Assembly (NCBI RefSeq): GCF_030815865.1
Contig: NZ_JAUSXI010000001.1
Location: 1,178,001 to 1,242,000 of the forward strand
Length of the DNA stretch: 64,000 nt
Direction of reading: 5' to 3'
Source: Arthrobacter globiformis
GTDB lineage: Bacteria > Actinomycetota > Actinomycetes > Actinomycetales > Micrococcaceae
Shown here: positions 1-64,000 of the stretch, piece after piece
Position numbering within the stretch: the first letter of the stretch is position 1
Layout: every line of letters begins with the position of its first letter
The notes under the pieces: model-generated
Told to the model about the DNA's origin: nothing
Database searches by the model: none
Seen by the model: only the letters and a program-made list of their open reading frames with translations
Made by a program: the position numbers and the translations under genes

Positions 1-381
1 CGGGTTGCCGGCGCGCTGGTAAAGCGAGGCATGGACGGTGATGCCGTTGCGGCGGGCGGCCTCGGCAGCGAAGCGGAAGGTGGGGCCGGTCAGCAGGTCC
101 TCGGCGGCGTCGGACGGGCGCGGCCGGTCCTGGCCCTGCCGCCCAAGGTCATTCTCCGGAACCTGGTCTGCGGGGTAGCGGGAAAGGGTGAGCTCGGGCA
201 GGAACACCACGGTGGCGCCCAGCCGGGCGGCCCTGTCGATGCCGTCGTTGAGTTCCGCGCGGAGTGCGGCGGTGCTGCTGTGCCAGCGGTGCTGGACGAC
301 GCCCACCCTCAAGGCGGGGCGTCCGGACGGCGCTGTCCGTGCGAGCGAGGCAGGCGCGTTGAGGCAGGTTATTTCGATCAT
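1..381 (-). CDS. Carbon-nitrogen hydrolase (nitrilase superfamily), N-terminal part
   Basis: The gene reads leftward off the window edge, so only the first 127 residues are visible. After a short leader, residues from about 22 show the nitrilase-superfamily opening: a strand RVGVVQHRW, a helix, then VVFLPELTLSRYP, whose Glu is the first member of the Glu-Lys-Cys catalytic triad. The Lys and Cys lie outside the window. The family hydrolyses amides or nitriles in the cytoplasm, and the sequence resembles N-carbamoylputrescine amidase types of polyamine breakdown, but the substrate cannot be fixed from this part. The ATG at 381 is preceded by a GGAG about ten bases upstream. A palindromic operator at 413-435 sits in the promoter region, so repression by a TetR-family regulator is likely. 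No such regulator lies next to it inside the window. Confidence 0.8.
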   Translation of the reverse strand, partial: MIEITCLNAPASLARTAPSGRPALRVGVVQHRWHSSTAALRAELNDGIDRAARLGATVVFLPELTLSRYPADQVPENDLGRQGQDRPRPSDAAEDLLTGPTFRFAAEAARRNGITVHASLYQRAGNP

Positions 382-412
382 GATGGTGATTTCTCCAGTG
401 AGACGACCGTCA

Positions 413-435
413 CTAAATGAATGACGTTCATTTAG
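413..435. promoter_or_regulatory. Palindromic operator, TetR type (9-5-9)
   Basis: Perfect inverted repeat CTAAATGAA / TTCATTTAG with a 5-base spacer, lying 32 bases upstream of the leftward hydrolase start. The length and symmetry fit a TetR-family operator. The regulator is not identified here. Confidence 0.7.
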
Positions 436-612
436 TATGCACGTGCCGCGCGGGCGTGGCAAGGGCAAATTGAATGCGGATCATTTATGACCCCGCCTAT
501 GCATGCCCCGCAAAGTAGTAAGTAAGCTGATCGTGAAATTCGCATTCCGGTGCTCCCGGCGCCCTAGCACCTGCGGTAGCGTCGAAACCACTGGACCAAT
601 CGAGGAGGATTC

Positions 613-1092
613 ATGAAGGCTTCACCGACACTGACCAACAACATGCAGGCCGTTCTGGCGGACCTGATCGAACTGCACGTGCAGGGCAAGCAGGCGCACT
701 GGAACATCGTTGGGACCAACTTCAGGGATCTGCACCTTCAGCTCGACGAGATCGTCGACGCCGCCCGGGCCTTTGCCGACGACATCGCCGAGCGTATGCG
801 TGCCCTGCATGCCCTGCCGGATGGGCGCAGCGCAACCGTGGCGAAGTCCACCAACCTTCCCCAGTTCCCGGAAGGACTGATCAGCACCAAGGATGCGATC
901 GACCGCATTGTGGCAGCCCTTGAAGCGGCCGTCGGCACTATGCGCAAGGTCCACGACGAGGTGGATGAGGAAGACCCCACCACCGCAGACCTGCTGCACA
1001 CCTTCATCGAAAAGCTTGAGCAGTTCGCGTGGATGGTGGGCGCCGAGAACATGAAGGCGACGGCCAGCGCCACGAAGCCTGACAGTAAGTAA
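613..1092 (+). CDS. dps: Dps-family ferritin-like DNA-protection protein
   Basis: A 159-residue protein with the Dps signature: an N-terminal helix with HVQGKQAHWNIVG, then LHLQLDEIVDAARAFADDIAERM carrying the ferroxidase-centre ligands (His, Asp, Glu), and a final helix with AWMVGAEN. Dps proteins form dodecamers that oxidise and store iron and protect DNA in starvation or oxidative stress. The length is typical of the family. The ATG follows a strong AGGAGG at 603-608. The gene stands alone and is followed by a hairpin terminator. The C-terminal tail is Lys-poor, so direct DNA binding through a basic tail is not evident. Confidence 0.93.
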   Translation: MKASPTLTNNMQAVLADLIELHVQGKQAHWNIVGTNFRDLHLQLDEIVDAARAFADDIAERMRALHALPDGRSATVAKSTNLPQFPEGLISTKDAIDRIVAALEAAVGTMRKVHDEVDEEDPTTADLLHTFIEKLEQFAWMVGAENMKATASATKPDSK

Positions 1093-1125
1093 CTGGCCGG
1101 CGGGATGCCCCTGCCGCTCCCCAAT

Positions 1126-1160
1126 GGGCAGCCCTGGAATTTCTCCGGGGCTGCCCGTTT
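1126..1160 (+). terminator. Hairpin terminator between dps and the convergent MFS gene
   Basis: GGGCAGCCC (1126-1134) pairs with GGGCTGCCC (1148-1156), followed by GTTTCT. It lies between two convergent genes, so it may serve both. Confidence 0.6.
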
Positions 1161-1205
1161 CTGTGTCGGCTGCCGCGCGTGCGGCGCCGGGTTGCTGCGT
1201 CCCGG

Positions 1206-2767
1206 CTACTTCGCCCGCGGGACGCGGCGAAGTACGACGGCGGCGAGCACCGAGGCTCCCGCCATCAGTACCAGCGCAATAGCCGCGGTGATGTGGACAC
1301 CCGAATCAAACGCTGCCCGGGCGGCCGCCGTGAGGCCCTCCGCCACCCGGGCCGGCAGTGACCCGGCCAGCTCCACGGCCCCAGCCAGCGTTTCCCCGGC
1401 CTGATCCGCGGACGCCGCCGGGACCGTCTCGGTAACAGCCTCGGGCAGGGCGAGGTGCTGCTGGTATGACGCGGTCAGGATTGACCCCAGGACGGCTGTC
1501 CCGAGGAGTGAGCCCACCTCGTAGCCCGTCTCCGAGATGGCTGCGGCCGCTCCGGATTTTTCCGCGGGCACCGCTCCCAGAATCAGGTCGTTCGAGATGG
1601 TCTCGGCGGACCCCACACCCAGCGCCAGAATGAGGAGAGCGGCCAGCAGCGCGGTGGGACCGGCGTCGTGATCCCCGAACGCCACGAGGGCGTAACCGGC
1701 GGCGCTCAGCGCCAGTCCCGCGGCTACACAAATCCTGGCCGCACCTTCCGCACGAGCGGAACCACCAGCAGTCCCGCCACCACCATGGCGGTCAGGGCGG
1801 GCAGCATTGCCGTGCCGGATTCCGACGGCGACATGCCTTCAAGCAGCTGCAGGTGCTGGGCCAAAAACAGGATGAAGCCGTTGTAGGAGAACAGCGCCAG
1901 GACATTAGCCGTGATCGCCGTGCTGAACACGCGGTTCCTGAACAGCGACAAGTCCAGCAGCGGGGATGCGAGGGCCTGCTGCCGGCGGATGAACACGAGG
2001 CCCATGGCGAGGCCAAAGGCCAGAGTTCCGAGGGACTGCACGCCGGGGCCGTGGGTGGCCAGTTCCTTGATGCCGTAGACCACCGGCACCATGGTCAGCA
2101 TCGACAGCGCAATACTGGGCCCGTCCACCCGGCCCGGGCTGGGGTCCTTGGACTCTGGAATGAGGAAGCGGCCGAAGACCAGCGGTGGCAGCATGATCGG
2201 TACGGCCACGAGCAGGACGGCGCCCCACCAGAAGTGCTCCACCAGCCAGCCTCCAAAGATCGGCCCCAGCGCGGCGCCCCCCGAGAACCCGGCGGCCCAG
2301 ATGGCCACCGCCAGCCTGCGCCGGCCCGGTTCCTGAAAGATGTTGCGGATCAGGGACAGCGTGGACGGCATGAGCATGGCGCCGAAGAATCCCATGGCCG
2401 CGCGGCCTGCAATGAGCCATTCGGCGCTCGGGGCGAAGGCCGACGCAGCAGAGACGGCGGCAAAACCCGAAATGCCAACCAGGAGCAACCGGCGGCGTCC
2501 GATCCTGTCGCCAAGGCTGCCCATGGCCATCAGGAGTCCGGCCAGGACAAGGGCATAGGCATCCACTATCCACAGCAGCTGCACGCCCGAGGGGTCCAGG
2601 CTGCGGGCTATCGCGGGAAGCGCAAACGTCAGCGCGGTGTTGTCCACGGCCACCAGGAGGACCGGGAACATGAGCAGGGCCAGGGCAAACCAGTCGCGCG
2701 CGCCGCCACCGCTGGAAGCCTGGTTGGCAGAAGCGCGCTCCGGGTGAAGGGCTGAGTTCATGGTCAT
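1206..2767 (-). pseudogene. MFS drug-efflux transporter (DHA2/QacA-EmrB type), frameshifted
   Basis: The protein starts at the ATG at 2767 (an internal ATG at 2761 is the alternative). It shows the 14-helix DHA2 pattern: D-N-T-A-L in helix 1, the loop motif GSLGDRIGRRRLLL, and motif C-like GGAALGPIFGG in helix 5. The frame ends at a TAG at 1724-1726, after VRKVRPGFV. From about 1736 the next frame continues without a gap (ICVAAGLALSAAGYALVAFG) and supplies the last helices to a stop at 1206. Adding one base near 1736-1750 restores a protein of about 520 residues, the normal family length. The gene diverges from a TetR regulator across the operator at 2771-2800, the usual arrangement for inducible efflux. 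The break could be a real inactivating mutation or a sequencing error. No other lesion is visible. Confidence 0.8.
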
Positions 2768-2770
2768 AGG

Positions 2771-2800
2771 ATAACTATACCGTCCAGACGGTATAGTTAT
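2771..2800. promoter_or_regulatory. 30-bp perfect operator palindrome in the TetR/MFS divergent promoter
   Basis: ATAACTATACCGTC and its exact reverse complement flank a 2-base centre (CA). It starts 3 bases upstream of the MFS ATG and ends 34 bases before the TetR start, so one bound repressor could shut off both genes. The TATA-rich arms probably overlap the -10 elements. Confidence 0.85.
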
Positions 2801-2834
2801 AAGCCTTTCGCTTGGAACGGGCATGATGGAAGCC

Positions 2835-3374
2835 ATGCCCAGAAAACCGGTTGCCCGCGGCGCAGTGGTCGATGCGTTTGAATCCCTACTGATCGAGGTG
2901 GGGGAGCGTGCCGCCACCCTGGACGCTGTGGCTGCCCGCGCCGGTGTGTCCAAGGGTGGGCTCCTGTACCACTTCCCAAACAAGGAAGCGCTCATAGGTG
3001 TCCTGCTGGACCGCCTCGACGAGTTTGCGGAAGCGGACGCCCAGGCCATGGCCGGGGCTCCCGAGGGTGCTGCCGCGTACTTCATCAAATCGTCCGTCTG
3101 GGCGGACACCCCGCTGGACCGCGCCATCGTGGCTGCGACGAGGCTGGCCGAGGTGGCACACGAGGAGACCCGGCGCCGGTTCGCCCACATCCAGCAGCGG
3201 TGGCTCGACGAGATCGCCCGCGACGTCGGGCCGGGCCTCGCGAAGGCCGTCCTGTACATGGGTGACGGGCTCTACTTCAACGCCATGCTGTCAATCGGCC
3301 CGGCGGCGACGCCGTCGGAGACCGCGGCCGACGTCGAGAGCCTCCTTGCGGCCCTTGACCGCCTAAGGGGTTAG
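2835..3374 (+). CDS. TetR-family transcriptional regulator
   Basis: A 179-residue repressor. The N-terminal three-helix DNA-binding domain spans residues 5-50, with the helix-turn-helix AATLDAVAARAGVSKGGLLYHF and the following NKEAL that is typical of TetR. The remaining 130 residues form the variable helical ligand-binding and dimerisation domain. I chose the ATG at 2835 because GGAAG precedes it and the family usually begins close to the HTH. In-frame ATGs at 2823 and 2826 would add four residues. Divergent arrangement with the MFS gene and the shared 30-bp palindrome imply autoregulation and control of efflux. The inducing compound is unknown. Confidence 0.9.
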   Translation: MPRKPVARGAVVDAFESLLIEVGERAATLDAVAARAGVSKGGLLYHFPNKEALIGVLLDRLDEFAEADAQAMAGAPEGAAAYFIKSSVWADTPLDRAIVAATRLAEVAHEETRRRFAHIQQRWLDEIARDVGPGLAKAVLYMGDGLYFNAMLSIGPAATPSETAADVESLLAALDRLRG

Positions 3375-3520
3375 GCCGGCTGCGGGGTAGGTGCGCGCCG
3401 GGCTGCCCGCCGCCCCGCGGTGTGTCAGCCCACGCGGCCACAGTTTGCAGACGCGATCCCGGCGTAGGACAATAGCCTCTGTGACAGCTGTCACCGCTCA
3501 ATTGAATATGCCTTTGATCT

Positions 3521-3775
3521 GCGGCGGGAGAGTCCTGCAAGTAGGTACAAGCAGGCGCCGTAGGAGCAAAACCTCCCCAGGAATCTCTCAGGCCCATGTA
3601 CCGCCGCGGCAAGGCAACTCTGGAAAGCAGCAGGCTGCCCGTATTGAATGTTCCGCCTCCGCGCGGACGGTTCAGGGCATGCTGTGCTCACCGACGGTGC
3701 AAGCGGAGCTGTGCGTAGGCGCAGCAACGCGGAAACTCTCAGGTCCGATACAGAGCGGGGAGGAACCCGAATCAC
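3521..3775 (+). promoter_or_regulatory. Tandem glycine riboswitch (two aptamers)
   Basis: Aptamer 1 (about 3521-3630) has the glycine-riboswitch core GCGGGAGAGTCCTGC, then GCCGTAGGAGC, AATCTCTCAGGC and CTCTGGAAAGCAG. Aptamer 2 (about 3680-3775) repeats the pattern with CACCGACGGTGC, CTCTCAGGTCC and GAGCGGGGAGG. The element ends about 40 bases before gcvP. In this class glycine binding usually turns on glycine cleavage genes. The RNA would sense glycine for the whole gcv-glyA-sdaA run that follows. Confidence 0.9.
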
Positions 3776-3814
3776 TGCGGCGTACCCTGCGCCGCCTTAG
3801 TTATGGAGTTCCTT

Positions 3815-6661
<2,847 letters not shown>

Positions 6662-6673
6662 GGATTCCGCTCA

Positions 6674-7822
6674 ATGACTGAGAACTACACTGCCCTTTAC
6701 GAGGAGCACAAGAAGCTGGGCGCCTCGTTCACCGACTTCGGCGGCTGGCAGATGCCGCTGAAGTACGGCTCCGAGCTGGCCGAGCATCACGCCGTCCGCA
6801 ATTCGGCCGGCATCTTCGACCTCTCCCACATGGGCGAAGTCTGGGTCACCGGCCCGGACGCTGCCGCGTTCCTCGACTACGCACTTGCCGGCAAGATCTC
6901 CGCCATGGCCGTCGGCAAGGCCAAGTACTCCCTGATCTGCAACGAGGACGGCGGCATCATCGACGACCTCATCGTGTACCGCCGCCCCTCCGATGGGACT
7001 GGCACCGACCGGTTCCTGGTTGTCCCGAATGCCGGCAACGCCAAGGTGGTGGCCGGGGCCCTGGTGCAGCGGGCAGCGAACTTCGACGTCGCAGTCGAGG
7101 ACGCATCCGCCGAAACGTCGCTGATCGCGGTGCAGGGTCCAAAGGCCGAGGAGATCCTCCTGCGCCTGGTCCCGGCAGCCCAGCACGAGCTGGTGACCGG
7201 GCTGAAGTACTACGCCGCCGTCGAGGTTTCCTTCCTGGTGGGCGGGACCAGCCAGAACCTGTTGCTGGCCCGGACCGGGTACACCGGTGAGGACGGCTTC
7301 GAGATTTTCGTGGAGAACGACGACGCCGCCGCCCTCTGGCAGTCCATCGTCGCCATTGCGGACGAGGGGGAGCTGACGCCGTCCGGCCTTGCCTCCCGCG
7401 ATTCGCTCCGCCTCGAGGCCGGCATGCCGCTGTACGGCAACGAACTCTCGCTCGACGGTGACCCGTTCGCAGCCGGCCTGGGCCCCGTCGTCGCGCTGTC
7501 CAAGGAAGGCGACTTCGTGGGCAAGGCCGCGCTGGCAGCGAAGAAGGAAGCCGGAGCCGGCTCCACCACGGGCCGCAAGCTCGTGGGCCTCAAGGGCCTC
7601 GGCCGCCGCGCGGGCCGCGGACACTACCCGGTCCTCAAGGACGGCAACGTCGTCGGCGAAGTCACGTCCGGCCAGCCCAGCCCGACCCTCGGCTACCCGG
7701 TCGCCATGGCCTACGTCGACGTCGCCTACGCCGAACCCGGCACGGCACTGGACATTGACCTGCGGGGCAAGGCGGAGCCGTTCGAAGTCGTCGCACTGCC
7801 TTTCTACAAGCGCTCCAAGTAG
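6674..7822 (+). CDS. gcvT: Aminomethyltransferase, T protein of glycine cleavage
   Basis: Transfers the methylene carbon from aminomethyl-lipoyl-GcvH to tetrahydrofolate and releases ammonia. At 382 residues it is the normal size. It shows the opening FTDFGGWQMPLKY, the DLSHMGE motif near residue 50, the folate-binding segment with ARTGYTGEDGFEIF near residue 200, and the C-terminal OB-like domain. The gap to gcvP is 12 bases, so the two are probably co-transcribed. gcvH follows only after a 408-base spacer full of repeats, so an internal promoter for gcvH-glyA is possible. Confidence 0.96.
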   Translation: MTENYTALYEEHKKLGASFTDFGGWQMPLKYGSELAEHHAVRNSAGIFDLSHMGEVWVTGPDAAAFLDYALAGKISAMAVGKAKYSLICNEDGGIIDDLIVYRRPSDGTGTDRFLVVPNAGNAKVVAGALVQRAANFDVAVEDASAETSLIAVQGPKAEEILLRLVPAAQHELVTGLKYYAAVEVSFLVGGTSQNLLLARTGYTGEDGFEIFVENDDAAALWQSIVAIADEGELTPSGLASRDSLRLEAGMPLYGNELSLDGDPFAAGLGPVVALSKEGDFVGKAALAAKKEAGAGSTTGRKLVGLKGLGRRAGRGHYPVLKDGNVVGEVTSGQPSPTLGYPVAMAYVDVAYAEPGTALDIDLRGKAEPFEVVALPFYKRSK

Positions 7823-7831
7823 CCCGGCGTT

Positions 7832-8088
7832 CGCTGGTTGAGCCTGTCGAAACCAGCGGCCCGTCCCCGGCTCTGCCCTTCGGATCTGACATCCTCCGCG
7901 TGCTCGGTCGCGTAGACGCCCGCTGAGCGGACGTGACGCTCCCTTAGACGCACGCTTCCGGATGCCAGGCCCGAAGGGGCCGTCCGCTGGTTGAGCTCGT
8001 CGAAACCCGGCTTACCCCCGGATCTCGACAGGCTCGATCAACAGGGTTGGCAAGCTCGATCATTGGGGGTTGAGCTTGCCGAACCCTC
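7832..8088. repeat. Cluster of short dispersed repeats in the gcvT-gcvH spacer
   Basis: The 408-base gap 7823-8230 carries several copies of a unit close to GGTTGAGCCTGTCGAAACC: 7835-7855 (inside an 8-bp stem CGCTGGTT/AACCAGCG at 7832-7858), 7986-8007, an inverted copy at 8021-8040 and a degenerate one near 8067-8086. Related copies recur at 9944-9993 and 61318-61337. They look like REP-type intergenic palindromes. No gene is visible in the gap. The last 20 bases hold the gcvH ribosome-binding site. Confidence 0.7.
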
Positions 8089-8230
8089 GAGGCCCCGAAG
8101 CAGCCAGGACCCTATTGATCTTTGAAGGGCCAGCGTTCTTTCAAACGGAACACTGGCTCGAAGCGGCGGAGGAATTCGGTTTCCGGCCGCTGTACGAAAC
8201 CACAAGATTTCGAAAGTTAGGAAAAGAAAC

Positions 8231-8610
8231 ATGGCAAAAGTTGCCCCTGAACTGCAGTATTCCGACGAACACGAGTGGGTTTCCCGCGAAGACGGGAACC
8301 TGGTCTCGATCGGCATTTCCGCCGTGGCCACTGACGCGCTCGGCGATATTGTTTACGTGGACCTGCCCGAGGTTGGCTCGGTCGTGACCGCGGGGGAGAC
8401 CTGCGGCGAGGTGGAGTCCACCAAGTCCGTCTCCGATCTGTACTCCCCCGTGACGGGAGAGGTCACGGAGATCAACCCGACCGTCGTGGAGGACCCGGCC
8501 CTGATCAACAGCGATCCGTACGGCGCCGGCTGGCTATTCAAGGTGGCCGCTGATTCCGAGGGCCCGCTGCTGTCGGCCGAAGAGTACGCTTCCAAGAACG
8601 GCGGCGAGCT

Positions 8611-8614
<4 letters not shown>
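8231..8614 (+). CDS. gcvH: Glycine cleavage system H protein
   Basis: The 127-residue lipoyl carrier shuttles the aminomethyl group between P, T and L proteins. It starts with the conserved YSDEHEWV and carries the lipoylation site [17 protein letters not shown] with Lys65 as the modified residue. The stop codon overlaps the GTG start of glyA by four bases, indicating translational coupling. Lipoamide dehydrogenase (L protein) and the lipoylation enzymes are not in this window. Confidence 0.97.
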
Positions 8615-9936
<1,322 letters not shown>

Positions 9937-9943
9937 GTCCTTC

Positions 9944-9993
9944 CGGTGGTTGAGCCTGTCGAAACCCATGATCTCGACAGGCTCGATCAGCGG
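9944..9993. repeat. Inverted pair of the dispersed GAGCCTGTCGA repeat
   Basis: A direct copy (9946-9966) and an inverted copy (9970-9993) of the repeat seen in the gcvT-gcvH spacer. GAGCCTGTCGA and TCGACAGGCTC form an 11-bp perfect stem between glyA and sdaA. It could attenuate read-through into sdaA or simply be a REP-like element. Confidence 0.65.
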
Positions 9994-10041
9994 AGCCCGC
10001 ACCGCGCGCTCGACTGACCTCATGTCTAGTTAGGATTGATT

Positions 10042-11439
10042 ATGGCCGTTGGAGTCTTTGATCTCTTTTCCATTGGGATCGGGCCCTCGAGTTCGCACAC
10101 TGTGGGGCCGATGCGTGCCGCTGCAGTCTTTGCCGGGGAGCTCAAATCCTCCGGGAAGCTGGAGAGCGTGGCGTCGCTGCGGGTGGACCTGTACGGCTCG
10201 CTCGCGGCCACCGGGCATGGGCATGGAACCATGACGGCGATCCTGCTGGGCCTGGAGGGCTACCACCCGGACCTGATCCTGCCCGATGAGGTCGAGGACC
10301 GGCTGGCGGCTATCGCCGAAACGGGCACGCTGCGGCTGGCCGGGGCCGTTCCGTTGCCGTACGGGGTCAAAGACATGGTGCTGCGGCCGCTGACGATCCT
10401 GCCGCGGCACACCAACGGCATGACCTTCACCGTCTCGGACGCCGAGGGCGGGATCCTGCACAAGGCGACGTTCTTCTCCGTCGGCGGCGGGTTCATTGTC
10501 CGCGAGGGCGAGGAGGATGCGGCCCTGAAGGAGCTCGCCGAGTCCAAGAAGGAGCTGCCGTTGCCGTTCCGGACTGCCGCGGAGCTTCTGGAGCACTGCC
10601 GCTCCCGGGGCCTGTCCATCGGGGACGTCATGCTGGTCAACGAGCGCGCGTCCCGGTCTGAGGAGGACATCCGGGCCGGCCTGCTCCACATCTATTCCGT
10701 GATGGAGGGCTGCGTCGAGGTCAGCCTCAAGCGTGAGGGGCTGCTGCCTGGCGGACTGAAGGTCCGCCGTCGTGCTCCCGACTGGCACGAACGCCTCCTG
10801 AAGGAGGACAAGGACCGGGACCCCAAGTACTGGCAGGAGTGGGTGAACCTGATCGCCCTCGCGGTGAACGAGGAGAACGCCTCCGGCGGGCGCGTGGTCA
10901 CCGCGCCGACGAACGGCGCCGCCGGCATCATCCCGGCCGTGCTTTTCTACGCGCTGCACTTCGCTCCCGGGATGGACCAGGCGACGCAGGAAGACCGCGA
11001 CGACGTGGTGGTGCGTTTCCTGCTGACCGCCGGTGCCGTCGGGGTGCTGTACAAGGAACAGGCGTCCATCTCGGGGGCCGAGGTGGGCTGCCAGGGCGAG
11101 GTGGGCTCGGCGTCGTCGATGGCCGCCGCCGGGCTCGCCGAGGTCATGGGCGGCACGCCCGCGCAGGTGGAGAACGCGGCCGAAATCGCGATGGAGCACA
11201 ACCTGGGCCTGACGTGCGATCCGATCGGCGGGCTGGTCCAGGTGCCGTGCATCGAGCGCAACGCGATCGCCGCCGCGAAGGCCATCAACGCGGCCAAGAT
11301 GGCCCTCTGGGGCGACGGTTCGCACCGGGTTTCGCTGGACGAGGTTATCGTGACCATGCGTGAAACGGGCAAGGACATGAGCTCGAAGTACAAGGAAACC
11401 GCGATGGGTGGGCTGGCGGTCAACGTCGTCGAATGCTGA
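10042..11439 (+). CDS. sdaA: L-serine ammonia-lyase, single-chain iron-sulfur type
   Basis: Deaminates L-serine to pyruvate and ammonia using a [4Fe-4S] cluster. The 465 residues carry the beta domain first ([11 protein letters not shown] near residue 15), then the alpha domain with the substrate and cluster regions: [22 protein letters not shown] and [12 protein letters not shown], whose cysteines are the likely cluster ligands. I chose the ATG at 10042; an in-frame TTG at 10036 is less likely. Placed after glyA, it completes the path glycine to serine to pyruvate, which suggests the whole cluster serves glycine disposal or growth on glycine. Confidence 0.95.
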
Positions 11440-11461
11440 TTCCGCAACCGCCGCCCAGGGC

Positions 11462-12034
11462 TCAGTTGTTGGCGGCCGCCCAGAGGTTTAGGCTCGCTGC
11501 GAAGACGACCCATGACAGGTACGGCAGCATGAAAAGGCCGGCGGTGCGGCGGATCGGCCCGAACAGGAGCACGGTGGCGGCGACAGCCAGGGCCAGCGCA
11601 ATGATGATGCCCAGCGCCAGCCATAGCGCGGCCGAACCCCACACCGGGTACATCCCGAAGAACACGGGCGTCCACGCCAGGTTCAGGGCAAGCTGTACGC
11701 CGTAGACAGTGAGTGCCGCCCTGCGCTCCGGGCTGCGGCTCCGCCACACGAGCCAGGCCGCCACTGCCATAGCCGTGTACAGCACCGTCCAGACCGGCCC
11801 AAACACCCAGTTGGGCGGGGACCACGGCGCCTTGTCTGCCGTCGCGTACCAGCCGGTGACGTTGCTGATGGTTGCCTGCGAACCCAGCCAGGCCACCAGT
11901 GCGCTGGCCGCCAGGAAACCCAAGAGTGCGGCAAGTTCGACGGCGGTGCGCCCCGGCTCGGGCTGCGACCGGTCACCGCTGGTGTTGGCGTCTCGCCCGG
12001 ATCCCGCGACCGGCATGCGGTCCCTGCTTCTCAT
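11462..12034 (-). CDS. TspO/MBR family membrane protein
   Basis: A five-helix membrane protein of the translocator/peripheral-type benzodiazepine receptor family, which binds tetrapyrroles and takes part in porphyrin or stress responses. It shows the family core WYATADKAPWSPPNWVFGP after helix 1, then VWTVLYTAMA and the later NLAWTPVFFG and LPYLSWVVFAASLN. Total length is about 190 residues, of which about the first 30 are a polar, low-complexity N-terminal extension. The start at 12034 is uncertain; an ATG at 12016 has a better ribosome-binding site (CAGGGA). It is convergent with sdaA and divergent from the FemX-like gene. Confidence 0.88.
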   Translation of the reverse strand: MRSRDRMPVAGSGRDANTSGDRSQPEPGRTAVELAALLGFLAASALVAWLGSQATISNVTGWYATADKAPWSPPNWVFGPVWTVLYTAMAVAAWLVWRSRSPERRAALTVYGVQLALNLAWTPVFFGMYPVWGSAALWLALGIIIALALAVAATVLLFGPIRRTAGLFMLPYLSWVVFAASLNLWAAANN

Positions 12035-12139
12035 TTCACTACAGTTGCCAAGGCCGCAGCCAGAGTCAAGGCAGTCATCAGGCCGGACAGATAGACTTGA
12101 GGCTGCTTCTCCGGCACCTGCACGAAACGTAAGCGAAGA

Positions 12140-13228
12140 TTGGACACGGCACACTTGCGAGAATTCACTGCCCGCTTTGCCACCTCCGAAGAGGTCGCAA
12201 ACTGGGACTCCCACGTCACCGCGAATCCGAACGGCGGAAACCTGCTGCAGTCGGAAGCCTTCGCCGAAGTCAAGCAGCACTTCGGCTGGAAGACCCTGCA
12301 CCTCGTCTACGAAACAGCCGACTACACGAGCTACAACCTGGTGCTGGAAAAGAGCTTCCCGCTGCTCGGCAAGCTCTGGTACCTCATCAAGGGACCGGAC
12401 GTGGCCGGCGTCGAGGACATCCCCGGCATTGCCGCGGCAAACGCAGAGTTCGTCAAGCGCGCACGCCTGGGCGTCTTCGCCATCAAGATCGAGCCGGACA
12501 TCGTCCTCAGCGACGCCGCCCGCGGGGTTATCGAGGGGGCGGGGCTGGTCAAGACGCACAATCTGCAGCCCAACGACTCCACGGCCCTGCTGGATATTTC
12601 CCCCGAGGAGAATCAACTGCTCCGCAACCTCCACTCGCGGGGACGGAACGCCGTCCGCCGCGCCATCCGCGAGGGCGTCGAGGTGCACAACGTGGAGCCC
12701 AGCGAGGAAAACTTCAAGGCCATGTACGGCCTGATGACCGACACGGTCCAGGCGAAGTCGCAGGTCCGCGTCCGCGAATACGACTACTACCGCCAGTTCT
12801 GGACGAACTTCATCAAGCGCGGCCAGGGAAGGCTCATGTTTGTGTACGAAAACGGCGTTCCCTCCGTGGGCGCCTTCGTGATCAACTACGGCCGCAAGGG
12901 CACGTACAAGGACGGCGGATCCCTGCAGAAGCGTAACCAGTACGGCGATTCGCACCTGGTGCAGTGGACAGCGATCAACCAGCTCAAGGAGCTGGGTTGC
13001 ACGGAATACGATTTCTGCGGAACGCCGCCCAGCGACAAGCTCAAGGACACGTCGAATCCTTTCCACGGACTGGGGCTTTTCAAGACGAGCTTCAGCAAGA
13101 CGGTCACGGATTTTGTTGGCTGCTACGACCAAGTCATCAGCCCGCTGAAGTACAAGGCATGGATGGCAGCGGGTGAAAGGGTGGCCCGGCAGCTGTACAC
13201 CCGCCGTACCGGGCAGCAGTTCTACTGA
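12140..13228 (+). CDS. FemX/FemA-family peptidoglycan bridge aminoacyltransferase
   Basis: A 362-residue member of the FemABX family, which adds amino acids from aminoacyl-tRNA to the lysine side chain of lipid II to build the interpeptide bridge. Visible family features are NLLQSEAFAEVKQHFGW near residue 33, the paired GNAT-like folds, SRGRNAVRRAIREGV near 170, and the C-terminal LKELGCTEYDFCGTPP and NPFHGLGLFKTSF blocks. The start is a TTG, as no ATG lies upstream in frame. A bridge enzyme fits the Lys-type, bridged wall expected in Arthrobacter relatives. It forms a close pair (37-base gap) with the exporter gene downstream. Confidence 0.9.
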   Translation: MDTAHLREFTARFATSEEVANWDSHVTANPNGGNLLQSEAFAEVKQHFGWKTLHLVYETADYTSYNLVLEKSFPLLGKLWYLIKGPDVAGVEDIPGIAAANAEFVKRARLGVFAIKIEPDIVLSDAARGVIEGAGLVKTHNLQPNDSTALLDISPEENQLLRNLHSRGRNAVRRAIREGVEVHNVEPSEENFKAMYGLMTDTVQAKSQVRVREYDYYRQFWTNFIKRGQGRLMFVYENGVPSVGAFVINYGRKGTYKDGGSLQKRNQYGDSHLVQWTAINQLKELGCTEYDFCGTPPSDKLKDTSNPFHGLGLFKTSFSKTVTDFVGCYDQVISPLKYKAWMAAGERVARQLYTRRTGQQFY

Positions 13229-13265
13229 GCTACTGAGCTGAGTTGATGAACAGAGGGGAGCCCTG

Positions 13266-14762
13266 ATGACCAAACAACCCCGCGGCGCCAACCGGCCGCC
13301 CACGAACGGGCTGCCCAAGACGGAGCCGCTCACCGCCTCGCAGCTGCACCAGAACGCGGCAGCCAAGCGCATACTGCGGCGGCTGGTGCAGAGCGAAAGC
13401 CCACCGACGGCGCCGCTGAGCATCGTGGACCGGCTCGCCGGGAGCCCCTACGCCAACCCGATGATCCAGGTAGGCGGCATCGACACGTCGGCGCGCAAGA
13501 CCATGGACTTTGCGCTGCATCTTGCCGAGTCCATGTTCCGGTACGGCGCTGGGTCCCTTGAAGTGGAGACAAGCATCATCGCCGTCACCGCCGCGCTGGG
13601 GCTGAAGAACATCGAGGTGGACATCACCAACCAGTCCGTCGGCATCAACTACGCGCCCAAGGACCAGCCGCCCATCTCGCTGCTGCGGGTGGTCCGTTCC
13701 TGGACGAACAATTATGCGGGGCTTGCCCAGGTCCACCAGCTGGTCACCGATATCGTGGCCGGAGGCGTCGGCAGGGACGAGGCCGTCCGCCGGCTCGATG
13801 AAATCACCCGCAGCCCCAAGCCGTTTCCCCGCTGGATGGTGACGGTCGCGTTCGCCGTGTTTTCGGCGGTGTTCGTCGGCGTGATCGGCGGCGGTCCCGG
13901 CGCCTCGGCCGTTGCGTTCGCTTCCAACCTGCTTATCAGCCTGGTGGCCAGGAAGCTGGGCCGTTGGCGGACGCCTGACTTCTTCATCACAGCGGCCTGT
14001 TCCTTTGTGGTGACAGTCATCGCGCTGCTGATGTGGAGGTTCGGCAGTCCGGTGGGGATCCGGCTGGCGCCCGCCATTGTGGTGGTGGGCGGCATCCTGC
14101 TGCTGCTGCCCACCGGGCGGCTCGTGTCCTCGGTCCAGGATGCCATCAACGGCTTCCCAGTGACGGCGGCCGGGAGGTTCCTGTCCACTCTGCTGACGTT
14201 TGGCGCGGTGGTGGCCGGGATCGCTGTCGCGTTCGTGGTGGGGGACAGGATCGGCATGGATCCAATCAGCGTCACGGAGACCTTTCCGCCCGCGTACCCG
14301 CTCTGGGTTCAGGTGATCCTGGTGGCCATCGCAGTTGTGGCAATCGGCGTCACGGAACAGACGGACTGGAAGCTGCTGCTTCCGACGGCGGCAGTGGGCG
14401 TGGTGGGGCACCTGGCCCTGATAGGCGGCGAGGCGCTGGGCATTGGTCCGCGGTTCTCGCCGGCGCTGGCCGCCGTCGTGATCGGCCTGCTGGCCCGCGT
14501 GGTGGCGCTGAAGATGGGCGCCCCGCAGCTGGTGGTCGCCGTGCCGGCCGGCCTGATTCTCCTGCCCGGTCTCACCATTTTCCGGTCGATGTATGTCCTG
14601 ACCATCGAGGAATCCGAGATCCTGCTCGGGGCCGGAGGGATGCTCAGCGCCGGGGCGATCGTCTTCGGCGTTGCCGGCGGCATTGTGCTTGGTGACACGC
14701 TGGCCCGGCCGCTCACGCGCAGCCTGGCCAGCAATGAGCGGCGGCGGTCCCGCCGCCGCTAG
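13266..14762 (+). CDS. Threonine/serine exporter family protein (ThrE type)
   Basis: A 498-residue membrane protein of the ThrE family. The N-terminal soluble part contains FALHLAESMFRYGAGSLEVET, the characteristic ThrE domain start. It is followed by about ten predicted hydrophobic helices in two blocks, matching the ThrE and ThrE_2 halves. The family exports threonine and serine across the cell membrane. The Arg-rich tail is cytoplasmic-looking. GGGAG precedes the ATG. Serine export so close to a serine-forming operon is suggestive, but the two units are separated by TspO on the other strand and have different promoters. Substrate is inferred from the family. Confidence 0.9.
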   Translation: MTKQPRGANRPPTNGLPKTEPLTASQLHQNAAAKRILRRLVQSESPPTAPLSIVDRLAGSPYANPMIQVGGIDTSARKTMDFALHLAESMFRYGAGSLEVETSIIAVTAALGLKNIEVDITNQSVGINYAPKDQPPISLLRVVRSWTNNYAGLAQVHQLVTDIVAGGVGRDEAVRRLDEITRSPKPFPRWMVTVAFAVFSAVFVGVIGGGPGASAVAFASNLLISLVARKLGRWRTPDFFITAACSFVVTVIALLMWRFGSPVGIRLAPAIVVVGGILLLLPTGRLVSSVQDAINGFPVTAAGRFLSTLLTFGAVVAGIAVAFVVGDRIGMDPISVTETFPPAYPLWVQVILVAIAVVAIGVTEQTDWKLLLPTAAVGVVGHLALIGGEALGIGPRFSPALAAVVIGLLARVVALKMGAPQLVVAVPAGLILLPGLTIFRSMYVLTIEESEILLGAGGMLSAGAIVFGVAGGIVLGDTLARPLTRSLASNERRRSRRR

Positions 14763-14769
14763 GGGCCTG

Positions 14770-15609
14770 CTAGATCTTTCCGATCGGGAGTTTCTTCTCG
14801 GCCTGGAAGTCGTCCTCGACCCGTCCCTTGGCCCAGTAGCCGGACAGTGAAACCTGGCTGCGGTCCAGGCCGCGCTCGCGGAACAGCACCTCCCGCAGGC
14901 CCTTCATGTAGCCACGCTCGCCGTGCGCAAAAACGTTCACCCGGCCGTCGGGCCAGGCGGCGTTGCGCACCGCCTCCACTAGCCGGTCACCCTCGCCGGC
15001 GGGAATGCCGCCGCGCTGCAGCCAGACCAGCTCGAGCCCGGCCGGGGAGGCAATCTCCTGGACGTCGGCGTCCGAACCGACTTCGAGAAAGGCCAGGCCC
15101 CTGGCATGCGCCGGCAGGGACTCGATGACTGCGGCCACGGCCGGCAGTGCGGCCTCGTCAGCCGCCAGCAGGTACCAGTCCGCCGCCGGATCAGGGTTGT
15201 AGCCGCCCCCGGGGCCCGTGAAGCTGAGGCTGTCGCCGGGTTCGGCAGCGGCTGCCCAGGGGCCTGCCAGGCCTTCGTCGCCGTGGACGACGAAATCTAT
15301 GGCCAGTTCACCGGCGGCCATATCCACCCAGCGGACCGTGTAGGTCCGGGTGTGCGGCCACTGCTCCCGGGGCATCGTTTCCCGGATGGCCCAGAGGTCC
15401 AGGGGCTGGGGGTAGTCCACCCCGGGCTGCGGAAAGACGATCTTGACGTACCGGTCCACGAAGTCGTTGTTCACGTAGTCAGCGAACCCGGGGCCGCCCG
15501 CGACGATCCGCACCATGTGCGCGGAAAGCTGCTCCCGCCGAAGGACAGCCAGGGTGACCTGCGGGCGGGATTTTTTCGTGGCGCTGGTGGTGGCCGGAAG
15601 GGAAGTCAT
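14770..15609 (-). CDS. Siderophore-interacting protein (ferric-siderophore reductase type)
   Basis: A 279-residue FAD-dependent reductase of the ViuB/SIP family, which releases iron from imported siderophores in the cytoplasm. The FAD-binding domain shows RTYTVR and DFVVHGDEGLAGPWA. The C-terminal SIP domain has YLLAADEAALPAVAAVIESLP and VNVFAHGERGYMKGLR, ending in a conserved SLSGYWAKGRVEDDF segment. An IdeR/DtxR box at 15610-15628 touches the start codon, so iron-dependent repression is likely. The IdeR regulator itself is encoded at 32258-32953. Confidence 0.93.
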   Translation of the reverse strand: MTSLPATTSATKKSRPQVTLAVLRREQLSAHMVRIVAGGPGFADYVNNDFVDRYVKIVFPQPGVDYPQPLDLWAIRETMPREQWPHTRTYTVRWVDMAAGELAIDFVVHGDEGLAGPWAAAAEPGDSLSFTGPGGGYNPDPAADWYLLAADEAALPAVAAVIESLPAHARGLAFLEVGSDADVQEIASPAGLELVWLQRGGIPAGEGDRLVEAVRNAAWPDGRVNVFAHGERGYMKGLREVLFRERGLDRSQVSLSGYWAKGRVEDDFQAEKKLPIGKI

Positions 15610-15628
15610 GCAGGTAAGCCTAGCCTAA
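15610..15628 (-). promoter_or_regulatory. IdeR/DtxR iron box
   Basis: On the minus strand the site reads TTAGGCTAGGCTTACCTGC, close to the 19-bp DtxR consensus TWAGGTTAGSCTWACCTWA with mismatches only at position 6 and the last two bases. It abuts the siderophore-interacting gene start and overlaps the 3' end of ung. Confidence 0.75.
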
Positions 15629-16414
15629 GCTCCTTGGCGGGACGGCCGGGATCTCCCAGTCCACAGGCCCGCCGCCCTGCTCCGTCAGCAGGGCATTGGC
15701 GCGGCTGAACGGACGCGAGCCGAAGAACCCCCGCGAGGCGGACAGTGGGCTGGGGTGGGCGCTGGCCACCACGGGGGTGCTGTCCAGGAGGGGTCGGACG
15801 CTCTCGGCGTCCTTGCCCCAAAGCACGGCCACGAGCGGCGCGGTGGTTCCGTCCGCGGTCCGGCGGCCGACGACGGCGGTCACTGCCGCCGTCGTGATCG
15901 TTTCCCATCCCTTGCCGCGGTGGGACCCGGCAGCGCCCTCACGCACGCTGAGCACGCGGTTCAGCAGCAGTACGCCCTGGTCCGCCCAGGCGCCGAGGTC
16001 ACCGTGGACCCGCGGCGGCAAGCTTAGATCCGCTGCAAGCTCCTTGTAGATGTTGGCCAGGCTGCGCGGGATGGGCCGGGTGCCGGCGTCCACGGAAAAG
16101 GCGAGCCCCACAGCGTGTCCGGGGGTGGGGTAGGGGTCCTGGCCCACGATCAGGACCCGAACCCCGTTCAACGGCTGCCGGAACGCCCGGAGGACGTTCG
16201 ACGCCGACGGCAGCACCCGCTGCCCGGCCGCCTCCTCGGCCGCGAGGAAAGTCAGAACGGACCTCAACTCGGCCTCCACTCCCGCCAGGGCGTCGGCCCA
16301 GTCGGGTGCCATCAGCTCGCCGAGCGGCAGCCTGGCAAGGTCTGCAAAGTCCGGGCCGCCCGCTGTTGCAGGTTCGAGGTCGAAGAGCGGTTCAGGTTCC
16401 GTCACGGTGTCCAT
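15620..16414 (-). CDS. ung: Uracil-DNA glycosylase, family 1
   Basis: Removes uracil from DNA in base-excision repair. The 264 residues show the water-activating motif [11 protein letters not shown] with catalytic Asp93, the family's Ser/Thr-rich middle segment with SLANIYKEL, the [13 protein letters not shown] stretch and the DNA-intercalating HPSPLS loop followed by [13 protein letters not shown] place the start at the ATG at 16414 ([10 protein letters not shown]); an upstream extension to 16492 has no family resemblance. The coding end overlaps the iron box of the downstream siderophore gene. Confidence 0.95.
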
Positions 16415-16554
16415 TCTCCCGCACTGCTGTCCGAAGCCCGCTGCCCCTGTCCGTGAAACGAGCCGCCGGTGCCGCCGTGCCACAAATGACAAGGCTGTTA
16501 TTCCTCCGTAACATAGGGGAGGTACTTTGACCGGATTCAGCTAAGGAGAGCGCA

Positions 16555-16917
16555 GTGGCGGAGCCGTTGCAGGACCATCTCGCGGAGCCGGATTCAGGGC
16601 AGGATTTAGCGCTGGAGCACGGGCTGCGGAGCGGCTCGCTGCTGGACGACTTCAAGCTCAAGGACTCGCCGCTGAGCGAGCGGGAGCAGCAGATCCTCGC
16701 CCTGGAACGGCAGTGGTGGAAGTATGCCGGCGCCAAGGAACAGGCCATCCGGGAGCTCTTTGACCTGTCCGCGACGCACTACTACCAGATCCTCAACGCA
16801 CTGATTGATACAGAGCACGCGCTGGCCCACGACCCCATGCTCGTGAAGAGATTGCGTAGACTACGTACATCACGTCAGCGGGCCCGCACTGCACGCCGCC
16901 TTGGATCTGACGCGTAA
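16555..16917 (+). CDS. DUF3263 domain protein
   Basis: A 120-residue protein of unknown function found in actinobacteria. The conserved part begins at LSEREQQILALERQWWKY (about residue 39) and continues through KEQAIRELFDLSATHYYQILNAL, which looks like a helix-turn-helix, to an Arg-rich tail. It may be a small DNA-binding protein. The GTG start follows AAGGAGAG. It lies 49 bases upstream of the LytR_C protein on the same strand, which is a common pairing and suggests an operon. Confidence 0.85.
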   Translation: MAEPLQDHLAEPDSGQDLALEHGLRSGSLLDDFKLKDSPLSEREQQILALERQWWKYAGAKEQAIRELFDLSATHYYQILNALIDTEHALAHDPMLVKRLRRLRTSRQRARTARRLGSDA

Positions 16918-16966
16918 CTGCTAGTGCCGGACTGCCGGCGAAAACCAACAAGGACGCCTCTTCACC

Positions 16967-17605
16967 ATGACTAATTTTGCTCGGGACGAATTCGACAGGG
17001 TGCCTGAGGTCTCCTCCCGGCAGGGCGTACACCGCGCTGTCTCAGCGCCGTCCCGCCCGAAGTTGTGGCCCATCCTTTCCGTGGGAATCGCGGCGCTCGC
17101 CGTCGGCCTGATCGCTTTCCTCCTGCTGCCGCAGCTGGGGTTCCAGCCGGGCATCACGCCGCCGCCCGCCGCAGCGGCCGACACTTCCGCGGCGTCGGCC
17201 AGCCCCACGGCGACGCCCTCTGCAAGTGCGACGCCCAGCGCGACCCCCTCGGCCTCGGCGTCCGCCTCCGAACCGGCTCCGCCCTCCGCGCTGGAGCCCG
17301 CCACCTCGGAAACCATTGCCCCTGCAGCGGTGGACAAGTCGCAGCCGGTCGCCATTTTCAACGGAACACTGACCTCCGGACTGGCCGGACGGGTAGGTGC
17401 CACGGTCAAGTCCGATGGCTGGGTGCTCGGTGAGGTGGCCAACTGGCAGGGCGCCCCCCAGCAGCAGTCCGTGATCTTCTACTCGGACGCTGCCCACCGT
17501 GCCAACGCCGAGGCGCTCAGCGAGTTGCTGAACATCCCCACGCTGGTGGAGAGTGCGGACTTCCCCACGCCCGTTGCCGTGGTGCTGGGCCCCGGCTACG
17601 AGTAG
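16967..17605 (+). CDS. LytR C-terminal domain membrane-anchored protein
   Basis: A 212-residue protein with a short cytoplasmic N terminus, one membrane helix (about residues 31-54), an Ala/Ser/Thr/Pro-rich extracellular linker with ASATPSATPSAS repeats (about 60-110), and a C-terminal LytR_C domain from about VAIFNGT to the end. The domain occurs at the end of LytR-CpsA-Psr cell-wall ligases and alone in small proteins like this one; its function is unclear. A wall-associated role is inferred from the topology. Confidence 0.85.
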   Translation: MTNFARDEFDRVPEVSSRQGVHRAVSAPSRPKLWPILSVGIAALAVGLIAFLLLPQLGFQPGITPPPAAAADTSAASASPTATPSASATPSATPSASASASEPAPPSALEPATSETIAPAAVDKSQPVAIFNGTLTSGLAGRVGATVKSDGWVLGEVANWQGAPQQQSVIFYSDAAHRANAEALSELLNIPTLVESADFPTPVAVVLGPGYE

Positions 17606-17763
17606 CCGTCCCGGTTACGCCTGAATAACTATTGCCTCCGCTCCGGACCGCTGGCCTGCGCCTCCACGGGCCTGACTCGATAGAGTGATGGCAGGCTTCA
17701 AGGCGTAATTCACGGCACACATCGACGTGGGCCTTACGGAAGCAACCTGAAAGTGTGGGGATC

Positions 17764-17967
17764 ATGGCATTGGGCACCGTGAAGTGGTTCAACGCGGAAA
17801 AGGGCTACGGCTTCATCACCGTTGACGATTCAGGCGACGACGTTTTCGTGCACTGGTCGGCCATCCAAACAGACGGGTTCCGGGCGCTGGATGAGGGCCA
17901 GCGCGTGGAGCTGGAAGTGGGCGAAGGCGAAAAAGGTCCGCAGGCAGAACAGGTCCGGCCCGTCTAG
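17764..17967 (+). CDS. Cold-shock protein, CspA type
   Basis: A 67-residue single OB-fold protein with RNP1 KGYGFIT and RNP2 DVFVHWSAI, which binds single-stranded RNA or DNA. The family second motif normally reads VFVHFS or VFAHYS; here Trp replaces the aromatic residue. The ATG at 17764 gives the canonical [18 protein letters not shown] start. Its stop codon overlaps the GTG of the binding-protein gene by one base, an odd partner for a cold-shock gene. Confidence 0.95.
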
Positions 17968-19241
17968 TGGCACGCCGCTTAGGTCTCAGGGTTTCTGCCG
18001 TCTGGGGCGCCGCCGTCGTGCTGACGCTGGGTGCCTGCTCCGGGTCCGGGGACAACGCCCGGACGGCTCCGGTTGAAGCCAGCGGCGACGGGACCCTGCG
18101 GATCGGGCTGATCCTAGACAACACCGGACCGCAGTCCTTCCTGAACGCCGCCCAACTGGCCGCCGCCAAGCTCGCCGTCCAGGAGATCAACGCGGCGGGC
18201 GGGCACAAGGGCCGGCCCGTGGAACTGCTGCCCGCAACCACCGGGGGCGACACCGCTGCGCAGGCCCGGGAACTCGTCGATGCCAAAGCGGACGTCGTGA
18301 TTGGTCCCACCGATTCCAGCAGGGCGCCCGCCGCCATCGATGTGCTGTCCAAAGCCAGGACCACGCTCATCTCTCCCGCCAACACGGCTCCGGAACTCAG
18401 CAGTTACAAGAGCGGTGGCTACTACTTCCGCACGGCGGCGGCTGACATCGCACAGGCTCCCGTCATGGTGAAACTCGCCAAGGATGCCGGAGCAAAAAGC
18501 CTCGCGGTGGTCTACGAGGACGGTACCTACGGCCAGGCCGAGTCTGCAGCAGTGTCCGCCTCCGCCAAGACCAGCGGGCTGGACCCCGTCACCGTCTCCG
18601 GCTTCAAGGCGGGTGAGGCACAGAAGTCTGCTGCCGCCGCCCGCGACGCGGCGCCGGACGCCGTCGTCGTTCTGGCCCGGGACGGTGCGCAGGGCGCCCT
18701 CGCCGAGCTCACCAACGCCGGACTGCCGGGCAACAAACTCATCCTGGGCGACGCCGCCTTCAGGCAGTACGGGTCCGCCCTCGGATCAAAATCGCTGGAG
18801 GGAGCGCGCGCCCTCGTGCCCGGAGTCTTCCCCTCGGCGCACTTCCAGGCTGAGCTCGTGGCCATCGATGCGGGCCTCAAGGACACGACGTTCGCGGCCG
18901 AGACGTATGATGCCGTGAACCTCGCGGCCCTGGCCGCCGCTGCGGCGGAGGACGACGCCGGTGCCTCCATCGCCGGCACGCTCATCTCCGTCTCCGGCGG
19001 CACTTCCGGCAGCCAGGTGTCCGCCTCGCCGTCCGGCCAGCCGGCCGTCTGCTCGACATACAAGGACTGCCTCGCGGCCATGCGGGACGGGAAGTCCATT
19101 GACTACGACGGCGAGTCTGGGCCCGTCCGCTTCGATGCGAACGGAGACATCACGGCCGCCAAGTACATGGTGTTCACCTACGGAGCTGACAACAAAGCCA
19201 AGCTCACGGGAAGCGAGGCCGCCGGCAGGTCTGCCGGCTGA
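17967..19241 (+). CDS. ABC-type substrate-binding lipoprotein (branched-chain amino-acid receptor fold)
   Basis: A 424-residue secreted receptor. The signal peptide ends in a lipobox LTLGAC with Cys24, so the mature protein should be lipid-anchored. The body has the periplasmic-binding type I fold of Leu/Ile/Val receptors: IGLILDNTGPQS, LAVQEINAAGG, VVIGPTDSS, TLISPANTAPEL and the later VVVLARDGAQGA. No permease or ATPase gene is nearby, so it may act as an orphan sensor or work with a distant transporter. It begins within the stop codon of the cold-shock gene. The ligand is unknown. Confidence 0.85.
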   Translation: MARRLGLRVSAVWGAAVVLTLGACSGSGDNARTAPVEASGDGTLRIGLILDNTGPQSFLNAAQLAAAKLAVQEINAAGGHKGRPVELLPATTGGDTAAQARELVDAKADVVIGPTDSSRAPAAIDVLSKARTTLISPANTAPELSSYKSGGYYFRTAAADIAQAPVMVKLAKDAGAKSLAVVYEDGTYGQAESAAVSASAKTSGLDPVTVSGFKAGEAQKSAAAARDAAPDAVVVLARDGAQGALAELTNAGLPGNKLILGDAAFRQYGSALGSKSLEGARALVPGVFPSAHFQAELVAIDAGLKDTTFAAETYDAVNLAALAAAAAEDDAGASIAGTLISVSGGTSGSQVSASPSGQPAVCSTYKDCLAAMRDGKSIDYDGESGPVRFDANGDITAAKYMVFTYGADNKAKLTGSEAAGRSAG

Positions 19242-19302
19242 CCGCTGGCTGATCGCTGGCAGCGAATACTCCACCCGTTCGCGGGATTAACAAGTACATC
19301 TG

Positions 19303-19329
19303 CTTGCACTCTCCCCGGGGGAGTGCTAA
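19303..19329. promoter_or_regulatory. CIRCE element 1 (HrcA operator)
   Basis: TTGCACTC-N9-GAGTGCTAA, matching the CIRCE consensus TTAGCACTC-N9-GAGTGCTAA with mismatches only in the left arm. It lies about 210 bases upstream of groEL2. Confidence 0.9.
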
Positions 19330-19336
19330 TTATTGA

Positions 19337-21170
<1,834 letters not shown>

Positions 21171-21197
21171 CCTCCCGCTGCTCCCAGCTGGCTCACG

Positions 21198-21234
21198 AGT
21201 GCGGCCCCCTCTCACGAGGGGGCCGCACTTTTTG
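21198..21234 (+). terminator. Strong intrinsic terminator after groEL
   Basis: 14-bp perfect stem AGTGCGGCCCCCTC / GAGGGGGCCGCACT with a TCAC loop, followed by TTTTT. Confidence 0.95.
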
Positions 21235-21274
21235 TCTGCGCATTTTTTTCCGCGCAGTCTGGCAGGATGGTTCG

Positions 21275-22312
21275 GTGACGATTACTGCAGCAGCCGACGG
21301 TTCGGCATTGGGAAACCCGGGTCCCGCGGGGTGGGCCTGGTACGTGAACGACGACTGCTGGCGGGCTGGCGGCTGGCCGCACGGCACCAACAACCAGGGT
21401 GAGCTGATGGCCGTCCTGGACCTCTTCCGCTCCACGGCACACCTCCCGGACGAGGACCTGCACATACTTTGCGACAGCCAGTACGTGATCAACTCCGTGA
21501 CGAAGTGGATGCCGGGATGGAAGCGCAAAGGGTGGCGCAAGGCGGATGGCAAACCCGTGCTGAACGTGGACATCCTCAAGGACATCGACCGGGAGCTCGC
21601 CGGGCGGAAGTACAGGTTCGAATGGGTCAAGGGCCACGCGGGGCACGAGCTGAACGAAGCCGCCGACGAGCGCGCCAGGGCCGTGGCCATCGCCTACCAG
21701 CAGGGCGTTGCCGCCCGCTCAGGTCCGGGATTCCCCGACGCGGAACCGGCAACGGGCCGGCGGGCCGTCAAAGAGGGCCGCGGCGAGGGCGGTATCCCTT
21801 CGCTGTTTGAATCCGAAACACCCACCCGCGCGGAAGCCGGCACTCCCGCCCGCGCGGAAGCCGGCACCAGGCTTCGCTCCGAGTCCGAAACCCCGGCTCT
21901 CTTCGGCTCCGGAGAGCCTGATCTCTTCAGCGAACTGGGCGCCGATGTGTTTGCGGAATCACCGGAAGGCGCCACGCCCGAAGAAACTGTCGAGGCCTTG
22001 GAACGCGAGCTCCTCCGCCCGGATGTCCGCAGCGACATCGGGCGGACGGGTCAGCTCCTGCACCCTGACTTCACGGAAATCGGGACAGCCGGACGCTTCT
22101 GGACCCGCGACGCCATGATGATGTCACTCGAGGAAAGCCCGGCCGGTCCTGTCGATCTGGACGTGCTCAGCGCCGACCGGATCGGCACGGACACGGTCCT
22201 GCTGACGTACCGCAGCTACTCCCGCGCCGGCTCAGCCCTGCGAAGCTCACTGTGGGTCCTGGACGGCGAACAATGGCGCCTTCGGTTCCACCAGGGCACG
22301 CCTGAAGCCTGA
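21275..22312 (+). CDS. RNase HI fused to a C-terminal DUF4440 (NTF2-like) domain
   Basis: Residues 1-140 are a ribonuclease HI: the acidic quartet appears as Asp8 (AAADGSALG), Glu43 (NNQGELMA), Asp67 (LCDSQYV) and Asp131 (LNEAADERA), with the basic GWKRKGWRKADG protrusion between. Such enzymes cut the RNA strand of RNA-DNA hybrids. Residues about 150-220 are a charged linker with imperfect repeats (TPARAEAGT). Residues about 228-345 form a DUF4440/SnoaL-like domain (VEALERELLRPDVR, LLHPDFTEIGTAGRFWTRD, SLWVLDGEQWRLRFHQGTP). The family is usually about 150 residues, so the fusion is unusual. The start is a GTG at 21275. What the NTF2-like domain adds is unknown. Confidence 0.88.
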   Translation: MTITAAADGSALGNPGPAGWAWYVNDDCWRAGGWPHGTNNQGELMAVLDLFRSTAHLPDEDLHILCDSQYVINSVTKWMPGWKRKGWRKADGKPVLNVDILKDIDRELAGRKYRFEWVKGHAGHELNEAADERARAVAIAYQQGVAARSGPGFPDAEPATGRRAVKEGRGEGGIPSLFESETPTRAEAGTPARAEAGTRLRSESETPALFGSGEPDLFSELGADVFAESPEGATPEETVEALERELLRPDVRSDIGRTGQLLHPDFTEIGTAGRFWTRDAMMMSLEESPAGPVDLDVLSADRIGTDTVLLTYRSYSRAGSALRSSLWVLDGEQWRLRFHQGTPEA

Positions 22313-22359
22313 GCTGCCGCCGAACCCTGGGCTCGGCTGCCGGTGACTGGGCGCCGGCG

Positions 22360-22647
22360 TCAGCTGAAGCGCTGCGCGTTGCCCTGTTCCGCCTGCGCAT
22401 AGGTGTCGGCAGCCGACGACAAAGCCAGGTTGATGGAGGCGAGGGAGGCCTCGACCTTGCCCTGTGTCAGCGTCCACTCGGCAACGAGCGCCTGGAAGTT
22501 GGTGGCAGCCGCACCGCGCCACGTGGCCTGCAGTTCATCCAGCCCATGCTTCATGGCCTGGACGTCGGCGCTGATCCGGTCAACGGTCGCCTTGACGTTG
22601 GCTGATTTCACCTGCAGTAGCTCGGTATCGACGGAAATGATGCTCAT
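22360..22647 (-). CDS. WXG100-family protein
   Basis: A 95-residue helical-hairpin protein with the central Trp-x-Gly turn ATWRGAAATN (Trp43, Gly45), the hallmark of ESAT-6-like substrates of type VII secretion. The first helix starts at VDTELLQVKSANVKA and the second ends at DTYAQAEQGNAQRF. The length is typical. No EccC ATPase, EccD channel or toxin partner is present in the window, so it is a lone gene here. It follows the sensor-kinase gene on the same strand but after a hairpin. Confidence 0.88.
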   Translation of the reverse strand: MSIISVDTELLQVKSANVKATVDRISADVQAMKHGLDELQATWRGAAATNFQALVAEWTLTQGKVEASLASINLALSSAADTYAQAEQGNAQRFS

Positions 22648-22738
22648 GGCGGGCCTCTCGACATCCTGGGGGACTGCCCCGGCAGGACAGTCGCAATGGC
22701 TGGCGGACCGGCCATTCCGGCCCACTACGTCGAGCCTA

Positions 22739-22773
22739 GGAACCCGCCGGCAGACGGTGCCACAGCGGGTTCC
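22739..22773 (-). terminator. Hairpin after the two-component operon
   Basis: GGAACCCGC pairs with GCGGGTTCC across a 17-base loop, starting just after the kinase stop codon on the minus strand. There is no U-tract, so termination is plausible but weakly supported. Confidence 0.4.
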
Positions 22774-22774
22774 G

Positions 22775-24334
22775 CTATCTGGATAACCGGTTCCCGCCGG
22801 CAGCCCGGTCCCCGCTGGCATTGCTATCTCCCGCAACGCTGTCCGAGAACGTCCCGATGCTGTCCGCTTCGATGTTGTCCGCGTCTGGGGAGTCCTCCCG
22901 GAAGGGGAGGCTGACCACGAGTGTTGCGCCGCCGCCGTCGGTACCTTCCACCCGGACGGAGCCGCCGTGCGAGCCTACAATGGCGGCCACGATGGCAAGG
23001 CCCAGCCCGCTGCCGCCCGTCTCCCGGGTGCGTGACGTGTCGGCCCGGTAGAAGCGCTCAAAGACCTTGGGCGCCTCCGCGTCGGAGATTCCGGGGCCGT
23101 GGTCCCGGACCTCCAGGACGGACTGGGCGGAACCGTCGTCGGCCCGCCGGACGCCCACGGCGAGTTCGATGGGTGTTCCCCCGGGCGTGTAGCGCAGCGC
23201 ATTGCCCACCAGGTTGCCGATAACCTGGCGCAGCTTCGCCTCGTCGCCGAGCACCGGCGCCGGTTCGGCGCTGCCGTTGTGCAGGCCGGTCAGGGTGATG
23301 GTGCGCTTCCGTTCGCTGGCCTGGGTGTCCACCACGGCGTCGTGGGCGAGGAGCTGCAGGTCGATGGGCTTGCACTGCAGCGGCCGCTGCTCGTCGAGCC
23401 GTGCCAGCAGCAGAAGGTCCTCCACCATGGAGCCCATCCGTTTGGCCTCACTCTCGATCCGGCCCATGGCGCTGGCCACATCCTCCGGGGATTGCAGCGC
23501 GCCGTGCCGGTAGAGCTCTGAGTAACCCCGGATCGTCACCAGCGGGGTCCGTAGCTCGTGGGAGGCATCCGCGGCAAACCGGCGCATCCGGTCTTCGGAG
23601 GCCATCCGGGCTGCGAAGGCCGCCTCGATGTGCGCGAGCATGGCGTTCAGGGACCTGCCCAGGCGGCCCACTTCCGTGGACGGGTTCTCCACATCGACGC
23701 GGCGCGACAGGTCGCCGGCGGCGATGGCGGCGGCGGTCTTCTCCACCCTGGCAAGCGGGCGGAAGGACCTGGTCACCGTCCAGTTGGCGATGAAGAAGGC
23801 CAGGATGAGCGTCAGCAGCCCAACACCCACCACCACCAGGGTGGCGTGGCGCAGTACCTCATCCACCGGGGACAGCGGCAGCCCGATGACCACCACTGCG
23901 CGCTGCTGTTCGCTGCCAACAACCACGGGAACAGCCACCACGCGCCAGTTCTTACCGTCGGTGCCCCGAACCTGATACGGCCGGACATCACTCTCACGGG
24001 CCTCGTTGACGGAGACGGACGCGATGTCGGGGCGGTCATCCTTGTCGTCAATGGGCGTTGGTCCGGCTCCCGGATAGTAGAGCGTCACCGTGTAATCCGA
24101 AGGCACTACCGGGTTGGCAATGGGGGAGATGGAGCGCTGCCGCTGGGCGGCGTCGACGGCAGCCCGCAGTTTGTCGTCCACCTGGCCTTCAAGGTAGCCG
24201 CGCAGCAGCGTCAGCGCGCCTGTCCCGGTCACGGCCAGGGCCACCAGCAAGAGGGCCATCATGATGGCCACCAGCTGGGACCGGAGGTTGGCGGACTTCC
24301 AGCGCTCCAGCGCCGACTTCCATCGCTCCAGCAA
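22775..24334 (-). CDS. Sensor histidine kinase (HAMP, HisKA, HATPase)
   Basis: A 519-residue membrane kinase. Transmembrane helices lie at about residues 21-43 and 165-185, enclosing a 120-residue extracytoplasmic sensor. A HAMP linker (about 187-240) is followed by the phosphoacceptor box FAADASHELRTPLV with His259, the N box NLVGNALRYTPGG, and the G boxes DHGPGISD and GGSGLGLAIV. It is the partner of the response regulator whose stop is two bases upstream. The TTG start has no good ribosome-binding site, so coupling to the regulator gene is likely. An in-frame duplication of about 21 bases gives the repeated ERWKSA at residues 3-8 and 10-15. The signal sensed is unknown. Confidence 0.93.
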   Translation of the reverse strand: MLERWKSALERWKSANLRSQLVAIMMALLLVALAVTGTGALTLLRGYLEGQVDDKLRAAVDAAQRQRSISPIANPVVPSDYTVTLYYPGAGPTPIDDKDDRPDIASVSVNEARESDVRPYQVRGTDGKNWRVVAVPVVVGSEQQRAVVVIGLPLSPVDEVLRHATLVVVGVGLLTLILAFFIANWTVTRSFRPLARVEKTAAAIAAGDLSRRVDVENPSTEVGRLGRSLNAMLAHIEAAFAARMASEDRMRRFAADASHELRTPLVTIRGYSELYRHGALQSPEDVASAMGRIESEAKRMGSMVEDLLLLARLDEQRPLQCKPIDLQLLAHDAVVDTQASERKRTITLTGLHNGSAEPAPVLGDEAKLRQVIGNLVGNALRYTPGGTPIELAVGVRRADDGSAQSVLEVRDHGPGISDAEAPKVFERFYRADTSRTRETGGSGLGLAIVAAIVGSHGGSVRVEGTDGGGATLVVSLPFREDSPDADNIEADSIGTFSDSVAGDSNASGDRAAGGNRLSR

Positions 24335-24336
24335 GG

Positions 24337-25050
24337 TCAGCGCTTTTCGGCTGTCCGCAGCACGTAGCCGACGCCGCGCTTGGTCTGGATGAGGGCCGGG
24401 GCGTCGGGATCGATGTCCACCTTGCGCCGCAGGTAGGAGATGTAGGACTCGACGATGGAGGCGTCACCATTGAAGTCGTATTCCCAGACGTGGTCCAGGA
24501 TTTGTGCCTTGGACAGGACCCGGTTCGGATTGAGCATCAGGTACCGCAACAGCTTGAATTCGGTGGGGGACAGCTCGATCACCTTGCCGCCGCGGCGCAC
24601 CTCGTGGGCGTCGTCGTCGAGCTCCAGGTCGTCCACCCGGATAACGGCCTCGTCATCCTCCAGCAGCGGCTGCGTCCTGCGGAGCACGGCACGGATGCGG
24701 GCCACCACCTCATCAAGGCTGAAGGGCTTGGTGACGTAGTCGTCCCCGCCCACCGTCAGCCCGGTGACCTTGTCCTCGGTGTCGTCCTTTGCGGTCAGGA
24801 AGAGGACAGGGAAATGCTTGCCTGCCGCACGCAGCCGGCGGGTGACGGTGAAGCCGTCCATGTCCGGAAGCATGACGTCCAGCACCGCGAGGTCGGGTGC
24901 GTGCGCCTCAACGGCAGCCAGCGCCTCCCGCCCGTTCCCCGCGGACACCACTTCAAAGCCGGCGAAGCGCAATGACGTGGAGAGCAGCTCGCGGATGTTC
25001 GGTTCGTCATCAACCACGAGGAGCTTCGCTTCGGCGCTGTTCTTTTTCAT
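24337..25050 (-). CDS. OmpR/PhoB-family response regulator
   Basis: A 237-residue regulator. The receiver domain has the acidic pair VVDDE, phosphoacceptor Asp58 in LAVLDVMLPDMDGF, and Lys in YVTKPFS. The C-terminal winged helix shows LSPTEFKLLRYLMLNPNRVLSK and the end GVGYVLR. It precedes its cognate kinase by two bases. A 17-bp palindrome just upstream (25063-25079) could be an autoregulatory site. The pair resembles the mycobacterial TrcR/TrcS type by layout, but the target genes are unknown. Confidence 0.94.
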   Translation of the reverse strand: MKKNSAEAKLLVVDDEPNIRELLSTSLRFAGFEVVSAGNGREALAAVEAHAPDLAVLDVMLPDMDGFTVTRRLRAAGKHFPVLFLTAKDDTEDKVTGLTVGGDDYVTKPFSLDEVVARIRAVLRRTQPLLEDDEAVIRVDDLELDDDAHEVRRGGKVIELSPTEFKLLRYLMLNPNRVLSKAQILDHVWEYDFNGDASIVESYISYLRRKVDIDPDAPALIQTKRGVGYVLRTAEKR

Positions 25051-25062
25051 ACTCCCATGATG

Positions 25063-25079
25063 CTCCCAGAATCTGGGAG
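25063..25079. promoter_or_regulatory. Short perfect palindrome upstream of the response regulator
   Basis: CTCCCAGA-A-TCTGGGAG, 12 bases before the ATG at 25050, with a partial extra copy (ACTCCCAT) adjoining. Position suggests an operator. On the plus strand it is followed by TTTT, but no plus-strand gene needs a terminator there. Confidence 0.4.
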
Positions 25080-25110
25080 TTTTCTGGATGAATGTTGTGT
25101 GTTGCTTGGG

Positions 25111-26754
25111 TCAGCAGGATTCGACGTCCTTGGCGTCCATGATGCGGTAGGCGTAGCCCTGCTCGGCAAGGAAACGTTGGCGCTTGGCAGCGAAATCCTG
25201 GTCCAGGGTGTCCCGGGCAACGAGTGAGTAGAACCGTGCCGCGCGCCCGTCCTGTTTGGGCCGCAGCAGACGCCCGAGCCGCTGGGCCTCCTCCTGGCGC
25301 GAACCGAAGGAGCCGGAGACCTGGATGGCCACCGAGGCCTCGGGCAGGTCGATGGAAAAATTGGCCACCTTGGACACCACAAGGGTCTGGACTTCCCCGG
25401 CGCGGAAGGCGTCAAAGAGCTTCTGGCGGGCCTTGACCGAGGTTTCGCCCTTGATGACCGGGGCATCCAGCCGCTCGCCGAGCTCGTCGAGCTGGTCGAT
25501 GTACTGCCCGATCACCAGGACCTGCTCGCCGCGGTGGTGCGCCACCAGCTGTTCGGCCACGAGGGTCTTCGTCTCGGATGTGGCGCACAGCCGGTACTTG
25601 TCCGCATCCTCGGCCATGGCATACGCCACGCGCTCATCCTTGGGAAGATCCACGCGTACCTCCACGCAGTCCGCGGGGGCGATGTAGCCCTGGGCCTCGA
25701 TGTCCTTCCATGGCGCGTCGTAGCGCTTGGGGCCGATGAGACTGAAAACCTCCCCCTCCCGGCCGTCTTCACGCACCAGCGTCGCCGTCAGGCCGAGCCG
25801 TCGCCGCGCCTGCAGGTCCGCCGTCATCCGGAAGATCGGCGCGGGCAGCAGGTGGACCTCGTCATAGATGATCAGGCCCCAGTCGTGGCCGTCGACGAGC
25901 TCAAGGTGCGGGTACAGGCCGCCGCGCTTGGTGGTGAGGACCTGGTACGTTGCGATGGTCACCGGGCGGACTTCCTTGACGGCGCCCGAATACTCGCCGA
26001 TCTCGTCCTCGGTCAGCGAGGTCCGCCTGAGCAGTTCGTCCTTCCATTGCCGCGCCGAGACCGTGTTGGTGACGAGGATCAGCGTTGTGGTGGAGCTCGT
26101 GGCCATCGCCGCGGCGCCCACCAGCGTCTTTCCGGCGCCGCAGGGAAGCACGACGACGCCGCTGCCGCCGGCCCAGAAGTTCTCCGTGGCCAGCCGCTGG
26201 TACGGCCGGAGCTTCCAGTCCGACTCGTCGAGCATGATGGGGTGCGGCGTCCCGTCGACGTAGCCCGCCAGGTCCTCCGCGGGCCAGCCGATCTTCAGCA
26301 GCAGCTGCTTCAGCTGGCCGCGCTGGGAGGAATGGACCACCACTGTCTCCGCGTCGATGCGCGGGCCCAGCAGCGGCTGGATCTTCTTGGCCCTGCTGAC
26401 CTCCTCCAGCACCGGGTAGTCGCTGGTGCGCATGACCAGCCCGTGCTGGGGGTCCTTCTCCAGCCGCAACCGGCCGTACCGGGACATGGTTTCTTCGATG
26501 TCGATCAGCAGCGAGTGCGGAACGGGGAACCGGGAATAGGTGAGCAGCGTATCCAGCACCTTTTCGGCGTCGAGCCCTGCGGCCCGGGCGTTCCAAAGCC
26601 CCAGCGGCGTGAGTCGGTAGCTGTGCATGTGCTCGGGTGCGCGCTCCAGTTCGGCGAAAGCCGCGATGGCGTGCCGGGCCGCCGTCGCCTGCTCGTGGTC
26701 CACTTCGAGGAGGATGGTTTTGTCGCTCTGGACAATCAGGGGGCCGTCATTCAC
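25111..26754 (-). CDS. DNA repair helicase XPB (ERCC3-like, SF2)
   Basis: A 547-residue 3'-5' helicase of the bacterial XPB group. The N-terminal 180 residues are the damage-recognition-type domain; the helicase core follows with Walker A LPCGAGKT (Lys209), the DEVH box (298-301), motif III GLTATL, and C-terminal motifs with SKVANFSIDLPEA and QRLGRLLRPK. XPB enzymes unwind DNA in repair or transcription. The GTG at 26754 is chosen for the NDGPLIVQSD start and a nearby AAGG. It follows its partner gene by 13 bases; the same pairing exists in mycobacteria. Confidence 0.93.
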   Translation of the reverse strand: MNDGPLIVQSDKTILLEVDHEQATAARHAIAAFAELERAPEHMHSYRLTPLGLWNARAAGLDAEKVLDTLLTYSRFPVPHSLLIDIEETMSRYGRLRLEKDPQHGLVMRTSDYPVLEEVSRAKKIQPLLGPRIDAETVVVHSSQRGQLKQLLLKIGWPAEDLAGYVDGTPHPIMLDESDWKLRPYQRLATENFWAGGSGVVVLPCGAGKTLVGAAAMATSSTTTLILVTNTVSARQWKDELLRRTSLTEDEIGEYSGAVKEVRPVTIATYQVLTTKRGGLYPHLELVDGHDWGLIIYDEVHLLPAPIFRMTADLQARRRLGLTATLVREDGREGEVFSLIGPKRYDAPWKDIEAQGYIAPADCVEVRVDLPKDERVAYAMAEDADKYRLCATSETKTLVAEQLVAHHRGEQVLVIGQYIDQLDELGERLDAPVIKGETSVKARQKLFDAFRAGEVQTLVVSKVANFSIDLPEASVAIQVSGSFGSRQEEAQRLGRLLRPKQDGRAARFYSLVARDTLDQDFAAKRQRFLAEQGYAYRIMDAKDVESC

Positions 26755-26767
26755 GCAGGTAGAACCT

Positions 26768-29261
26768 TCACTGCTGCATTTCCTCTGCTGCCTCGATATC
26801 GATGATCCGGTGGATGGAGAGCACCCGCTCCGTGTCCTTCGCGGGGTCGAAGACACGGACGCGTCCGCCCGCCACGGAGACCGGAACAACCGTTTCCAGT
26901 CTCGCATTCCCTAGGCTGTCAACGACGTTCATCACCACTTTTTGCCGGAGCCGGATGGCTTTGTGCAGGGTCTCCAGACCCAGCTGGGTTGCCTCCTCGC
27001 CGCCGGCGGCAGCCGGACGGGAACCGTTGGCGCCGGAGCCGGCCGCAGCATGGCTGCGGAGCACGGCGAGTTGGGCGGTGACGTCGGCGTCGGGAAGGGC
27101 AGTGCGCGGCGCGCTGTAGACGGGGCGCCCGCTGCCCGGAAGGGGCGCGGTCCGGTTAAGGCGGACGACGGCGGACCCGGCCTCTTCGACGGCAGGTGAC
27201 AGTCCCAGTCCGCGCAGCACCAGGGCCGTCTGCCGGGGTGAGGCCATGGAGACCAGAACGGTGGGGGCGATCCGGACCAGGCCCAGGGACGAGGCGGCAG
27301 CCTCCCGGCAGAGCTCACTGAGCGCGGCTTCGTCATCGCTTTGGATGAAGCTGGCGGCCGCTCCGACCCGCAGCTTGCCGTGCCTGGCTGCAGTGTCCTC
27401 CACGAGGTACTGCAACGGCTGCGGCACGGCAGTGGCGGAGTACCGGCGGAGAAAATCGAGGATGGCTGCAGCGTCCTGGCCCGAGTCCAGGGCGCGCCGG
27501 ATGGTCTCCGCGGAGAACCGGTACGTCGTGGCCGGGCCTTGCCCTTCGGCGTCGGCCATCCGCTGGAGCTGCTCGGCCAGGTCGGGGGCCAGGTAGCCGG
27601 GCGCGACCGCGGTCAGGTCGGCCTGCAGGAGGACATGGTTGAGGGCCGCAGGGAGGTGTTCGCCGAGGAGGTTCATGGCGTCGTCAGGCGCGTCCGCGGC
27701 GATGGCGGCACCCAGCTGGCTGAGCGCGCCGGACCCGATCAGCCCTAGCAGCTCCGCCTCGGCAAGGACGCCGCTGATCAAGGAACTGAACCGCCGCGCC
27801 ATGCGGGGCTGCGACCACTCGGCACGCTGCAGCACTGCCTCCGCATTGAGCACGGGCGCCGCCCCGTCCGGCATCTCCGCCTCGAGCGTCAGCTCCCGCA
27901 GTATCTCCAGGATCCTCTTGCGGATGACGGGCGCGTCGGACCGCTGCGCCTCGGCGGAGAGGGCGTTGACGGTGGCTGCCGGTGCGGGCCGGTGGTTGGC
28001 GGGCCCAGCGGGCTGGCCATTCATGGGCTGCCCCACGAGTGACGGGGCGCGCTCACTGGCCAGCCAGGCGTTGACGAGCCACAGCCACTGTTCCTGCCGC
28101 GGCAGCCCGAGCCACTCCAGCTGGGGAGGCTGCACCCAGCACGAGCTGTCCACGTCCAGCCGGATCAGGCCCGCAAGGGCGCAGAGCTCCAGCAGCACCG
28201 CGGTGGTGTTGTGGTCCACGCGGAGCGTCTCGGCGAGCCTGCGCATCTCGCGGATGCCCACGCCGCCGCTCCGGAGGGTGGCCAGGGGCTGGTTCCTGAC
28301 CGCATGCAGCAGTTCGCCGGTGAGGCGCAGGGTCTCGGCGATCGCCCCGAGCGCCGCATTGCGGCGGAGCGCGGCGGTGGTGACGCCGAGCATCGGGGCA
28401 GGCGGGGTCAGGGAGAAGTTGTCGATGATGGCGCCGCCGCGCAGGGAAATGCCCACGCTGTGCGGCAGTTCCACATGTGCGGCGTCCAGCGGCACCAAGC
28501 AGGCCCCGGGCCAGCAGCCAGTCGACGGGCCCGACGTCGTGACCTTCAGCGGTGACGGAGGCCTTCCGCTGGGCCTGGGGTACGGCACCCATTGCCCAGT
28601 TGCTGAACCGGGCCAGCAGTGCCGTGGTCCTTTCCGGGGCGCCGGCGAGGAGCGCTTGCAGTCCCTCGGGGGAAGAGGTCCAGTGCTGCAGCGCCAGCGC
28701 TGCGTCCATCGGAGTGGTGGCCGCCTGCACGGCGGCGCCGCCGCGGTGCAGCTCCGCTACAAGTTGGACAACGCGCTGGGCGAAGGCCGGCTGCAGCCTG
28801 ACCAGCTCGGTGTAGCTGCGCCCCAGCCCGGCCGGGTAGATCCCGACGACGTCCTTGAGGCTGCTCACCGGAAGATAGAAACGCTGCCTCTGGGCGCTGG
28901 CGCCCGCCCCGTGCGGCGGCTCCGCCCGCTGCACGAGGGCGAGATCATGCAACGACTGCAGGAGCTGCTCGATGGCGGCCACAGTTGAGCCTGCGATGGC
29001 CTTCTTCAGCACCGCGGCCGATGCGCTGTGCCCGGTGTCCGTGTTGGTGCACAGGTGCAGGGTCTCCAGGACCTGCATTTGCGGGCGGTTCAGGCGTTCC
29101 AGGGCCCGCTGCACGCTCACCCGCGCGCTGGCGCGGGCGGCCAGGGCGGGGAAGTCGGGAACGCCGGGGGAGATCAGGTCCGGCCGCGCAGCGAACAAAG
29201 CCCGCAGCGACTCGTCGCTGCGTGCCTCCAGTTCCTTGCTGAGCGCTCGAATGAGGGACAT
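26768..29261 (-). pseudogene. XPB-associated protein (helicase-associated domain), frameshifted
   Basis: The gene starts at the ATG at 29261 (MSLIRALSKELEARSDE) and reads well through GHDVGPVDWLLARGL to about 28495. The frame then shifts, and the C-terminal part continues from LVPLDAAHVELPHSVG to the stop at 26768. Removing one base from the CC at about 28493 (GG on the coding strand) would restore about 830 residues. The protein has winged-helix-like segments, many Ala/Leu-rich repeats and a conserved C-terminal region with LRQKVVMNVVD and RVLSIHRIIDIE. It is the usual neighbour of XPB in actinobacteria, and its function is not established. The single indel in an otherwise clean gene may be a sequencing error. 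Confidence 0.82.
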
Positions 29262-29271
29262 CAGTCCAACG

Positions 29272-29505
29272 TTACCGCCCGGCGGGGCTTCCTGCGCGGC
29301 GGCGGGCGGCAACGCCGTCGACCACCAGCACGAGCATCAGCAGGAAGGCCGCCGGAAGGCCATAGAGTGCCGTTGACGTGATCCACTGCGGCGCGGCCTG
29401 GCCCGCAGCGGCCAGGGCTATGACCGCCCCGACCGCTGCGAGGGACAAAACTGCAAGGAGCACTGCGGCGGCCATCAGTGGCCGCCGGATACGCGCGGAT
29501 GTCAT
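29272..29505 (-). CDS. Small membrane protein of unknown function
   Basis: A 77-residue protein with a basic N terminus (MTSARIRRP) and two hydrophobic segments (about residues 10-33 and 42-63), ending in an Arg-rich tail. Both termini are probably cytoplasmic. It lies 10 bases upstream of the XPB-partner gene and may share its transcript. No good ribosome-binding site is seen, and I do not recognise the family. Confidence 0.6.
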   Translation of the reverse strand: MTSARIRRPLMAAAVLLAVLSLAAVGAVIALAAAGQAAPQWITSTALYGLPAAFLLMLVLVVDGVAARRRAGSPAGR

Positions 29506-29688
29506 GGACGTAACGCTAACAGCAGTGCCGCGGCCGCGCCTCAAAGCGGGATTAGCCTGCCAGTCAGGATAACCTTGAAGGAACAGACCCACATGGACCA
29601 GGCAGTCATACCCTGAACCCGCACATCAGTGCGGATGCGGTGACGGCCGGCCATGTCCCAGAACGTCAGAACGAAGAAGGTTGATTAG

Positions 29689-30072
29689 GTGCCTACCGGC
29701 AAGGTCAAGTGGTACGACAAGGACAAAGGTTTCGGATTCCTCGCGGGCGAGGACGGACAGGAAGTGTTCCTTCCCAAGTCGGCGCTGCCCGCCGGAGTTA
29801 CGGAACTGAAGGCCGGCACACGGGTTGAGTTCGGCGTGGCAGACGGACGCAAGGGCGCCCAGGCCCTCGGCCTACGCGTCCTCGAAAAAACGCCGTCCAT
29901 CGCAAAGGCCAAGCGCCCCAGTGCGAGGGATCTTGCCCCGCTGGTGCAGGACTTGGTGACGGTCCTAGACAACCTCTCCGGCACGCTGTCGTCCGGCAAA
30001 TACCCGGACAGCAACAAGGGCAAGGCCATTGCCGCCGCCCTGCGTAAGGTTGCCGACGAGCTGGACGCCTAG
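29689..30072 (+). CDS. Cold-shock-domain protein with C-terminal extension
   Basis: A 127-residue protein. Residues 1-66 form an OB fold with RNP1 KGFGFLA and RNP2-like EVFLPKSAL, in which the usual HxS is replaced by PKS. Residues 75-127 form an extra helical domain (RDLAPLVQDLVTVLDNLSG, AAALRKVADELDA) absent from CspA. This longer type is a conserved actinobacterial protein. The GTG start is preceded by AAGAAGG. It is followed after 7 bases by the DUF3027 gene, suggesting co-expression. Confidence 0.9.
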   Translation: MPTGKVKWYDKDKGFGFLAGEDGQEVFLPKSALPAGVTELKAGTRVEFGVADGRKGAQALGLRVLEKTPSIAKAKRPSARDLAPLVQDLVTVLDNLSGTLSSGKYPDSNKGKAIAAALRKVADELDA

Positions 30073-30079
30073 GCCTCCG

Positions 30080-30637
30080 ATGAACCCGGAACCTGAACAG
30101 GCCGAATCCAAGGTGGAACCCAAGGCACCCAAGCGCCGCACCGGTGTCCCGGTGTGGCGAACGGGGAAGCCTGACGCCGTGCTGGCCGCTGCCGTGGACG
30201 CGGCCCGGACCGCCATCGAAGGCATCGCGGAGGCATCCGAAATCGGGGACCACCTGGCCGCCCGGACCGAGGGCGACCGCGTGGTGACGCACCTTTTCGA
30301 ATCACGGCTGCCGGGATACCTCGGCTGGCAGTGGTATGCCGTCCTGACCCGCAACTCCCGCTCCAAGGTGATCACGGTCAACGAGCTTGGCCTGCTCCCG
30401 TCCGAAGACTCGATCCTCGCCCCGGAATGGGTGCCGTGGGCCGAGCGCGTACGCCCTGAGGACGCCCAGGATCAGGACGAGCAGGAAGCTCCGGCTGAGG
30501 CCTCGACTGGTTCTGAAACAGAGCCCGACGCCGAAACAGGGGCTGACGCTGAAGCAGAGCCCGACACCGAAACAGGGGTTGACGCTGAAACAGAGCCCAG
30601 CGGCGAAACACAGCCCGACGCTCAAGAACGCGACTAA
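30080..30637 (+). CDS. DUF3027 domain protein with acidic repeat tail
   Basis: A 185-residue protein. The conserved DUF3027 part runs from about PDAVLAAAVDAARTAIEG to ILAPEWVPWAERVRPED (residues 30-132), including the WQWYAVLTRNSR strand. The last 50 residues are an acidic low-complexity tail made of imperfect repeats such as ETEPDAETGADAE. The function is unknown. It is conserved in actinobacteria near serC and a cold-shock gene, as here. The ATG at 30080 avoids overlap with the upstream gene. It is convergent with serC across a long hairpin. Confidence 0.85.
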   Translation: MNPEPEQAESKVEPKAPKRRTGVPVWRTGKPDAVLAAAVDAARTAIEGIAEASEIGDHLAARTEGDRVVTHLFESRLPGYLGWQWYAVLTRNSRSKVITVNELGLLPSEDSILAPEWVPWAERVRPEDAQDQDEQEAPAEASTGSETEPDAETGADAEAEPDTETGVDAETEPSGETQPDAQERD

Positions 30638-30704
30638 ACACAACGACGGACGGCGCCGGCCGGACGCAAGCCCGGACGACGCCGTCGAACGCTGACGCTT
30701 GAAT

Positions 30705-30767
30705 GAGTTTTTGTACAGGTAATGCGGCTAAAAGGCCATCGAACCGCGATTATCTGTACAAAAACTC
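30705..30767. terminator. Long hairpin between convergent DUF3027 gene and serC
   Basis: GAGTTTTTGTACAG (30705-30718) pairs perfectly with CTGTACAAAAACTC (30754-30767). The inner arms GTAATGCGG / CCGCGATTAT extend the stem imperfectly. Its T-rich left arm and A-rich right arm make a bidirectional terminator likely. Confidence 0.7.
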
Positions 30768-30779
30768 AAAGCTGGCTGG

Positions 30780-32257
<1,478 letters not shown>

Positions 32258-32953
32258 ATGACGGATCTGATCGACACCACGGAGATGTACCTTCGCACCA
32301 TTTTGGAGCTGGAGGAAGAGAACATCGTGGCGCTTCGGGCACGCATTGCCGAACGTCTCCGCCACTCAGGCCCCACCGTTTCGCAGACCATCGGCAGGAT
32401 GGAGCGGGACGGCCTCGTCGTCGTCTCCGGCGACCGCCACCTTGAACTGACCGAGGTGGGCCGCAAGCGCGCCACCGAGGTCATGCGCAAGCACCGCCTC
32501 GCCGAGCGCCTCCTCGCGGACGTGATCGGCCTGGACTGGGCCTACGTCCATGACGAGGCCTGCCGGTGGGAACACGTCATGAGTGAACGGGTGGAGCGCA
32601 GGATCTACGAACTGCTCGACCACCCCACGGAGTCCCCCTACGGCAACCCGATTCCCGGCCTGGCCGCACTCGGCGGGCAGCCCGCCCGCCCGTTCTCGGA
32701 CGGCGTGGTGAACCTGCTCGACGCCATGACCAGCTACGGCCCGGAATCCAAGGTCACCGTCAGCCGCCTCGCGGAACCCATCCAGGTGGAGCCGGAACTG
32801 CTCCTCCAGCTCGATGAGGGCGGGATCCGGCCGGGCGCCGCCGTCTCGCTTGAACGTGTGGGGGAGTACATTTCTGTCCGCGTGCCCGGGTTTGAGGGCG
32901 CCCTTGAGCTGCCGCCGGAAGTCGCTGCGCACGTGTTCGTGCGCGTGGACTAG
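32258..32953 (+). CDS. ideR: Iron-dependent repressor, DtxR/IdeR type
   Basis: A 231-residue metal-dependent repressor with all three domains: N-terminal winged helix (SGPTVSQTIGRMERDGLV), dimerisation domain, and C-terminal SH3-like domain. The metal ligands occur at exactly the DtxR positions: His79, Glu83, His98 (ancillary site) and Met10, Cys102, Glu105, His106 (primary site). Cys102 points to the iron-responsive DtxR/IdeR group rather than manganese MntR. It should repress iron-uptake genes when iron is plentiful. A likely target in this window is the siderophore-interacting gene at 14770-15609. The ATG follows GAGGAG. Confidence 0.95.
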   Translation: MTDLIDTTEMYLRTILELEEENIVALRARIAERLRHSGPTVSQTIGRMERDGLVVVSGDRHLELTEVGRKRATEVMRKHRLAERLLADVIGLDWAYVHDEACRWEHVMSERVERRIYELLDHPTESPYGNPIPGLAALGGQPARPFSDGVVNLLDAMTSYGPESKVTVSRLAEPIQVEPELLLQLDEGGIRPGAAVSLERVGEYISVRVPGFEGALELPPEVAAHVFVRVD

Positions 32954-33129
32954 CTCCCAAAGGCGCCAGGCCGGATGCCGCCGTCCTGTCTGACATCTGC
33001 AGGCAGGATGACCTACCACTTGTGCACAGTGAATATAACGGAATTATTACTGCGCCCCTTAATCATCTATAGTTAAACGGCAACGCCGATGCACAAGCGT
33101 TACCTGATCTGGAGCCGAACCTTGCCAGC

Positions 33130-33332
33130 AGATCAGTAGCACGAGTCACCCACTGGCAGGGGCGGGGGAACCACAACCGGCTGTTCTTACAGCCTTGGGG
33201 TGAAGTCCGCAGCAGCAAGTCTCTTCCGCAGAAGGAATCCTCCCGGGATACCCCTGTGCCGGAATGGCTTGTTATGGCGGGCCGGGTCCGAACTCTCTGA
33301 CCCGAATCCGACAGCTAACTTCGCAGGCTATC
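33130..33332 (+). promoter_or_regulatory. c-di-AMP riboswitch (ydaO-yuaA type) 1
   Basis: Core elements are CAGGGGCGGGGGAACCAC at 33157-33174, CCTTGGGGTGAA near 33193, and the highly conserved 3' block CCGAATCCGACAGCTAAC with TTCGCAGGC at 33302-33328. This class binds cyclic di-AMP and usually lowers expression of downstream wall hydrolases. A TATAGT -10 candidate lies at 33068-33073. The rest of the gap 32954-33349 shows no gene. Confidence 0.9.
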
Positions 33333-33349
33333 CAGAGAGGAAGCAGTAC

Positions 33350-34180
33350 TTGTCCATGCAGAATGCCCGGGGCCGCCGCCGCGCGACCGGTCCCGCTCCT
33401 GAGCCGCGCCTCGCGGAGGCCATTGCCGCGGACCGCCCCCGGGACGCCCAGCGTGAAGCGCGCCGCCGCCGTCGGGGTCCGTTCCGGCAGGTTACGGATT
33501 TCGCCTCGGCCAGTGGCGTCGGGCAAAAGGCTGGAGTGGCCCTTGCCGCCACCGGCCTGCTGCTGACCGTGACTGTTCCCGCGACCAGCCCCGTCCTGGC
33601 TGCCGGAGAGCAGCAGGGAGGGGCATCCGCGTCCGCCGCCTCACCGGCCCAGCCGAAGGTCTCCGCGGAAGCGGCAGCAAAGATCGACTTCAGCCGCACG
33701 TCCGTCTCCACCACCGGTGACCCGGACGGAAAGCTCAAGCAGCTCCTGAGTGCCCAGTCGGCCGGGAGTATCAAGCGTGCGGCTTCGGTGGGCACCCTGG
33801 GCGGGCCGCTGACCACGCTGGTCAAGTCCTCTCCGTTCGGTTACCGGGTCAGCCCGATCACCGGCGGCGCCGGCGAGTTCCACCGCGGCCAGGACTTCGC
33901 CGCCCAGTGCGGCACGCAAGTGCTTGCTGCTGCCAGCGGCAAGGTCACCTTCTCGGGCTGGCATCCGTACGGGGGAGGCAACCGCGTGGTCATCGACCAC
34001 GGCAACGGCTTGGAGACCACGTACAACCACCTGTCGTCCTCCAGCGTCGAGGTTGGCCAAAAGGTCACCCGCGGTGAAGCGATCGCCCTCAGCGGGACCA
34101 CCGGCGCGTCCACCGGCTGCCACCTCCACTTCGAGGTGATGGTCAACGGGGATGTCGTTGATCCCACCGGCTGGCTCTGA
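33350..34180 (+). CDS. Secreted M23-family metallopeptidase
   Basis: A 276-residue exported peptidoglycan hydrolase. The N terminus is long and Arg-rich (about 55 residues), followed by a hydrophobic stretch VALAATGLLLTVTVPATSPVLA, so export is likely through a long signal sequence. The C-terminal LytM/M23 domain has the zinc ligands His178 and Asp182 (FHRGQDFAAQ) and the HLHF motif at 258-261. Such enzymes cut cross-bridges in the wall. The TTG at 33350 has GAGAGGAAG at proper spacing; an ATG six bases later is possible. It is controlled by the c-di-AMP riboswitch upstream. Confidence 0.9.
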   Translation: MSMQNARGRRRATGPAPEPRLAEAIAADRPRDAQREARRRRRGPFRQVTDFASASGVGQKAGVALAATGLLLTVTVPATSPVLAAGEQQGGASASAASPAQPKVSAEAAAKIDFSRTSVSTTGDPDGKLKQLLSAQSAGSIKRAASVGTLGGPLTTLVKSSPFGYRVSPITGGAGEFHRGQDFAAQCGTQVLAAASGKVTFSGWHPYGGGNRVVIDHGNGLETTYNHLSSSSVEVGQKVTRGEAIALSGTTGASTGCHLHFEVMVNGDVVDPTGWL

Positions 34181-34314
34181 GCCCAGTCGAGTGAGCACTC
34201 TCATTCCTGTGACACGCCGTGACCTGAATGTGACATTAGCTCCGAACTGCTGTACCGTCTAAACCGCGTCAACTTTTCCGAAGTTGACGCTCTTGAGTGG
34301 ATTGCCTAGCTCTG

Positions 34315-34478
34315 CCACCGCTCAAGGTCCGTTCGCATTACATCGTCTGGCAGGGGCGGGGGAACCAATTTTGGTCTTCGCAAGAAGGCCTTGGGGTTAA
34401 GTCGCAAAGCTTCTCAGGAAGCGGAGCGGCCGGGTGCACTCCCATCCGAATCCGACAGCTCACCTCGCAGGCATTGGG
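34315..34478 (+). promoter_or_regulatory. c-di-AMP riboswitch (ydaO-yuaA type) 2
   Basis: Repeats the core of the first element: GGCAGGGGCGGGGGAACCAA at 34349-34368, CCTTGGGGTTAAG near 34390 and CCGAATCCGACAGCTCACC with TCGCAGGC at 34445-34472. It occupies most of the 311-base gap before the NlpC/P60 gene and ends 14-20 bases before its start. Confidence 0.9.
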
Positions 34479-34491
34479 AGAGGCTACCTTC

Positions 34492-35250
34492 GTGTCTTCA
34501 CGCCACAATGCCGCGCGCCACCGCGCGCAAACGGTTCGTATGAACCCCTTGGACTCCGTGTCCAAGGCGGTTAGCGCCAATGCCGGCACAGTTGGTCGCC
34601 AGGCAGCTGTTATCGCAGCCGCTTCAGGTCTCATCCTGAGCGTTGGCATGCCTGCCAACGCAGCCGACGCCAACATTGGTGTTTCCGCCTCCTCGGAGAC
34701 CGGATCCCAGGCCGCGCAGCTTGCTGTGACGGCCGCGCCAACCGCCACTGTCACCTTCGAGCGTCCTGCCGTCACCACGGTGGCCGCCCCGGTCGCCGAA
34801 ACCATTGCTCCGCAGTCGAGCGATGAGGGCCCGGCGGGCGACGCAGGCCAGGCCAGCGACGAGAGCGCCGGTGCGGCCCAGGCCGTCACCGCCAAGTCCA
34901 CCGATGGTGCGGCCTCCGCCGCAGCGTCAGGGCTGGCTGCGATCGCGTACACCGGCATCGGCAACCCGTACGTCTGGGGCGGCACAACCCCCAGCGGCTG
35001 GGACTGCTCCGGCTTCACCCAGTGGGTTTACGCTCAGGCAGGCATCAGCATTCCCCGTGTCAACGCGTGGAACGCCATGAAGCCCACTTCGACGCCTGCT
35101 CCCGGCGACCTGGTCATGCAGAACGGCGGCGCCCATGTGGGCATCTACGTCGGCAACGGCATGATGATCAGCGCGCTGAACCCCTCGGACGGAACGCTCC
35201 TGCACGCGGTGTCCGCCACGGGCACGTCCTCCTTCTTCACCCTTCGCTAA
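34492..35250 (+). CDS. Secreted NlpC/P60 cell-wall endopeptidase
   Basis: A 252-residue protein with an N-terminal export signal (QAAVIAAASGLILSVGMPANA, cleavage likely after ANA), an Ala/Thr-rich spacer (about residues 60-145) and a C-terminal NlpC/P60 domain. The catalytic cysteine is Cys172 (GWDCSGF) and the histidine His215 (GGAHVGIYVG). The family cleaves D-gamma-glutamyl-diamino-acid or related stem-peptide bonds. The GTG at 34492 follows GAGAGG at the same distance as in the upstream M23 gene. Transcription should respond to c-di-AMP through riboswitch 2. Confidence 0.92.
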   Translation: MSSRHNAARHRAQTVRMNPLDSVSKAVSANAGTVGRQAAVIAAASGLILSVGMPANAADANIGVSASSETGSQAAQLAVTAAPTATVTFERPAVTTVAAPVAETIAPQSSDEGPAGDAGQASDESAGAAQAVTAKSTDGAASAAASGLAAIAYTGIGNPYVWGGTTPSGWDCSGFTQWVYAQAGISIPRVNAWNAMKPTSTPAPGDLVMQNGGAHVGIYVGNGMMISALNPSDGTLLHAVSATGTSSFFTLR

Positions 35251-35349
35251 AAATCCGATTCGAGACGGGCCGGCTTACCCCCAAGATGCCGGCGCGTCGA
35301 TAACCCACGCCTGCTACCGCGGTCCGTGGAACACGAAAGAGAGAAATTA

Positions 35350-36138
35350 ATGACTACACGTGCGACCATTGCACGCCACCGCGCCGAGGTCACCAAGACC
35401 AACTCGCTGGCTGTCATTGCCAAGGCCGTCGGCGACAACGCCGGTGGCATGGGCCGCCAGGCGGCAGTTATCGCTGCTGCTTCCGGTCTTGTCCTGACCA
35501 GCGGCATCGCCGCCAACGCTGCTGAAACCAACGTTCAGCGCGAATCCGCCGCAGCTTCCACCCTGGAAGTCGAGTCCGCTGCACCGGCCGCCATCTCCGC
35601 TGCATCCAGCATCGCGATCTCCTACGAGAAGCCTGCTGTCTCCACCGCCCCGGCTCCCGTCGTCGAGGCCCCCAAGCCTGTCGTCAAGGTCCAGGAAGCG
35701 GCTCCCGCCGTTGAGGCTGCTCCGGTTGCTGAAGCCGCACCCGCAGTCCAGGCCACGGCCGCCGTCGAAACCGCTGCCCCGGCAGCGCCGAAGACCACTG
35801 CCGCCAGCGGCAAGGGCGCTGCAATCGCTGCTGCGGCCTACGCGCAGCTGGGCGTCTCCCAGGACTGCACCGCCCTGGCCACCAACGCACTCGCAGCTGT
35901 GGGCATCCACTACCACGGATGGCCGGCAGGCTACCTGTCCCTCGGCCGCACTGTCAGCGCTGCTGAGGCCCGGCCGGGCGACCTCGCCTACTACCAGAAC
36001 GGCGGCATGGGCCTGGCCCACATCGCTGTGTACGTCGGCAACGGCCAGGCCGTCCACGGTGGCTGGAACGGCGGAACCACCGCACTGTTCAGCGTGAACG
36101 TCGGCTCCGGCCCGGTCTTCATCCGCGTCGGCGGCTAA
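35350..36138 (+). CDS. Secreted NlpC/P60-like wall hydrolase, paralogue
   Basis: A 262-residue paralogue of the preceding gene. The signal region is nearly the same (GRQAAVIAAASGLVLTSGIAANA), followed by a long Ala/Pro/Val-rich spacer (about residues 60-155) and a divergent NlpC/P60 domain. The predicted nucleophile is Cys173 (SQDCTALATNAL) and the histidine His224 (LAHIAVYVGN). The DCTxL form differs from the usual DCSGF, so the domain is a variant. It has no riboswitch of its own; it could be read from the upstream gene across 99 bases. A strong terminator follows. Confidence 0.88.
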   Translation: MTTRATIARHRAEVTKTNSLAVIAKAVGDNAGGMGRQAAVIAAASGLVLTSGIAANAAETNVQRESAAASTLEVESAAPAAISAASSIAISYEKPAVSTAPAPVVEAPKPVVKVQEAAPAVEAAPVAEAAPAVQATAAVETAAPAAPKTTAASGKGAAIAAAAYAQLGVSQDCTALATNALAAVGIHYHGWPAGYLSLGRTVSAAEARPGDLAYYQNGGMGLAHIAVYVGNGQAVHGGWNGGTTALFSVNVGSGPVFIRVGG

Positions 36139-36159
36139 GACACCCCAAGCGTTACGGAA

Positions 36160-36192
36160 GGACCCCCGCCAGCATGGCGGGGGTCCTTTTTT
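36160..36192 (+). terminator. Intrinsic terminator after the hydrolase cluster
   Basis: 11-bp stem GGACCCCCGCC / GGCGGGGGTCC with a 5-base loop and TTTTTT. Confidence 0.95.
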
Positions 36193-36360
36193 GTTTGCCC
36201 CCGCATGAATTTTTGGTGACACGCCATGGCGATGCTTGTGTTCGATTCGCTCATCTGGCTAGTGAGTGTTTACTCTTATGGTGTCGATCCATAGCCCGGA
36301 CATGCAGAGGGCAGCCGGCCCTCGCGCCTCTGCCGGGTGCGGCCGTGAAGAGGTATGTGC

Positions 36361-36861
36361 ATGCGCACTCTCGTTCTGAATGCTGGATATGAACCGCTGG
36401 CGGTTGTGACATTCCGCCGGGCGCTGGTCCTTGTGCTCACCGGAAAGGCAAGCGTGGTGGCCGAAGGCGACGATCCTGTCGTCGGGCCACAGGACATCAT
36501 GGGCCGCCCGTCCGTGATTCTCCTCAACCGCTACATCCGCCCCCGGTACAACATGATCACCGCGGTGAGCAGGCGCGGTGTGCTTCGCCGCGACGGCCAC
36601 CGGTGCGCCTACTGCGGCAAGGCAGCCCACACCATAGACCATGTCCAGCCGAAATCGCGGGGCGGTGCGGACTCCTGGGAGAACCTCGTCGCAGCCTGCC
36701 TTCGCTGCAACAACGTCAAGGGCGACCACACGCCCAGCGAAATGGGCTGGAAGCTCCGGTTCGATCCGGCGCCACCGGTGGGCACGATGTGGCAGATCAA
36801 GGAGCTGGAGAAGCCCACACCGGCGTGGGATCCGTTCCTGCTTCCGGAAAGAGCAGCCTGA
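36361..36861 (+). CDS. HNH endonuclease-domain protein
   Basis: A 166-residue protein widely found in actinobacteria. The N-terminal half (LVLNAGYEPLAVVTFRRAL) is family-specific. The HNH domain spans about residues 80-125, with Cys-x2-Cys (CAYCGK), the catalytic TIDHVQPKSRGG, and the second zinc pair CLRCNN ending in the conserved NxxKG. The family is presumed to be a nuclease of unknown physiological role. The ATG at 36361 has GAAGAGG seven bases upstream; an ATG two codons earlier is less likely. Confidence 0.9.
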   Translation: MRTLVLNAGYEPLAVVTFRRALVLVLTGKASVVAEGDDPVVGPQDIMGRPSVILLNRYIRPRYNMITAVSRRGVLRRDGHRCAYCGKAAHTIDHVQPKSRGGADSWENLVAACLRCNNVKGDHTPSEMGWKLRFDPAPPVGTMWQIKELEKPTPAWDPFLLPERAA

Positions 36862-36896
36862 CTCCAGCCTGAGCCTTCCAGGCTTACGCTGGGTAG

Positions 36897-37490
36897 GTGG
36901 ACTTTGACGCAATAATCCTGGCCGGCGGCCGCTCCTCGCGACTGGGCGGCTCACCCAAGTCTGCCCTGATGTACGACGGCGCTACCCTCCTTGAGCGTTC
37001 CCTCGCGGCTGCCGCGGGTGCCCGGCACACTGTTGTGGTGGGACCTGAGGCGGCGGGCCTTCCCGGTGAGGTTCTCACCTCGCGTGAGGACCCGCCTTTT
37101 GCGGGTCCTGCGGCGGCAATCGCCGCGGGCCTGGCCGCGCTGCGGGGTGCAGACCCCGCGGACATGGTCCTGGTTCTCGCGTGCGACATGCCGCGTGTGG
37201 GCAATGCTGTCCGCGCCCTCCTGGACTCTCTCCCCGGCGCGGGGGCTGACGGCGTCATGGCGGCATCGGCCGACGGGCGGCTGCAGCCGCTGGCGGGTTT
37301 TTATGGCACAGCTGCGCTGGAACGCTCCGTGCAGGCTGCCGTGGCACGCAACGCCCTCGTGCACGGGTCAGTCTTCGCCCTCCTTGCTAGTCTTGACGTG
37401 CAGGCTGTGGTTGTCCCCGCGGGCTCCACGGACGACGTGGACACCTGGGACGATGCGGCCGCGTTGGGAGTAGCTGTCCGGGAGCAATGA
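36897..37490 (+). CDS. Molybdenum cofactor nucleotidyltransferase, MobA-like
   Basis: A 197-residue nucleotidyltransferase with the signature IILAGGRSSRLGGSPKSAL at the N terminus and the metal-binding ACDMPRV near residue 100. MobA enzymes attach GMP to molybdopterin to make the bis-MGD cofactor used by formate dehydrogenases. The GTG start overlaps GGTAGG. Followed by DUF6457, moeA and fdhD on the same strand, it clearly belongs to a molybdoenzyme maturation cluster. Confidence 0.88.
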   Translation: MDFDAIILAGGRSSRLGGSPKSALMYDGATLLERSLAAAAGARHTVVVGPEAAGLPGEVLTSREDPPFAGPAAAIAAGLAALRGADPADMVLVLACDMPRVGNAVRALLDSLPGAGADGVMAASADGRLQPLAGFYGTAALERSVQAAVARNALVHGSVFALLASLDVQAVVVPAGSTDDVDTWDDAAALGVAVREQ

Positions 37491-37526
37491 CCCGCATTCC
37501 GGACCGCCGTGGATTTGGAGGCAGGC

Positions 37527-37874
37527 ATGAAAAGCCAGGACGAGACGCTTGAGGAGTGGTGCCGTCTGCTGCTGCGGGCCTTCGAGCTCGAGGATGTGGA
37601 CGTGGACATCAACGAGGTGTTGTCCGTCGCGGGGGTTGCCGCGCACTCCGTGGTGCGTCCCGCGGCACCCCTCACCACCTTCATAGCAGGCCTCGCCGCC
37701 GGCTTGGGATGTGCTTCGGGCCAGGCTCCGGACGTCCACGCCATGCAGGGCGCCATGGACGTGGCCCGTGCCGTTGCCAAGGCCTACGCCGCCGATGAGG
37801 CGCAGGCTGCTGCGGGTGCCCCGGCCGCAGGTACCGCCGGAACTTCGGCGCCCACCGGGACCCCGGGGGAATGA
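37527..37874 (+). CDS. DUF6457 domain protein
   Basis: A 115-residue protein. The conserved part (ETLEEWCRLLLRAFELEDVDVDINEVLSVAG, then HSVVRPAAPLTTFIAGLAAG) occupies residues 4-90, with an Ala/Gly/Thr tail. It is predicted all-helical, and its shape and genomic position beside Mo-cofactor genes suggest an accessory role, but no activity is known. The ATG at 37527 has a perfect GGAGG five bases upstream. Its stop overlaps the moeA ATG (ATGA), so the two are translationally coupled. Confidence 0.85.
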   Translation: MKSQDETLEEWCRLLLRAFELEDVDVDINEVLSVAGVAAHSVVRPAAPLTTFIAGLAAGLGCASGQAPDVHAMQGAMDVARAVAKAYAADEAQAAAGAPAAGTAGTSAPTGTPGE

Positions 37875-39463
37875 CAGCCGCGCCCGAGCACCGCTCTACC
37901 GACCCATACTCCTCCGGGGACGCAACCGCTGCCGACGACGCAACTGCTTCCGGCTCCGAAGCCGAGCCTGCGTCGGACGCCAAACCCGGTGCCGACGCCG
38001 AACCCGCCGGGGTGGAACCGGACGCACACGTGGAGCCGGACGCACACGTGGAGCCGGACGCACACGTGGAGCCGGACGCACACGTGGAGCCGGACGCACA
38101 CGTGGAGCCGGACGCCGAGGTGGAGCCGGACGCGCCGGCGAAGCACCTGGCGCACACCTGGGCGGAGGCCCGGCAGGCCGCCTTCGACTGTGCTGCCCCG
38201 ATACCCGCGGCACCTGTTCCCTTGCGTGACGCCGTGGGCCGGACTCTGGCCGCGGACATCACCGCCCGCCAGGACATGCCGCACTATGCGTCGTCGGCCA
38301 TGGACGGCTGGGCCGTTAACGGAACAGGTCCATGGATCCTGGCCGAGCCGGGGCAGCGTCTCGCACCGCACCAGGCGAGCGTGATTGTGACGGGCGGACT
38401 GATTCCCCCGGGCGGCAAGGCGGTGCTGCGCACCGAGAGCGGTGTGATGTCCACGGACGACGACGGCCTGCCTGTCCTGACGCTGGGAAGCGCCGCCCGA
38501 CCCGGCGAACCGAGGAACGGCCAGCACATCCGGAAGGCCGCAGAGGAAGCAACCGCCGGGGACGTGCTGGTCAGGACCGGCGCCGTGCTGAATCCCGCCC
38601 ATGTGGCCCTCGCCGCCCTGGCCGGGTATGACGAGGTGGAGGTGCTCGGCAAACCGGTGGTGAAGCTGGTGCTGACAGGCTCCGAAGTGGTGGAGCAGGG
38701 ACTGCCCGAGCCCGGGCGGGTGCGTGACACGTTCGGGCCACAGCTGGCCACGGTCGTGGAGATGCTGGGCGGCCTGTGCCGTGAACAGGTCCGCATCGGG
38801 GACAGCTACACGGAATGGCTGGAGGGCCTCGAGGATTCAGGCCTCCCTGAGGCACTGAACCTGCCGGCCGACGTCGTCATCACCACCGGTGGCACCGGCC
38901 GTTCCGGCAACGATCACTTCAGGCGTGCCGTGGCCGAACTGGGCGGACGGCTGATCATTGACGGCGTGGCAATGCGGCCCGGACACCCCGCCGTCCTCGC
39001 GGAACTTCCGGACGGGCGCTTCGTGCTGGGGCTGCCGGGCAACCCGCTGGCGGCCATGATGGCATTGTCCACGGTGGGCGCGCCGCTCCTGGCTTCCCTC
39101 GGACATGGCCAGCTGCCGCCGGTCCGGGAAGTCCCCTCCGGCACCATGCTCGAGCCCGACCCCGGCCGCACGCGGCTGATGCCCTTCCGCCTCCTCTACG
39201 GCATGGCCTCGCCCGCGCAGCACACCGGCCCGGGCATGATGCGCGGACTGGCGTCGGCCGACGGCGTCCTGGTGGTGCCGCCGCACGGCGTGCAGCTCGG
39301 CGAGATGGTGCCGGCTTTCGCCCTGCCCTGGGGCCCGGCCATCCCTGAGCCCAAGACCGCCGAACCCAAACCCAAGAGCCCGGCACGGAAGTCTGCGTCC
39401 CGGGCGTCCGCCAAGCAGGGAGCCCAGAACGGGCCGGTGGACTGGAGTGCCCTGCTCGACTGA
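37871..39463 (+). CDS. moeA: Molybdopterin molybdenumtransferase MoeA with repeat-bearing N-terminal extension
   Basis: Inserts molybdate into adenylylated molybdopterin. The catalytic body starts at about residue 95 (HTWAEARQAAFDC) and contains MPHYASSAMDGWAV, VIVTGGLIPPGG, the VVITTGGTGRSGNDHF loop of the MogA-like domain, and LPGNPLAAMMA. The total of 530 residues exceeds the usual 400 because of two added parts: an acidic N-terminal extension with seven tandem VEPDAH-type hexapeptides, and a basic Lys/Pro/Ser tail. The start overlaps DUF6457. The extension is probably disordered and variable between strains. Confidence 0.93.
   Translation: MTAAPEHRSTDPYSSGDATAADDATASGSEAEPASDAKPGADAEPAGVEPDAHVEPDAHVEPDAHVEPDAHVEPDAHVEPDAEVEPDAPAKHLAHTWAEARQAAFDCAAPIPAAPVPLRDAVGRTLAADITARQDMPHYASSAMDGWAVNGTGPWILAEPGQRLAPHQASVIVTGGLIPPGGKAVLRTESGVMSTDDDGLPVLTLGSAARPGEPRNGQHIRKAAEEATAGDVLVRTGAVLNPAHVALAALAGYDEVEVLGKPVVKLVLTGSEVVEQGLPEPGRVRDTFGPQLATVVEMLGGLCREQVRIGDSYTEWLEGLEDSGLPEALNLPADVVITTGGTGRSGNDHFRRAVAELGGRLIIDGVAMRPGHPAVLAELPDGRFVLGLPGNPLAAMMALSTVGAPLLASLGHGQLPPVREVPSGTMLEPDPGRTRLMPFRLLYGMASPAQHTGPGMMRGLASADGVLVVPPHGVQLGEMVPAFALPWGPAIPEPKTAEPKPKSPARKSASRASAKQGAQNGPVDWSALLD
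38012..38137 (+). repeat. In-frame 18-bp tandem repeat in moeA (7 units)
   Basis: Units of GTGGAGCCGGACGCACAC: the first at 38012 has one changed base, the next four (38030-38101) are identical, and the last two (38102-38137) differ in their final bases. Each encodes VEPDAH or a close variant. Exact 18-base units keep the frame whatever the copy number. Confidence 0.97.
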
Positions 39464-39509
39464 GGTGCAATGATGGAGGCATGAACAGCCACTCAGCGCG
39501 GAGTCTCGC

Positions 39510-40382
39510 ATGGGCCGTGTAACGCAACGACGCAAGGTGCACCGCTACGTCCTGGACGGCTCGGCCGCGGCATTGGAGTTCCCGGTCCGGCACCGCGAGG
39601 ACGTGCTCGCCGTGGAGGAACCGCTCGAGATCCGGCTGGGCAACCTTTCGTACTCGGTCACTATGCGGACGCCCGGGGACGACTTCGACCTGGTGGCAGG
39701 CTTCCTCGTCTCCGAGGGCGTCATCTGGGAAGCCGATCAGCTGATCTCGCTCAGGTTCTGCGCCGGCGAAGACGAAAACGGGATCCAGACATTTAACGTG
39801 GTCGAAGCCCAGCTGCGGCCAGATGTGCCACTGCCGGACACCGGGCGGCACGTCTACACGTCCAGCTCGTGCGGGATCTGCGGCACGGACTCCATTGAAT
39901 CGGTCACCAAGTCCTCGCACTTCAACCCCGCCGCCGACCAGCTCACCGTTCCGGTCGAAACGCTTGCCTCCCTGCCGGACAGGTTGCGGGAGGCGCAGGC
40001 CGTCTTCGAAGTCACCGGGGGAGTGCACGCTGCCGGACTGTTCAGGATTGACGACGACGGCGGTGCAGAGTTGCTGTGCCTCCGGGAGGACGTGGGCAGG
40101 CACAACGCGGTGGACAAGGTGGTTGGCTGGGCCCTGCGCGAACGGCGGCTACCGCTCACGAACACCGTGCTCCAGGTGTCGGGGCGGGCCTCTTTTGAGC
40201 TAGTCCAGAAGGCCGCATTGGCCGGCATCCCGGTGCTCGCCGCGGTCAGCGCTCCATCCAGCCTTGCCGTGGAGCTGGCCGAATCCACCGGCGTCACGCT
40301 TGCAGGGTTCAGCCGGGGCACCAGCCTGAACGTCTACACAGGTGCCGGCCGCATCTCCACGCCTTCGCCGGTGCCACAGTAG
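39510..40382 (+). CDS. fdhD: Formate dehydrogenase accessory sulfurtransferase FdhD
   Basis: Transfers sulfur from a cysteine desulfurase to the molybdenum cofactor of formate dehydrogenase. The 290 residues show EEPLEIRLGN, TPGDDFDLVAGFLVSEG, the catalytic SSSCGICG with Cys121 and Cys124, EVTGGVHAAGLF, and REDVGRHNAVDKVVGWAL. GGAG lies seven bases before the ATG. The gene closes the Mo-cofactor cluster, but no formate dehydrogenase subunit is encoded in the window. Confidence 0.96.
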   Translation: MGRVTQRRKVHRYVLDGSAAALEFPVRHREDVLAVEEPLEIRLGNLSYSVTMRTPGDDFDLVAGFLVSEGVIWEADQLISLRFCAGEDENGIQTFNVVEAQLRPDVPLPDTGRHVYTSSSCGICGTDSIESVTKSSHFNPAADQLTVPVETLASLPDRLREAQAVFEVTGGVHAAGLFRIDDDGGAELLCLREDVGRHNAVDKVVGWALRERRLPLTNTVLQVSGRASFELVQKAALAGIPVLAAVSAPSSLAVELAESTGVTLAGFSRGTSLNVYTGAGRISTPSPVPQ

Positions 40383-40557
40383 ACGCGTGGCCCCTTGGCG
40401 GCCGGACGCCCAGGCAGTAGATTTTATCCATCGAATGGAACCGTTGATCCGCTCATAAGGTAGCTGAACTGCCCGGACCCAAGCTGACCGCGCCGCCCAT
40501 GCCCCCACGAAAGCCAGCACAGCCCGCTTCAGCTTTCACGTACTAAAGAGGTACACA

Positions 40558-43500
40558 TTGCACGACGACCGCCGGATCACGGAAGTCCGCCTGGACCGCT
40601 TTGTCCGCGAACGGATCACCCCTGCCATTTATGGGCGCAGCGTGCCCCTGGAGCTGAGCAGCTGGGACGTTCCGGATGAACCCGTCCCGGTTCTGGAGGC
40701 CCTGCGCCAGGAGTTCGGGCCGCAGGAACACGGTGCCGCCTGGGGGCGCCCGTGGAGCACCAAGTGGCTGCGGCTTCAGGGAGAGGTGCCGGACGCCTGG
40801 GGAACCGCGCCGGATACCGAGGTGGAGATTGTCGTGGACCTCGGGTTCACCACGGAGATCCCCGGCTTCCAGTGCGAGGGGATCGCGTGGCGCCCGGACG
40901 GCAGTGTCATGAAGGCCATCTCGCCCCGCAACCAGCACATCCCGCTGAAGCTGCTGGGTAGCGGGCTCGCTGTGGACTTCTATGTGGAGGCAGCAGCCAA
41001 TCCTGATGTTGCCCAGGGCTGGAGCTTCGCGCCGACTCCGTACGGGGACAAGGCCACCGCGGGCAACGAACCGCAGTACCGCCTGGGCAGCATCGCCATC
41101 GCGGAGCTGAACCGAGCAGTGTGGGAGCTCCAGCAGGACGTGCTGACACTCAGCGGCCTCATGCATGAGCTGCCCACCGAACTGCCGCGGCGGCACGAGA
41201 TCCTCCGTGCCCTGGAACGCATGATGGACATCATGGACCCGGACGACGTCGCCGGCACAGCGCCCGCCGGGCGGGCAGCGCTGGCGGAGGTGCTGGCCAG
41301 GCCTGCCTACGCCTCGGCCCACCAGTTGCTGGCCACCGGGCATGCGCACATCGATTCGGCCTGGCTGTGGCCTGTCCGGGAAACCATGCGCAAGTGCGCC
41401 CGGACCTTTTCCAACGTTGTTGCCCTCATGGACGAGGATCCGGACTTTGTCTTCTCCTGCTCCTCCGCGCAGCAGATGGCCTGGATCAAGGAGTTCTACC
41501 CCGAACTGTTCGGCCGCATCCGGGAAAAGGTGAAGTCCGGCCAGTTCATTCCCGTGGGCGGCATGTGGGTGGAGTCTGACACCAACATGCCTGGCGGTGA
41601 GGCCATGGCCCGGCAGTTCGTCGAAGGCAAGAGCTTCTTCCTCAAGGAATTCGACGTCGAGTGCAGGGAAGCCTGGCTACCGGACTCCTTCGGGTACTCC
41701 GCAGCCCTGCCGCAGATCGTCAAGGCCGCGGGCAGCCGCTGGTTCCTGACCCAGAAGATCTCCTGGAACCAGATCAACCGGATGCCGCACCACACCTTCA
41801 ACTGGGAGGGCATTGACGGCACCCGCGTCTTCACGCACTTCCCGCCGGTGGACACGTACAACTCCGAACTCAGCGGCCGGGATCTGGCGCACGCCGAGCG
41901 CAACTACCGGGACCACGGCCACGGCACCATCTCGCTCGTCCCCTTCGGCTACGGCGACGGCGGTGGCGGACCGACGCGGGAGATGGTCGCTGCCGCGCAC
42001 CGCGCCGCCGACCTGGAAGGCTCGCCGAAAGTCCGGATCGGAACTCCGCGCAGCTTCTTTGAGCAGGCCGAGGCAGAGTACAAAGCGCTGCCGGTCTGGG
42101 TGGGGGAGATGTACTTGGAGCTGCACCGCGGCACCTACACCAGCCAGGCCAGGACCAAGCAGGGCAACCGTCGGTCCGAGCACCTCCTCCGCGAGGCGGA
42201 GCTGTGGTGCGCCACTGCCGCCGTCCGCTCCGGCGGGGAGTACACGTACCCCGCGGCCGAGCTGAAGCGGCTGTGGCAGCTGGTCCTGCTGCAGCAGTTC
42301 CACGACATACTGCCCGGCAGCGCCATCGCCTGGGTGCACCAGGACGCCGAACGCAACTACGCGGCCGTGGCCAAGGGGCTGGAAACCCTCATCAGCGGGG
42401 CGGCCGCGGCCCTCCTGGGCGAAGGCACGCAGGAGTTCCTGCTCAACGCCAGCCCGCATGCCCGCCTGGGAGTCCCGGCGCTCGCGGCCGGAGTGCCTGT
42501 GGCAACCCTGGACGCTGCGCCAGCCCAGGATGTTGCGCCAACCCAGAATGCAGTGCCGGCCCGGGAGGCAGTTCAGGCCACGCCGCTGTACGGCGGCTTT
42601 GTCCTGGACAACGGCGTTATCCGTGCCGTACTGGATGACAACGGGCTCCTGACGTCGCTGCGGGACCACGGGACCGGCCGCGAGGCCGTCGCCCCCGGCC
42701 AGTTCGGAAACCACCTGGAACTGCACCGGGACACCCCCAACGAATGGGACGCCTGGGACATCGACGAGTTCTACCGGCGGAACGTCACCAGCCTTACCGA
42801 CGCCGCGGAGGTGAGGCTGGAGCGGAACGGCGGGGACGCCGTCGTCGTGGTGGAACGGCTCACCGGCTCCTCCCGCATCACCCAGCGCGTCACGCTGGCG
42901 GCGGGCAGCCCGTCCCTGGGCATCTCCACCGAGGTTGACTGGCAGGAGCGCGAGAAGCTGCTCAAACTGGGGTTCCCGCTGGACCTGAGGGCGGACCGGT
43001 CGGCGGCGGAAACCCAGTTCGGCCACGTCTTCCGGCCGACCCACGTGAACACCTCGTGGGAGGCGGCCAAGTTCGAGATCTGCGCGCACCGCTGGATCCA
43101 CGTTTCAGAACCTGGGTACGGCGTGGCCATCGCCAACGCCTCCACGTACGGGCACGACGTCGCCCGGTCTGTCCGGGACGACGGCGGGACCACCACCACC
43201 GTCCGGCTCTCGCTGCTGCGCGCTGCCAAGTTCCCCGACCCCCAGGCGGACCGCGGCAGGCACGTGCTTGACGTCTGGATTCGTCCGGCAGCGGGAATCG
43301 CCGAGGCCGTGGAAGAGGGTTACCGCGCCAACCTCGCGCCGAGGACGGTGCTGGGCGCGCACCCGGCCGGGGCGCTGGTTACGGTGGACAACCCGGCCCT
43401 GGTGGTCGAAGCCGTGAAGCTGGCCGAAGACGGCTCGGGAGACGTCATCGTCCGGCTGTACGAATCACTGGGCCAGCGCTCGGCCGGACGCCTGAGCGCC

Positions 43501-43638
43501 AACTTCCCGGCCACCGGAATCCTGGCCGTGGACCTGCTCGAGCGGCCGGTCGACGCGACAGGCGTGGTGGCCGGGGCGGACTCCGCTGAGCTCACGCTGC
43601 GGCCGTTCCAGCTGGTGACCCTGAGGTTTGCTCGCTGA
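40558..43638 (+). CDS. Alpha-mannosidase, glycoside hydrolase family 38
   Basis: A cytoplasmic enzyme of 1026 residues that removes alpha-linked mannose. The catalytic domain has the zinc-binding GHAHIDSAWLWP near residue 261, the nucleophile Asp376 in WLPDSFGYS, and the third zinc region QQFHDILPGSAI near residue 580. The C-terminal beta domains follow from about residue 680. A low-complexity insert (APAQDVAPTQNAVPARE) at about 650-675 separates the two. No signal peptide is seen. The TTG start has AAAGAGG upstream. The gene is monocistronic and convergent with an amino-acid transporter across a strong hairpin. Confidence 0.94.
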   Translation: MHDDRRITEVRLDRFVRERITPAIYGRSVPLELSSWDVPDEPVPVLEALRQEFGPQEHGAAWGRPWSTKWLRLQGEVPDAWGTAPDTEVEIVVDLGFTTEIPGFQCEGIAWRPDGSVMKAISPRNQHIPLKLLGSGLAVDFYVEAAANPDVAQGWSFAPTPYGDKATAGNEPQYRLGSIAIAELNRAVWELQQDVLTLSGLMHELPTELPRRHEILRALERMMDIMDPDDVAGTAPAGRAALAEVLARPAYASAHQLLATGHAHIDSAWLWPVRETMRKCARTFSNVVALMDEDPDFVFSCSSAQQMAWIKEFYPELFGRIREKVKSGQFIPVGGMWVESDTNMPGGEAMARQFVEGKSFFLKEFDVECREAWLPDSFGYSAALPQIVKAAGSRWFLTQKISWNQINRMPHHTFNWEGIDGTRVFTHFPPVDTYNSELSGRDLAHAERNYRDHGHGTISLVPFGYGDGGGGPTREMVAAAHRAADLEGSPKVRIGTPRSFFEQAEAEYKALPVWVGEMYLELHRGTYTSQARTKQGNRRSEHLLREAELWCATAAVRSGGEYTYPAAELKRLWQLVLLQQFHDILPGSAIAWVHQDAERNYAAVAKGLETLISGAAAALLGEGTQEFLLNASPHARLGVPALAAGVPVATLDAAPAQDVAPTQNAVPAREAVQATPLYGGFVLDNGVIRAVLDDNGLLTSLRDHGTGREAVAPGQFGNHLELHRDTPNEWDAWDIDEFYRRNVTSLTDAAEVRLERNGGDAVVVVERLTGSSRITQRVTLAAGSPSLGISTEVDWQEREKLLKLGFPLDLRADRSAAETQFGHVFRPTHVNTSWEAAKFEICAHRWIHVSEPGYGVAIANASTYGHDVARSVRDDGGTTTTVRLSLLRAAKFPDPQADRGRHVLDVWIRPAAGIAEAVEEGYRANLAPRTVLGAHPAGALVTVDNPALVVEAVKLAEDGSGDVIVRLYESLGQRSAGRLSANFPATGILAVDLLERPVDATGVVAGADSAELTLRPFQLVTLRFAR

Positions 43639-43664
43639 GCTGGGTTTGCCGCTGAGCTAGGTTT

Positions 43665-43701
43665 GCCGGCAGCGCCCGAGCCATAGGCGGGCGCTGCCGG
43701 C
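43665..43701. terminator. Bidirectional hairpin between the mannosidase and ABC transporter genes
   Basis: 14-bp perfect stem GCCGGCAGCGCCCG / CGGGCGCTGCCGGC between convergent genes. T-tracts are weak on both sides. Confidence 0.7.
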
Positions 43702-43743
43702 ATTACCGTGCTTAAAAATCGTCCAGCTGAGAAATCGTGCAGC

Positions 43744-44562
43744 TCAGAATTCGTGCAGCAGCCGCCGGACGAACTGCCGGGTTCGCTCCTGCCGTGGCGC
43801 CCGGAGGACCTCTGCGGCCGGTCCGCGCTCCACCACCACGCCGCCGTCCATGAAGATGACCTCGTCTGCCACCTGGCGGGCGAAGGCAAGCTCGTGGGTG
43901 ACGATGACCATGGTCCACCCCTCGTCGGCAAGTTCCTGGATGACGCCCAGGACGTCACCCACGAGTTCCGGGTCCAGCGCCGACGTGGGCTCATCGAACA
44001 GCAGCAGCTGGGGTTTCAGGGCCAGGGCACGCACTATGCCCACGCGCTGCTGCTGGCCGCCGGAGAGCTCGAACGGGTAGGCGTCGCGCTTGTCCGCCAG
44101 CCCCACCCTGGCTAGGAGCTTTTCGGCCGCGGCCACCGCCTCGGCCCGCTTGCGCTTCTGGACCTGGACCGGTCCTTCGATGACGTTCTGCAGGACGGTC
44201 ATGTGCGGGAACAGGTTGTAGTGCTGGAACACCATGGCGCTGCGGTCCCGCAGGTCCGAAATCTCTTTCTTGGAGACCTTGGCGGAGAAATTTAGCGCGA
44301 GCTCGGTTCCGGGACCCGCAAAGGTGACTGTCCCGGCGTCGGGCGTTTCCAGTCCGTTCAGCGATCGCAGCACGGTGGTCTTGCCCGAACCTGACGGCCC
44401 GATCAGGGCCACGACGTTGCCGCGGCGGACGTCGAGGTCGATGTCCCGCAGCACCACGTTGCTGCCGAACGCCTTCGCGAGGTTGCGGACCGACAGCACC
44501 GGCCTGCCCTGAGATGCGGCGGCCTGGGGTGCGGCGTGTGCTGCTCCGTCAGTGGGCGACAT
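43744..44562 (-). CDS. Polar amino-acid ABC transporter, ATP-binding protein
   Basis: A 272-residue ATPase with Walker A GPSGSGKTT, Q-loop MVFQHYNLFPHMT, signature LSGGQQQRVGIVRALAL, Walker B LLLFDEPTSALDPE and switch His in VTHELAFARQ. These match the GlnQ/HisP group. The ATG at 44562 overlaps the permease gene by 14 bases, with AAGGAGA upstream. It is last in the operon binding protein - permease - ATPase. The set resembles cystine or glutamine importers; the actual substrate is not determined. Confidence 0.94.
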   Translation of the reverse strand: MSPTDGAAHAAPQAAASQGRPVLSVRNLAKAFGSNVVLRDIDLDVRRGNVVALIGPSGSGKTTVLRSLNGLETPDAGTVTFAGPGTELALNFSAKVSKKEISDLRDRSAMVFQHYNLFPHMTVLQNVIEGPVQVQKRKRAEAVAAAEKLLARVGLADKRDAYPFELSGGQQQRVGIVRALALKPQLLLFDEPTSALDPELVGDVLGVIQELADEGWTMVIVTHELAFARQVADEVIFMDGGVVVERGPAAEVLRAPRQERTRQFVRRLLHEF

Positions 44563-45214
44563 AGCGGTCCAGTCTCCTTTCAAGCACGGACTGCCCGGAG
44601 GAGAGCGCCAGGCAAATGATCCAGTAGACCAGGGCAGCCTCGAGATACAGCACCATGAACTCCTGGCTGAAGGCCGCGATCTGCTGGGCGTTGCGGAACA
44701 GCTCCGTGACCAGGATGAGCGAGGCCAGCGACGTGTCCTTCACCAGCGAAATGAAGGTGTTGGACAGCGGCGGCACGGACACCCTCGCAGCCTGCGGCAG
44801 GATGATGCGGCGCAGCGACTGGCTTCGGGACATGCCGATGGTGTGGCCGGCTTCCCACTGGCCCTTGGGCACCGACAGGATGGCGGCCCTGATGACCTCG
44901 GCCGCATAGCCGCCGATGTTCAGCGAAAAGGCGATGATGGCGCTGGGCCATGGATCGAGCTTCACGCCCAGGCTCGGCAGGCCGTAGAAGATTACAAAAA
45001 GCTGCACCAGAAGCGGGGTGCCGCGGATCACCGAAACGTAGAACCGCGCCAGACCGGACACCACGGCGTTCCGGCTTAGCCGCATCAGCGCCACCAGCAG
45101 CGCCAGCGCGAGGCCGATGGCGAATGAAGCAAGCGTCAGCGGGATGGTGCCGGTGACTGCGCCCGTGACAATAGGGCCGAAGGAGCTCCAGATGAGATCC
45201 CAGTTCGACGGCAT
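44549..45214 (-). CDS. Polar amino-acid ABC transporter, permease
   Basis: A 221-residue inner-membrane permease of the HisM/GlnP family, with about five helices. It shows the N-terminal TGTIPLTLASFAIGL, the conserved VIRGTPLLVQLFVIFYGLP, and the ATPase-contact EAA loop GYAAEVIRAAILSVPKGQWEAG. It starts directly after the binding-protein stop codon and overlaps the ATPase gene, so translation is coupled. One permease is found, so a homodimer is expected. Confidence 0.94.
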   Translation of the reverse strand: MPSNWDLIWSSFGPIVTGAVTGTIPLTLASFAIGLALALLVALMRLSRNAVVSGLARFYVSVIRGTPLLVQLFVIFYGLPSLGVKLDPWPSAIIAFSLNIGGYAAEVIRAAILSVPKGQWEAGHTIGMSRSQSLRRIILPQAARVSVPPLSNTFISLVKDTSLASLILVTELFRNAQQIAAFSQEFMVLYLEAALVYWIICLALSSGQSVLERRLDRYVAH

Positions 45215-46036
45215 CTACTTGGTGACGTCCGTGCTGAAGTACTTGTCCGAGACCTTGGCCAGCGTCCCGTCAGCACGGAGGTCGTCCAGCGCCTTGTCTA
45301 CCGCCTTTGTGAGCTCCGTGGAGCCCTTGCGGAACACGAAGGCGCTTTCGGACTTCTCCTTGGTTTCAGCGGCGATCTTCAGCCCGGCATCCGGATTGGT
45401 CTTCGCGTAGTCGAGATAGGTGAGCTTGTCATTGACGATGGCGTCCACGCGTCCCTGCCGGACCAGCGTCACGCCTTGAGCCCAGCCCTCCACGGACTGC
45501 ACATTGGCGCCCGCGTCCACGGCCAACTTGTAGAAGTTGCTGGTGAGCGACTGCGCTGTGGTCTTGCCCTTGAGGCTCTCAAAGCTGGTAATGCTGCTGT
45601 TGTCCGCCTTCGTCACGATCACGCCCGTGGAGACGGTGTACGGCTTGGAGAAGTCGTACTTGGCCTTGCGTTCCGCGTTGATGGAAATCTGGTTGGCGAT
45701 GGTGTCGAACCGCTTGGCGTCGAGGCCGGCGAATATCCCGTCGAACTGGGTTTCCTGGAAGGTGGCCTTCACTCCGAGCTTGTCAGCCACGGCGCGGGCG
45801 ATCTCGACGTCGTAGCCGGTCAGGTCGCCGGCTCCCTCCGCGTGGAAGCTAAAGGGCTTGTAGGTGCCCTCGGTGGCGACGACGATCTCGCCCTTGGATT
45901 TCACATCGCTGAGTGACGTGTCCGAGTTGCTGGCAGCCGGAGCCTGGGAACCCCCGCCGCCGCAGGCCGTCAGAGCCAGTGCCAGTCCGGCAAGGGTGGC
46001 CGCAAGAGCGGAGCGGCGGGAATGGACACGGTTCAT
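45215..46036 (-). CDS. Polar amino-acid ABC transporter, substrate-binding lipoprotein
   Basis: A 273-residue receptor with a lipobox LALTACGGGG (Cys25). The mature part has the type II fold of polar amino-acid receptors: IVVATEGTYKPFSFH, DLTGYDVEIARAVADKLGV, FDGIFAGLDAKRFDTIANQISI and RVDAIVNDKLTYLDY. The last two resemble cystine-binding proteins (TcyA/FliY group), a suggestion only. It is the first gene of the transporter operon; the 298-base region upstream holds its promoter and the terminator of the next operon. Confidence 0.93.
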   Translation of the reverse strand: MNRVHSRRSALAATLAGLALALTACGGGGSQAPAASNSDTSLSDVKSKGEIVVATEGTYKPFSFHAEGAGDLTGYDVEIARAVADKLGVKATFQETQFDGIFAGLDAKRFDTIANQISINAERKAKYDFSKPYTVSTGVIVTKADNSSITSFESLKGKTTAQSLTSNFYKLAVDAGANVQSVEGWAQGVTLVRQGRVDAIVNDKLTYLDYAKTNPDAGLKIAAETKEKSESAFVFRKGSTELTKAVDKALDDLRADGTLAKVSDKYFSTDVTK

Positions 46037-46180
46037 GGCGGGTACCCTTCTTCAGGCTGCTGCGGTAGGCATCGCGGCGGCCGGATCCGGCTCCCGCGGT
46101 GCCAGTGCCTGCAACGCATTGGCAAAGACCTTTTATTTCGCCATCATACGGGGGCTGGGGGTTCTGAAAGGCGGGCCGTT

Positions 46181-46223
46181 AAAAAGGCTGAGTGGGGGCG
46201 GTCCCCAACGGCCGCCACCACTC
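46181..46223 (-). terminator. Intrinsic terminator of the double-HTH/membrane cassettes
   Basis: On the minus strand, GAGTGGTGGCGG pairs with CCGCCCCCACTC (one mismatch) across a 10-base loop, followed by AGCCTTTTT. It lies about 110 bases after the last cassette gene. Confidence 0.75.
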
Positions 46224-46334
46224 ATCCCCCCAATGTGCGATCCGGCAGGCGCCACAGCTTGTGAGCCAGGCAGCAACTACTTTCACACATTCATGATTCT
46301 CTCACGGTCTAATGATTTTGTGAATCCCGCTCCG

Positions 46335-47072
46335 CTACCTTTCGGTAGATGACGTTCCGTGACTCCCACGGCTGGCAACCTTGACGCGTGCCAGCCAGAC
46401 CAGAATAAGGCCGGATATGTAGAAAACCACCGCCCCGTTGTTCACCGCCGGCGCGACGACGAGGAGCTGGGGCGGCGCAAATTCAAGGCAGAGACCGGCC
46501 ACAGTGGCCACCGCTCCGGCCGCCATCAGGGCCGCCCCGGTCCTGATGAGCGGGGGCAGGCTTTCCTTGACGCTGCGGAGCAGGGCAGGCAGCAGTGCCA
46601 GCGAGACGTAAGCCACGTAGCCCCGCGCGGCAGCCCAGTAGTACGGAAGCAGGGCCTCATTCCGGGCGCTGACCGCGCCGGCATCCCTGAAACGCACTGA
46701 CGAGGGGGCCGGTTCCATCATAAGGAAGACCGTCACGAGGCCAGCTGAGAAAATCGCGAGCATGCCCAGCCCCGGACGCCCGGCGATCATGCGGTGGGCG
46801 TCGGGGGCACCAAACCCCTTCGTGACGCGGACTGCGATGAGGAAGATCGTGGCGAAAACAATCAGGCGCAGCAGGACGTGCGCAATGTTGACTCCGCCGA
46901 GGGCTCCGTCGATGGCCATGTAGAACTGTTCGATACTCAGGACTGCGGCAGCCGTCGCCAGCAGGAAGATGAAGAACAGGGTTGGGTTCAGTCCGCGCAG
47001 TGCGCTCGGAATCCGGGCCAGGGCGGCACCGGCGCACACAACCAGTGTTATCCACGGGAGAATTTCGCTCAT
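46335..47072 (-). CDS. Polytopic membrane protein, cassette A
   Basis: A 245-residue membrane protein with about seven hydrophobic helices, starting MSEILPWITLVVCAG and ending in a short polar tail. It is homologous to the cassette B membrane protein (residues such as LARIPS/LSRIPN, AIDGALG/AIDALLG, VLLRLIVFATIF/LLLRFIIFGAIF align), with roughly a third of positions identical by eye. The topology recalls the MAB_1171c-like putative transporters found beside XRE regulators in actinobacteria, but I cannot confirm the family. The ATG overlaps the stop of the upstream HTH gene (ATGA), so the two proteins are probably made together. The function is unknown: transport, signalling, or anchoring of the regulator are all possible. 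Confidence 0.8.
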   Translation of the reverse strand: MSEILPWITLVVCAGAALARIPSALRGLNPTLFFIFLLATAAAVLSIEQFYMAIDGALGGVNIAHVLLRLIVFATIFLIAVRVTKGFGAPDAHRMIAGRPGLGMLAIFSAGLVTVFLMMEPAPSSVRFRDAGAVSARNEALLPYYWAAARGYVAYVSLALLPALLRSVKESLPPLIRTGAALMAAGAVATVAGLCLEFAPPQLLVVAPAVNNGAVVFYISGLILVWLARVKVASRGSHGTSSTER

Positions 47073-47815
47073 ACCAGGTTCTCCCAGATTCTTTCGGTCT
47101 GTTCCTGGTCCTGCTCCTGCCGCCGGAGGGTCTTGCCCAGCGCCTGGAGGCGTTCGCCGGCCAGGGCGGCCAGGTCGCCGTCGCTGAGCCGGTCCAGGGC
47201 CGCCTGCCGTGCGCCCGGCGGCCAGCCGGCTTCCGCTTCGGTCACCAGCCCCGTAGCCACCAGTCCGCCGGCCAGTCCGACGCCGGCAGCCCGGGAGGTG
47301 GCGACGGCAAGTTCCGGGGCGAGCCGGTTGGCGGTCAGTTGAGCGGAGTAGTTCTGCGGGGCGACGCCGGTAGCGGCGGAGACGCGGTGCCGGAGTTCGC
47401 CGTCGTCGATTGCGTCCACCCAGTTCTTCACGGAAGTGGCATGCGGCGGCGGGCTGAGTTCCGGCTGGCCAGTAGCCGTGCAGCCTGTGCCGGTGGAGCC
47501 CATGGGTGCGGTGCGGACAATGACGGCACGCAGCAGGTCGACGGTGGCGATTTGGCTTACCAGTTCCTTGTCGGAAGGAGGGAGGGAGGAACTGGCGAGG
47601 TCGCTGTACGTGTCAAAGGTGGCCAGCGCGGCGACCGGATTGATGTTGTAGGCCCGGCTGATGCTCACGACAGTAGTCTCGGCAACCTTTCCCCGCACCA
47701 GCTGCTGGGCGAGGGTGGTGCGCTTGACCCCGGAGACCCTGCAGATATCGGCCGTGCTGGTGTCCGGTGCCACGCCATTTAGCCAGCGCTGGAATGCTTT
47801 GGCGGGGAGGGGCAT
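47069..47815 (-). CDS. Double helix-turn-helix (XRE-like) regulator, cassette A
   Basis: A 248-residue soluble protein. An XRE-type HTH occupies about residues 20-66 (VSGVKRTTLAQQLVRGKVAE, then SRAYNINPVAAL). A second, similar HTH lies at about 140-185 (ATGVAPQNYSAQLTANRLAP, then SRAAGV); residues 27-55 and 148-176 align without gaps. Between them is a variable linker, and a charged helix (ERLQALGKTLRRQEQDQ) ends the protein. Residues 120-208 are identical to 117-205 of the cassette B protein. It is translationally coupled to the membrane protein downstream. A DNA-binding role is inferred from the HTH pattern only. Confidence 0.82.
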   Translation of the reverse strand: MPLPAKAFQRWLNGVAPDTSTADICRVSGVKRTTLAQQLVRGKVAETTVVSISRAYNINPVAALATFDTYSDLASSSLPPSDKELVSQIATVDLLRAVIVRTAPMGSTGTGCTATGQPELSPPPHATSVKNWVDAIDDGELRHRVSAATGVAPQNYSAQLTANRLAPELAVATSRAAGVGLAGGLVATGLVTEAEAGWPPGARQAALDRLSDGDLAALAGERLQALGKTLRRQEQDQEQTERIWENLV

Positions 47816-47851
47816 GAAACGCTCTCTGGTGAACGAATGGTTGAGTCGATA

Positions 47852-48586
47852 CTAACGGCGTTCGCCGCGCAACGGCCGGTGATTCCGGCCGGCCCGGCTG
47901 CTGGCCACCCAGATGAGTGCCAGGCCGACGACGAAACACAGGATGGCCGTGTAGTTAACGACGAAGCGCAGGAACCCCAGCCCCGGCGGGACGACGGGGA
48001 ACAACAACGAAAGGGGGATCGCGATGCTGCCCACGGCCAGAAGCGCCGCGCTCATCCGGAGCAGCGCGGGCAGCGGGCTCCGGATGGCTCGCAGCATCCC
48101 CGGCAGGATCGCGAGACACACGAACGCCGGGTAGGCACGCCCGGCGGCGCCGTAATACTCCACGAGGAGGGCGTTCTGCTGATTCTTGGCCGCCACCTCT
48201 ACGAGCCCCGCCGACGATCCCGACGTGTCCATCAGGACAAAGCAGACCACCAGCACGGCAGAAATCAGTCCCAGGGCAAGCATGCCGGTGCGGCCCCGCA
48301 TCAGCTGGATTCCGCGGCTGTCCCCGAACCCGGCAGCAATCCGAAGGGCAAGGAAGAAGATGGCCCCGAAGATGATGAAGCGCAGCAGCAGGTTGGCCAC
48401 GTTGGCACTGCCGAGCAGGGCATCGATCGCCAGATAGGGACCGTCGATGCTGAGCAGGATGGCCAGTGTCAGTAGCGCCAGAGCGTAGAAGATGGAGCTG
48501 TTCTTCCGGCGGATCAGGTTCGGGATTCTGCTCAGCGTGGCCGCGCCGGACGCGATCAGCGTGGTCCACTGCAGGATTTCAATCAT
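47852..48586 (-). CDS. Polytopic membrane protein, cassette B
   Basis: A 244-residue membrane protein with about seven helices, homologous to the cassette A protein but clearly diverged. It begins MIEILQWTTLIASGAATLSRIP. A loop (SSAGLVEVAAKNQQNALL) near the middle aligns with SSVRFRDAGAVSARNEALL of copy A. A short basic tail (GRNHRPLRGERR) is cytoplasmic-looking. Its ATG overlaps the stop of the HTH gene by four bases. The stop lies 36 bases upstream of cassette A, so both cassettes may share one transcript. Confidence 0.8.
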   Translation of the reverse strand: MIEILQWTTLIASGAATLSRIPNLIRRKNSSIFYALALLTLAILLSIDGPYLAIDALLGSANVANLLLRFIIFGAIFFLALRIAAGFGDSRGIQLMRGRTGMLALGLISAVLVVCFVLMDTSGSSAGLVEVAAKNQQNALLVEYYGAAGRAYPAFVCLAILPGMLRAIRSPLPALLRMSAALLAVGSIAIPLSLLFPVVPPGLGFLRFVVNYTAILCFVVGLALIWVASSRAGRNHRPLRGERR

Positions 48587-49320
48587 CCGAGGTTCTCCCA
48601 GATCGTTTCGGTTTGTCGTTGGTCGTGTTCTTGCCGCCGCAAGGTCTTGCCGAGCGCCTGGAGGCGTTCGCCGGCCAGAAAGATCAGTTCGCCGTCGGTC
48701 ATGCTATCCAGGGCAGCTTGCCGGGCACCGGGCGGCCAGCCGGCTTCGGCTTCGGTCACCAGCCCCGTTGCCACCAGTCCGCCGGCCAGTCCGACGCCGG
48801 CGGCCCGGGAGGTGGCGACGGCAAGTTCCGGGGCGAGCCGGTTGGCGGTCAGTTGTGCTGAATAGTTTTGCGGGGCGACGCCGGTGGCGGCGGAGACGCG
48901 GTGGCGGAGTTCGCCGTCGTCGATTGCGTCCACCCAGTTTTTCACTGAGGTGGCATGCGGCGGCGGGCTGAGTCCGGGTGGCCCTGTGCCTTTACCTGTG
49001 CCGGCGTCCAGCTCGGTGCGGGCGATGATGGCGTGCAGCAGGTCCGCGGTGGCGATCTGGCTGACCAGTTCCTGCAGCGTGGGCGGGATCGGCGGTTTTC
49101 CCAGATCCCGGTAAGGCTCAAAGGAGCCCAGCGCTGCCATCGGATTAATATTGAAGGCCCGGCTGATCCCCACCACGGTTACCTCGGCCACCTTCCCGCG
49201 GACCAACTGCTGGGCCAGGGTGGTGCGCTTGACCCCTGACGCCCTGGCCACATCAGCAACGCTGGCATCCGGCGCGACGCCGTGCAGCCAGCGCTGGAAA
49301 GCCTTGGCGGGTAGGGGCAT
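48583..49320 (-). CDS. Double helix-turn-helix (XRE-like) regulator, cassette B
   Basis: A 245-residue paralogue of the cassette A regulator. The first HTH (ASGVKRTTLAQQLVRGKVAE, then SRAFNINPMAAL) is about 80 percent identical to copy A, the linker (about residues 68-116) differs strongly, and residues 117-205 are identical. The second HTH lies inside that identical block. The start ATG lies 192 bases from the divergent ABC-F gene, so the promoter of the whole four-gene run should be in 49321-49400. The function is unknown; DNA binding is inferred. Confidence 0.82.
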   Translation of the reverse strand: MPLPAKAFQRWLHGVAPDASVADVARASGVKRTTLAQQLVRGKVAEVTVVGISRAFNINPMAALGSFEPYRDLGKPPIPPTLQELVSQIATADLLHAIIARTELDAGTGKGTGPPGLSPPPHATSVKNWVDAIDDGELRHRVSAATGVAPQNYSAQLTANRLAPELAVATSRAAGVGLAGGLVATGLVTEAEAGWPPGARQAALDSMTDGELIFLAGERLQALGKTLRRQEHDQRQTETIWENLG

Positions 49321-49377
49321 GGAACGCTCTCTGCTGACGGGCGGGGTGGTGCGAAGTGGCGGCCCGCCGGCCTCGAT

Positions 49378-49406
49378 TTTACGTAGCGCGCCGCTTCAAC
49401 TATGCT
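49378..49406 (+). promoter_or_regulatory. Candidate promoter of the ABC-F / ABC exporter operon
   Basis: TTTACG and TATGCT separated by exactly 17 bases. The predicted start of transcription (about 49413) falls at the foot of the hairpin at 49415-49459. Confidence 0.5.
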
Positions 49407-49414
49407 AAGTGGTC

Positions 49415-49459
49415 GAACCCGCTGGTCCGTACACCCCCCAAGTCCGGACCAGCGGGTTC
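49415..49459 (+). promoter_or_regulatory. Leader hairpin / possible attenuator before the ABC-F gene
   Basis: 15-bp perfect stem GAACCCGCTGGTCCG / CGGACCAGCGGGTTC with a 15-base loop, followed by TTTC. It lies in a divergent promoter region where no upstream gene needs a terminator, and 57 bases before the ABC-F ATG. Confidence 0.6.
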
Positions 49460-49515
49460 TTTCATGCCCGCCTGATTTTTCGGGTGAAAACGGGCAGCGG
49501 TGAGAGGATGGATTG

Positions 49516-51185
49516 ATGACTGCAACCCTTGTTGCGAAGGACCTTTCGGGCGGTCGTGATCACCGCACCCTCTTCTCCGGGCTGTCCCTAACAGTGGCCC
49601 CCGGGGACGTCGTTGGCGTCGTCGGCGCCAACGGTGCGGGCAAGTCCACACTGCTGCGGCTCCTTGCCGGCGTGGACCAGGCGCAGGACGGCACAGTTAG
49701 CCTCGCACCTGCCGACGCCTTTGTGGGCTGGCTGCCGCAGGAGCATGAACGGCTCGCCGGCGAAACCGTCGCCGCCTACATCGCCCGCCGCACAGGCTGC
49801 GCGAAGGCCACCGCGGAGATGGAATCCACGGCTGAGGCCCTCGGCTCGGGAGCGCCCGGAGCGGACGATGCCTACTCGATGGCCTTTGACCGGTGGATGG
49901 CCTCCGGCGCCGCGGACCTGGACGAACGGATAGCCCCCGTCCTGGCGGACCTGGGCCTGGACGTCGGCCCCGACGCCGAAATGACCGGGCTGTCCGGCGG
50001 CCAGGCTGCGCGCGTGGCGCTCGCCGCCCTGCTGCTGAGCCGCTTCGACGTCGTGCTCCTCGACGAGCCCACCAACGATCTTGACCTGGACGGCCTAGCC
50101 AAGCTGGAGGCCTTCGTGCAGGGGCTTCGCGGCGGCGCGGTGCTGGTATCCCACGACCGCGAGTTCCTGGCCCGCTGCGTGACTTCCATCGTGGAGCTGG
50201 ACCTGGCCCAGAACTCTGTGGCCGTGTACGACGGCGGCTATGAGGCCTTCCTGGAGGAACGCGCCGTGGCCCGCCGGCACGCCCGCGAACGCTTCGAGGA
50301 ATTTGCCGCGACCAAAGCGGACCTCGTGTCCCGCGCCCGCACCCAGCGGGAATGGAGCTCCCAGGGCGTCCGGAACGCGATGAAGAAAAACCCGGACAAC
50401 GACAAGATCCGCCGGGCTGCCAGCTCCGAATCGTCGGAGAAGCAGGCGCAGAAGGTCCGGCAGATGGAATCGCGCATCGCCCGCCTGGACGTGGTGGAAG
50501 AACCGCGCAAGGAATGGCAGCTGCAGTTCAGCATCGGCCAGGCGCCCCGCTCCAGCTCTGTGGTGGCAACGCTGCGCGACGCCGTCGCGCGGCAGGGCAG
50601 CTTCACCCTGGGGCCGGTCAACCTGCAGCTCAACGCCGGTGAACGGATCGGCATCACCGGACCCAACGGCGCCGGCAAATCGACGCTGCTCCGGCTGCTT
50701 CTCGGAACCCAGGAACCGGACTCCGGCGACGCTTCCCGCGGGGTGTCGGTGGCCGTCGGCGAGATCGACCAGGCCCGCGGGCTGCTGGCCGGTCAGCGGA
50801 AACTGGCGGACGCCGTCGAAGCCGTCCTGACCGACTACACACCCGCCGAAGTCCGAACGCTGCTGGCCAAATTCGGCCTCAAGGCGGACCACACCGCGCG
50901 CAGCGTGGACTCGCTGTCGCCGGGGGAGCGGACCCGCGCCGCCCTGGCCCTGCTGCAGGCCCGCGGCGTGAACCTGCTGGTCCTGGACGAGCCCACCAAA
51001 ACCACCTGGACCTGCCCGCCATTGAACAGCTCGAGGAAGCACTCGACAGCTACGACGGCGCACTGCTGCTCGTCACCCACGACCGGCGGCTACTGGAAAA
51101 CGTCCGTCTTGACGCGCGCTGGAACGTCGAGAACGGCGTCGTCACCGAGCTGCACGCCGATGCCACGAAAGGCAGCACCACATGA
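49516..51185 (+). pseudogene. ABC-F family ATPase (ribosome-associated/antibiotic-resistance type), frameshifted
   Basis: A soluble twin-ATPase without membrane helices. Domain 1 has Walker A GANGAGKSTLLRLLAG and signature LSGGQAARVALAAL; a charged linker (about residues 235-330) separates it from domain 2, with GPNGAGKSTLLRLLLG and LSPGERTRAALALL. The frame breaks at 50995-51000: the expected DEPTNHLDL reads DEPTKTTWT because AA has become AAAA. Beyond it the normal C terminus (PAIEQLEEALDSYDGALLLVTHD, by the shifted frame) runs to a TGA at 51183-51185 that overlaps the next ATG. Repair gives about 555 residues. ABC-F proteins act on ribosomes. As read, Walker B and switch of domain 2 are lost. 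Confidence 0.85.
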
Positions 51186-53095
51186 GCATGGACCGGGTCG
51201 CCTGGAGCTCCCTCTACAACATCACCCGCGCCTCGAGCGGGTCCAAACCGTTCTCGAAGGCGACGCTGAAGCGGGTCTTCAGCTTTGCCCGCCCCCACCG
51301 CGGCAAGCTGATCGCCTTCGTGCTGCTGTCCATCGTGATGGCCGTCCTGGCGGTGGCCACCCCGGTCCTCGCCGGGCAGGTGGTCGACGAGATCATCGCC
51401 CATGCGGATGCCGGAACCGTGATCGGGCTCGCCGTCCTGATCGCCATCGTGGCCGTGGCGGAAGCCGGGCTAGGCCTGCTGACACGCTGGTTGTCGTCCA
51501 CGATCGGTGAAGGCGTGATCCTGGATCTGCGGACCAAAGTCTTCGACCACGTCCAGAAGATGCCGATTGCCTTCTTCACCAGGACCCGCACGGGAGCCCT
51601 CGTGAGCCGGCTGAACAACGACGTCATCGGAGCGCAGTCAGCCTTCGCAGGCACGCTCTCCGGCGTGGTCAGCAATGCCGTGGCCCTCGCGCTGACCCTG
51701 GCGGTCATGCTCAACAAGTCGTGGCTCGTGACAGTGCTCGCCATGGTCCTGCTGCCGATCTTCCTGATCCCGGCCCGAAGGATGGGCTCCAGGCTGGCCG
51801 ACCTGCGGCGCGAGGCGGCCGAACACAACGCCACCATGGGCACCCAGATGACCGAGCGCTTCTCCGCGCCCGGCGCCACCCTGGTCAAGCTCTTCGGCCG
51901 CCCCGATGAGGAGTCCCGCGAGTTCGCACTCCGTGCCGGCCGGGTCCGGGACATCGGCGTCCGCACCGCCATGCTGCAGTTCACCTTCGTCACGGCGCTG
52001 ACCCTCGTCTCGGCCCTGGCCCTCGCCCTGGTCTACGGTCTGGGCGGCTGGCTCGCGCTCGCAGGGCAGCTGGCCGCGGGCGACGTCGTTGTGCTCGCAC
52101 TGCTGCTCACCCGCCTCTACGCGCCGCTCACTGCGCTCTCGAACGCCCGCGTGGAAATCATGAGCGCCCTGGTCAGCTTCGAGCGCGTTTTCGAAATCCT
52201 GGACCTCAAACCGCTCATCCAGCAGAAGCCCGACGCCGTCGCCTCCCCGAGCGGTCCGCTCTCGGTGGAGTTCGACAACGTCCGCTTCGCTTACCCCTCC
52301 GCGGACAAGGTCTCGCTGGCCTCCTTGGAGGACGTGCGGACCCTGGACACCCGCGGCGGCGTAGACGTGCTGCACGGCATCAGCTTCCGGGTTGAACCTG
52401 GGCAGACGGTGGCCCTCGTCGGGTCATCCGGAGCCGGGAAATCCACCATCGCGCAACTCCTTTCGCGCCTGTACGACGTCGACTCGGGCGCCGTCCGCTT
52501 CGGCGGTACGACGCCCGGCACCGGCGTGGACGTCCGCGACCTCACCTTCGATTCGATGCGGCAGACCCTCGGCATGGTGACGCAGGACGGCCATCTGTTC
52601 CATGAGAGCATCGCCTCCAACCTGCGCCTGGCCCGCCCGGAGGCCACCGACGAGCAGATGTGGGACGTGCTGCGCCGGGCCCGGCTGGAGGAGATGATCA
52701 GGTCCCTGCCCGATGGCCTGGACACTGTGGTGGGGGAGCGCGGCTACCGGCTTTCCGGCGGCGAACGGCAACGCCTGACGATCGCCCGCCTGCTGATTGC
52801 GCAGCCGCGTGTGGTCATCCTCGACGAAGCCACCGCTGCGCTGGACTCCACCAATGAGGCCGCAGTCCAGGCGGCGCTGGGGGCTGCCCTTGAGGGGCGC
52901 ACCGCCGTCGTTATTGCCCACAGGCTCTCAACGATCCGTGCGGCTGACGCCATCCTGGTGGTGGAGGATGGCCGGATCGTGGAGCGCGGAACCCACACGG
53001 AGCTGCTGGCCGCGGACGGCCGCTACGCCGAGCTGTACCGGACCCAGTTCGCCGAGGCCACGGCCGTGGCGGAGGAAGCGGTCCCGGAGTACTAA
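51182..53095 (+). CDS. ABC exporter, fused membrane and ATPase domains
   Basis: A 637-residue half-transporter that would act as a dimer. Six helices occupy about residues 40-330 (LIAFVLLSIVMAVLAVATPVLAG is the first), with the coupling segment FFTRTRTGALVSRLNNDV. The nucleotide-binding domain (about 355-620) has Walker A GSSGAGKSTIAQLL, signature LSGGERQRLTIARLLIA, Walker B VVILDEATAALDS and AHRLSTIRAAD. It resembles multidrug or lipid exporters (ABCB/MsbA group). Its ATG overlaps the true-frame stop of the ABC-F gene, so it is coupled to it. A pairing of ribosome protection with efflux would fit drug resistance, which is an inference. Confidence 0.93.
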   Translation: MSMDRVAWSSLYNITRASSGSKPFSKATLKRVFSFARPHRGKLIAFVLLSIVMAVLAVATPVLAGQVVDEIIAHADAGTVIGLAVLIAIVAVAEAGLGLLTRWLSSTIGEGVILDLRTKVFDHVQKMPIAFFTRTRTGALVSRLNNDVIGAQSAFAGTLSGVVSNAVALALTLAVMLNKSWLVTVLAMVLLPIFLIPARRMGSRLADLRREAAEHNATMGTQMTERFSAPGATLVKLFGRPDEESREFALRAGRVRDIGVRTAMLQFTFVTALTLVSALALALVYGLGGWLALAGQLAAGDVVVLALLLTRLYAPLTALSNARVEIMSALVSFERVFEILDLKPLIQQKPDAVASPSGPLSVEFDNVRFAYPSADKVSLASLEDVRTLDTRGGVDVLHGISFRVEPGQTVALVGSSGAGKSTIAQLLSRLYDVDSGAVRFGGTTPGTGVDVRDLTFDSMRQTLGMVTQDGHLFHESIASNLRLARPEATDEQMWDVLRRARLEEMIRSLPDGLDTVVGERGYRLSGGERQRLTIARLLIAQPRVVILDEATAALDSTNEAAVQAALGAALEGRTAVVIAHRLSTIRAADAILVVEDGRIVERGTHTELLAADGRYAELYRTQFAEATAVAEEAVPEY

Positions 53096-53099
53096 CCTT

Positions 53100-53510
53100 T
53101 CAGGCTTCGGGGCCGGATTCCGCCAACGCCGGCAGGATGTGGTCCGTGAGCAGCGGCGCCAGGTCACCTGGCCATTCCGCAGCGAGGTCCAGCCACCGGA
53201 TCTCGGCGATCTCCGCGGAGGGGTGGGCTACCCAGGTGCCCGGCGCGGTGAAGACGGTGGCTTCGATTTCCGTGGCTGCCTCGTTGGCGGCATCGGCCAG
53301 CCACACGCCCATGAGGGTCAGCTCGCGGGGATCGACAATGATGCCGACTTCCTCCTGAAGCTCCCGGGCGGCGGCCTGCACCGCGGTCTCGCCGGGCTCG
53401 GGCTTGCCGCCGGGATGCATGAACTTGTCCGTGCCGCGCTTGCGGACGGTCAGGAGCCGGCCCGCGGCGTCGTAGACACATACTGCGGAAACGATGATGC
53501 GCGGATTCAC
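53100..53510 (-). CDS. NUDIX hydrolase
   Basis: A 136-residue pyrophosphohydrolase with a complete Nudix box: GGKPEPGETAVQAAAREL followed by QEEVGI, fitting G-x5-E-x7-REU-x-EE-x-G. The start of the fold IIVSAVCVYDAAGRLLTVRKRG resembles 8-oxo-dGTP or ADP-ribose pyrophosphatases of the MutT kind; the substrate is not determined. The GTG start at 53510 overlaps the stop of the DUF6314 gene (GTGA), so the two are coupled. Confidence 0.92.
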   Translation of the reverse strand: MNPRIIVSAVCVYDAAGRLLTVRKRGTDKFMHPGGKPEPGETAVQAAARELQEEVGIIVDPRELTLMGVWLADAANEAATEIEATVFTAPGTWVAHPSAEIAEIRWLDLAAEWPGDLAPLLTDHILPALAESGPEA

Positions 53511-54046
53511 GGTTTCGAGCCTAGCCCGTCCGCTGCCGCCGCCGTTCCGGGCAGCCGCCGCAGCACGGACTCCAGCAGCAGGTCCTTGCGCGGGCCAGTC
53601 ACATCCCAGACGTAACTGAACTCGTCCTCGCCGTGGAGCAGGTAGGTGACGCGGTAGGTGTCCGGATCGCACCAGTGCCGGTCCTGGCTGGCCTCCGGGC
53701 AGAAGCCCATCCGGTGGAACGGCCGGCCGTCGGGAAACAGCATGTCCATGGCATCCGGGGTGTCCGCGGGCCTGAGCAGGTAATCGCGGGTGGCCGGGCC
53801 GGAGAAGGTGTCGCCGTCGGCAGCAGGCCAGACCACGGTCCCCTCCTCGTGGAAGCGGAGCCCGCCGTCGCCGTCGGGGGAAAAGATCACGACGCCGGTA
53901 AAGGTGCCGCGGGTGCCCGCGGCCCGGTCCAGCATGGTCCGCTCCACGGCCCAGCGGCCCGCGGGCGGAAGGTCGGGGGATGAAGTGTCCGCCGGCGATG
54001 TGCCCAGCAGATAGTGGCGGAGCCCTGACGGGTGCTGCAGATTCAA
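53507..54046 (-). CDS. DUF6314 family protein
   Basis: A protein of up to 179 residues. The conserved core runs from GRWAVERTMLDRAAGTRGTFTG (about residue 30) through FHEEGTV, ATRDYLLRP, PFHRMGF to WDVTGPRKDLLLESVL, and resembles a lipocalin-like beta barrel. The function is unknown. The only upstream start is a TTG at 54046, one base after the tRNA-Arg end, without a ribosome-binding site that is free of the tRNA, so the true start is uncertain. It may be translated from a transcript reading through the tRNA. Confidence 0.75.
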   Translation of the reverse strand: MNLQHPSGLRHYLLGTSPADTSSPDLPPAGRWAVERTMLDRAAGTRGTFTGVVIFSPDGDGGLRFHEEGTVVWPAADGDTFSGPATRDYLLRPADTPDAMDMLFPDGRPFHRMGFCPEASQDRHWCDPDTYRVTYLLHGEDEFSYVWDVTGPRKDLLLESVLRRLPGTAAAADGLGSKP

Positions 54047-54047
54047 G

Positions 54048-54120
54048 TGCCCTCGATTGGAATCGAACCAACGACACCGGCTTTAGGAGAGCCGTGCTCT
54101 ATCCACTGAGCTACGAGGGC
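54048..54120 (-). tRNA. tRNA-Arg (anticodon CCT)
   Basis: 73 bases on the minus strand with acceptor GCCCTCG / CGAGGGC, D arm GCTC AGTGGATA GAGC, anticodon stem CGGCT / AGCCG with loop CTCCTAA (anticodon CCT, reads AGG), T arm GTTGG TTCGATT CCAAT, discriminator A. CCA is not encoded. Confidence 0.97.
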
Positions 54121-54207
54121 GGGTGCCCGCCGCGGCCGGGTTTTGGACCGGCCCGTTCGGGCACGCTTACAAGCATACAAGGTGAGCGCGCGTACTACGC
54201 TCTTGGC

Positions 54208-54990
54208 ATGGCCGCCGCAGCTGAAGTCCCCACCGCCCGCGCAACGATCCTGCCGGACACCGCCTCCACACGGCAGTACATTGGGGCGTGGGCGGTGCTC
54301 AGCGTCGTCCAGTATTTCATGGCGGAGACCGCCGTCATCGGCGCCTGGGCCGGGCCCGACCCCTACAGCCGGCGGACCGGCCTCATCAGCGACCTGGGTG
54401 CCGTCACCTGCGGGCTCTACGGCGGCCGCAGCATCTGTTCGCCGCTGCACGTGCTGATGAACGTCTCCTTCGTGGTTCAGGGGCTGGGGATGCTGCTGGG
54501 CGCGCTGCTGCTGAGCTCGGCGCTGCTGCGGGTGGCCGCCCGGGCCGGCGTGCGGGTCACGGCCAGCCACTCCGGGGAAGTGCCGTGGTACTCGGCCGTG
54601 GCGGCGCGGATCCTGACCGGGTCCGCAGGCGCCGGCACGATAGTCGTGGGGCTGGTCCCTGAGGACCTAAATTCCGGCTGGCATTACGCGGGCGCCGTCA
54701 CGTACTTCATCGCCGGCTCCCTGGCGCTGCTGCTGCTGGGCGCCCTGTGGCTCCGGCAAACGCCGCTGGGCTGGTTTATCCTGGCCGCCGGCGGAGTGTC
54801 CGCGGCCGCACTCGTCACGGCCGCCGTCACCGGCTTGGACGTTCCCGAGCCCGGAACCCTGGAACGGCTGATGGGCTACCCCATCACGGTTGGCCTCGCT
54901 GCCGCCGGCCTGGTCATCGCCCAGCGTGTCCGGCAGGAACGGCAGGTGCGGAGGGCCTTCGCCCGGGCCCGGGCCGCCCGGAGCGCCTAG
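54208..54990 (+). CDS. DUF998 family membrane protein
   Basis: A 260-residue protein with about seven hydrophobic helices. DUF998 features are visible: AVLSVVQYFMAETAVIGAW, then YSRRTGLISDLGAVTCG, the loop SPLHVLMNVSFVVQGLGMLLGA, and the later GLVPEDLNSGWHYAGA. The family is of unknown function in bacterial and archaeal membranes. The ATG at 54208 lies about 87 bases from the divergent tRNA gene. It is convergent with the next membrane-protein gene. Confidence 0.85.
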   Translation: MAAAAEVPTARATILPDTASTRQYIGAWAVLSVVQYFMAETAVIGAWAGPDPYSRRTGLISDLGAVTCGLYGGRSICSPLHVLMNVSFVVQGLGMLLGALLLSSALLRVAARAGVRVTASHSGEVPWYSAVAARILTGSAGAGTIVVGLVPEDLNSGWHYAGAVTYFIAGSLALLLLGALWLRQTPLGWFILAAGGVSAAALVTAAVTGLDVPEPGTLERLMGYPITVGLAAAGLVIAQRVRQERQVRRAFARARAARSA

Positions 54991-55009
54991 GCTTCCTGCT
55001 GCCGGGCGG

Positions 55010-55654
55010 CTAGACGGCCGGAGGCCCGGCGTCTTTTTTCGGGGACCGGCGCCCCAGGAACACGGCGGAGCCGCCGGCGAGAAGGCTGGCCACGAACAGT
55101 ACCCAGCCGGCCACGGTGAGGCTCGACGCCAAGGCGACCTGGCCGGCGTCGAGATTAACCGCCGCGATCATGGAATCAATGGTGACGTTGCCCCACAGCC
55201 GTACCACCACGAACAGCAACGGCAGCGCCCAGAGCGCCCAGCGCAGCGCCTTTTTGGCCACGTTGGTGCCGATCAGAAGCAGCCAGGTGAAGGCGAAGAT
55301 CAGCGGAAACAGGGTGCCCGCCGTCTTGTGGACGTAGTTGAGCTGGCCCCGGGCGTCGGCGTCCAGGGCGCGGCGCAGCTGCTCGGCGTAGCCGGCGTCG
55401 AAGCCGCCGATCAGGGAATCGGGCATGGCCAGCCCGCCGGACAGCTGGGTTAGCTGGTTCAGCGTGAGCAGGTGAACGTACCAGAACAGGAACAGGCTGG
55501 CCACGACGCCGGCGATCACAATCAGGTTGGCGTTGTTCTGGGCCTTCGCCGGAGAGCGGTCCGTGCCGGGATTGATCACCGGCGGCAGGTGGTGCTGGGG
55601 TACTGCGGCCTTCGCGCCGTGCTTCTTGATCCGCTGTGCAGGTGTTTTGGCCAT
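55010..55654 (-). CDS. Membrane protein of unknown function
   Basis: A 214-residue protein with a basic N-terminal region (KTPAQRIKKHGAKAAVP), then a hydrophobic helix (LIVIAGVVASLFLFWYVHLL), a 60-residue polar loop, and three further helices (PLIFAFTWLLLIGTN, WALPLLFVVVRLWG, VAGWVLFVASLLAGG). Lysines and arginines at both ends suggest cytoplasmic termini. No family was recognised. It is divergent from the inositol-phosphatase gene. Confidence 0.75.
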   Translation of the reverse strand: MAKTPAQRIKKHGAKAAVPQHHLPPVINPGTDRSPAKAQNNANLIVIAGVVASLFLFWYVHLLTLNQLTQLSGGLAMPDSLIGGFDAGYAEQLRRALDADARGQLNYVHKTAGTLFPLIFAFTWLLLIGTNVAKKALRWALWALPLLFVVVRLWGNVTIDSMIAAVNLDAGQVALASSLTVAGWVLFVASLLAGGSAVFLGRRSPKKDAGPPAV

Positions 55655-55724
55655 GCGTCCATTATCGCCCGCCGTCCTCCGCCTCTGCTGTGCAGGCATG
55701 CCCGGCGCCGATAGGGTGGGAAGC

Positions 55725-56573
55725 GTGACGGAACTGGGCAGACACAAACTGGGCAAACACAGCGCCACCAACCTGAGCCCCGAGCTCGACGACTATGAGC
55801 TGGCGGCCGAGCTGGTCCGCGAGGCCGGGCAGCTGGCGCTGATGATGCGGCAGGGCGGCCTCGACGCCCAGCGCAAGACCTCCATCTCCGACGTCGTCAC
55901 AGCGGCGGACCACGCGGCCGAAGCTTATGTGCTGGAGCAGCTTCAGCGCTGCCGCCCGGACGACGGCGTCCTGGGCGAGGAAGGCGCCGCGGTGCGCGGC
56001 AGCAGCGGGCGGACCTGGGTCATCGACCCGGTGGACGGCACCTACAACTTCCTGCAGGGCTCTACCTACTGGTGCTCAGCCATCGCGCTCAAGGACGAGT
56101 CGGATGTGCTGCTCGGAGCCATTTTCCAGCCCGAGGAGGACAAACTCTGGATCGGCGGCAAGCAACGCGCCACCACCCTCAACGGCGATCCCGTTTCTAC
56201 CTTCAAGGAGGACGGAACCAACCGCAACGCCGCCGACCTCTCCCACCTCGGCGCCGCCACCTACATCCACCCGCGCTGGCTCTCCGACCCGATGTGCGCC
56301 ATGCCCTGGCACGCCGCCGCGACGTCGGCCGCGACGCTGCGGATGCTCGGGTCCGGCTCGTGCGACCTTGGGCGCGTCGCTGACGGGCAGCTTGGCTGCT
56401 GGTTCCAGCACAGCTGCCCCGAATGGGACTGGCTGCCCGGAAAGGCGATCGTGACGGCCGCCGGCGGCGTCGCCGGCAGCGTTCACGTCAACGGCCTGGA
56501 ATGGTTCATGGCGGGAGGCACGACGGCGGTGCACCAGTTGCGCGCCGCGCTTGAGTCAGGCTCTGTCGACTAG
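55725..56573 (+). CDS. Inositol monophosphatase family protein
   Basis: A 282-residue metal-dependent phosphatase. Motifs are TAADHAAEAYVLEQLQ (metal/phosphate region), GEEG (metal-binding Glu), the signature WVIDPVDGTYNFLQG, and C-terminal WDWLPGKAIVTAAGG, which matches the WD-x-A-x-G region. Related enzymes remove phosphate from inositol, histidinol or nucleotides (CysQ), and the exact substrate cannot be told. The GTG at 55725 is preceded by GGTGGGAAG. It lies 85 bases upstream of uvrD. Confidence 0.9.
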   Translation: MTELGRHKLGKHSATNLSPELDDYELAAELVREAGQLALMMRQGGLDAQRKTSISDVVTAADHAAEAYVLEQLQRCRPDDGVLGEEGAAVRGSSGRTWVIDPVDGTYNFLQGSTYWCSAIALKDESDVLLGAIFQPEEDKLWIGGKQRATTLNGDPVSTFKEDGTNRNAADLSHLGAATYIHPRWLSDPMCAMPWHAAATSAATLRMLGSGSCDLGRVADGQLGCWFQHSCPEWDWLPGKAIVTAAGGVAGSVHVNGLEWFMAGGTTAVHQLRAALESGSVD

Positions 56574-56658
56574 ATTTCCGCCGGCTGGATTTCCGCCGCC
56601 GGGGTTATCCACAGGGCGGAATCCAGTGTCAGTCCCACCGCCTAGACTTGTAGTCACC

Positions 56659-59202
56659 ATGGATAAGTTGTTTGACCCCTACGCTGACGGTCCGTTCAAG
56701 GCTGGTTCCCACGCCGGTGCCATCACCAAGTCGCGCCCCGAAACGGGGCTGATGACGCCCGCGTTCGGCGGCGGCCCGGGCGAATCCGCCGGCCGCCCCG
56801 CAGCTGGCCCGGGAACCAGTCAGGCAGATGCAGCCCCGGCAGAGGAGCACGCCCGGCACCACCTCCCGGACGCCGGGGCGCTGCTGGCGGGCCTGAATCC
56901 GCAGCAGGAGGAAGCGGTCAAGCACTCCGGCGGCGCACTGCTGATCGTGGCCGGAGCCGGCTCCGGAAAAACCCGCGTCCTCAGTAACCGGATCGCGTAC
57001 CTGATAGCCACCAAGCGTGCCCACCACGGCGAGATCCTGGCCATCACGTTCACCAACAAAGCCGCCGCGGAAATGCGTGAACGCATCGAGGCCCTCGTGG
57101 GCAACAGGGCCAAGGCCATGTGGATCTCCACGTTCCACTCGTCCTGCGTCCGGATCCTGCGGCGCGAGGCCGCCAACATCGGCCTGAACTCCAACTTCTC
57201 CATCTACGACTCCGCCGACTCCCTGCGGCTGATTACCCTGGTGGCCAAGAACCTGGACCTGGACCCCAAGAAGTTCCCGCCCAAGGCCATCCAGCACAAA
57301 ATCTCCGCGCTCAAGAACGAACTGATCGACGCCGACTCCTTCGCGGGCGCCGCCAACCACCGTGAGCCGTTCGAGAGCGCCGTCGCCGATGTCTTCAAGG
57401 GCTACACCCAGCGGCTGCGCCAGGCCAACGCCATGGACTTCGATGACCTCATCGCCGAGACCGTCTACATGTTCCGGGCCTTCCCGGCGCTGGCGGATTC
57501 CTACCGGCGCCGGTTCCGGCACGTCCTGGTGGACGAATACCAGGACACGAACCACGCGCAGTACGCCCTGGTCCGGGAAATCGTCGGCGAAGGCGCGGGA
57601 GCGGCGGAGCTGACCGTCGTCGGCGACTCGGACCAGTCCATCTACGCGTTCCGCGGCGCGGACATCCGGAACATCGTGGAGTTCGAGAAGGACTACCCCG
57701 ACGCCCGCACCATCAAGCTGGAACAGAACTACCGCTCCACCCAGAACATCCTAAGCGCGGCCAACTCCGTCATCTCCCGCAACCCCAACCGCCCCGAGAA
57801 GCGGCTCTGGACCGCGGAGGGCGAAGGCCACAAGATCATCGGCTACGTGGGCGAGAACGAGCACGACGAAGCCCAGTTCATCGCCAAGGAGATCGACCGG
57901 CTCCAGGACGAGGACAACCTCCGCCCCGGCGACGTCGCCATCTTCTACCGCACCAACGCCCAGTCCCGTTCCATCGAGGACGTCCTGGTGCGCGTCGGCC
58001 TGCCGTACAAGGTGGTGGGCGGCACCAGGTTCTACGAGCGCAAGGAAATCAAGGACGCGCTGGCGTACCTCCGGGTCCTGGTCAACCCGGACGACGACGT
58101 CAACCTCCGCCGCGTCCTCAACGAACCAAAGCGCGGCATCGGGGACCGGGCCGAGGGGGCCGTCGCGGCCCTCGCCGAGCGGGAACGCACGTCCTTCATC
58201 GCCGCCGCCCGCCGCGCCGACCAGGCCCCCGGCATGGCCACCCGCTCGGTCAACGCGGTGCTTGGCTTCGTGAAGCTCCTGGACGACCTCGCCGAGGTCG
58301 CCGCAGGCTCGGGCGCCGCGGCCGCACTCGAGGCGGTGCTGGAACAGACCGGCTACCTCGCCACGCTGCGCTCCAGCAACGATCCGCAGGACGAGTCCCG
58401 GGTAGAGAACCTTGCCGAACTTGTCGCCGTCGTCCGTGAATACGAGCGCGATAATCCCGAAGGATCCCTGGGCGCCTTCCTTGAACAGGTGTCCCTGGTG
58501 GCCGACGCCGACCAGATCCCGGACGCCCCGGGGGCGGACATCGACGCCGCCGTGGCGGAGGCCAAGCGGCTGGGCGTGGTCACGCTCATGACGCTCCACA
58601 CGGCTAAGGGCCTCGAATTCCCCGTGGTGTTCCTGACCGGCATGGAGCACGGGCTCTTCCCGCACCAGCGTTCCGCCACGGACCCCAAGGAGCTGGCCGA
58701 AGAGCGCCGGCTCGCCTACGTGGGACTGACGCGCGCCCGGAAGCGCCTCTACGTCACGCGTTCCGAGGTCCGCAACATGTGGGGGCAGAGCCAGTACAAC
58801 CCGGCCAGCCAGTTCCTGGAGGAAATTCCCTCCGAGCTCGTTGAATGGAAGCGTGAGGGTACCAGCCGGCAGGCCGGGGGCTGGGGGAGCGGCGCCGACA
58901 TCGGGTCGAGCCGGTACGGCGGATCCTTCTGGGGCGCCGGAACGGCCCGCGGCACCCGTGCCGACTCCTCGGCGGGCTTCAACGCCGACGTCCCGGCCGC
59001 CGTCGCGAAAAACCGCGTGCAGCCGCAGAAGGAAGTCATTGCGGTCAGCGTGGGGGACAAGGTCAACCACACGAGCTTTGGCAACGGCACCGTGCTCGCC
59101 GTCGAAGGCGCCGGGGACAAGACCGTGGCGAAGGTGAAGTTCGACGTCGGCGAGAAGCGGCTGCTTCTGCGGTACGCGCCGCTGACCAAGATCGACGCCT
59201 GA
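56659..59202 (+). CDS. ATP-dependent DNA helicase UvrD/PcrA
   Basis: A superfamily 1A 3'-5' helicase of 847 residues. The first 75 residues are a disordered Ala/Gly/Pro region. Motifs are LNPQQEEAV (Q-motif region), GAGSGKTRVL, ITFTNKAA, LVDEYQDTNHAQ, VVGDSDQSIYAFRGAD, QNYRST, VTLMTLHTAKGLEFPVVFLTG and YVGLTRARKRLYV. The C-terminal tail carries a Tudor-like domain (VGDKVNHTSFGNGTVLAVEG) that links UvrD to RNA polymerase in other bacteria. It serves nucleotide-excision and mismatch-type repair. Location just before sucCD is conserved in actinobacteria. Confidence 0.95.
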   Translation: MDKLFDPYADGPFKAGSHAGAITKSRPETGLMTPAFGGGPGESAGRPAAGPGTSQADAAPAEEHARHHLPDAGALLAGLNPQQEEAVKHSGGALLIVAGAGSGKTRVLSNRIAYLIATKRAHHGEILAITFTNKAAAEMRERIEALVGNRAKAMWISTFHSSCVRILRREAANIGLNSNFSIYDSADSLRLITLVAKNLDLDPKKFPPKAIQHKISALKNELIDADSFAGAANHREPFESAVADVFKGYTQRLRQANAMDFDDLIAETVYMFRAFPALADSYRRRFRHVLVDEYQDTNHAQYALVREIVGEGAGAAELTVVGDSDQSIYAFRGADIRNIVEFEKDYPDARTIKLEQNYRSTQNILSAANSVISRNPNRPEKRLWTAEGEGHKIIGYVGENEHDEAQFIAKEIDRLQDEDNLRPGDVAIFYRTNAQSRSIEDVLVRVGLPYKVVGGTRFYERKEIKDALAYLRVLVNPDDDVNLRRVLNEPKRGIGDRAEGAVAALAERERTSFIAAARRADQAPGMATRSVNAVLGFVKLLDDLAEVAAGSGAAAALEAVLEQTGYLATLRSSNDPQDESRVENLAELVAVVREYERDNPEGSLGAFLEQVSLVADADQIPDAPGADIDAAVAEAKRLGVVTLMTLHTAKGLEFPVVFLTGMEHGLFPHQRSATDPKELAEERRLAYVGLTRARKRLYVTRSEVRNMWGQSQYNPASQFLEEIPSELVEWKREGTSRQAGGWGSGADIGSSRYGGSFWGAGTARGTRADSSAGFNADVPAAVAKNRVQPQKEVIAVSVGDKVNHTSFGNGTVLAVEGAGDKTVAKVKFDVGEKRLLLRYAPLTKIDA

Positions 59203-59204
59203 GC

Positions 59205-59930
59205 GTGCCGGTGCGGCGCCTGGGTCGCGTTGCTGCAGGCCTCGCGCTGCTGTTCTCGGCGGCCCTGTTCTCAACTACCCTGGCCGGCTGTTCCGTAACC
59301 ATCGCGGATCCGGAGTACACCCCTCCGCCACCGCTGCCGGCCCTCGAACAGCTGAAACAGGCTCCGCTTACTGACCCCGCGGGGTTTGCGGCAGGGGAGG
59401 ACGTGCTGGCGTTCGTCACTGCGGACCGGAACGTGGTGTGCGCGCTGACCTCAGCCCGCGGGCCGCACCTCGACCTGCCGTACGAAACCAACAACTTCAG
59501 CGATTCCGACAACCAAAAACTGGCAACCGTGCCCGTGGCACACTGCGAGCTCGCGGTGTATCCCGCGCCGGCAGCACCGGACGTCGGTGACGACTGCTCG
59601 GGGACCGGACTCGGCTATCTGGGCGGCGCGGCACTCCTGACGCCCAGCCGGGCCCGGTACGGTGAATGCCGGTCCGGCGTCACGCAGATGGAGGCCGAGT
59701 ACGGGCCCAAGGGCACGGCCAACGGGCCCGTCTCCAAGCTGCCCGTCCTGCCCGACGGCGGCAACCTCGAACGGAACGGTTTGCGGTGCTCCGCCTACCG
59801 CTCGGGGGTGGCCTGCGGAAACGTCTCTGGCGGCGTCGGTTTCTTCATCAGCAGGGATCATTACGAACTCATCTCCGCGAAGGGCAAAAACGTCCAGACG
59901 GCGCCCGCCAAGGCCCCAAAAACCCCGTAA
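59205..59930 (+). CDS. Putative secreted lipoprotein of unknown function
   Basis: A 241-residue protein with a signal peptide and lipobox TTLAGC (Cys29 lipidated). The mature domain has six further cysteines (AACs such as VVCALTS, AHCELAV, DDCSGTG, YGECRSG, LRCSAYR, VACGNVS) that may form disulfides, and a Pro-rich start TPPPPLPAL. No family was recognised. The GTG lies two bases after uvrD, so the genes are co-transcribed. A terminator hairpin overlaps the stop codon. Confidence 0.75.
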   Translation: MPVRRLGRVAAGLALLFSAALFSTTLAGCSVTIADPEYTPPPPLPALEQLKQAPLTDPAGFAAGEDVLAFVTADRNVVCALTSARGPHLDLPYETNNFSDSDNQKLATVPVAHCELAVYPAPAAPDVGDDCSGTGLGYLGGAALLTPSRARYGECRSGVTQMEAEYGPKGTANGPVSKLPVLPDGGNLERNGLRCSAYRSGVACGNVSGGVGFFISRDHYELISAKGKNVQTAPAKAPKTP

Positions 59931-59944
59931 TCACGGGGTTTTTC
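59917..59944 (+). terminator. Intrinsic terminator overlapping the lipoprotein stop codon
   Basis: AAAAACCCCGT-AATC-ACGGGGTTTTT, a symmetrical hairpin with a T-run; the TAA stop is in the stem-loop. Confidence 0.92.
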
Positions 59945-60153
59945 TACGGTCCATAGAATAGTGTCCTTACTCACAGAACAGGTAGTCTGGAACGGGCCGG
60001 TCCCTCCAAAGGACTAGAGTTCCCCAAGGAGCATTGCGCCGCGTGGCTCGTTTCCGGACCTGCCGCAGGGCGCGTGAATTCCGCAGCCCGGTCCGCACCT
60101 TGGGTGCAGTCCGGCTGTACAGAAACTACTTCGACGTAGAAGGACACTAAACC

Positions 60154-61320
60154 GTGGACCTGTTTGAATATCAGGCGCGCGATATGTTCGAAGCGCACGG
60201 TGTACCCGTGCTCGCCGGCATCGTGGCGCACACTCCTGAAGAAGCAAAGGCAGCTGCCGAGAAGATCGGCGGCGTAACTGTCGTCAAGGCACAGGTTAAG
60301 GTCGGTGGCCGCGGCAAGGCCGGCGGCGTCAAGGTTGCCAAGTCCGCCGATGAGGCACTTGAGCACTCCACCAACATCCTGGGCATGGACATCAAGGGCC
60401 ACACCGTCAACAAGGTGATGATCGCCCAGGGTGCTGACATCGCCGAGGAATACTACTTCTCCGTCCTTCTGGACCGGGCCAACCGCAACTACCTGGCCAT
60501 GTGCTCGGTTGAAGGCGGCATGGAGATCGAGCAGCTCGCCGTTGAGCGGCCCGAGGCCCTGGCAAAGGTAGCCATTGACCCCGCCGTGGGCATCGACCAG
60601 GCCAAGGCCGACGAAATCGTCGCTGCTGCAGGCTTCGCTGAAGAACTGCGCGGCAAAGTCGCCGGCGTCATTCTGAAGCTCTGGGACGTCTTCAAGAAGG
60701 AAGACGCCACCCTCGTGGAGGTCAACCCGCTGGTCAAGACCGGCGCGGGCGAGATCGTCGCCCTCGACGGCAAGGTCACGCTCGACGAGAACGCCGAATT
60801 CCGCCACCCCAAGCACGCCCAGCTTGAGGACAAGGAATCCGCAGACCCGCTCGAGGCCAAGGCCAAGGCGCAGGACCTGAACTACGTCAAGCTGGACGGC
60901 GAAGTCGGCATCATCGGTAACGGTGCAGGCCTCGTCATGTCCACCCTGGACGTCGTCGCCTACGCTGGCGAGAACCACGGCAACGTCAAGCCCGCCAACT
61001 TCCTGGACATCGGCGGCGGAGCCTCCGCCGAGGTCATGGCCGCAGGCCTCGACGTCATCCTGGGCGACGAGCAGGTCAAGTCCGTATTCGTCAACGTCTT
61101 CGGCGGCATTACCGCCTGTGACGCTGTCGCCAAGGGCATCGTAGGCGCACTGGCCGAGCTGGGCCACTCCGCCAACAAGCCGCTGGTCGTCCGCCTCGAC
61201 GGCAACAACGTCGAAGAAGGCCGCCGCATCCTCGAAGAGGCCAACCACCCGCTGGTTACCCTCGCCGCCACCATGGACGAGGGCGCCGACAAGGCCGCCG
61301 AGCTCGCCAACGCCCGCTGA
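60154..61320 (+). CDS. sucC: Succinyl-CoA ligase, beta subunit
   Basis: Citric-acid-cycle enzyme: converts succinyl-CoA and NDP to succinate and NTP with SucD. The 388 residues start [19 protein letters not shown]; the ATP-grasp domain shows [18 protein letters not shown], and the C-terminal domain [19 protein letters not shown] and [18 protein letters not shown]. The start is a GTG with AGAAGGA upstream. A 30-base gap separates it from sucD; that gap is almost filled by one copy of the GAGCCTGTCGA repeat. Confidence 0.97.
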
Positions 61321-61350
61321 TCGAGCCTGTCGAGATCTAGGAAAGAAAAC

Positions 61351-62253
61351 ATGTCTATTTATCTGAACAAGGACTCCAAGGTCATCGTCCAGGGCATCAC
61401 GGGCGGCGAAGGCACCAAGCACACCGCCCTCATGCTCAAGGCCGGCACCAACGTTGTGGGCGGCGTCAACGCCCGCAAGGCCGGCACCACCGTCCTGCAC
61501 GGCGAAAACGAGATCAACGTTTTCGGCACGGTCAAGGAAGCCATCGCAGAGACCGGCGCTGACGTCTCCATCGTCTTCGTTCCGCCGGCATTCACCAAGA
61601 ACGCCGTTGTTGAAGCCATCGAGGCCGGCATCGGCCTGGTCGTCGTCATCACCGAAGGCGTGCCGGTTCAGGACTCCGCCGAGTTCTGGGCACTGGCACA
61701 GTCCAAGGTCGACGCCGACGGCAACCAGGTCACCCGCATCATCGGACCGAACTGCCCCGGCATCATCACCCCGGGCGAGGCCCTCGTGGGAATCACCCCC
61801 GCGAACATCACCGGCAAGGGCCCCATCGGCCTGGTCTCCAAGTCCGGCACGCTGACCTACCAGATGATGTACGAACTGCGCGACCTCGGCTTCTCCACGG
61901 CCATCGGCATCGGCGGTGACCCCGTCATCGGCACCACCCACATCGACGCCCTGGCCGCGTTCGAGGCTGACCCGGAGACCAAGGCCATCGTGATGATCGG
62001 CGAAATCGGCGGCGACGCCGAAGAGCGTGCCGCCGACTTCATCAAGGCCAACGTCACCAAGCCGGTCGTCGGCTACGTGGCCGGCTTCACCGCCCCGGAA
62101 GGCAAGACCATGGGCCACGCAGGCGCCATCGTCTCCGGTTCCGCCGGTACCGCCCAGGCCAAGAAGGAAGCCCTCGAGGCTGCAGGTGTGAAGGTCGGCA
62201 AGACGCCGTCCGAGACCGCCAAGCTGCTGCGCGAAGTCTTCGCAACGCTCTAA
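61351..62253 (+). CDS. sucD: Succinyl-CoA ligase, alpha subunit
   Basis: Partner of SucC; binds CoA and carries the phosphohistidine. The 300 residues show [20 protein letters not shown] (CoA-binding), [11 protein letters not shown] and the phosphorylated His256 in [14 protein letters not shown]. The ATG has AGGAAAGAAA upstream. A long terminator follows. Confidence 0.97.
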
Positions 62254-62267
62254 GGCGCACTTCAGGC

Positions 62268-62327
62268 AACGCGGGGTCACTCCCAGCCTAATCCACCCCC
62301 GGATTGGGCGCAGAGTGACCCCGCGTT
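62268..62327 (+). terminator. Long hairpin terminator after sucD
   Basis: 15-bp outer stem AACGCGGGGTCACTC / GAGTGACCCCGCGTT, inner 8-bp stem CCTAATCC / GGATTGGG, then TTTCTTTG. Confidence 0.9.
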
Positions 62328-62421
62328 TCTTTGTTTAAGCGCGCTCACCCCAAGTAACTGGCAGTAGGTGTCGTTATGGACGCTCAAAACGACCACAACT
62401 GCGAGCTGGTTGCACTGCCTC

Positions 62422-62473
62422 TTGCGCTGAATCTGGCAGGGCGTCTATTGTTGTTAACAATCAATCGGTTGAT
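62422..62473 (+). promoter_or_regulatory. Promoter and palindrome upstream of the ArsR-type gene
   Basis: TTGCGC (62422-62427) and TATTGT (62446-62451) are 18 bases apart. Just downstream is ATCAA-TCGG-TTGAT (62460-62473), a symmetrical site placed where an autoregulator could bind. Confidence 0.5.
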
Positions 62474-62528
62474 CAATAGAAACGTTGATTACGGCAGCGA
62501 ACTGATACACGAGAACGACTCCGGGGCA

Positions 62529-62885
62529 ATGACAATGGACACGGGTAGCGACGACGACCTTCTGAGCGCGGCTTTTTTGGCGCTTTCCGATCCTGTCCGG
62601 CGCCGCCTCATCTCCCGGCTCAGCCGGGGGCCCGCCACCGTCAATGAACTGGCTGAACCCTTCGCGATCACTAAACAGGCGGTCTCGAAGCACATCCAGG
62701 TCCTCGAGCAGGCACAGCTGGTCACGCGCAGCCGCGATGCCCAGCGCCGGCCCGTCCACCTGAATCCCGCACGGCTCGAAGCGCTCACCGCATGGATCGA
62801 CCAGTACCGGCTGGTCCGCGAGGGGCAGTTCCGCAGCCTCGATGCCGTACTCCGCTCCAACGCCGCCCCCCGGCGGCAGCAGTGA
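62529..62885 (+). CDS. ArsR-family transcriptional regulator
   Basis: A 118-residue winged-helix regulator: SAAFLALSDPVRRRLISRLSRG, then the recognition helix ITKQAVSKHIQVLEQAQLV and the wing RRPVHLNPARLEAL. No metal-binding cysteine pair is present, so it is not a metal sensor of the classic kind. Paired with an SRPBCC gene 12 bases downstream, it belongs to the common ArsR/AHSA1 two-gene unit of unknown ligand. I chose the ATG at 62529; a second ATG two codons later is possible. Confidence 0.9.
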   Translation: MTMDTGSDDDLLSAAFLALSDPVRRRLISRLSRGPATVNELAEPFAITKQAVSKHIQVLEQAQLVTRSRDAQRRPVHLNPARLEALTAWIDQYRLVREGQFRSLDAVLRSNAAPRRQQ

Positions 62886-62897
62886 CAAGGACCGATC

Positions 62898-63371
62898 ATG
62901 AGCAACGCACTTAAACTCACCATCCCCGACGGCGTCCCGTTCATCGACTTTGAGCGCGAGTTCGATTTCCCGGTCGCGGACGTGTTCCGCGCGCACAAGG
63001 AGCCTGAGCTGATCACGCAGTGGCTGGGCCCGCGGGGCACCAACGTCGATATCGAGCACTACGACTTCCGTTCCGGAGGCACCTACCTGTACAACCACAC
63101 TGGCCCGGACGGGGTGACGTACGCCTTCAGCGGCATCTTCCATACCGTCCGTGAAAACGACTTCGCCATCCAGACCTTCGAGTTCAGCGGCTACCCGGAC
63201 ATTGTCAGCATCGAATTCATGAGCTTCGAGGACCTGGGCGGCAGCAGGTGCCGGCTGCGGGCCCACTCTGTCTATCCCAGCATGGAAGCACGCGACGGGA
63301 TGGCCCAATCAGGCATGGAAAGCGGCGTGTCCGACGGCTACGAGCGGCTCGAGGAGCTGCTCGCCAAGTAG
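62898..63371 (+). CDS. SRPBCC/AHSA1-family protein
   Basis: A 157-residue START-like domain protein: FEREFDFPVADVFRAHKEPELITQWLGPRG at the start, GGTYLYNH and the middle strands, ending in the long C-terminal helix SGVSDGYERLEELLAK. The family forms a hydrophobic cavity for small ligands. It is co-transcribed with the ArsR regulator, which usually senses the same compound. The function is not determined. Confidence 0.9.
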   Translation: MSNALKLTIPDGVPFIDFEREFDFPVADVFRAHKEPELITQWLGPRGTNVDIEHYDFRSGGTYLYNHTGPDGVTYAFSGIFHTVRENDFAIQTFEFSGYPDIVSIEFMSFEDLGGSRCRLRAHSVYPSMEARDGMAQSGMESGVSDGYERLEELLAK

Positions 63372-63394
63372 GGCCCGCACCACTAGATAGTCGT

Positions 63395-63443
63395 CCGACG
63401 GCGGCCGGTGACCTTTACCTCGAAGGTCACCGGCCGCCGTCGG
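63395..63443. terminator. 21-bp perfect hairpin after the SRPBCC gene
   Basis: Left arm 63395-63415 begins CCGACGGCGGCCGGTGACC; right arm 63423-63443 is its exact reverse complement; 7-base loop. It is followed by CCATTTAAAG rather than a clean T-run. It lies in the 222-base gap 63372-63593. Confidence 0.6.
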
Positions 63444-63461
63444 CCATTTAAAGACCCAACT

Positions 63462-63513
63462 AGGTAGCAGCAGATGGCGTTCTGAGCGCCCAGAACGCCA
63501 TCTGCTGCTACCT
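63462..63513. repeat. 23-bp perfect hairpin, second of a pair
   Basis: Left arm 63462-63484 begins AGGTAGCAGCAGATGGCG; right arm 63491-63513 is its exact reverse complement; loop AGCGCC. It starts 18 bases after the previous hairpin. There is no T-tract, so its role as a terminator is doubtful. Confidence 0.7.
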
Positions 63514-63555
63514 ACTTGGGCGGGCGCGGGACAACCTCTTGCGCAACATCGCCAG

Positions 63556-63585
63556 TTTGATAGTATGTCAGGACAAACTATCAAA
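63556..63585. promoter_or_regulatory. 30-bp operator palindrome over the tautomerase promoter
   Basis: TTTGATAGTATGTC and GACAAACTATCAAA flank a 2-base centre (AG), with one mismatch, the same 14-2-14 layout as at 2771-2800. It contains a likely -10 (TAGTAT, 16 bases after TTGCGC at 63539) and touches the AAAGGAGAG ribosome-binding site. A TetR-type repressor is expected but none lies within reach. Confidence 0.75.
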
Positions 63586-63593
63586 GGAGAGCC

Positions 63594-63998
63594 ATGCCGC
63601 TCGTACGAATCGACGTCCACTCTGGGCGCGGCCGGGGTGAACTCGACCGCCTCAGCCGAGGTATCCACGACGCCATCCTGGCTGAGTATGGCATCCCGGA
63701 GCGTGACTACTTCCACATCGTCACGGAGCACGCCCCGGGCCAAATCGTTGCGCAGGATGCCGGCCTCGGCTTTGAACGCACACGTGACGTCGTCATGATC
63801 CAGATCTTCACCCAGGGCGGGCGTAGCCAGGAGGCAAAGCAGAGCCTGTTTGCGGCAGTGGCAGACAAGTTGGGGGCTTTAGGGGTCGCCGGCGAGGACG
63901 TTTTCATCGGCTACGTCGAGAACACGGCGGGGGACTGGTCCTTCGGGTTCGGCCGCGCGCAGTACGTCACCGGAGAGCTGGCAGTACCGCAGAAATAG
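63594..63998 (+). CDS. Tautomerase-superfamily protein
   Basis: A 134-residue protein starting Met-Pro: Pro becomes the N-terminal catalytic base after Met removal, as in 4-oxalocrotonate tautomerase and related enzymes. The beta-alpha-beta pattern is seen twice (PLVRIDVHSGRGRGELDRL and VVMIQIFTQGGRSQEAKQSL), typical of the longer dimer-in-one-chain members. FIGYVENTAGDWSFGFGRAQYV closes the fold. The substrate is unknown. The gene has an excellent AAAGGAGAG and a strong palindromic operator at 63556-63585. It ends two bases before the window edge. Confidence 0.9.
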   Translation: MPLVRIDVHSGRGRGELDRLSRGIHDAILAEYGIPERDYFHIVTEHAPGQIVAQDAGLGFERTRDVVMIQIFTQGGRSQEAKQSLFAAVADKLGALGVAGEDVFIGYVENTAGDWSFGFGRAQYVTGELAVPQK

Positions 63999-64000
63999 GG

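Follow-up and report, generated by a model that had tools for sequence, protein, structure and literature searches.

A conserved gene pair for a double-HTH regulator and a seven-helix membrane protein in Arthrobacter globiformis, divergent from a predicted hairpin RNA

LytTR regulatory systems, e.g. HdrRM and BrsRM of Streptococcus mutans, have a two-gene operon that encodes a DNA-binding regulator and then a polytopic membrane protein. This two-gene logic is an experimentally tested precedent (PMC6193735). A second point of comparison is the MAB_1171c family (NF042915), an uncharacterised family of membrane proteins labelled "putative transporter" in the database. With respect to RNA, the 6C RNA has two stem-loops with C-rich loops, and B11 of M. 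abscessus is related to 6C. The locus described here is in Arthrobacter globiformis and shares the LytTR order of genes. It displays a predicted tandem-HTH regulator encoded directly before a predicted seven-helix membrane protein (7TM), and the pair is divergent from another unit. Sequence comparison shows what this unit is: in the chromosomes of seven genera of the family it is a short RNA predicted to form a hairpin, and on most of the plasmids opened it is a transfer-type operon.

All positions given are those of the window, i.e. the entire 64,000-nt stretch of DNA that was analyzed. Two cassettes are found on the minus strand. HTH-A (48583..49320) encodes a 245 aa double-HTH regulator, as assigned from the open reading frame and its sequence, and is followed by 7TM-A (47852..48586), a 244 aa seven-helix membrane protein that is predicted to be N-out/C-in. 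HTH-B (47069..47815) encodes a 248 aa double-HTH regulator, the copy modelled with AlphaFold2, and is followed by 7TM-B (46335..47072), a putative seven-helix membrane protein of 245 aa. Each HTH gene overlaps its 7TM gene by the four bases ATGA (48583-48586 and 47069-47072), and 36 nt (47816-47851) separate the cassettes. The arrangement, overlaps and spacing agree with a preliminary description of the locus; the terminator it placed after the second cassette was not recovered, as a consensus scan of the minus strand at 45000-46335 found no terminator-like site.

HTH-A and HTH-B are 81% identical, 7TM-A and 7TM-B 40%. The DNA identity of the two HTH genes is 92-98% between 48730..48929 of HTH-A, which encodes the second HTH, and its counterpart at 47216..47415 of HTH-B (both minus strand), versus 50-90% elsewhere. 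The proposal that the duplication reflects two inputs fits these values, since the regulators are alike while the membrane proteins have diverged. However the full double cassette was found in just 5 of 80 named loci and in 2 of 197 genomes. Arthrobacter globiformis NBRC 12137 (L153) also has a double cassette.

The two HTH halves of the regulator go back to an internal duplication. An hhalign comparison of the profile of residues 1-100 with that of residues 118-248 gives a Prob of 90.7 (E 1.2e-6), whereas the best of 60 column-shuffled control profiles reaches a Prob of only 6.4. The two HTH units per regulator and the gap-free alignment of residues 27-55 with 148-176, both noted earlier, were reproduced in this profile comparison. 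The AlphaFold2 model of HTH-B (mean pLDDT 91.6) shows two helical HTH lobes, with HTH1 at about residues 5-74, HTH2 at about 128-209 and a predicted 36-residue C-terminal helix at 212-247. At E<=1 no Pfam HTH family matches the window proteins. A Foldseek search with the HTH-B model yields no related solved structure at E<=0.001, and a PDB sequence search with the regulator profile gives nothing below E 0.1. PHROG 16278, annotated merely as "HTH DNA binding protein", matches HTH-B at 3e-16, with the best stretch at residues 8-70. A phage origin of the regulator was considered and rejected: there were no matches in 50,697 phage records, and none of 18 pattern stretches in viral contigs was confirmed.

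The pair is highly conserved in the Arthrobacter family. Among 197 genomes, 64 of 68 strong 7TM matches have the regulator directly upstream, so homologues are not mostly apart from each other, and all 83 HTH-7TM junctions in the 80 named loci show the four-base overlap. Every sampled genome of the own genus (12/12) and every annotated plasmid record opened (8/8) has the pair. The regulator is more conserved than the 7TM in 99.6% of 3003 locus pairs. These sequence comparisons strongly support the view that the coupling between the soluble double-HTH protein and the 7TM is conserved. The word "obligately", used in the preliminary description, is too strong, because double-HTH genes without a 7TM (L100, L101 and L102), two solitary strong 7TM matches (G018:C1 and G026) and extra 7TM genes lacking their own HTH also exist. 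The extra genes follow the pair in 20 of the 80 named loci, in the order H-M-M or H-M-M-M. As a whole, the earlier interpretation is partly supported. It did not include the hairpin on the opposite strand, the occurrence of the pair on plasmids or the kinship of the 7TM to MAB_1171c.

The AlphaFold2 model of 7TM-A (pLDDT 87.0) shows seven membrane helices with short loops. The model and a positive-inside count (93/93 sequences) both point to an N-out/C-in orientation, which would place the conserved residues Y51, D55, N62 and S125 at the outer face. Comparison with the seven-helix part of the MAB_1171c family gives an hhalign Prob of 99.3 (E 1e-20) over 223 columns, and a plasmid-type 7TM homologue matches NF042915 at 2e-9. 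By these profile scores the 7TM is a distant relative of this family. Neither 7TM-A nor 7TM-B matches NF042915 itself (curated score 100 bits) at E<=1. The MAB_1171c family carries the C-terminal domain DUF6545, whereas 7TM-A stops after helix 7, and Pfam finds no DUF6545 in either window 7TM. In two loci (L069 and L070) the gene before a MAB_1171c-type gene is not a double HTH but one whose match to M78/ImmA stays below the cut-off. For the 7TM-A model, too, Foldseek yields no related solved structure at E<=0.001, and the PDB search with the 7TM profile gives nothing below E 0.1. Structural matches to GPCRs and other solved 7TM receptors are no higher than the helical-bundle background. Rhodopsins have a retinal-binding lysine in helix 7; residues 205-235 of 7TM-A, which contain helix 7, have no lysine.

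The database label of MAB_1171c raises the question of whether the 7TM transports a substrate under the control of the double HTH as dedicated regulator, so that the two genes would be coupled only in their expression. An M. abscessus MAB_1171c mutant, reported to have about 50% less biofilm mass, points in the same direction. However the window proteins have no transporter match in Pfam or NCBIfam, the modelled 7TM-A consists of seven helices and short loops, and the HTH-B model has two HTH units and a helix with no further folded domain. We regard this explanation as rather improbable. No characterised transporter with an already described regulator, the case that the preliminary description had set against itself, was found among the matches.

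The predicted divergent RNA is on the plus strand, with its hairpin at 49415..49459 and the C-run of the loop at 49434-49439. A -10-like TATGCT (49401..49406, plus strand) lies 8 nt before the hairpin stem, and a -35-like TTTACG (49378..49383, plus strand) lies 17 nt before the -10-like hexamer; both were assigned from the sequence. The TTTACG is held within a conserved GATTTTACG block, which could be an operator as well. The -10-like hexamer is present in 36 of 38 distinct elements and in none of the 38 when the opposite strand is read, most of the hexamers coming from related loci. The predicted RNA has one stem-loop with an invariant CCCCCA loop, a run of C5-C6 and a covarying stem. There are 107 cells changed on both sides of the stem versus 37.2 in shuffles, and none of 500 shuffles reaches the observed value; two of five covariation measures are weaker and are reached by 21 and 30 of 500 shuffles. 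A DNA-operator reading of the hairpin was rejected: the stems differ completely across genera and show compensatory changes, which an RNA fits better.

The covariance model matches the window hairpin at 49412-49469 with 68.4 bits, a site that was itself among the rows used to build the model. In the 197 genomes it finds 50 sites of at least 50 bits, in seven genera, and each of the 50 has a divergent double-HTH gene at a distance of 48-142 nt. With stricter filters that drop weak matches, no site of at least 50 bits was found in 16 of the 66 genomes in which the HTH match is strong (10 of the 16 are genus g24). The 238 genomes of other families within a 258-genome sample of the order have no such site either. 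Four genomes of genus g19 have an RNA match (47.0, 47.0, 46.9 and 38.7 bits) and no HTH match, thus the RNA is not merely a dependant of the pair. In the three g19 loci opened, the RNA adjoins an ABC exporter.

The neighbours of the RNA vary from genus to genus. The next plus-strand gene in the window is ABC-F, and a similar gene is found in 79 of the 80 named loci; in genus g7 the gene beside the RNA is an ABC exporter. The hairpin may therefore be considered as a 5′ leader or attenuator of these divergent ABC genes that lies by chance beside an autoregulating HTH-7TM pair, and the g19 loci, which keep the RNA by the exporter with the pair absent, are in accord with this. However in genus g28 (L098) the RNA is present and is directed at the 3′ end of a neighbouring gene, which we take to be RNase J-like, and in g32 (L093), which has the RNA as well, the plus strand has no called open reading frame until about 350-400 nt beyond it. 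With all 50 strong RNA sites adjoining an HTH gene, a leader function appears unlikely.

In the own genome, exact complements of the loop core occur at 4 sites versus 3 in the control, and none outside the RNA is directly before a called gene. RNA targets are unsupported because the complements are neither enriched nor placed directly before genes. At least six G residues stand right before the start codon in 9 of 141 HTH genes, one of the nine being without the RNA. This is a weak hint, from sequence, that in two genera the RNA may feed back on the HTH gene.

On plasmids, the pair is divergent from a transfer-type operon in 6 of the 8 annotated records opened; the Arthrobacter plasmid pAsp15-1 is an example. 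The plasmid location, the gene overlap with the HTH gene first, and one distant homologue with weak, below-cut-off HTH_3 and addiction-antidote matches would suit a toxin-antitoxin or defence pair in which the HTH protein is the antitoxin and regulates its own operon. Against this, the pair is in every own-genus genome sampled with similar surroundings in most named loci, the partner is a 245 aa 7TM, and the sole PADLOC match is weak (DpdE, E 0.013, 61 residues of HTH-B). Such a function is very improbable.

We favor the pair as a membrane-coupled transcription switch, with a probability of about one half. Translational coupling would favor a regulator-7TM complex, and the 7TM would hold or free the regulator in response to a signal received on its outer side (Y51, D55, N62 and S125), perhaps gripping it by its C-terminal helix. 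The regulator would bind the shared intergenic region and set its own operon together with the unit opposite, be it the RNA or the transfer operon. Like 6C-type sRNAs, the RNA may use its C-rich loop to pair with other mRNAs at G-rich ribosome-binding sites, and extra 7TM copies with near-identical or single regulators may add signal specificities.

More tentatively, and with some doubt, the pair may represent a new class of signal transduction in which a receptor-like 7TM keeps a covalent HTH pseudo-dimer at the membrane. Its release or capture would set a dedicated divergent C-loop sRNA that retunes mRNAs with G-rich ribosome-binding sites, and plasmids would set conjugative transfer with the same pair. 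If true, this would also offer a first idea of what the 7TM part of the MAB_1171c family does, and the family would become testable as sensors instead of transporters. It would also provide a membrane-to-transcription route with no kinase, protease or anti-sigma factor in the pair, present in every sampled genome of the genus, whose output is a small RNA on the chromosome and DNA transfer on plasmids.

None of the window proteins reaches a Pfam or NCBIfam cut-off. The RNA is without an Rfam family match (none at E<=1 at the window site), and RF01066 (6C) has no match anywhere in the own genome. Among the matches listed in a title search of open-licence literature, none concerned the HTH-7TM pair or the hairpin RNA. 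The C-rich hairpin loop is shared with 6C and B11, however the window RNA is a single stem-loop, whereas B11 has two C-rich loops (PMC10470900). The regulator differs from XRE/434 Cro-like repressors in having two lobes per chain and a long C-terminal helix. Unlike the LytTR systems, which have a LytTR DNA-binding domain, the window regulator is a double HTH with no LytTR Pfam match at E<=1. LytTR operon promoters are preceded by direct repeats of about 9 bp with a spacing of 11-13 bp; before the window operon no such repeats were found, and those present are 53 and 99 nt apart (window copy only), and the divergent hairpin RNA also sets the window system apart. The best reading of these comparisons is that the pair probably regulates the unit divergent from it through a coupling to the membrane, LytTR-like in its working but outside of the LytTR systems.

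HTH-A (48583–49320) and 7TM-A (47852–48586) form one cassette of a double-HTH regulator and a seven-helix membrane protein, and HTH-B (47069–47815) and 7TM-B (46335–47072) form a second, all on the minus strand. The gene calls confirm the layout in the preliminary description, i.e. an ATGA overlap of four bases within each cassette and a 36-base gap separating them; a terminator had also been placed after the second cassette, and a terminator-like site was not found there. In the window the two regulators are 81% identical and the two membrane proteins 40%. The genome is 5.11 Mb in one contig. The nearest named proteins are from Arthrobacter and the relatives' family was thus taken as Micrococcaceae.

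Searches of 197 genomes of this family for 7TM and HTH gave 7TM matches in 76 and HTH matches in 72. The HTH gene is directly upstream on the same strand for 64 of the 68 7TM matches above 100 bits; the remaining four are two extra tandem copies (genomes G086 and G187) and two lone genes (G018:C1 and G026). A detected 7TM is directly downstream of 67 of the 77 HTH matches above 100 bits. Eight of the other ten were examined: five have a diverged 7TM downstream (loci L079, L080, L081, L082 and L099), and no 7TM was found downstream in L100–L102. By match coordinates the four-base overlap is present in 29 of the 64 pairs and most others are no more than about 20 nt apart; the overlap also appears once start codons are chosen, e.g. 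L016, L022, L027, L031 and L061. Of the 258 genomes in an order-wide sample, 238 are from other families, and these show HTH matches in six (best E-value 1e-13) and 7TM matches in eight (best 7e-32). Six of the eight are in frames of 336–433 aa, as in types of MAB_1171c, an uncharacterised membrane family ("putative transporter") distantly related to the 7TMs.

The best 80 of 196 related loci from genome contigs, all from Arthrobacter, Pseudarthrobacter, Paenarthrobacter or other Micrococcaceae, display the gene orders H-M (52), H-M-M (14), H-M-M-M (6), H-M-H-M (5), M-H-M-M (1) and H alone (2), where H is the HTH gene and M the 7TM gene. In the two H-alone loci (L206 and L216) the sequence stretch stops shortly after the HTH gene. 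The four-base overlap occurs at every one of the 83 H-to-M junctions in the 80 loci.

Two full cassettes in a row are found at five of the 80 loci and in two of the 197 genomes (G000 and G009). The second 7TMs of these five loci and of the window form one clade (support 100/99), to which the second 7TM of an A. pascens H-M-M locus also belongs. In four tandem loci the regulators are 79%–82% identical and the 7TMs 39%–46%. DNA identity between HTH-A and HTH-B is 92%–98% at alignment positions 401–600 and 88% at 351–400, and is 50%–84% elsewhere, except for 90% at 651–700; this local high identity may reflect gene conversion in the second HTH. In 99.6% of 3003 pairs from 78 named loci, conservation is higher for the regulator than for its own 7TM (medians 0.73 and 0.51), which may mean that the regulator is kept constant and the sensor varies. 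Six loci (L164, L168, L172, L174, L186 and L191) have a single regulator gene with three successive diverged 7TM genes behind it, and the last copies belong to a clade on a long stem.

A predicted hairpin RNA of 45 nt with 15 perfect pairs is at positions 49415–49459 on the plus strand, between HTH-A and the ABC-F gene. The folding z-score is −5.4 for the 68-nt stretch 49408–49475. A hairpin with at least five loop C residues, encoded on the other strand from the HTH gene, lies upstream of 109 of 141 HTH genes (those with 150 nt or more of upstream sequence; identical proteins entered a single time), among them 74 of the 78 HTH genes from named loci; the four without it are second copies in tandem loci. 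The loop CCCCCA is common to 24 chosen elements from seven genera and the stem covaries. In these elements 91.4% of cells are paired (71.3% shuffled), 107 cells are changed on both sides (37.2 shuffled) and the covariation score is 0.680 (0.293 shuffled), none reached in 500 shuffles; relatedness inflates the shuffles. Weaker measures are pairs changed on both sides (15 of 19 vs. 12.2; reached by 21 of 500 shuffles) and further pair types (38 vs. 34.3; 30 of 500). With the partners slid, no more than 27 both-side cells are obtained vs. 107 for the proposed pairing, a comparison biased towards the proposed pairing by its derivation from the same 24 sequences. A −10-like hexamer (4/6 or better) is found 5–12 nt before the stem in 36 of 38 distinct elements on the C-loop strand and in 0 of 38 on the other (shuffled upstreams: average 5.1, maximum 12, 200 shuffles), and the 10 nt that follow the stem have a T content of 4.3 vs. 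1.8; many of the 38 are from one genus and hence not independent. No Rfam family matches the hairpin RNA, and RF01066 has no match in the window's genome. Among Rfam-type elements elsewhere in the window, two c-di-AMP riboswitches separated by about 1.2 kb (33103–33344 and 34317–34487) and one glycine riboswitch (3515–3613) are on the plus strand.

Covariance model R1 was made from elements that adjoin HTH genes, and its run over the 197 genomes gave 50 sites of at least 50 bits in 50 genomes of seven genera (19 of these genomes also supplied model rows). Each of the 50 has a divergent double-HTH gene at a distance of 48–142 nt (median 74.5); none of this strength was found away from double-HTH genes in the whole-genome scan, nor among the 238 genomes of other families. 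Lower-scoring matches, reaching down to about 30 bits, occur in scattered places, and the strict search filters lose weak matches. Of 66 genomes with a strong HTH, 16 have no site of this strength (10 from genus g24, four that carry plasmid-type genes, G078 from g28 and G181 from g23), and four g19 genomes have RNA matches of 38.7–47.0 bits and no HTH match; both counts speak against a strict link. At three g19 loci (L277, L278 and L279) the RNA match adjoins an ABC exporter and the pair is absent. A g24 genome, with its pair elsewhere, has a C5-loop hairpin of 39 bits (L280:2533–2590) between what we take to be sirtuin-like and IclR-like genes, possibly an RNA acting from another site. The next gene varies between genera, which counts against the RNA as leader of one gene.

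Regulator homologues are also in 30 plasmid records, of which nine were examined; eight of the nine carry annotation. In all eight a 7TM relative is the next CDS (E ≤ 9e-46 with profile A3, which contains one of these 7TMs) and another operon lies divergently from the pair. The divergent operon has SCO6880-family genes in five (L282, L283, L284, L286 and L289), with TrbC/VirB2 in L282, L286 and L289; L288 has a T2SS/T4P/T4SS-family ATPase and a TadE/TadG gene. In the stretch covered, L285 and L287 have only ParA, M23, DUF6668 or hypothetical annotations. The operons of the six records other than L285 and L287 are probably transfer-type. No strong RNA match is near the plasmid-type pairs L067, L080, L081 and L099.

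The window ABC-F frame (49516–51510, plus strand) has 664 aa, vs. 553–569 aa called in five own-genus relatives (L085–L089), and runs past the start of the next gene at 51182, as if shifted near its 3′ end. In L069, L070, L072 and L073 a small-protein gene directly precedes a MAB_1171c-type 7TM gene; an HTH-like gene precedes it in L070 and L072, and in L069 and L070 the small protein has an M78/ImmA match below cut-off. Such an arrangement may be a relative of the pair that includes a protease. Small membrane protein genes (about 4–6 predicted helices) adjoin distant HTH-7TM pairs in opposite orientation in L064, L066, L068, L074, L096 and L103; that of L068 has a PAP2 match just under cut-off (26.2 of 27.2 bits).

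What stays the same across the sequences compared is a double-HTH gene closely linked to a 7TM gene, the two lying head to head with a further transcription unit. On the best reading the pair would sense something outside the cell and set the divergent unit. By analogy the RNA would act as C-loop sRNAs do, e.g. B11 of M. abscessus, for which C-rich loops are reported as required to repress an mRNA with a six-G tract (PMC10470900). Regulator/membrane-protein pairs of such layout are described as working in S. mutans as LytTR regulatory systems (PMC6193735). The regulator family and upstream repeats of the window pair differ, and it would thus work like these systems without belonging to them.
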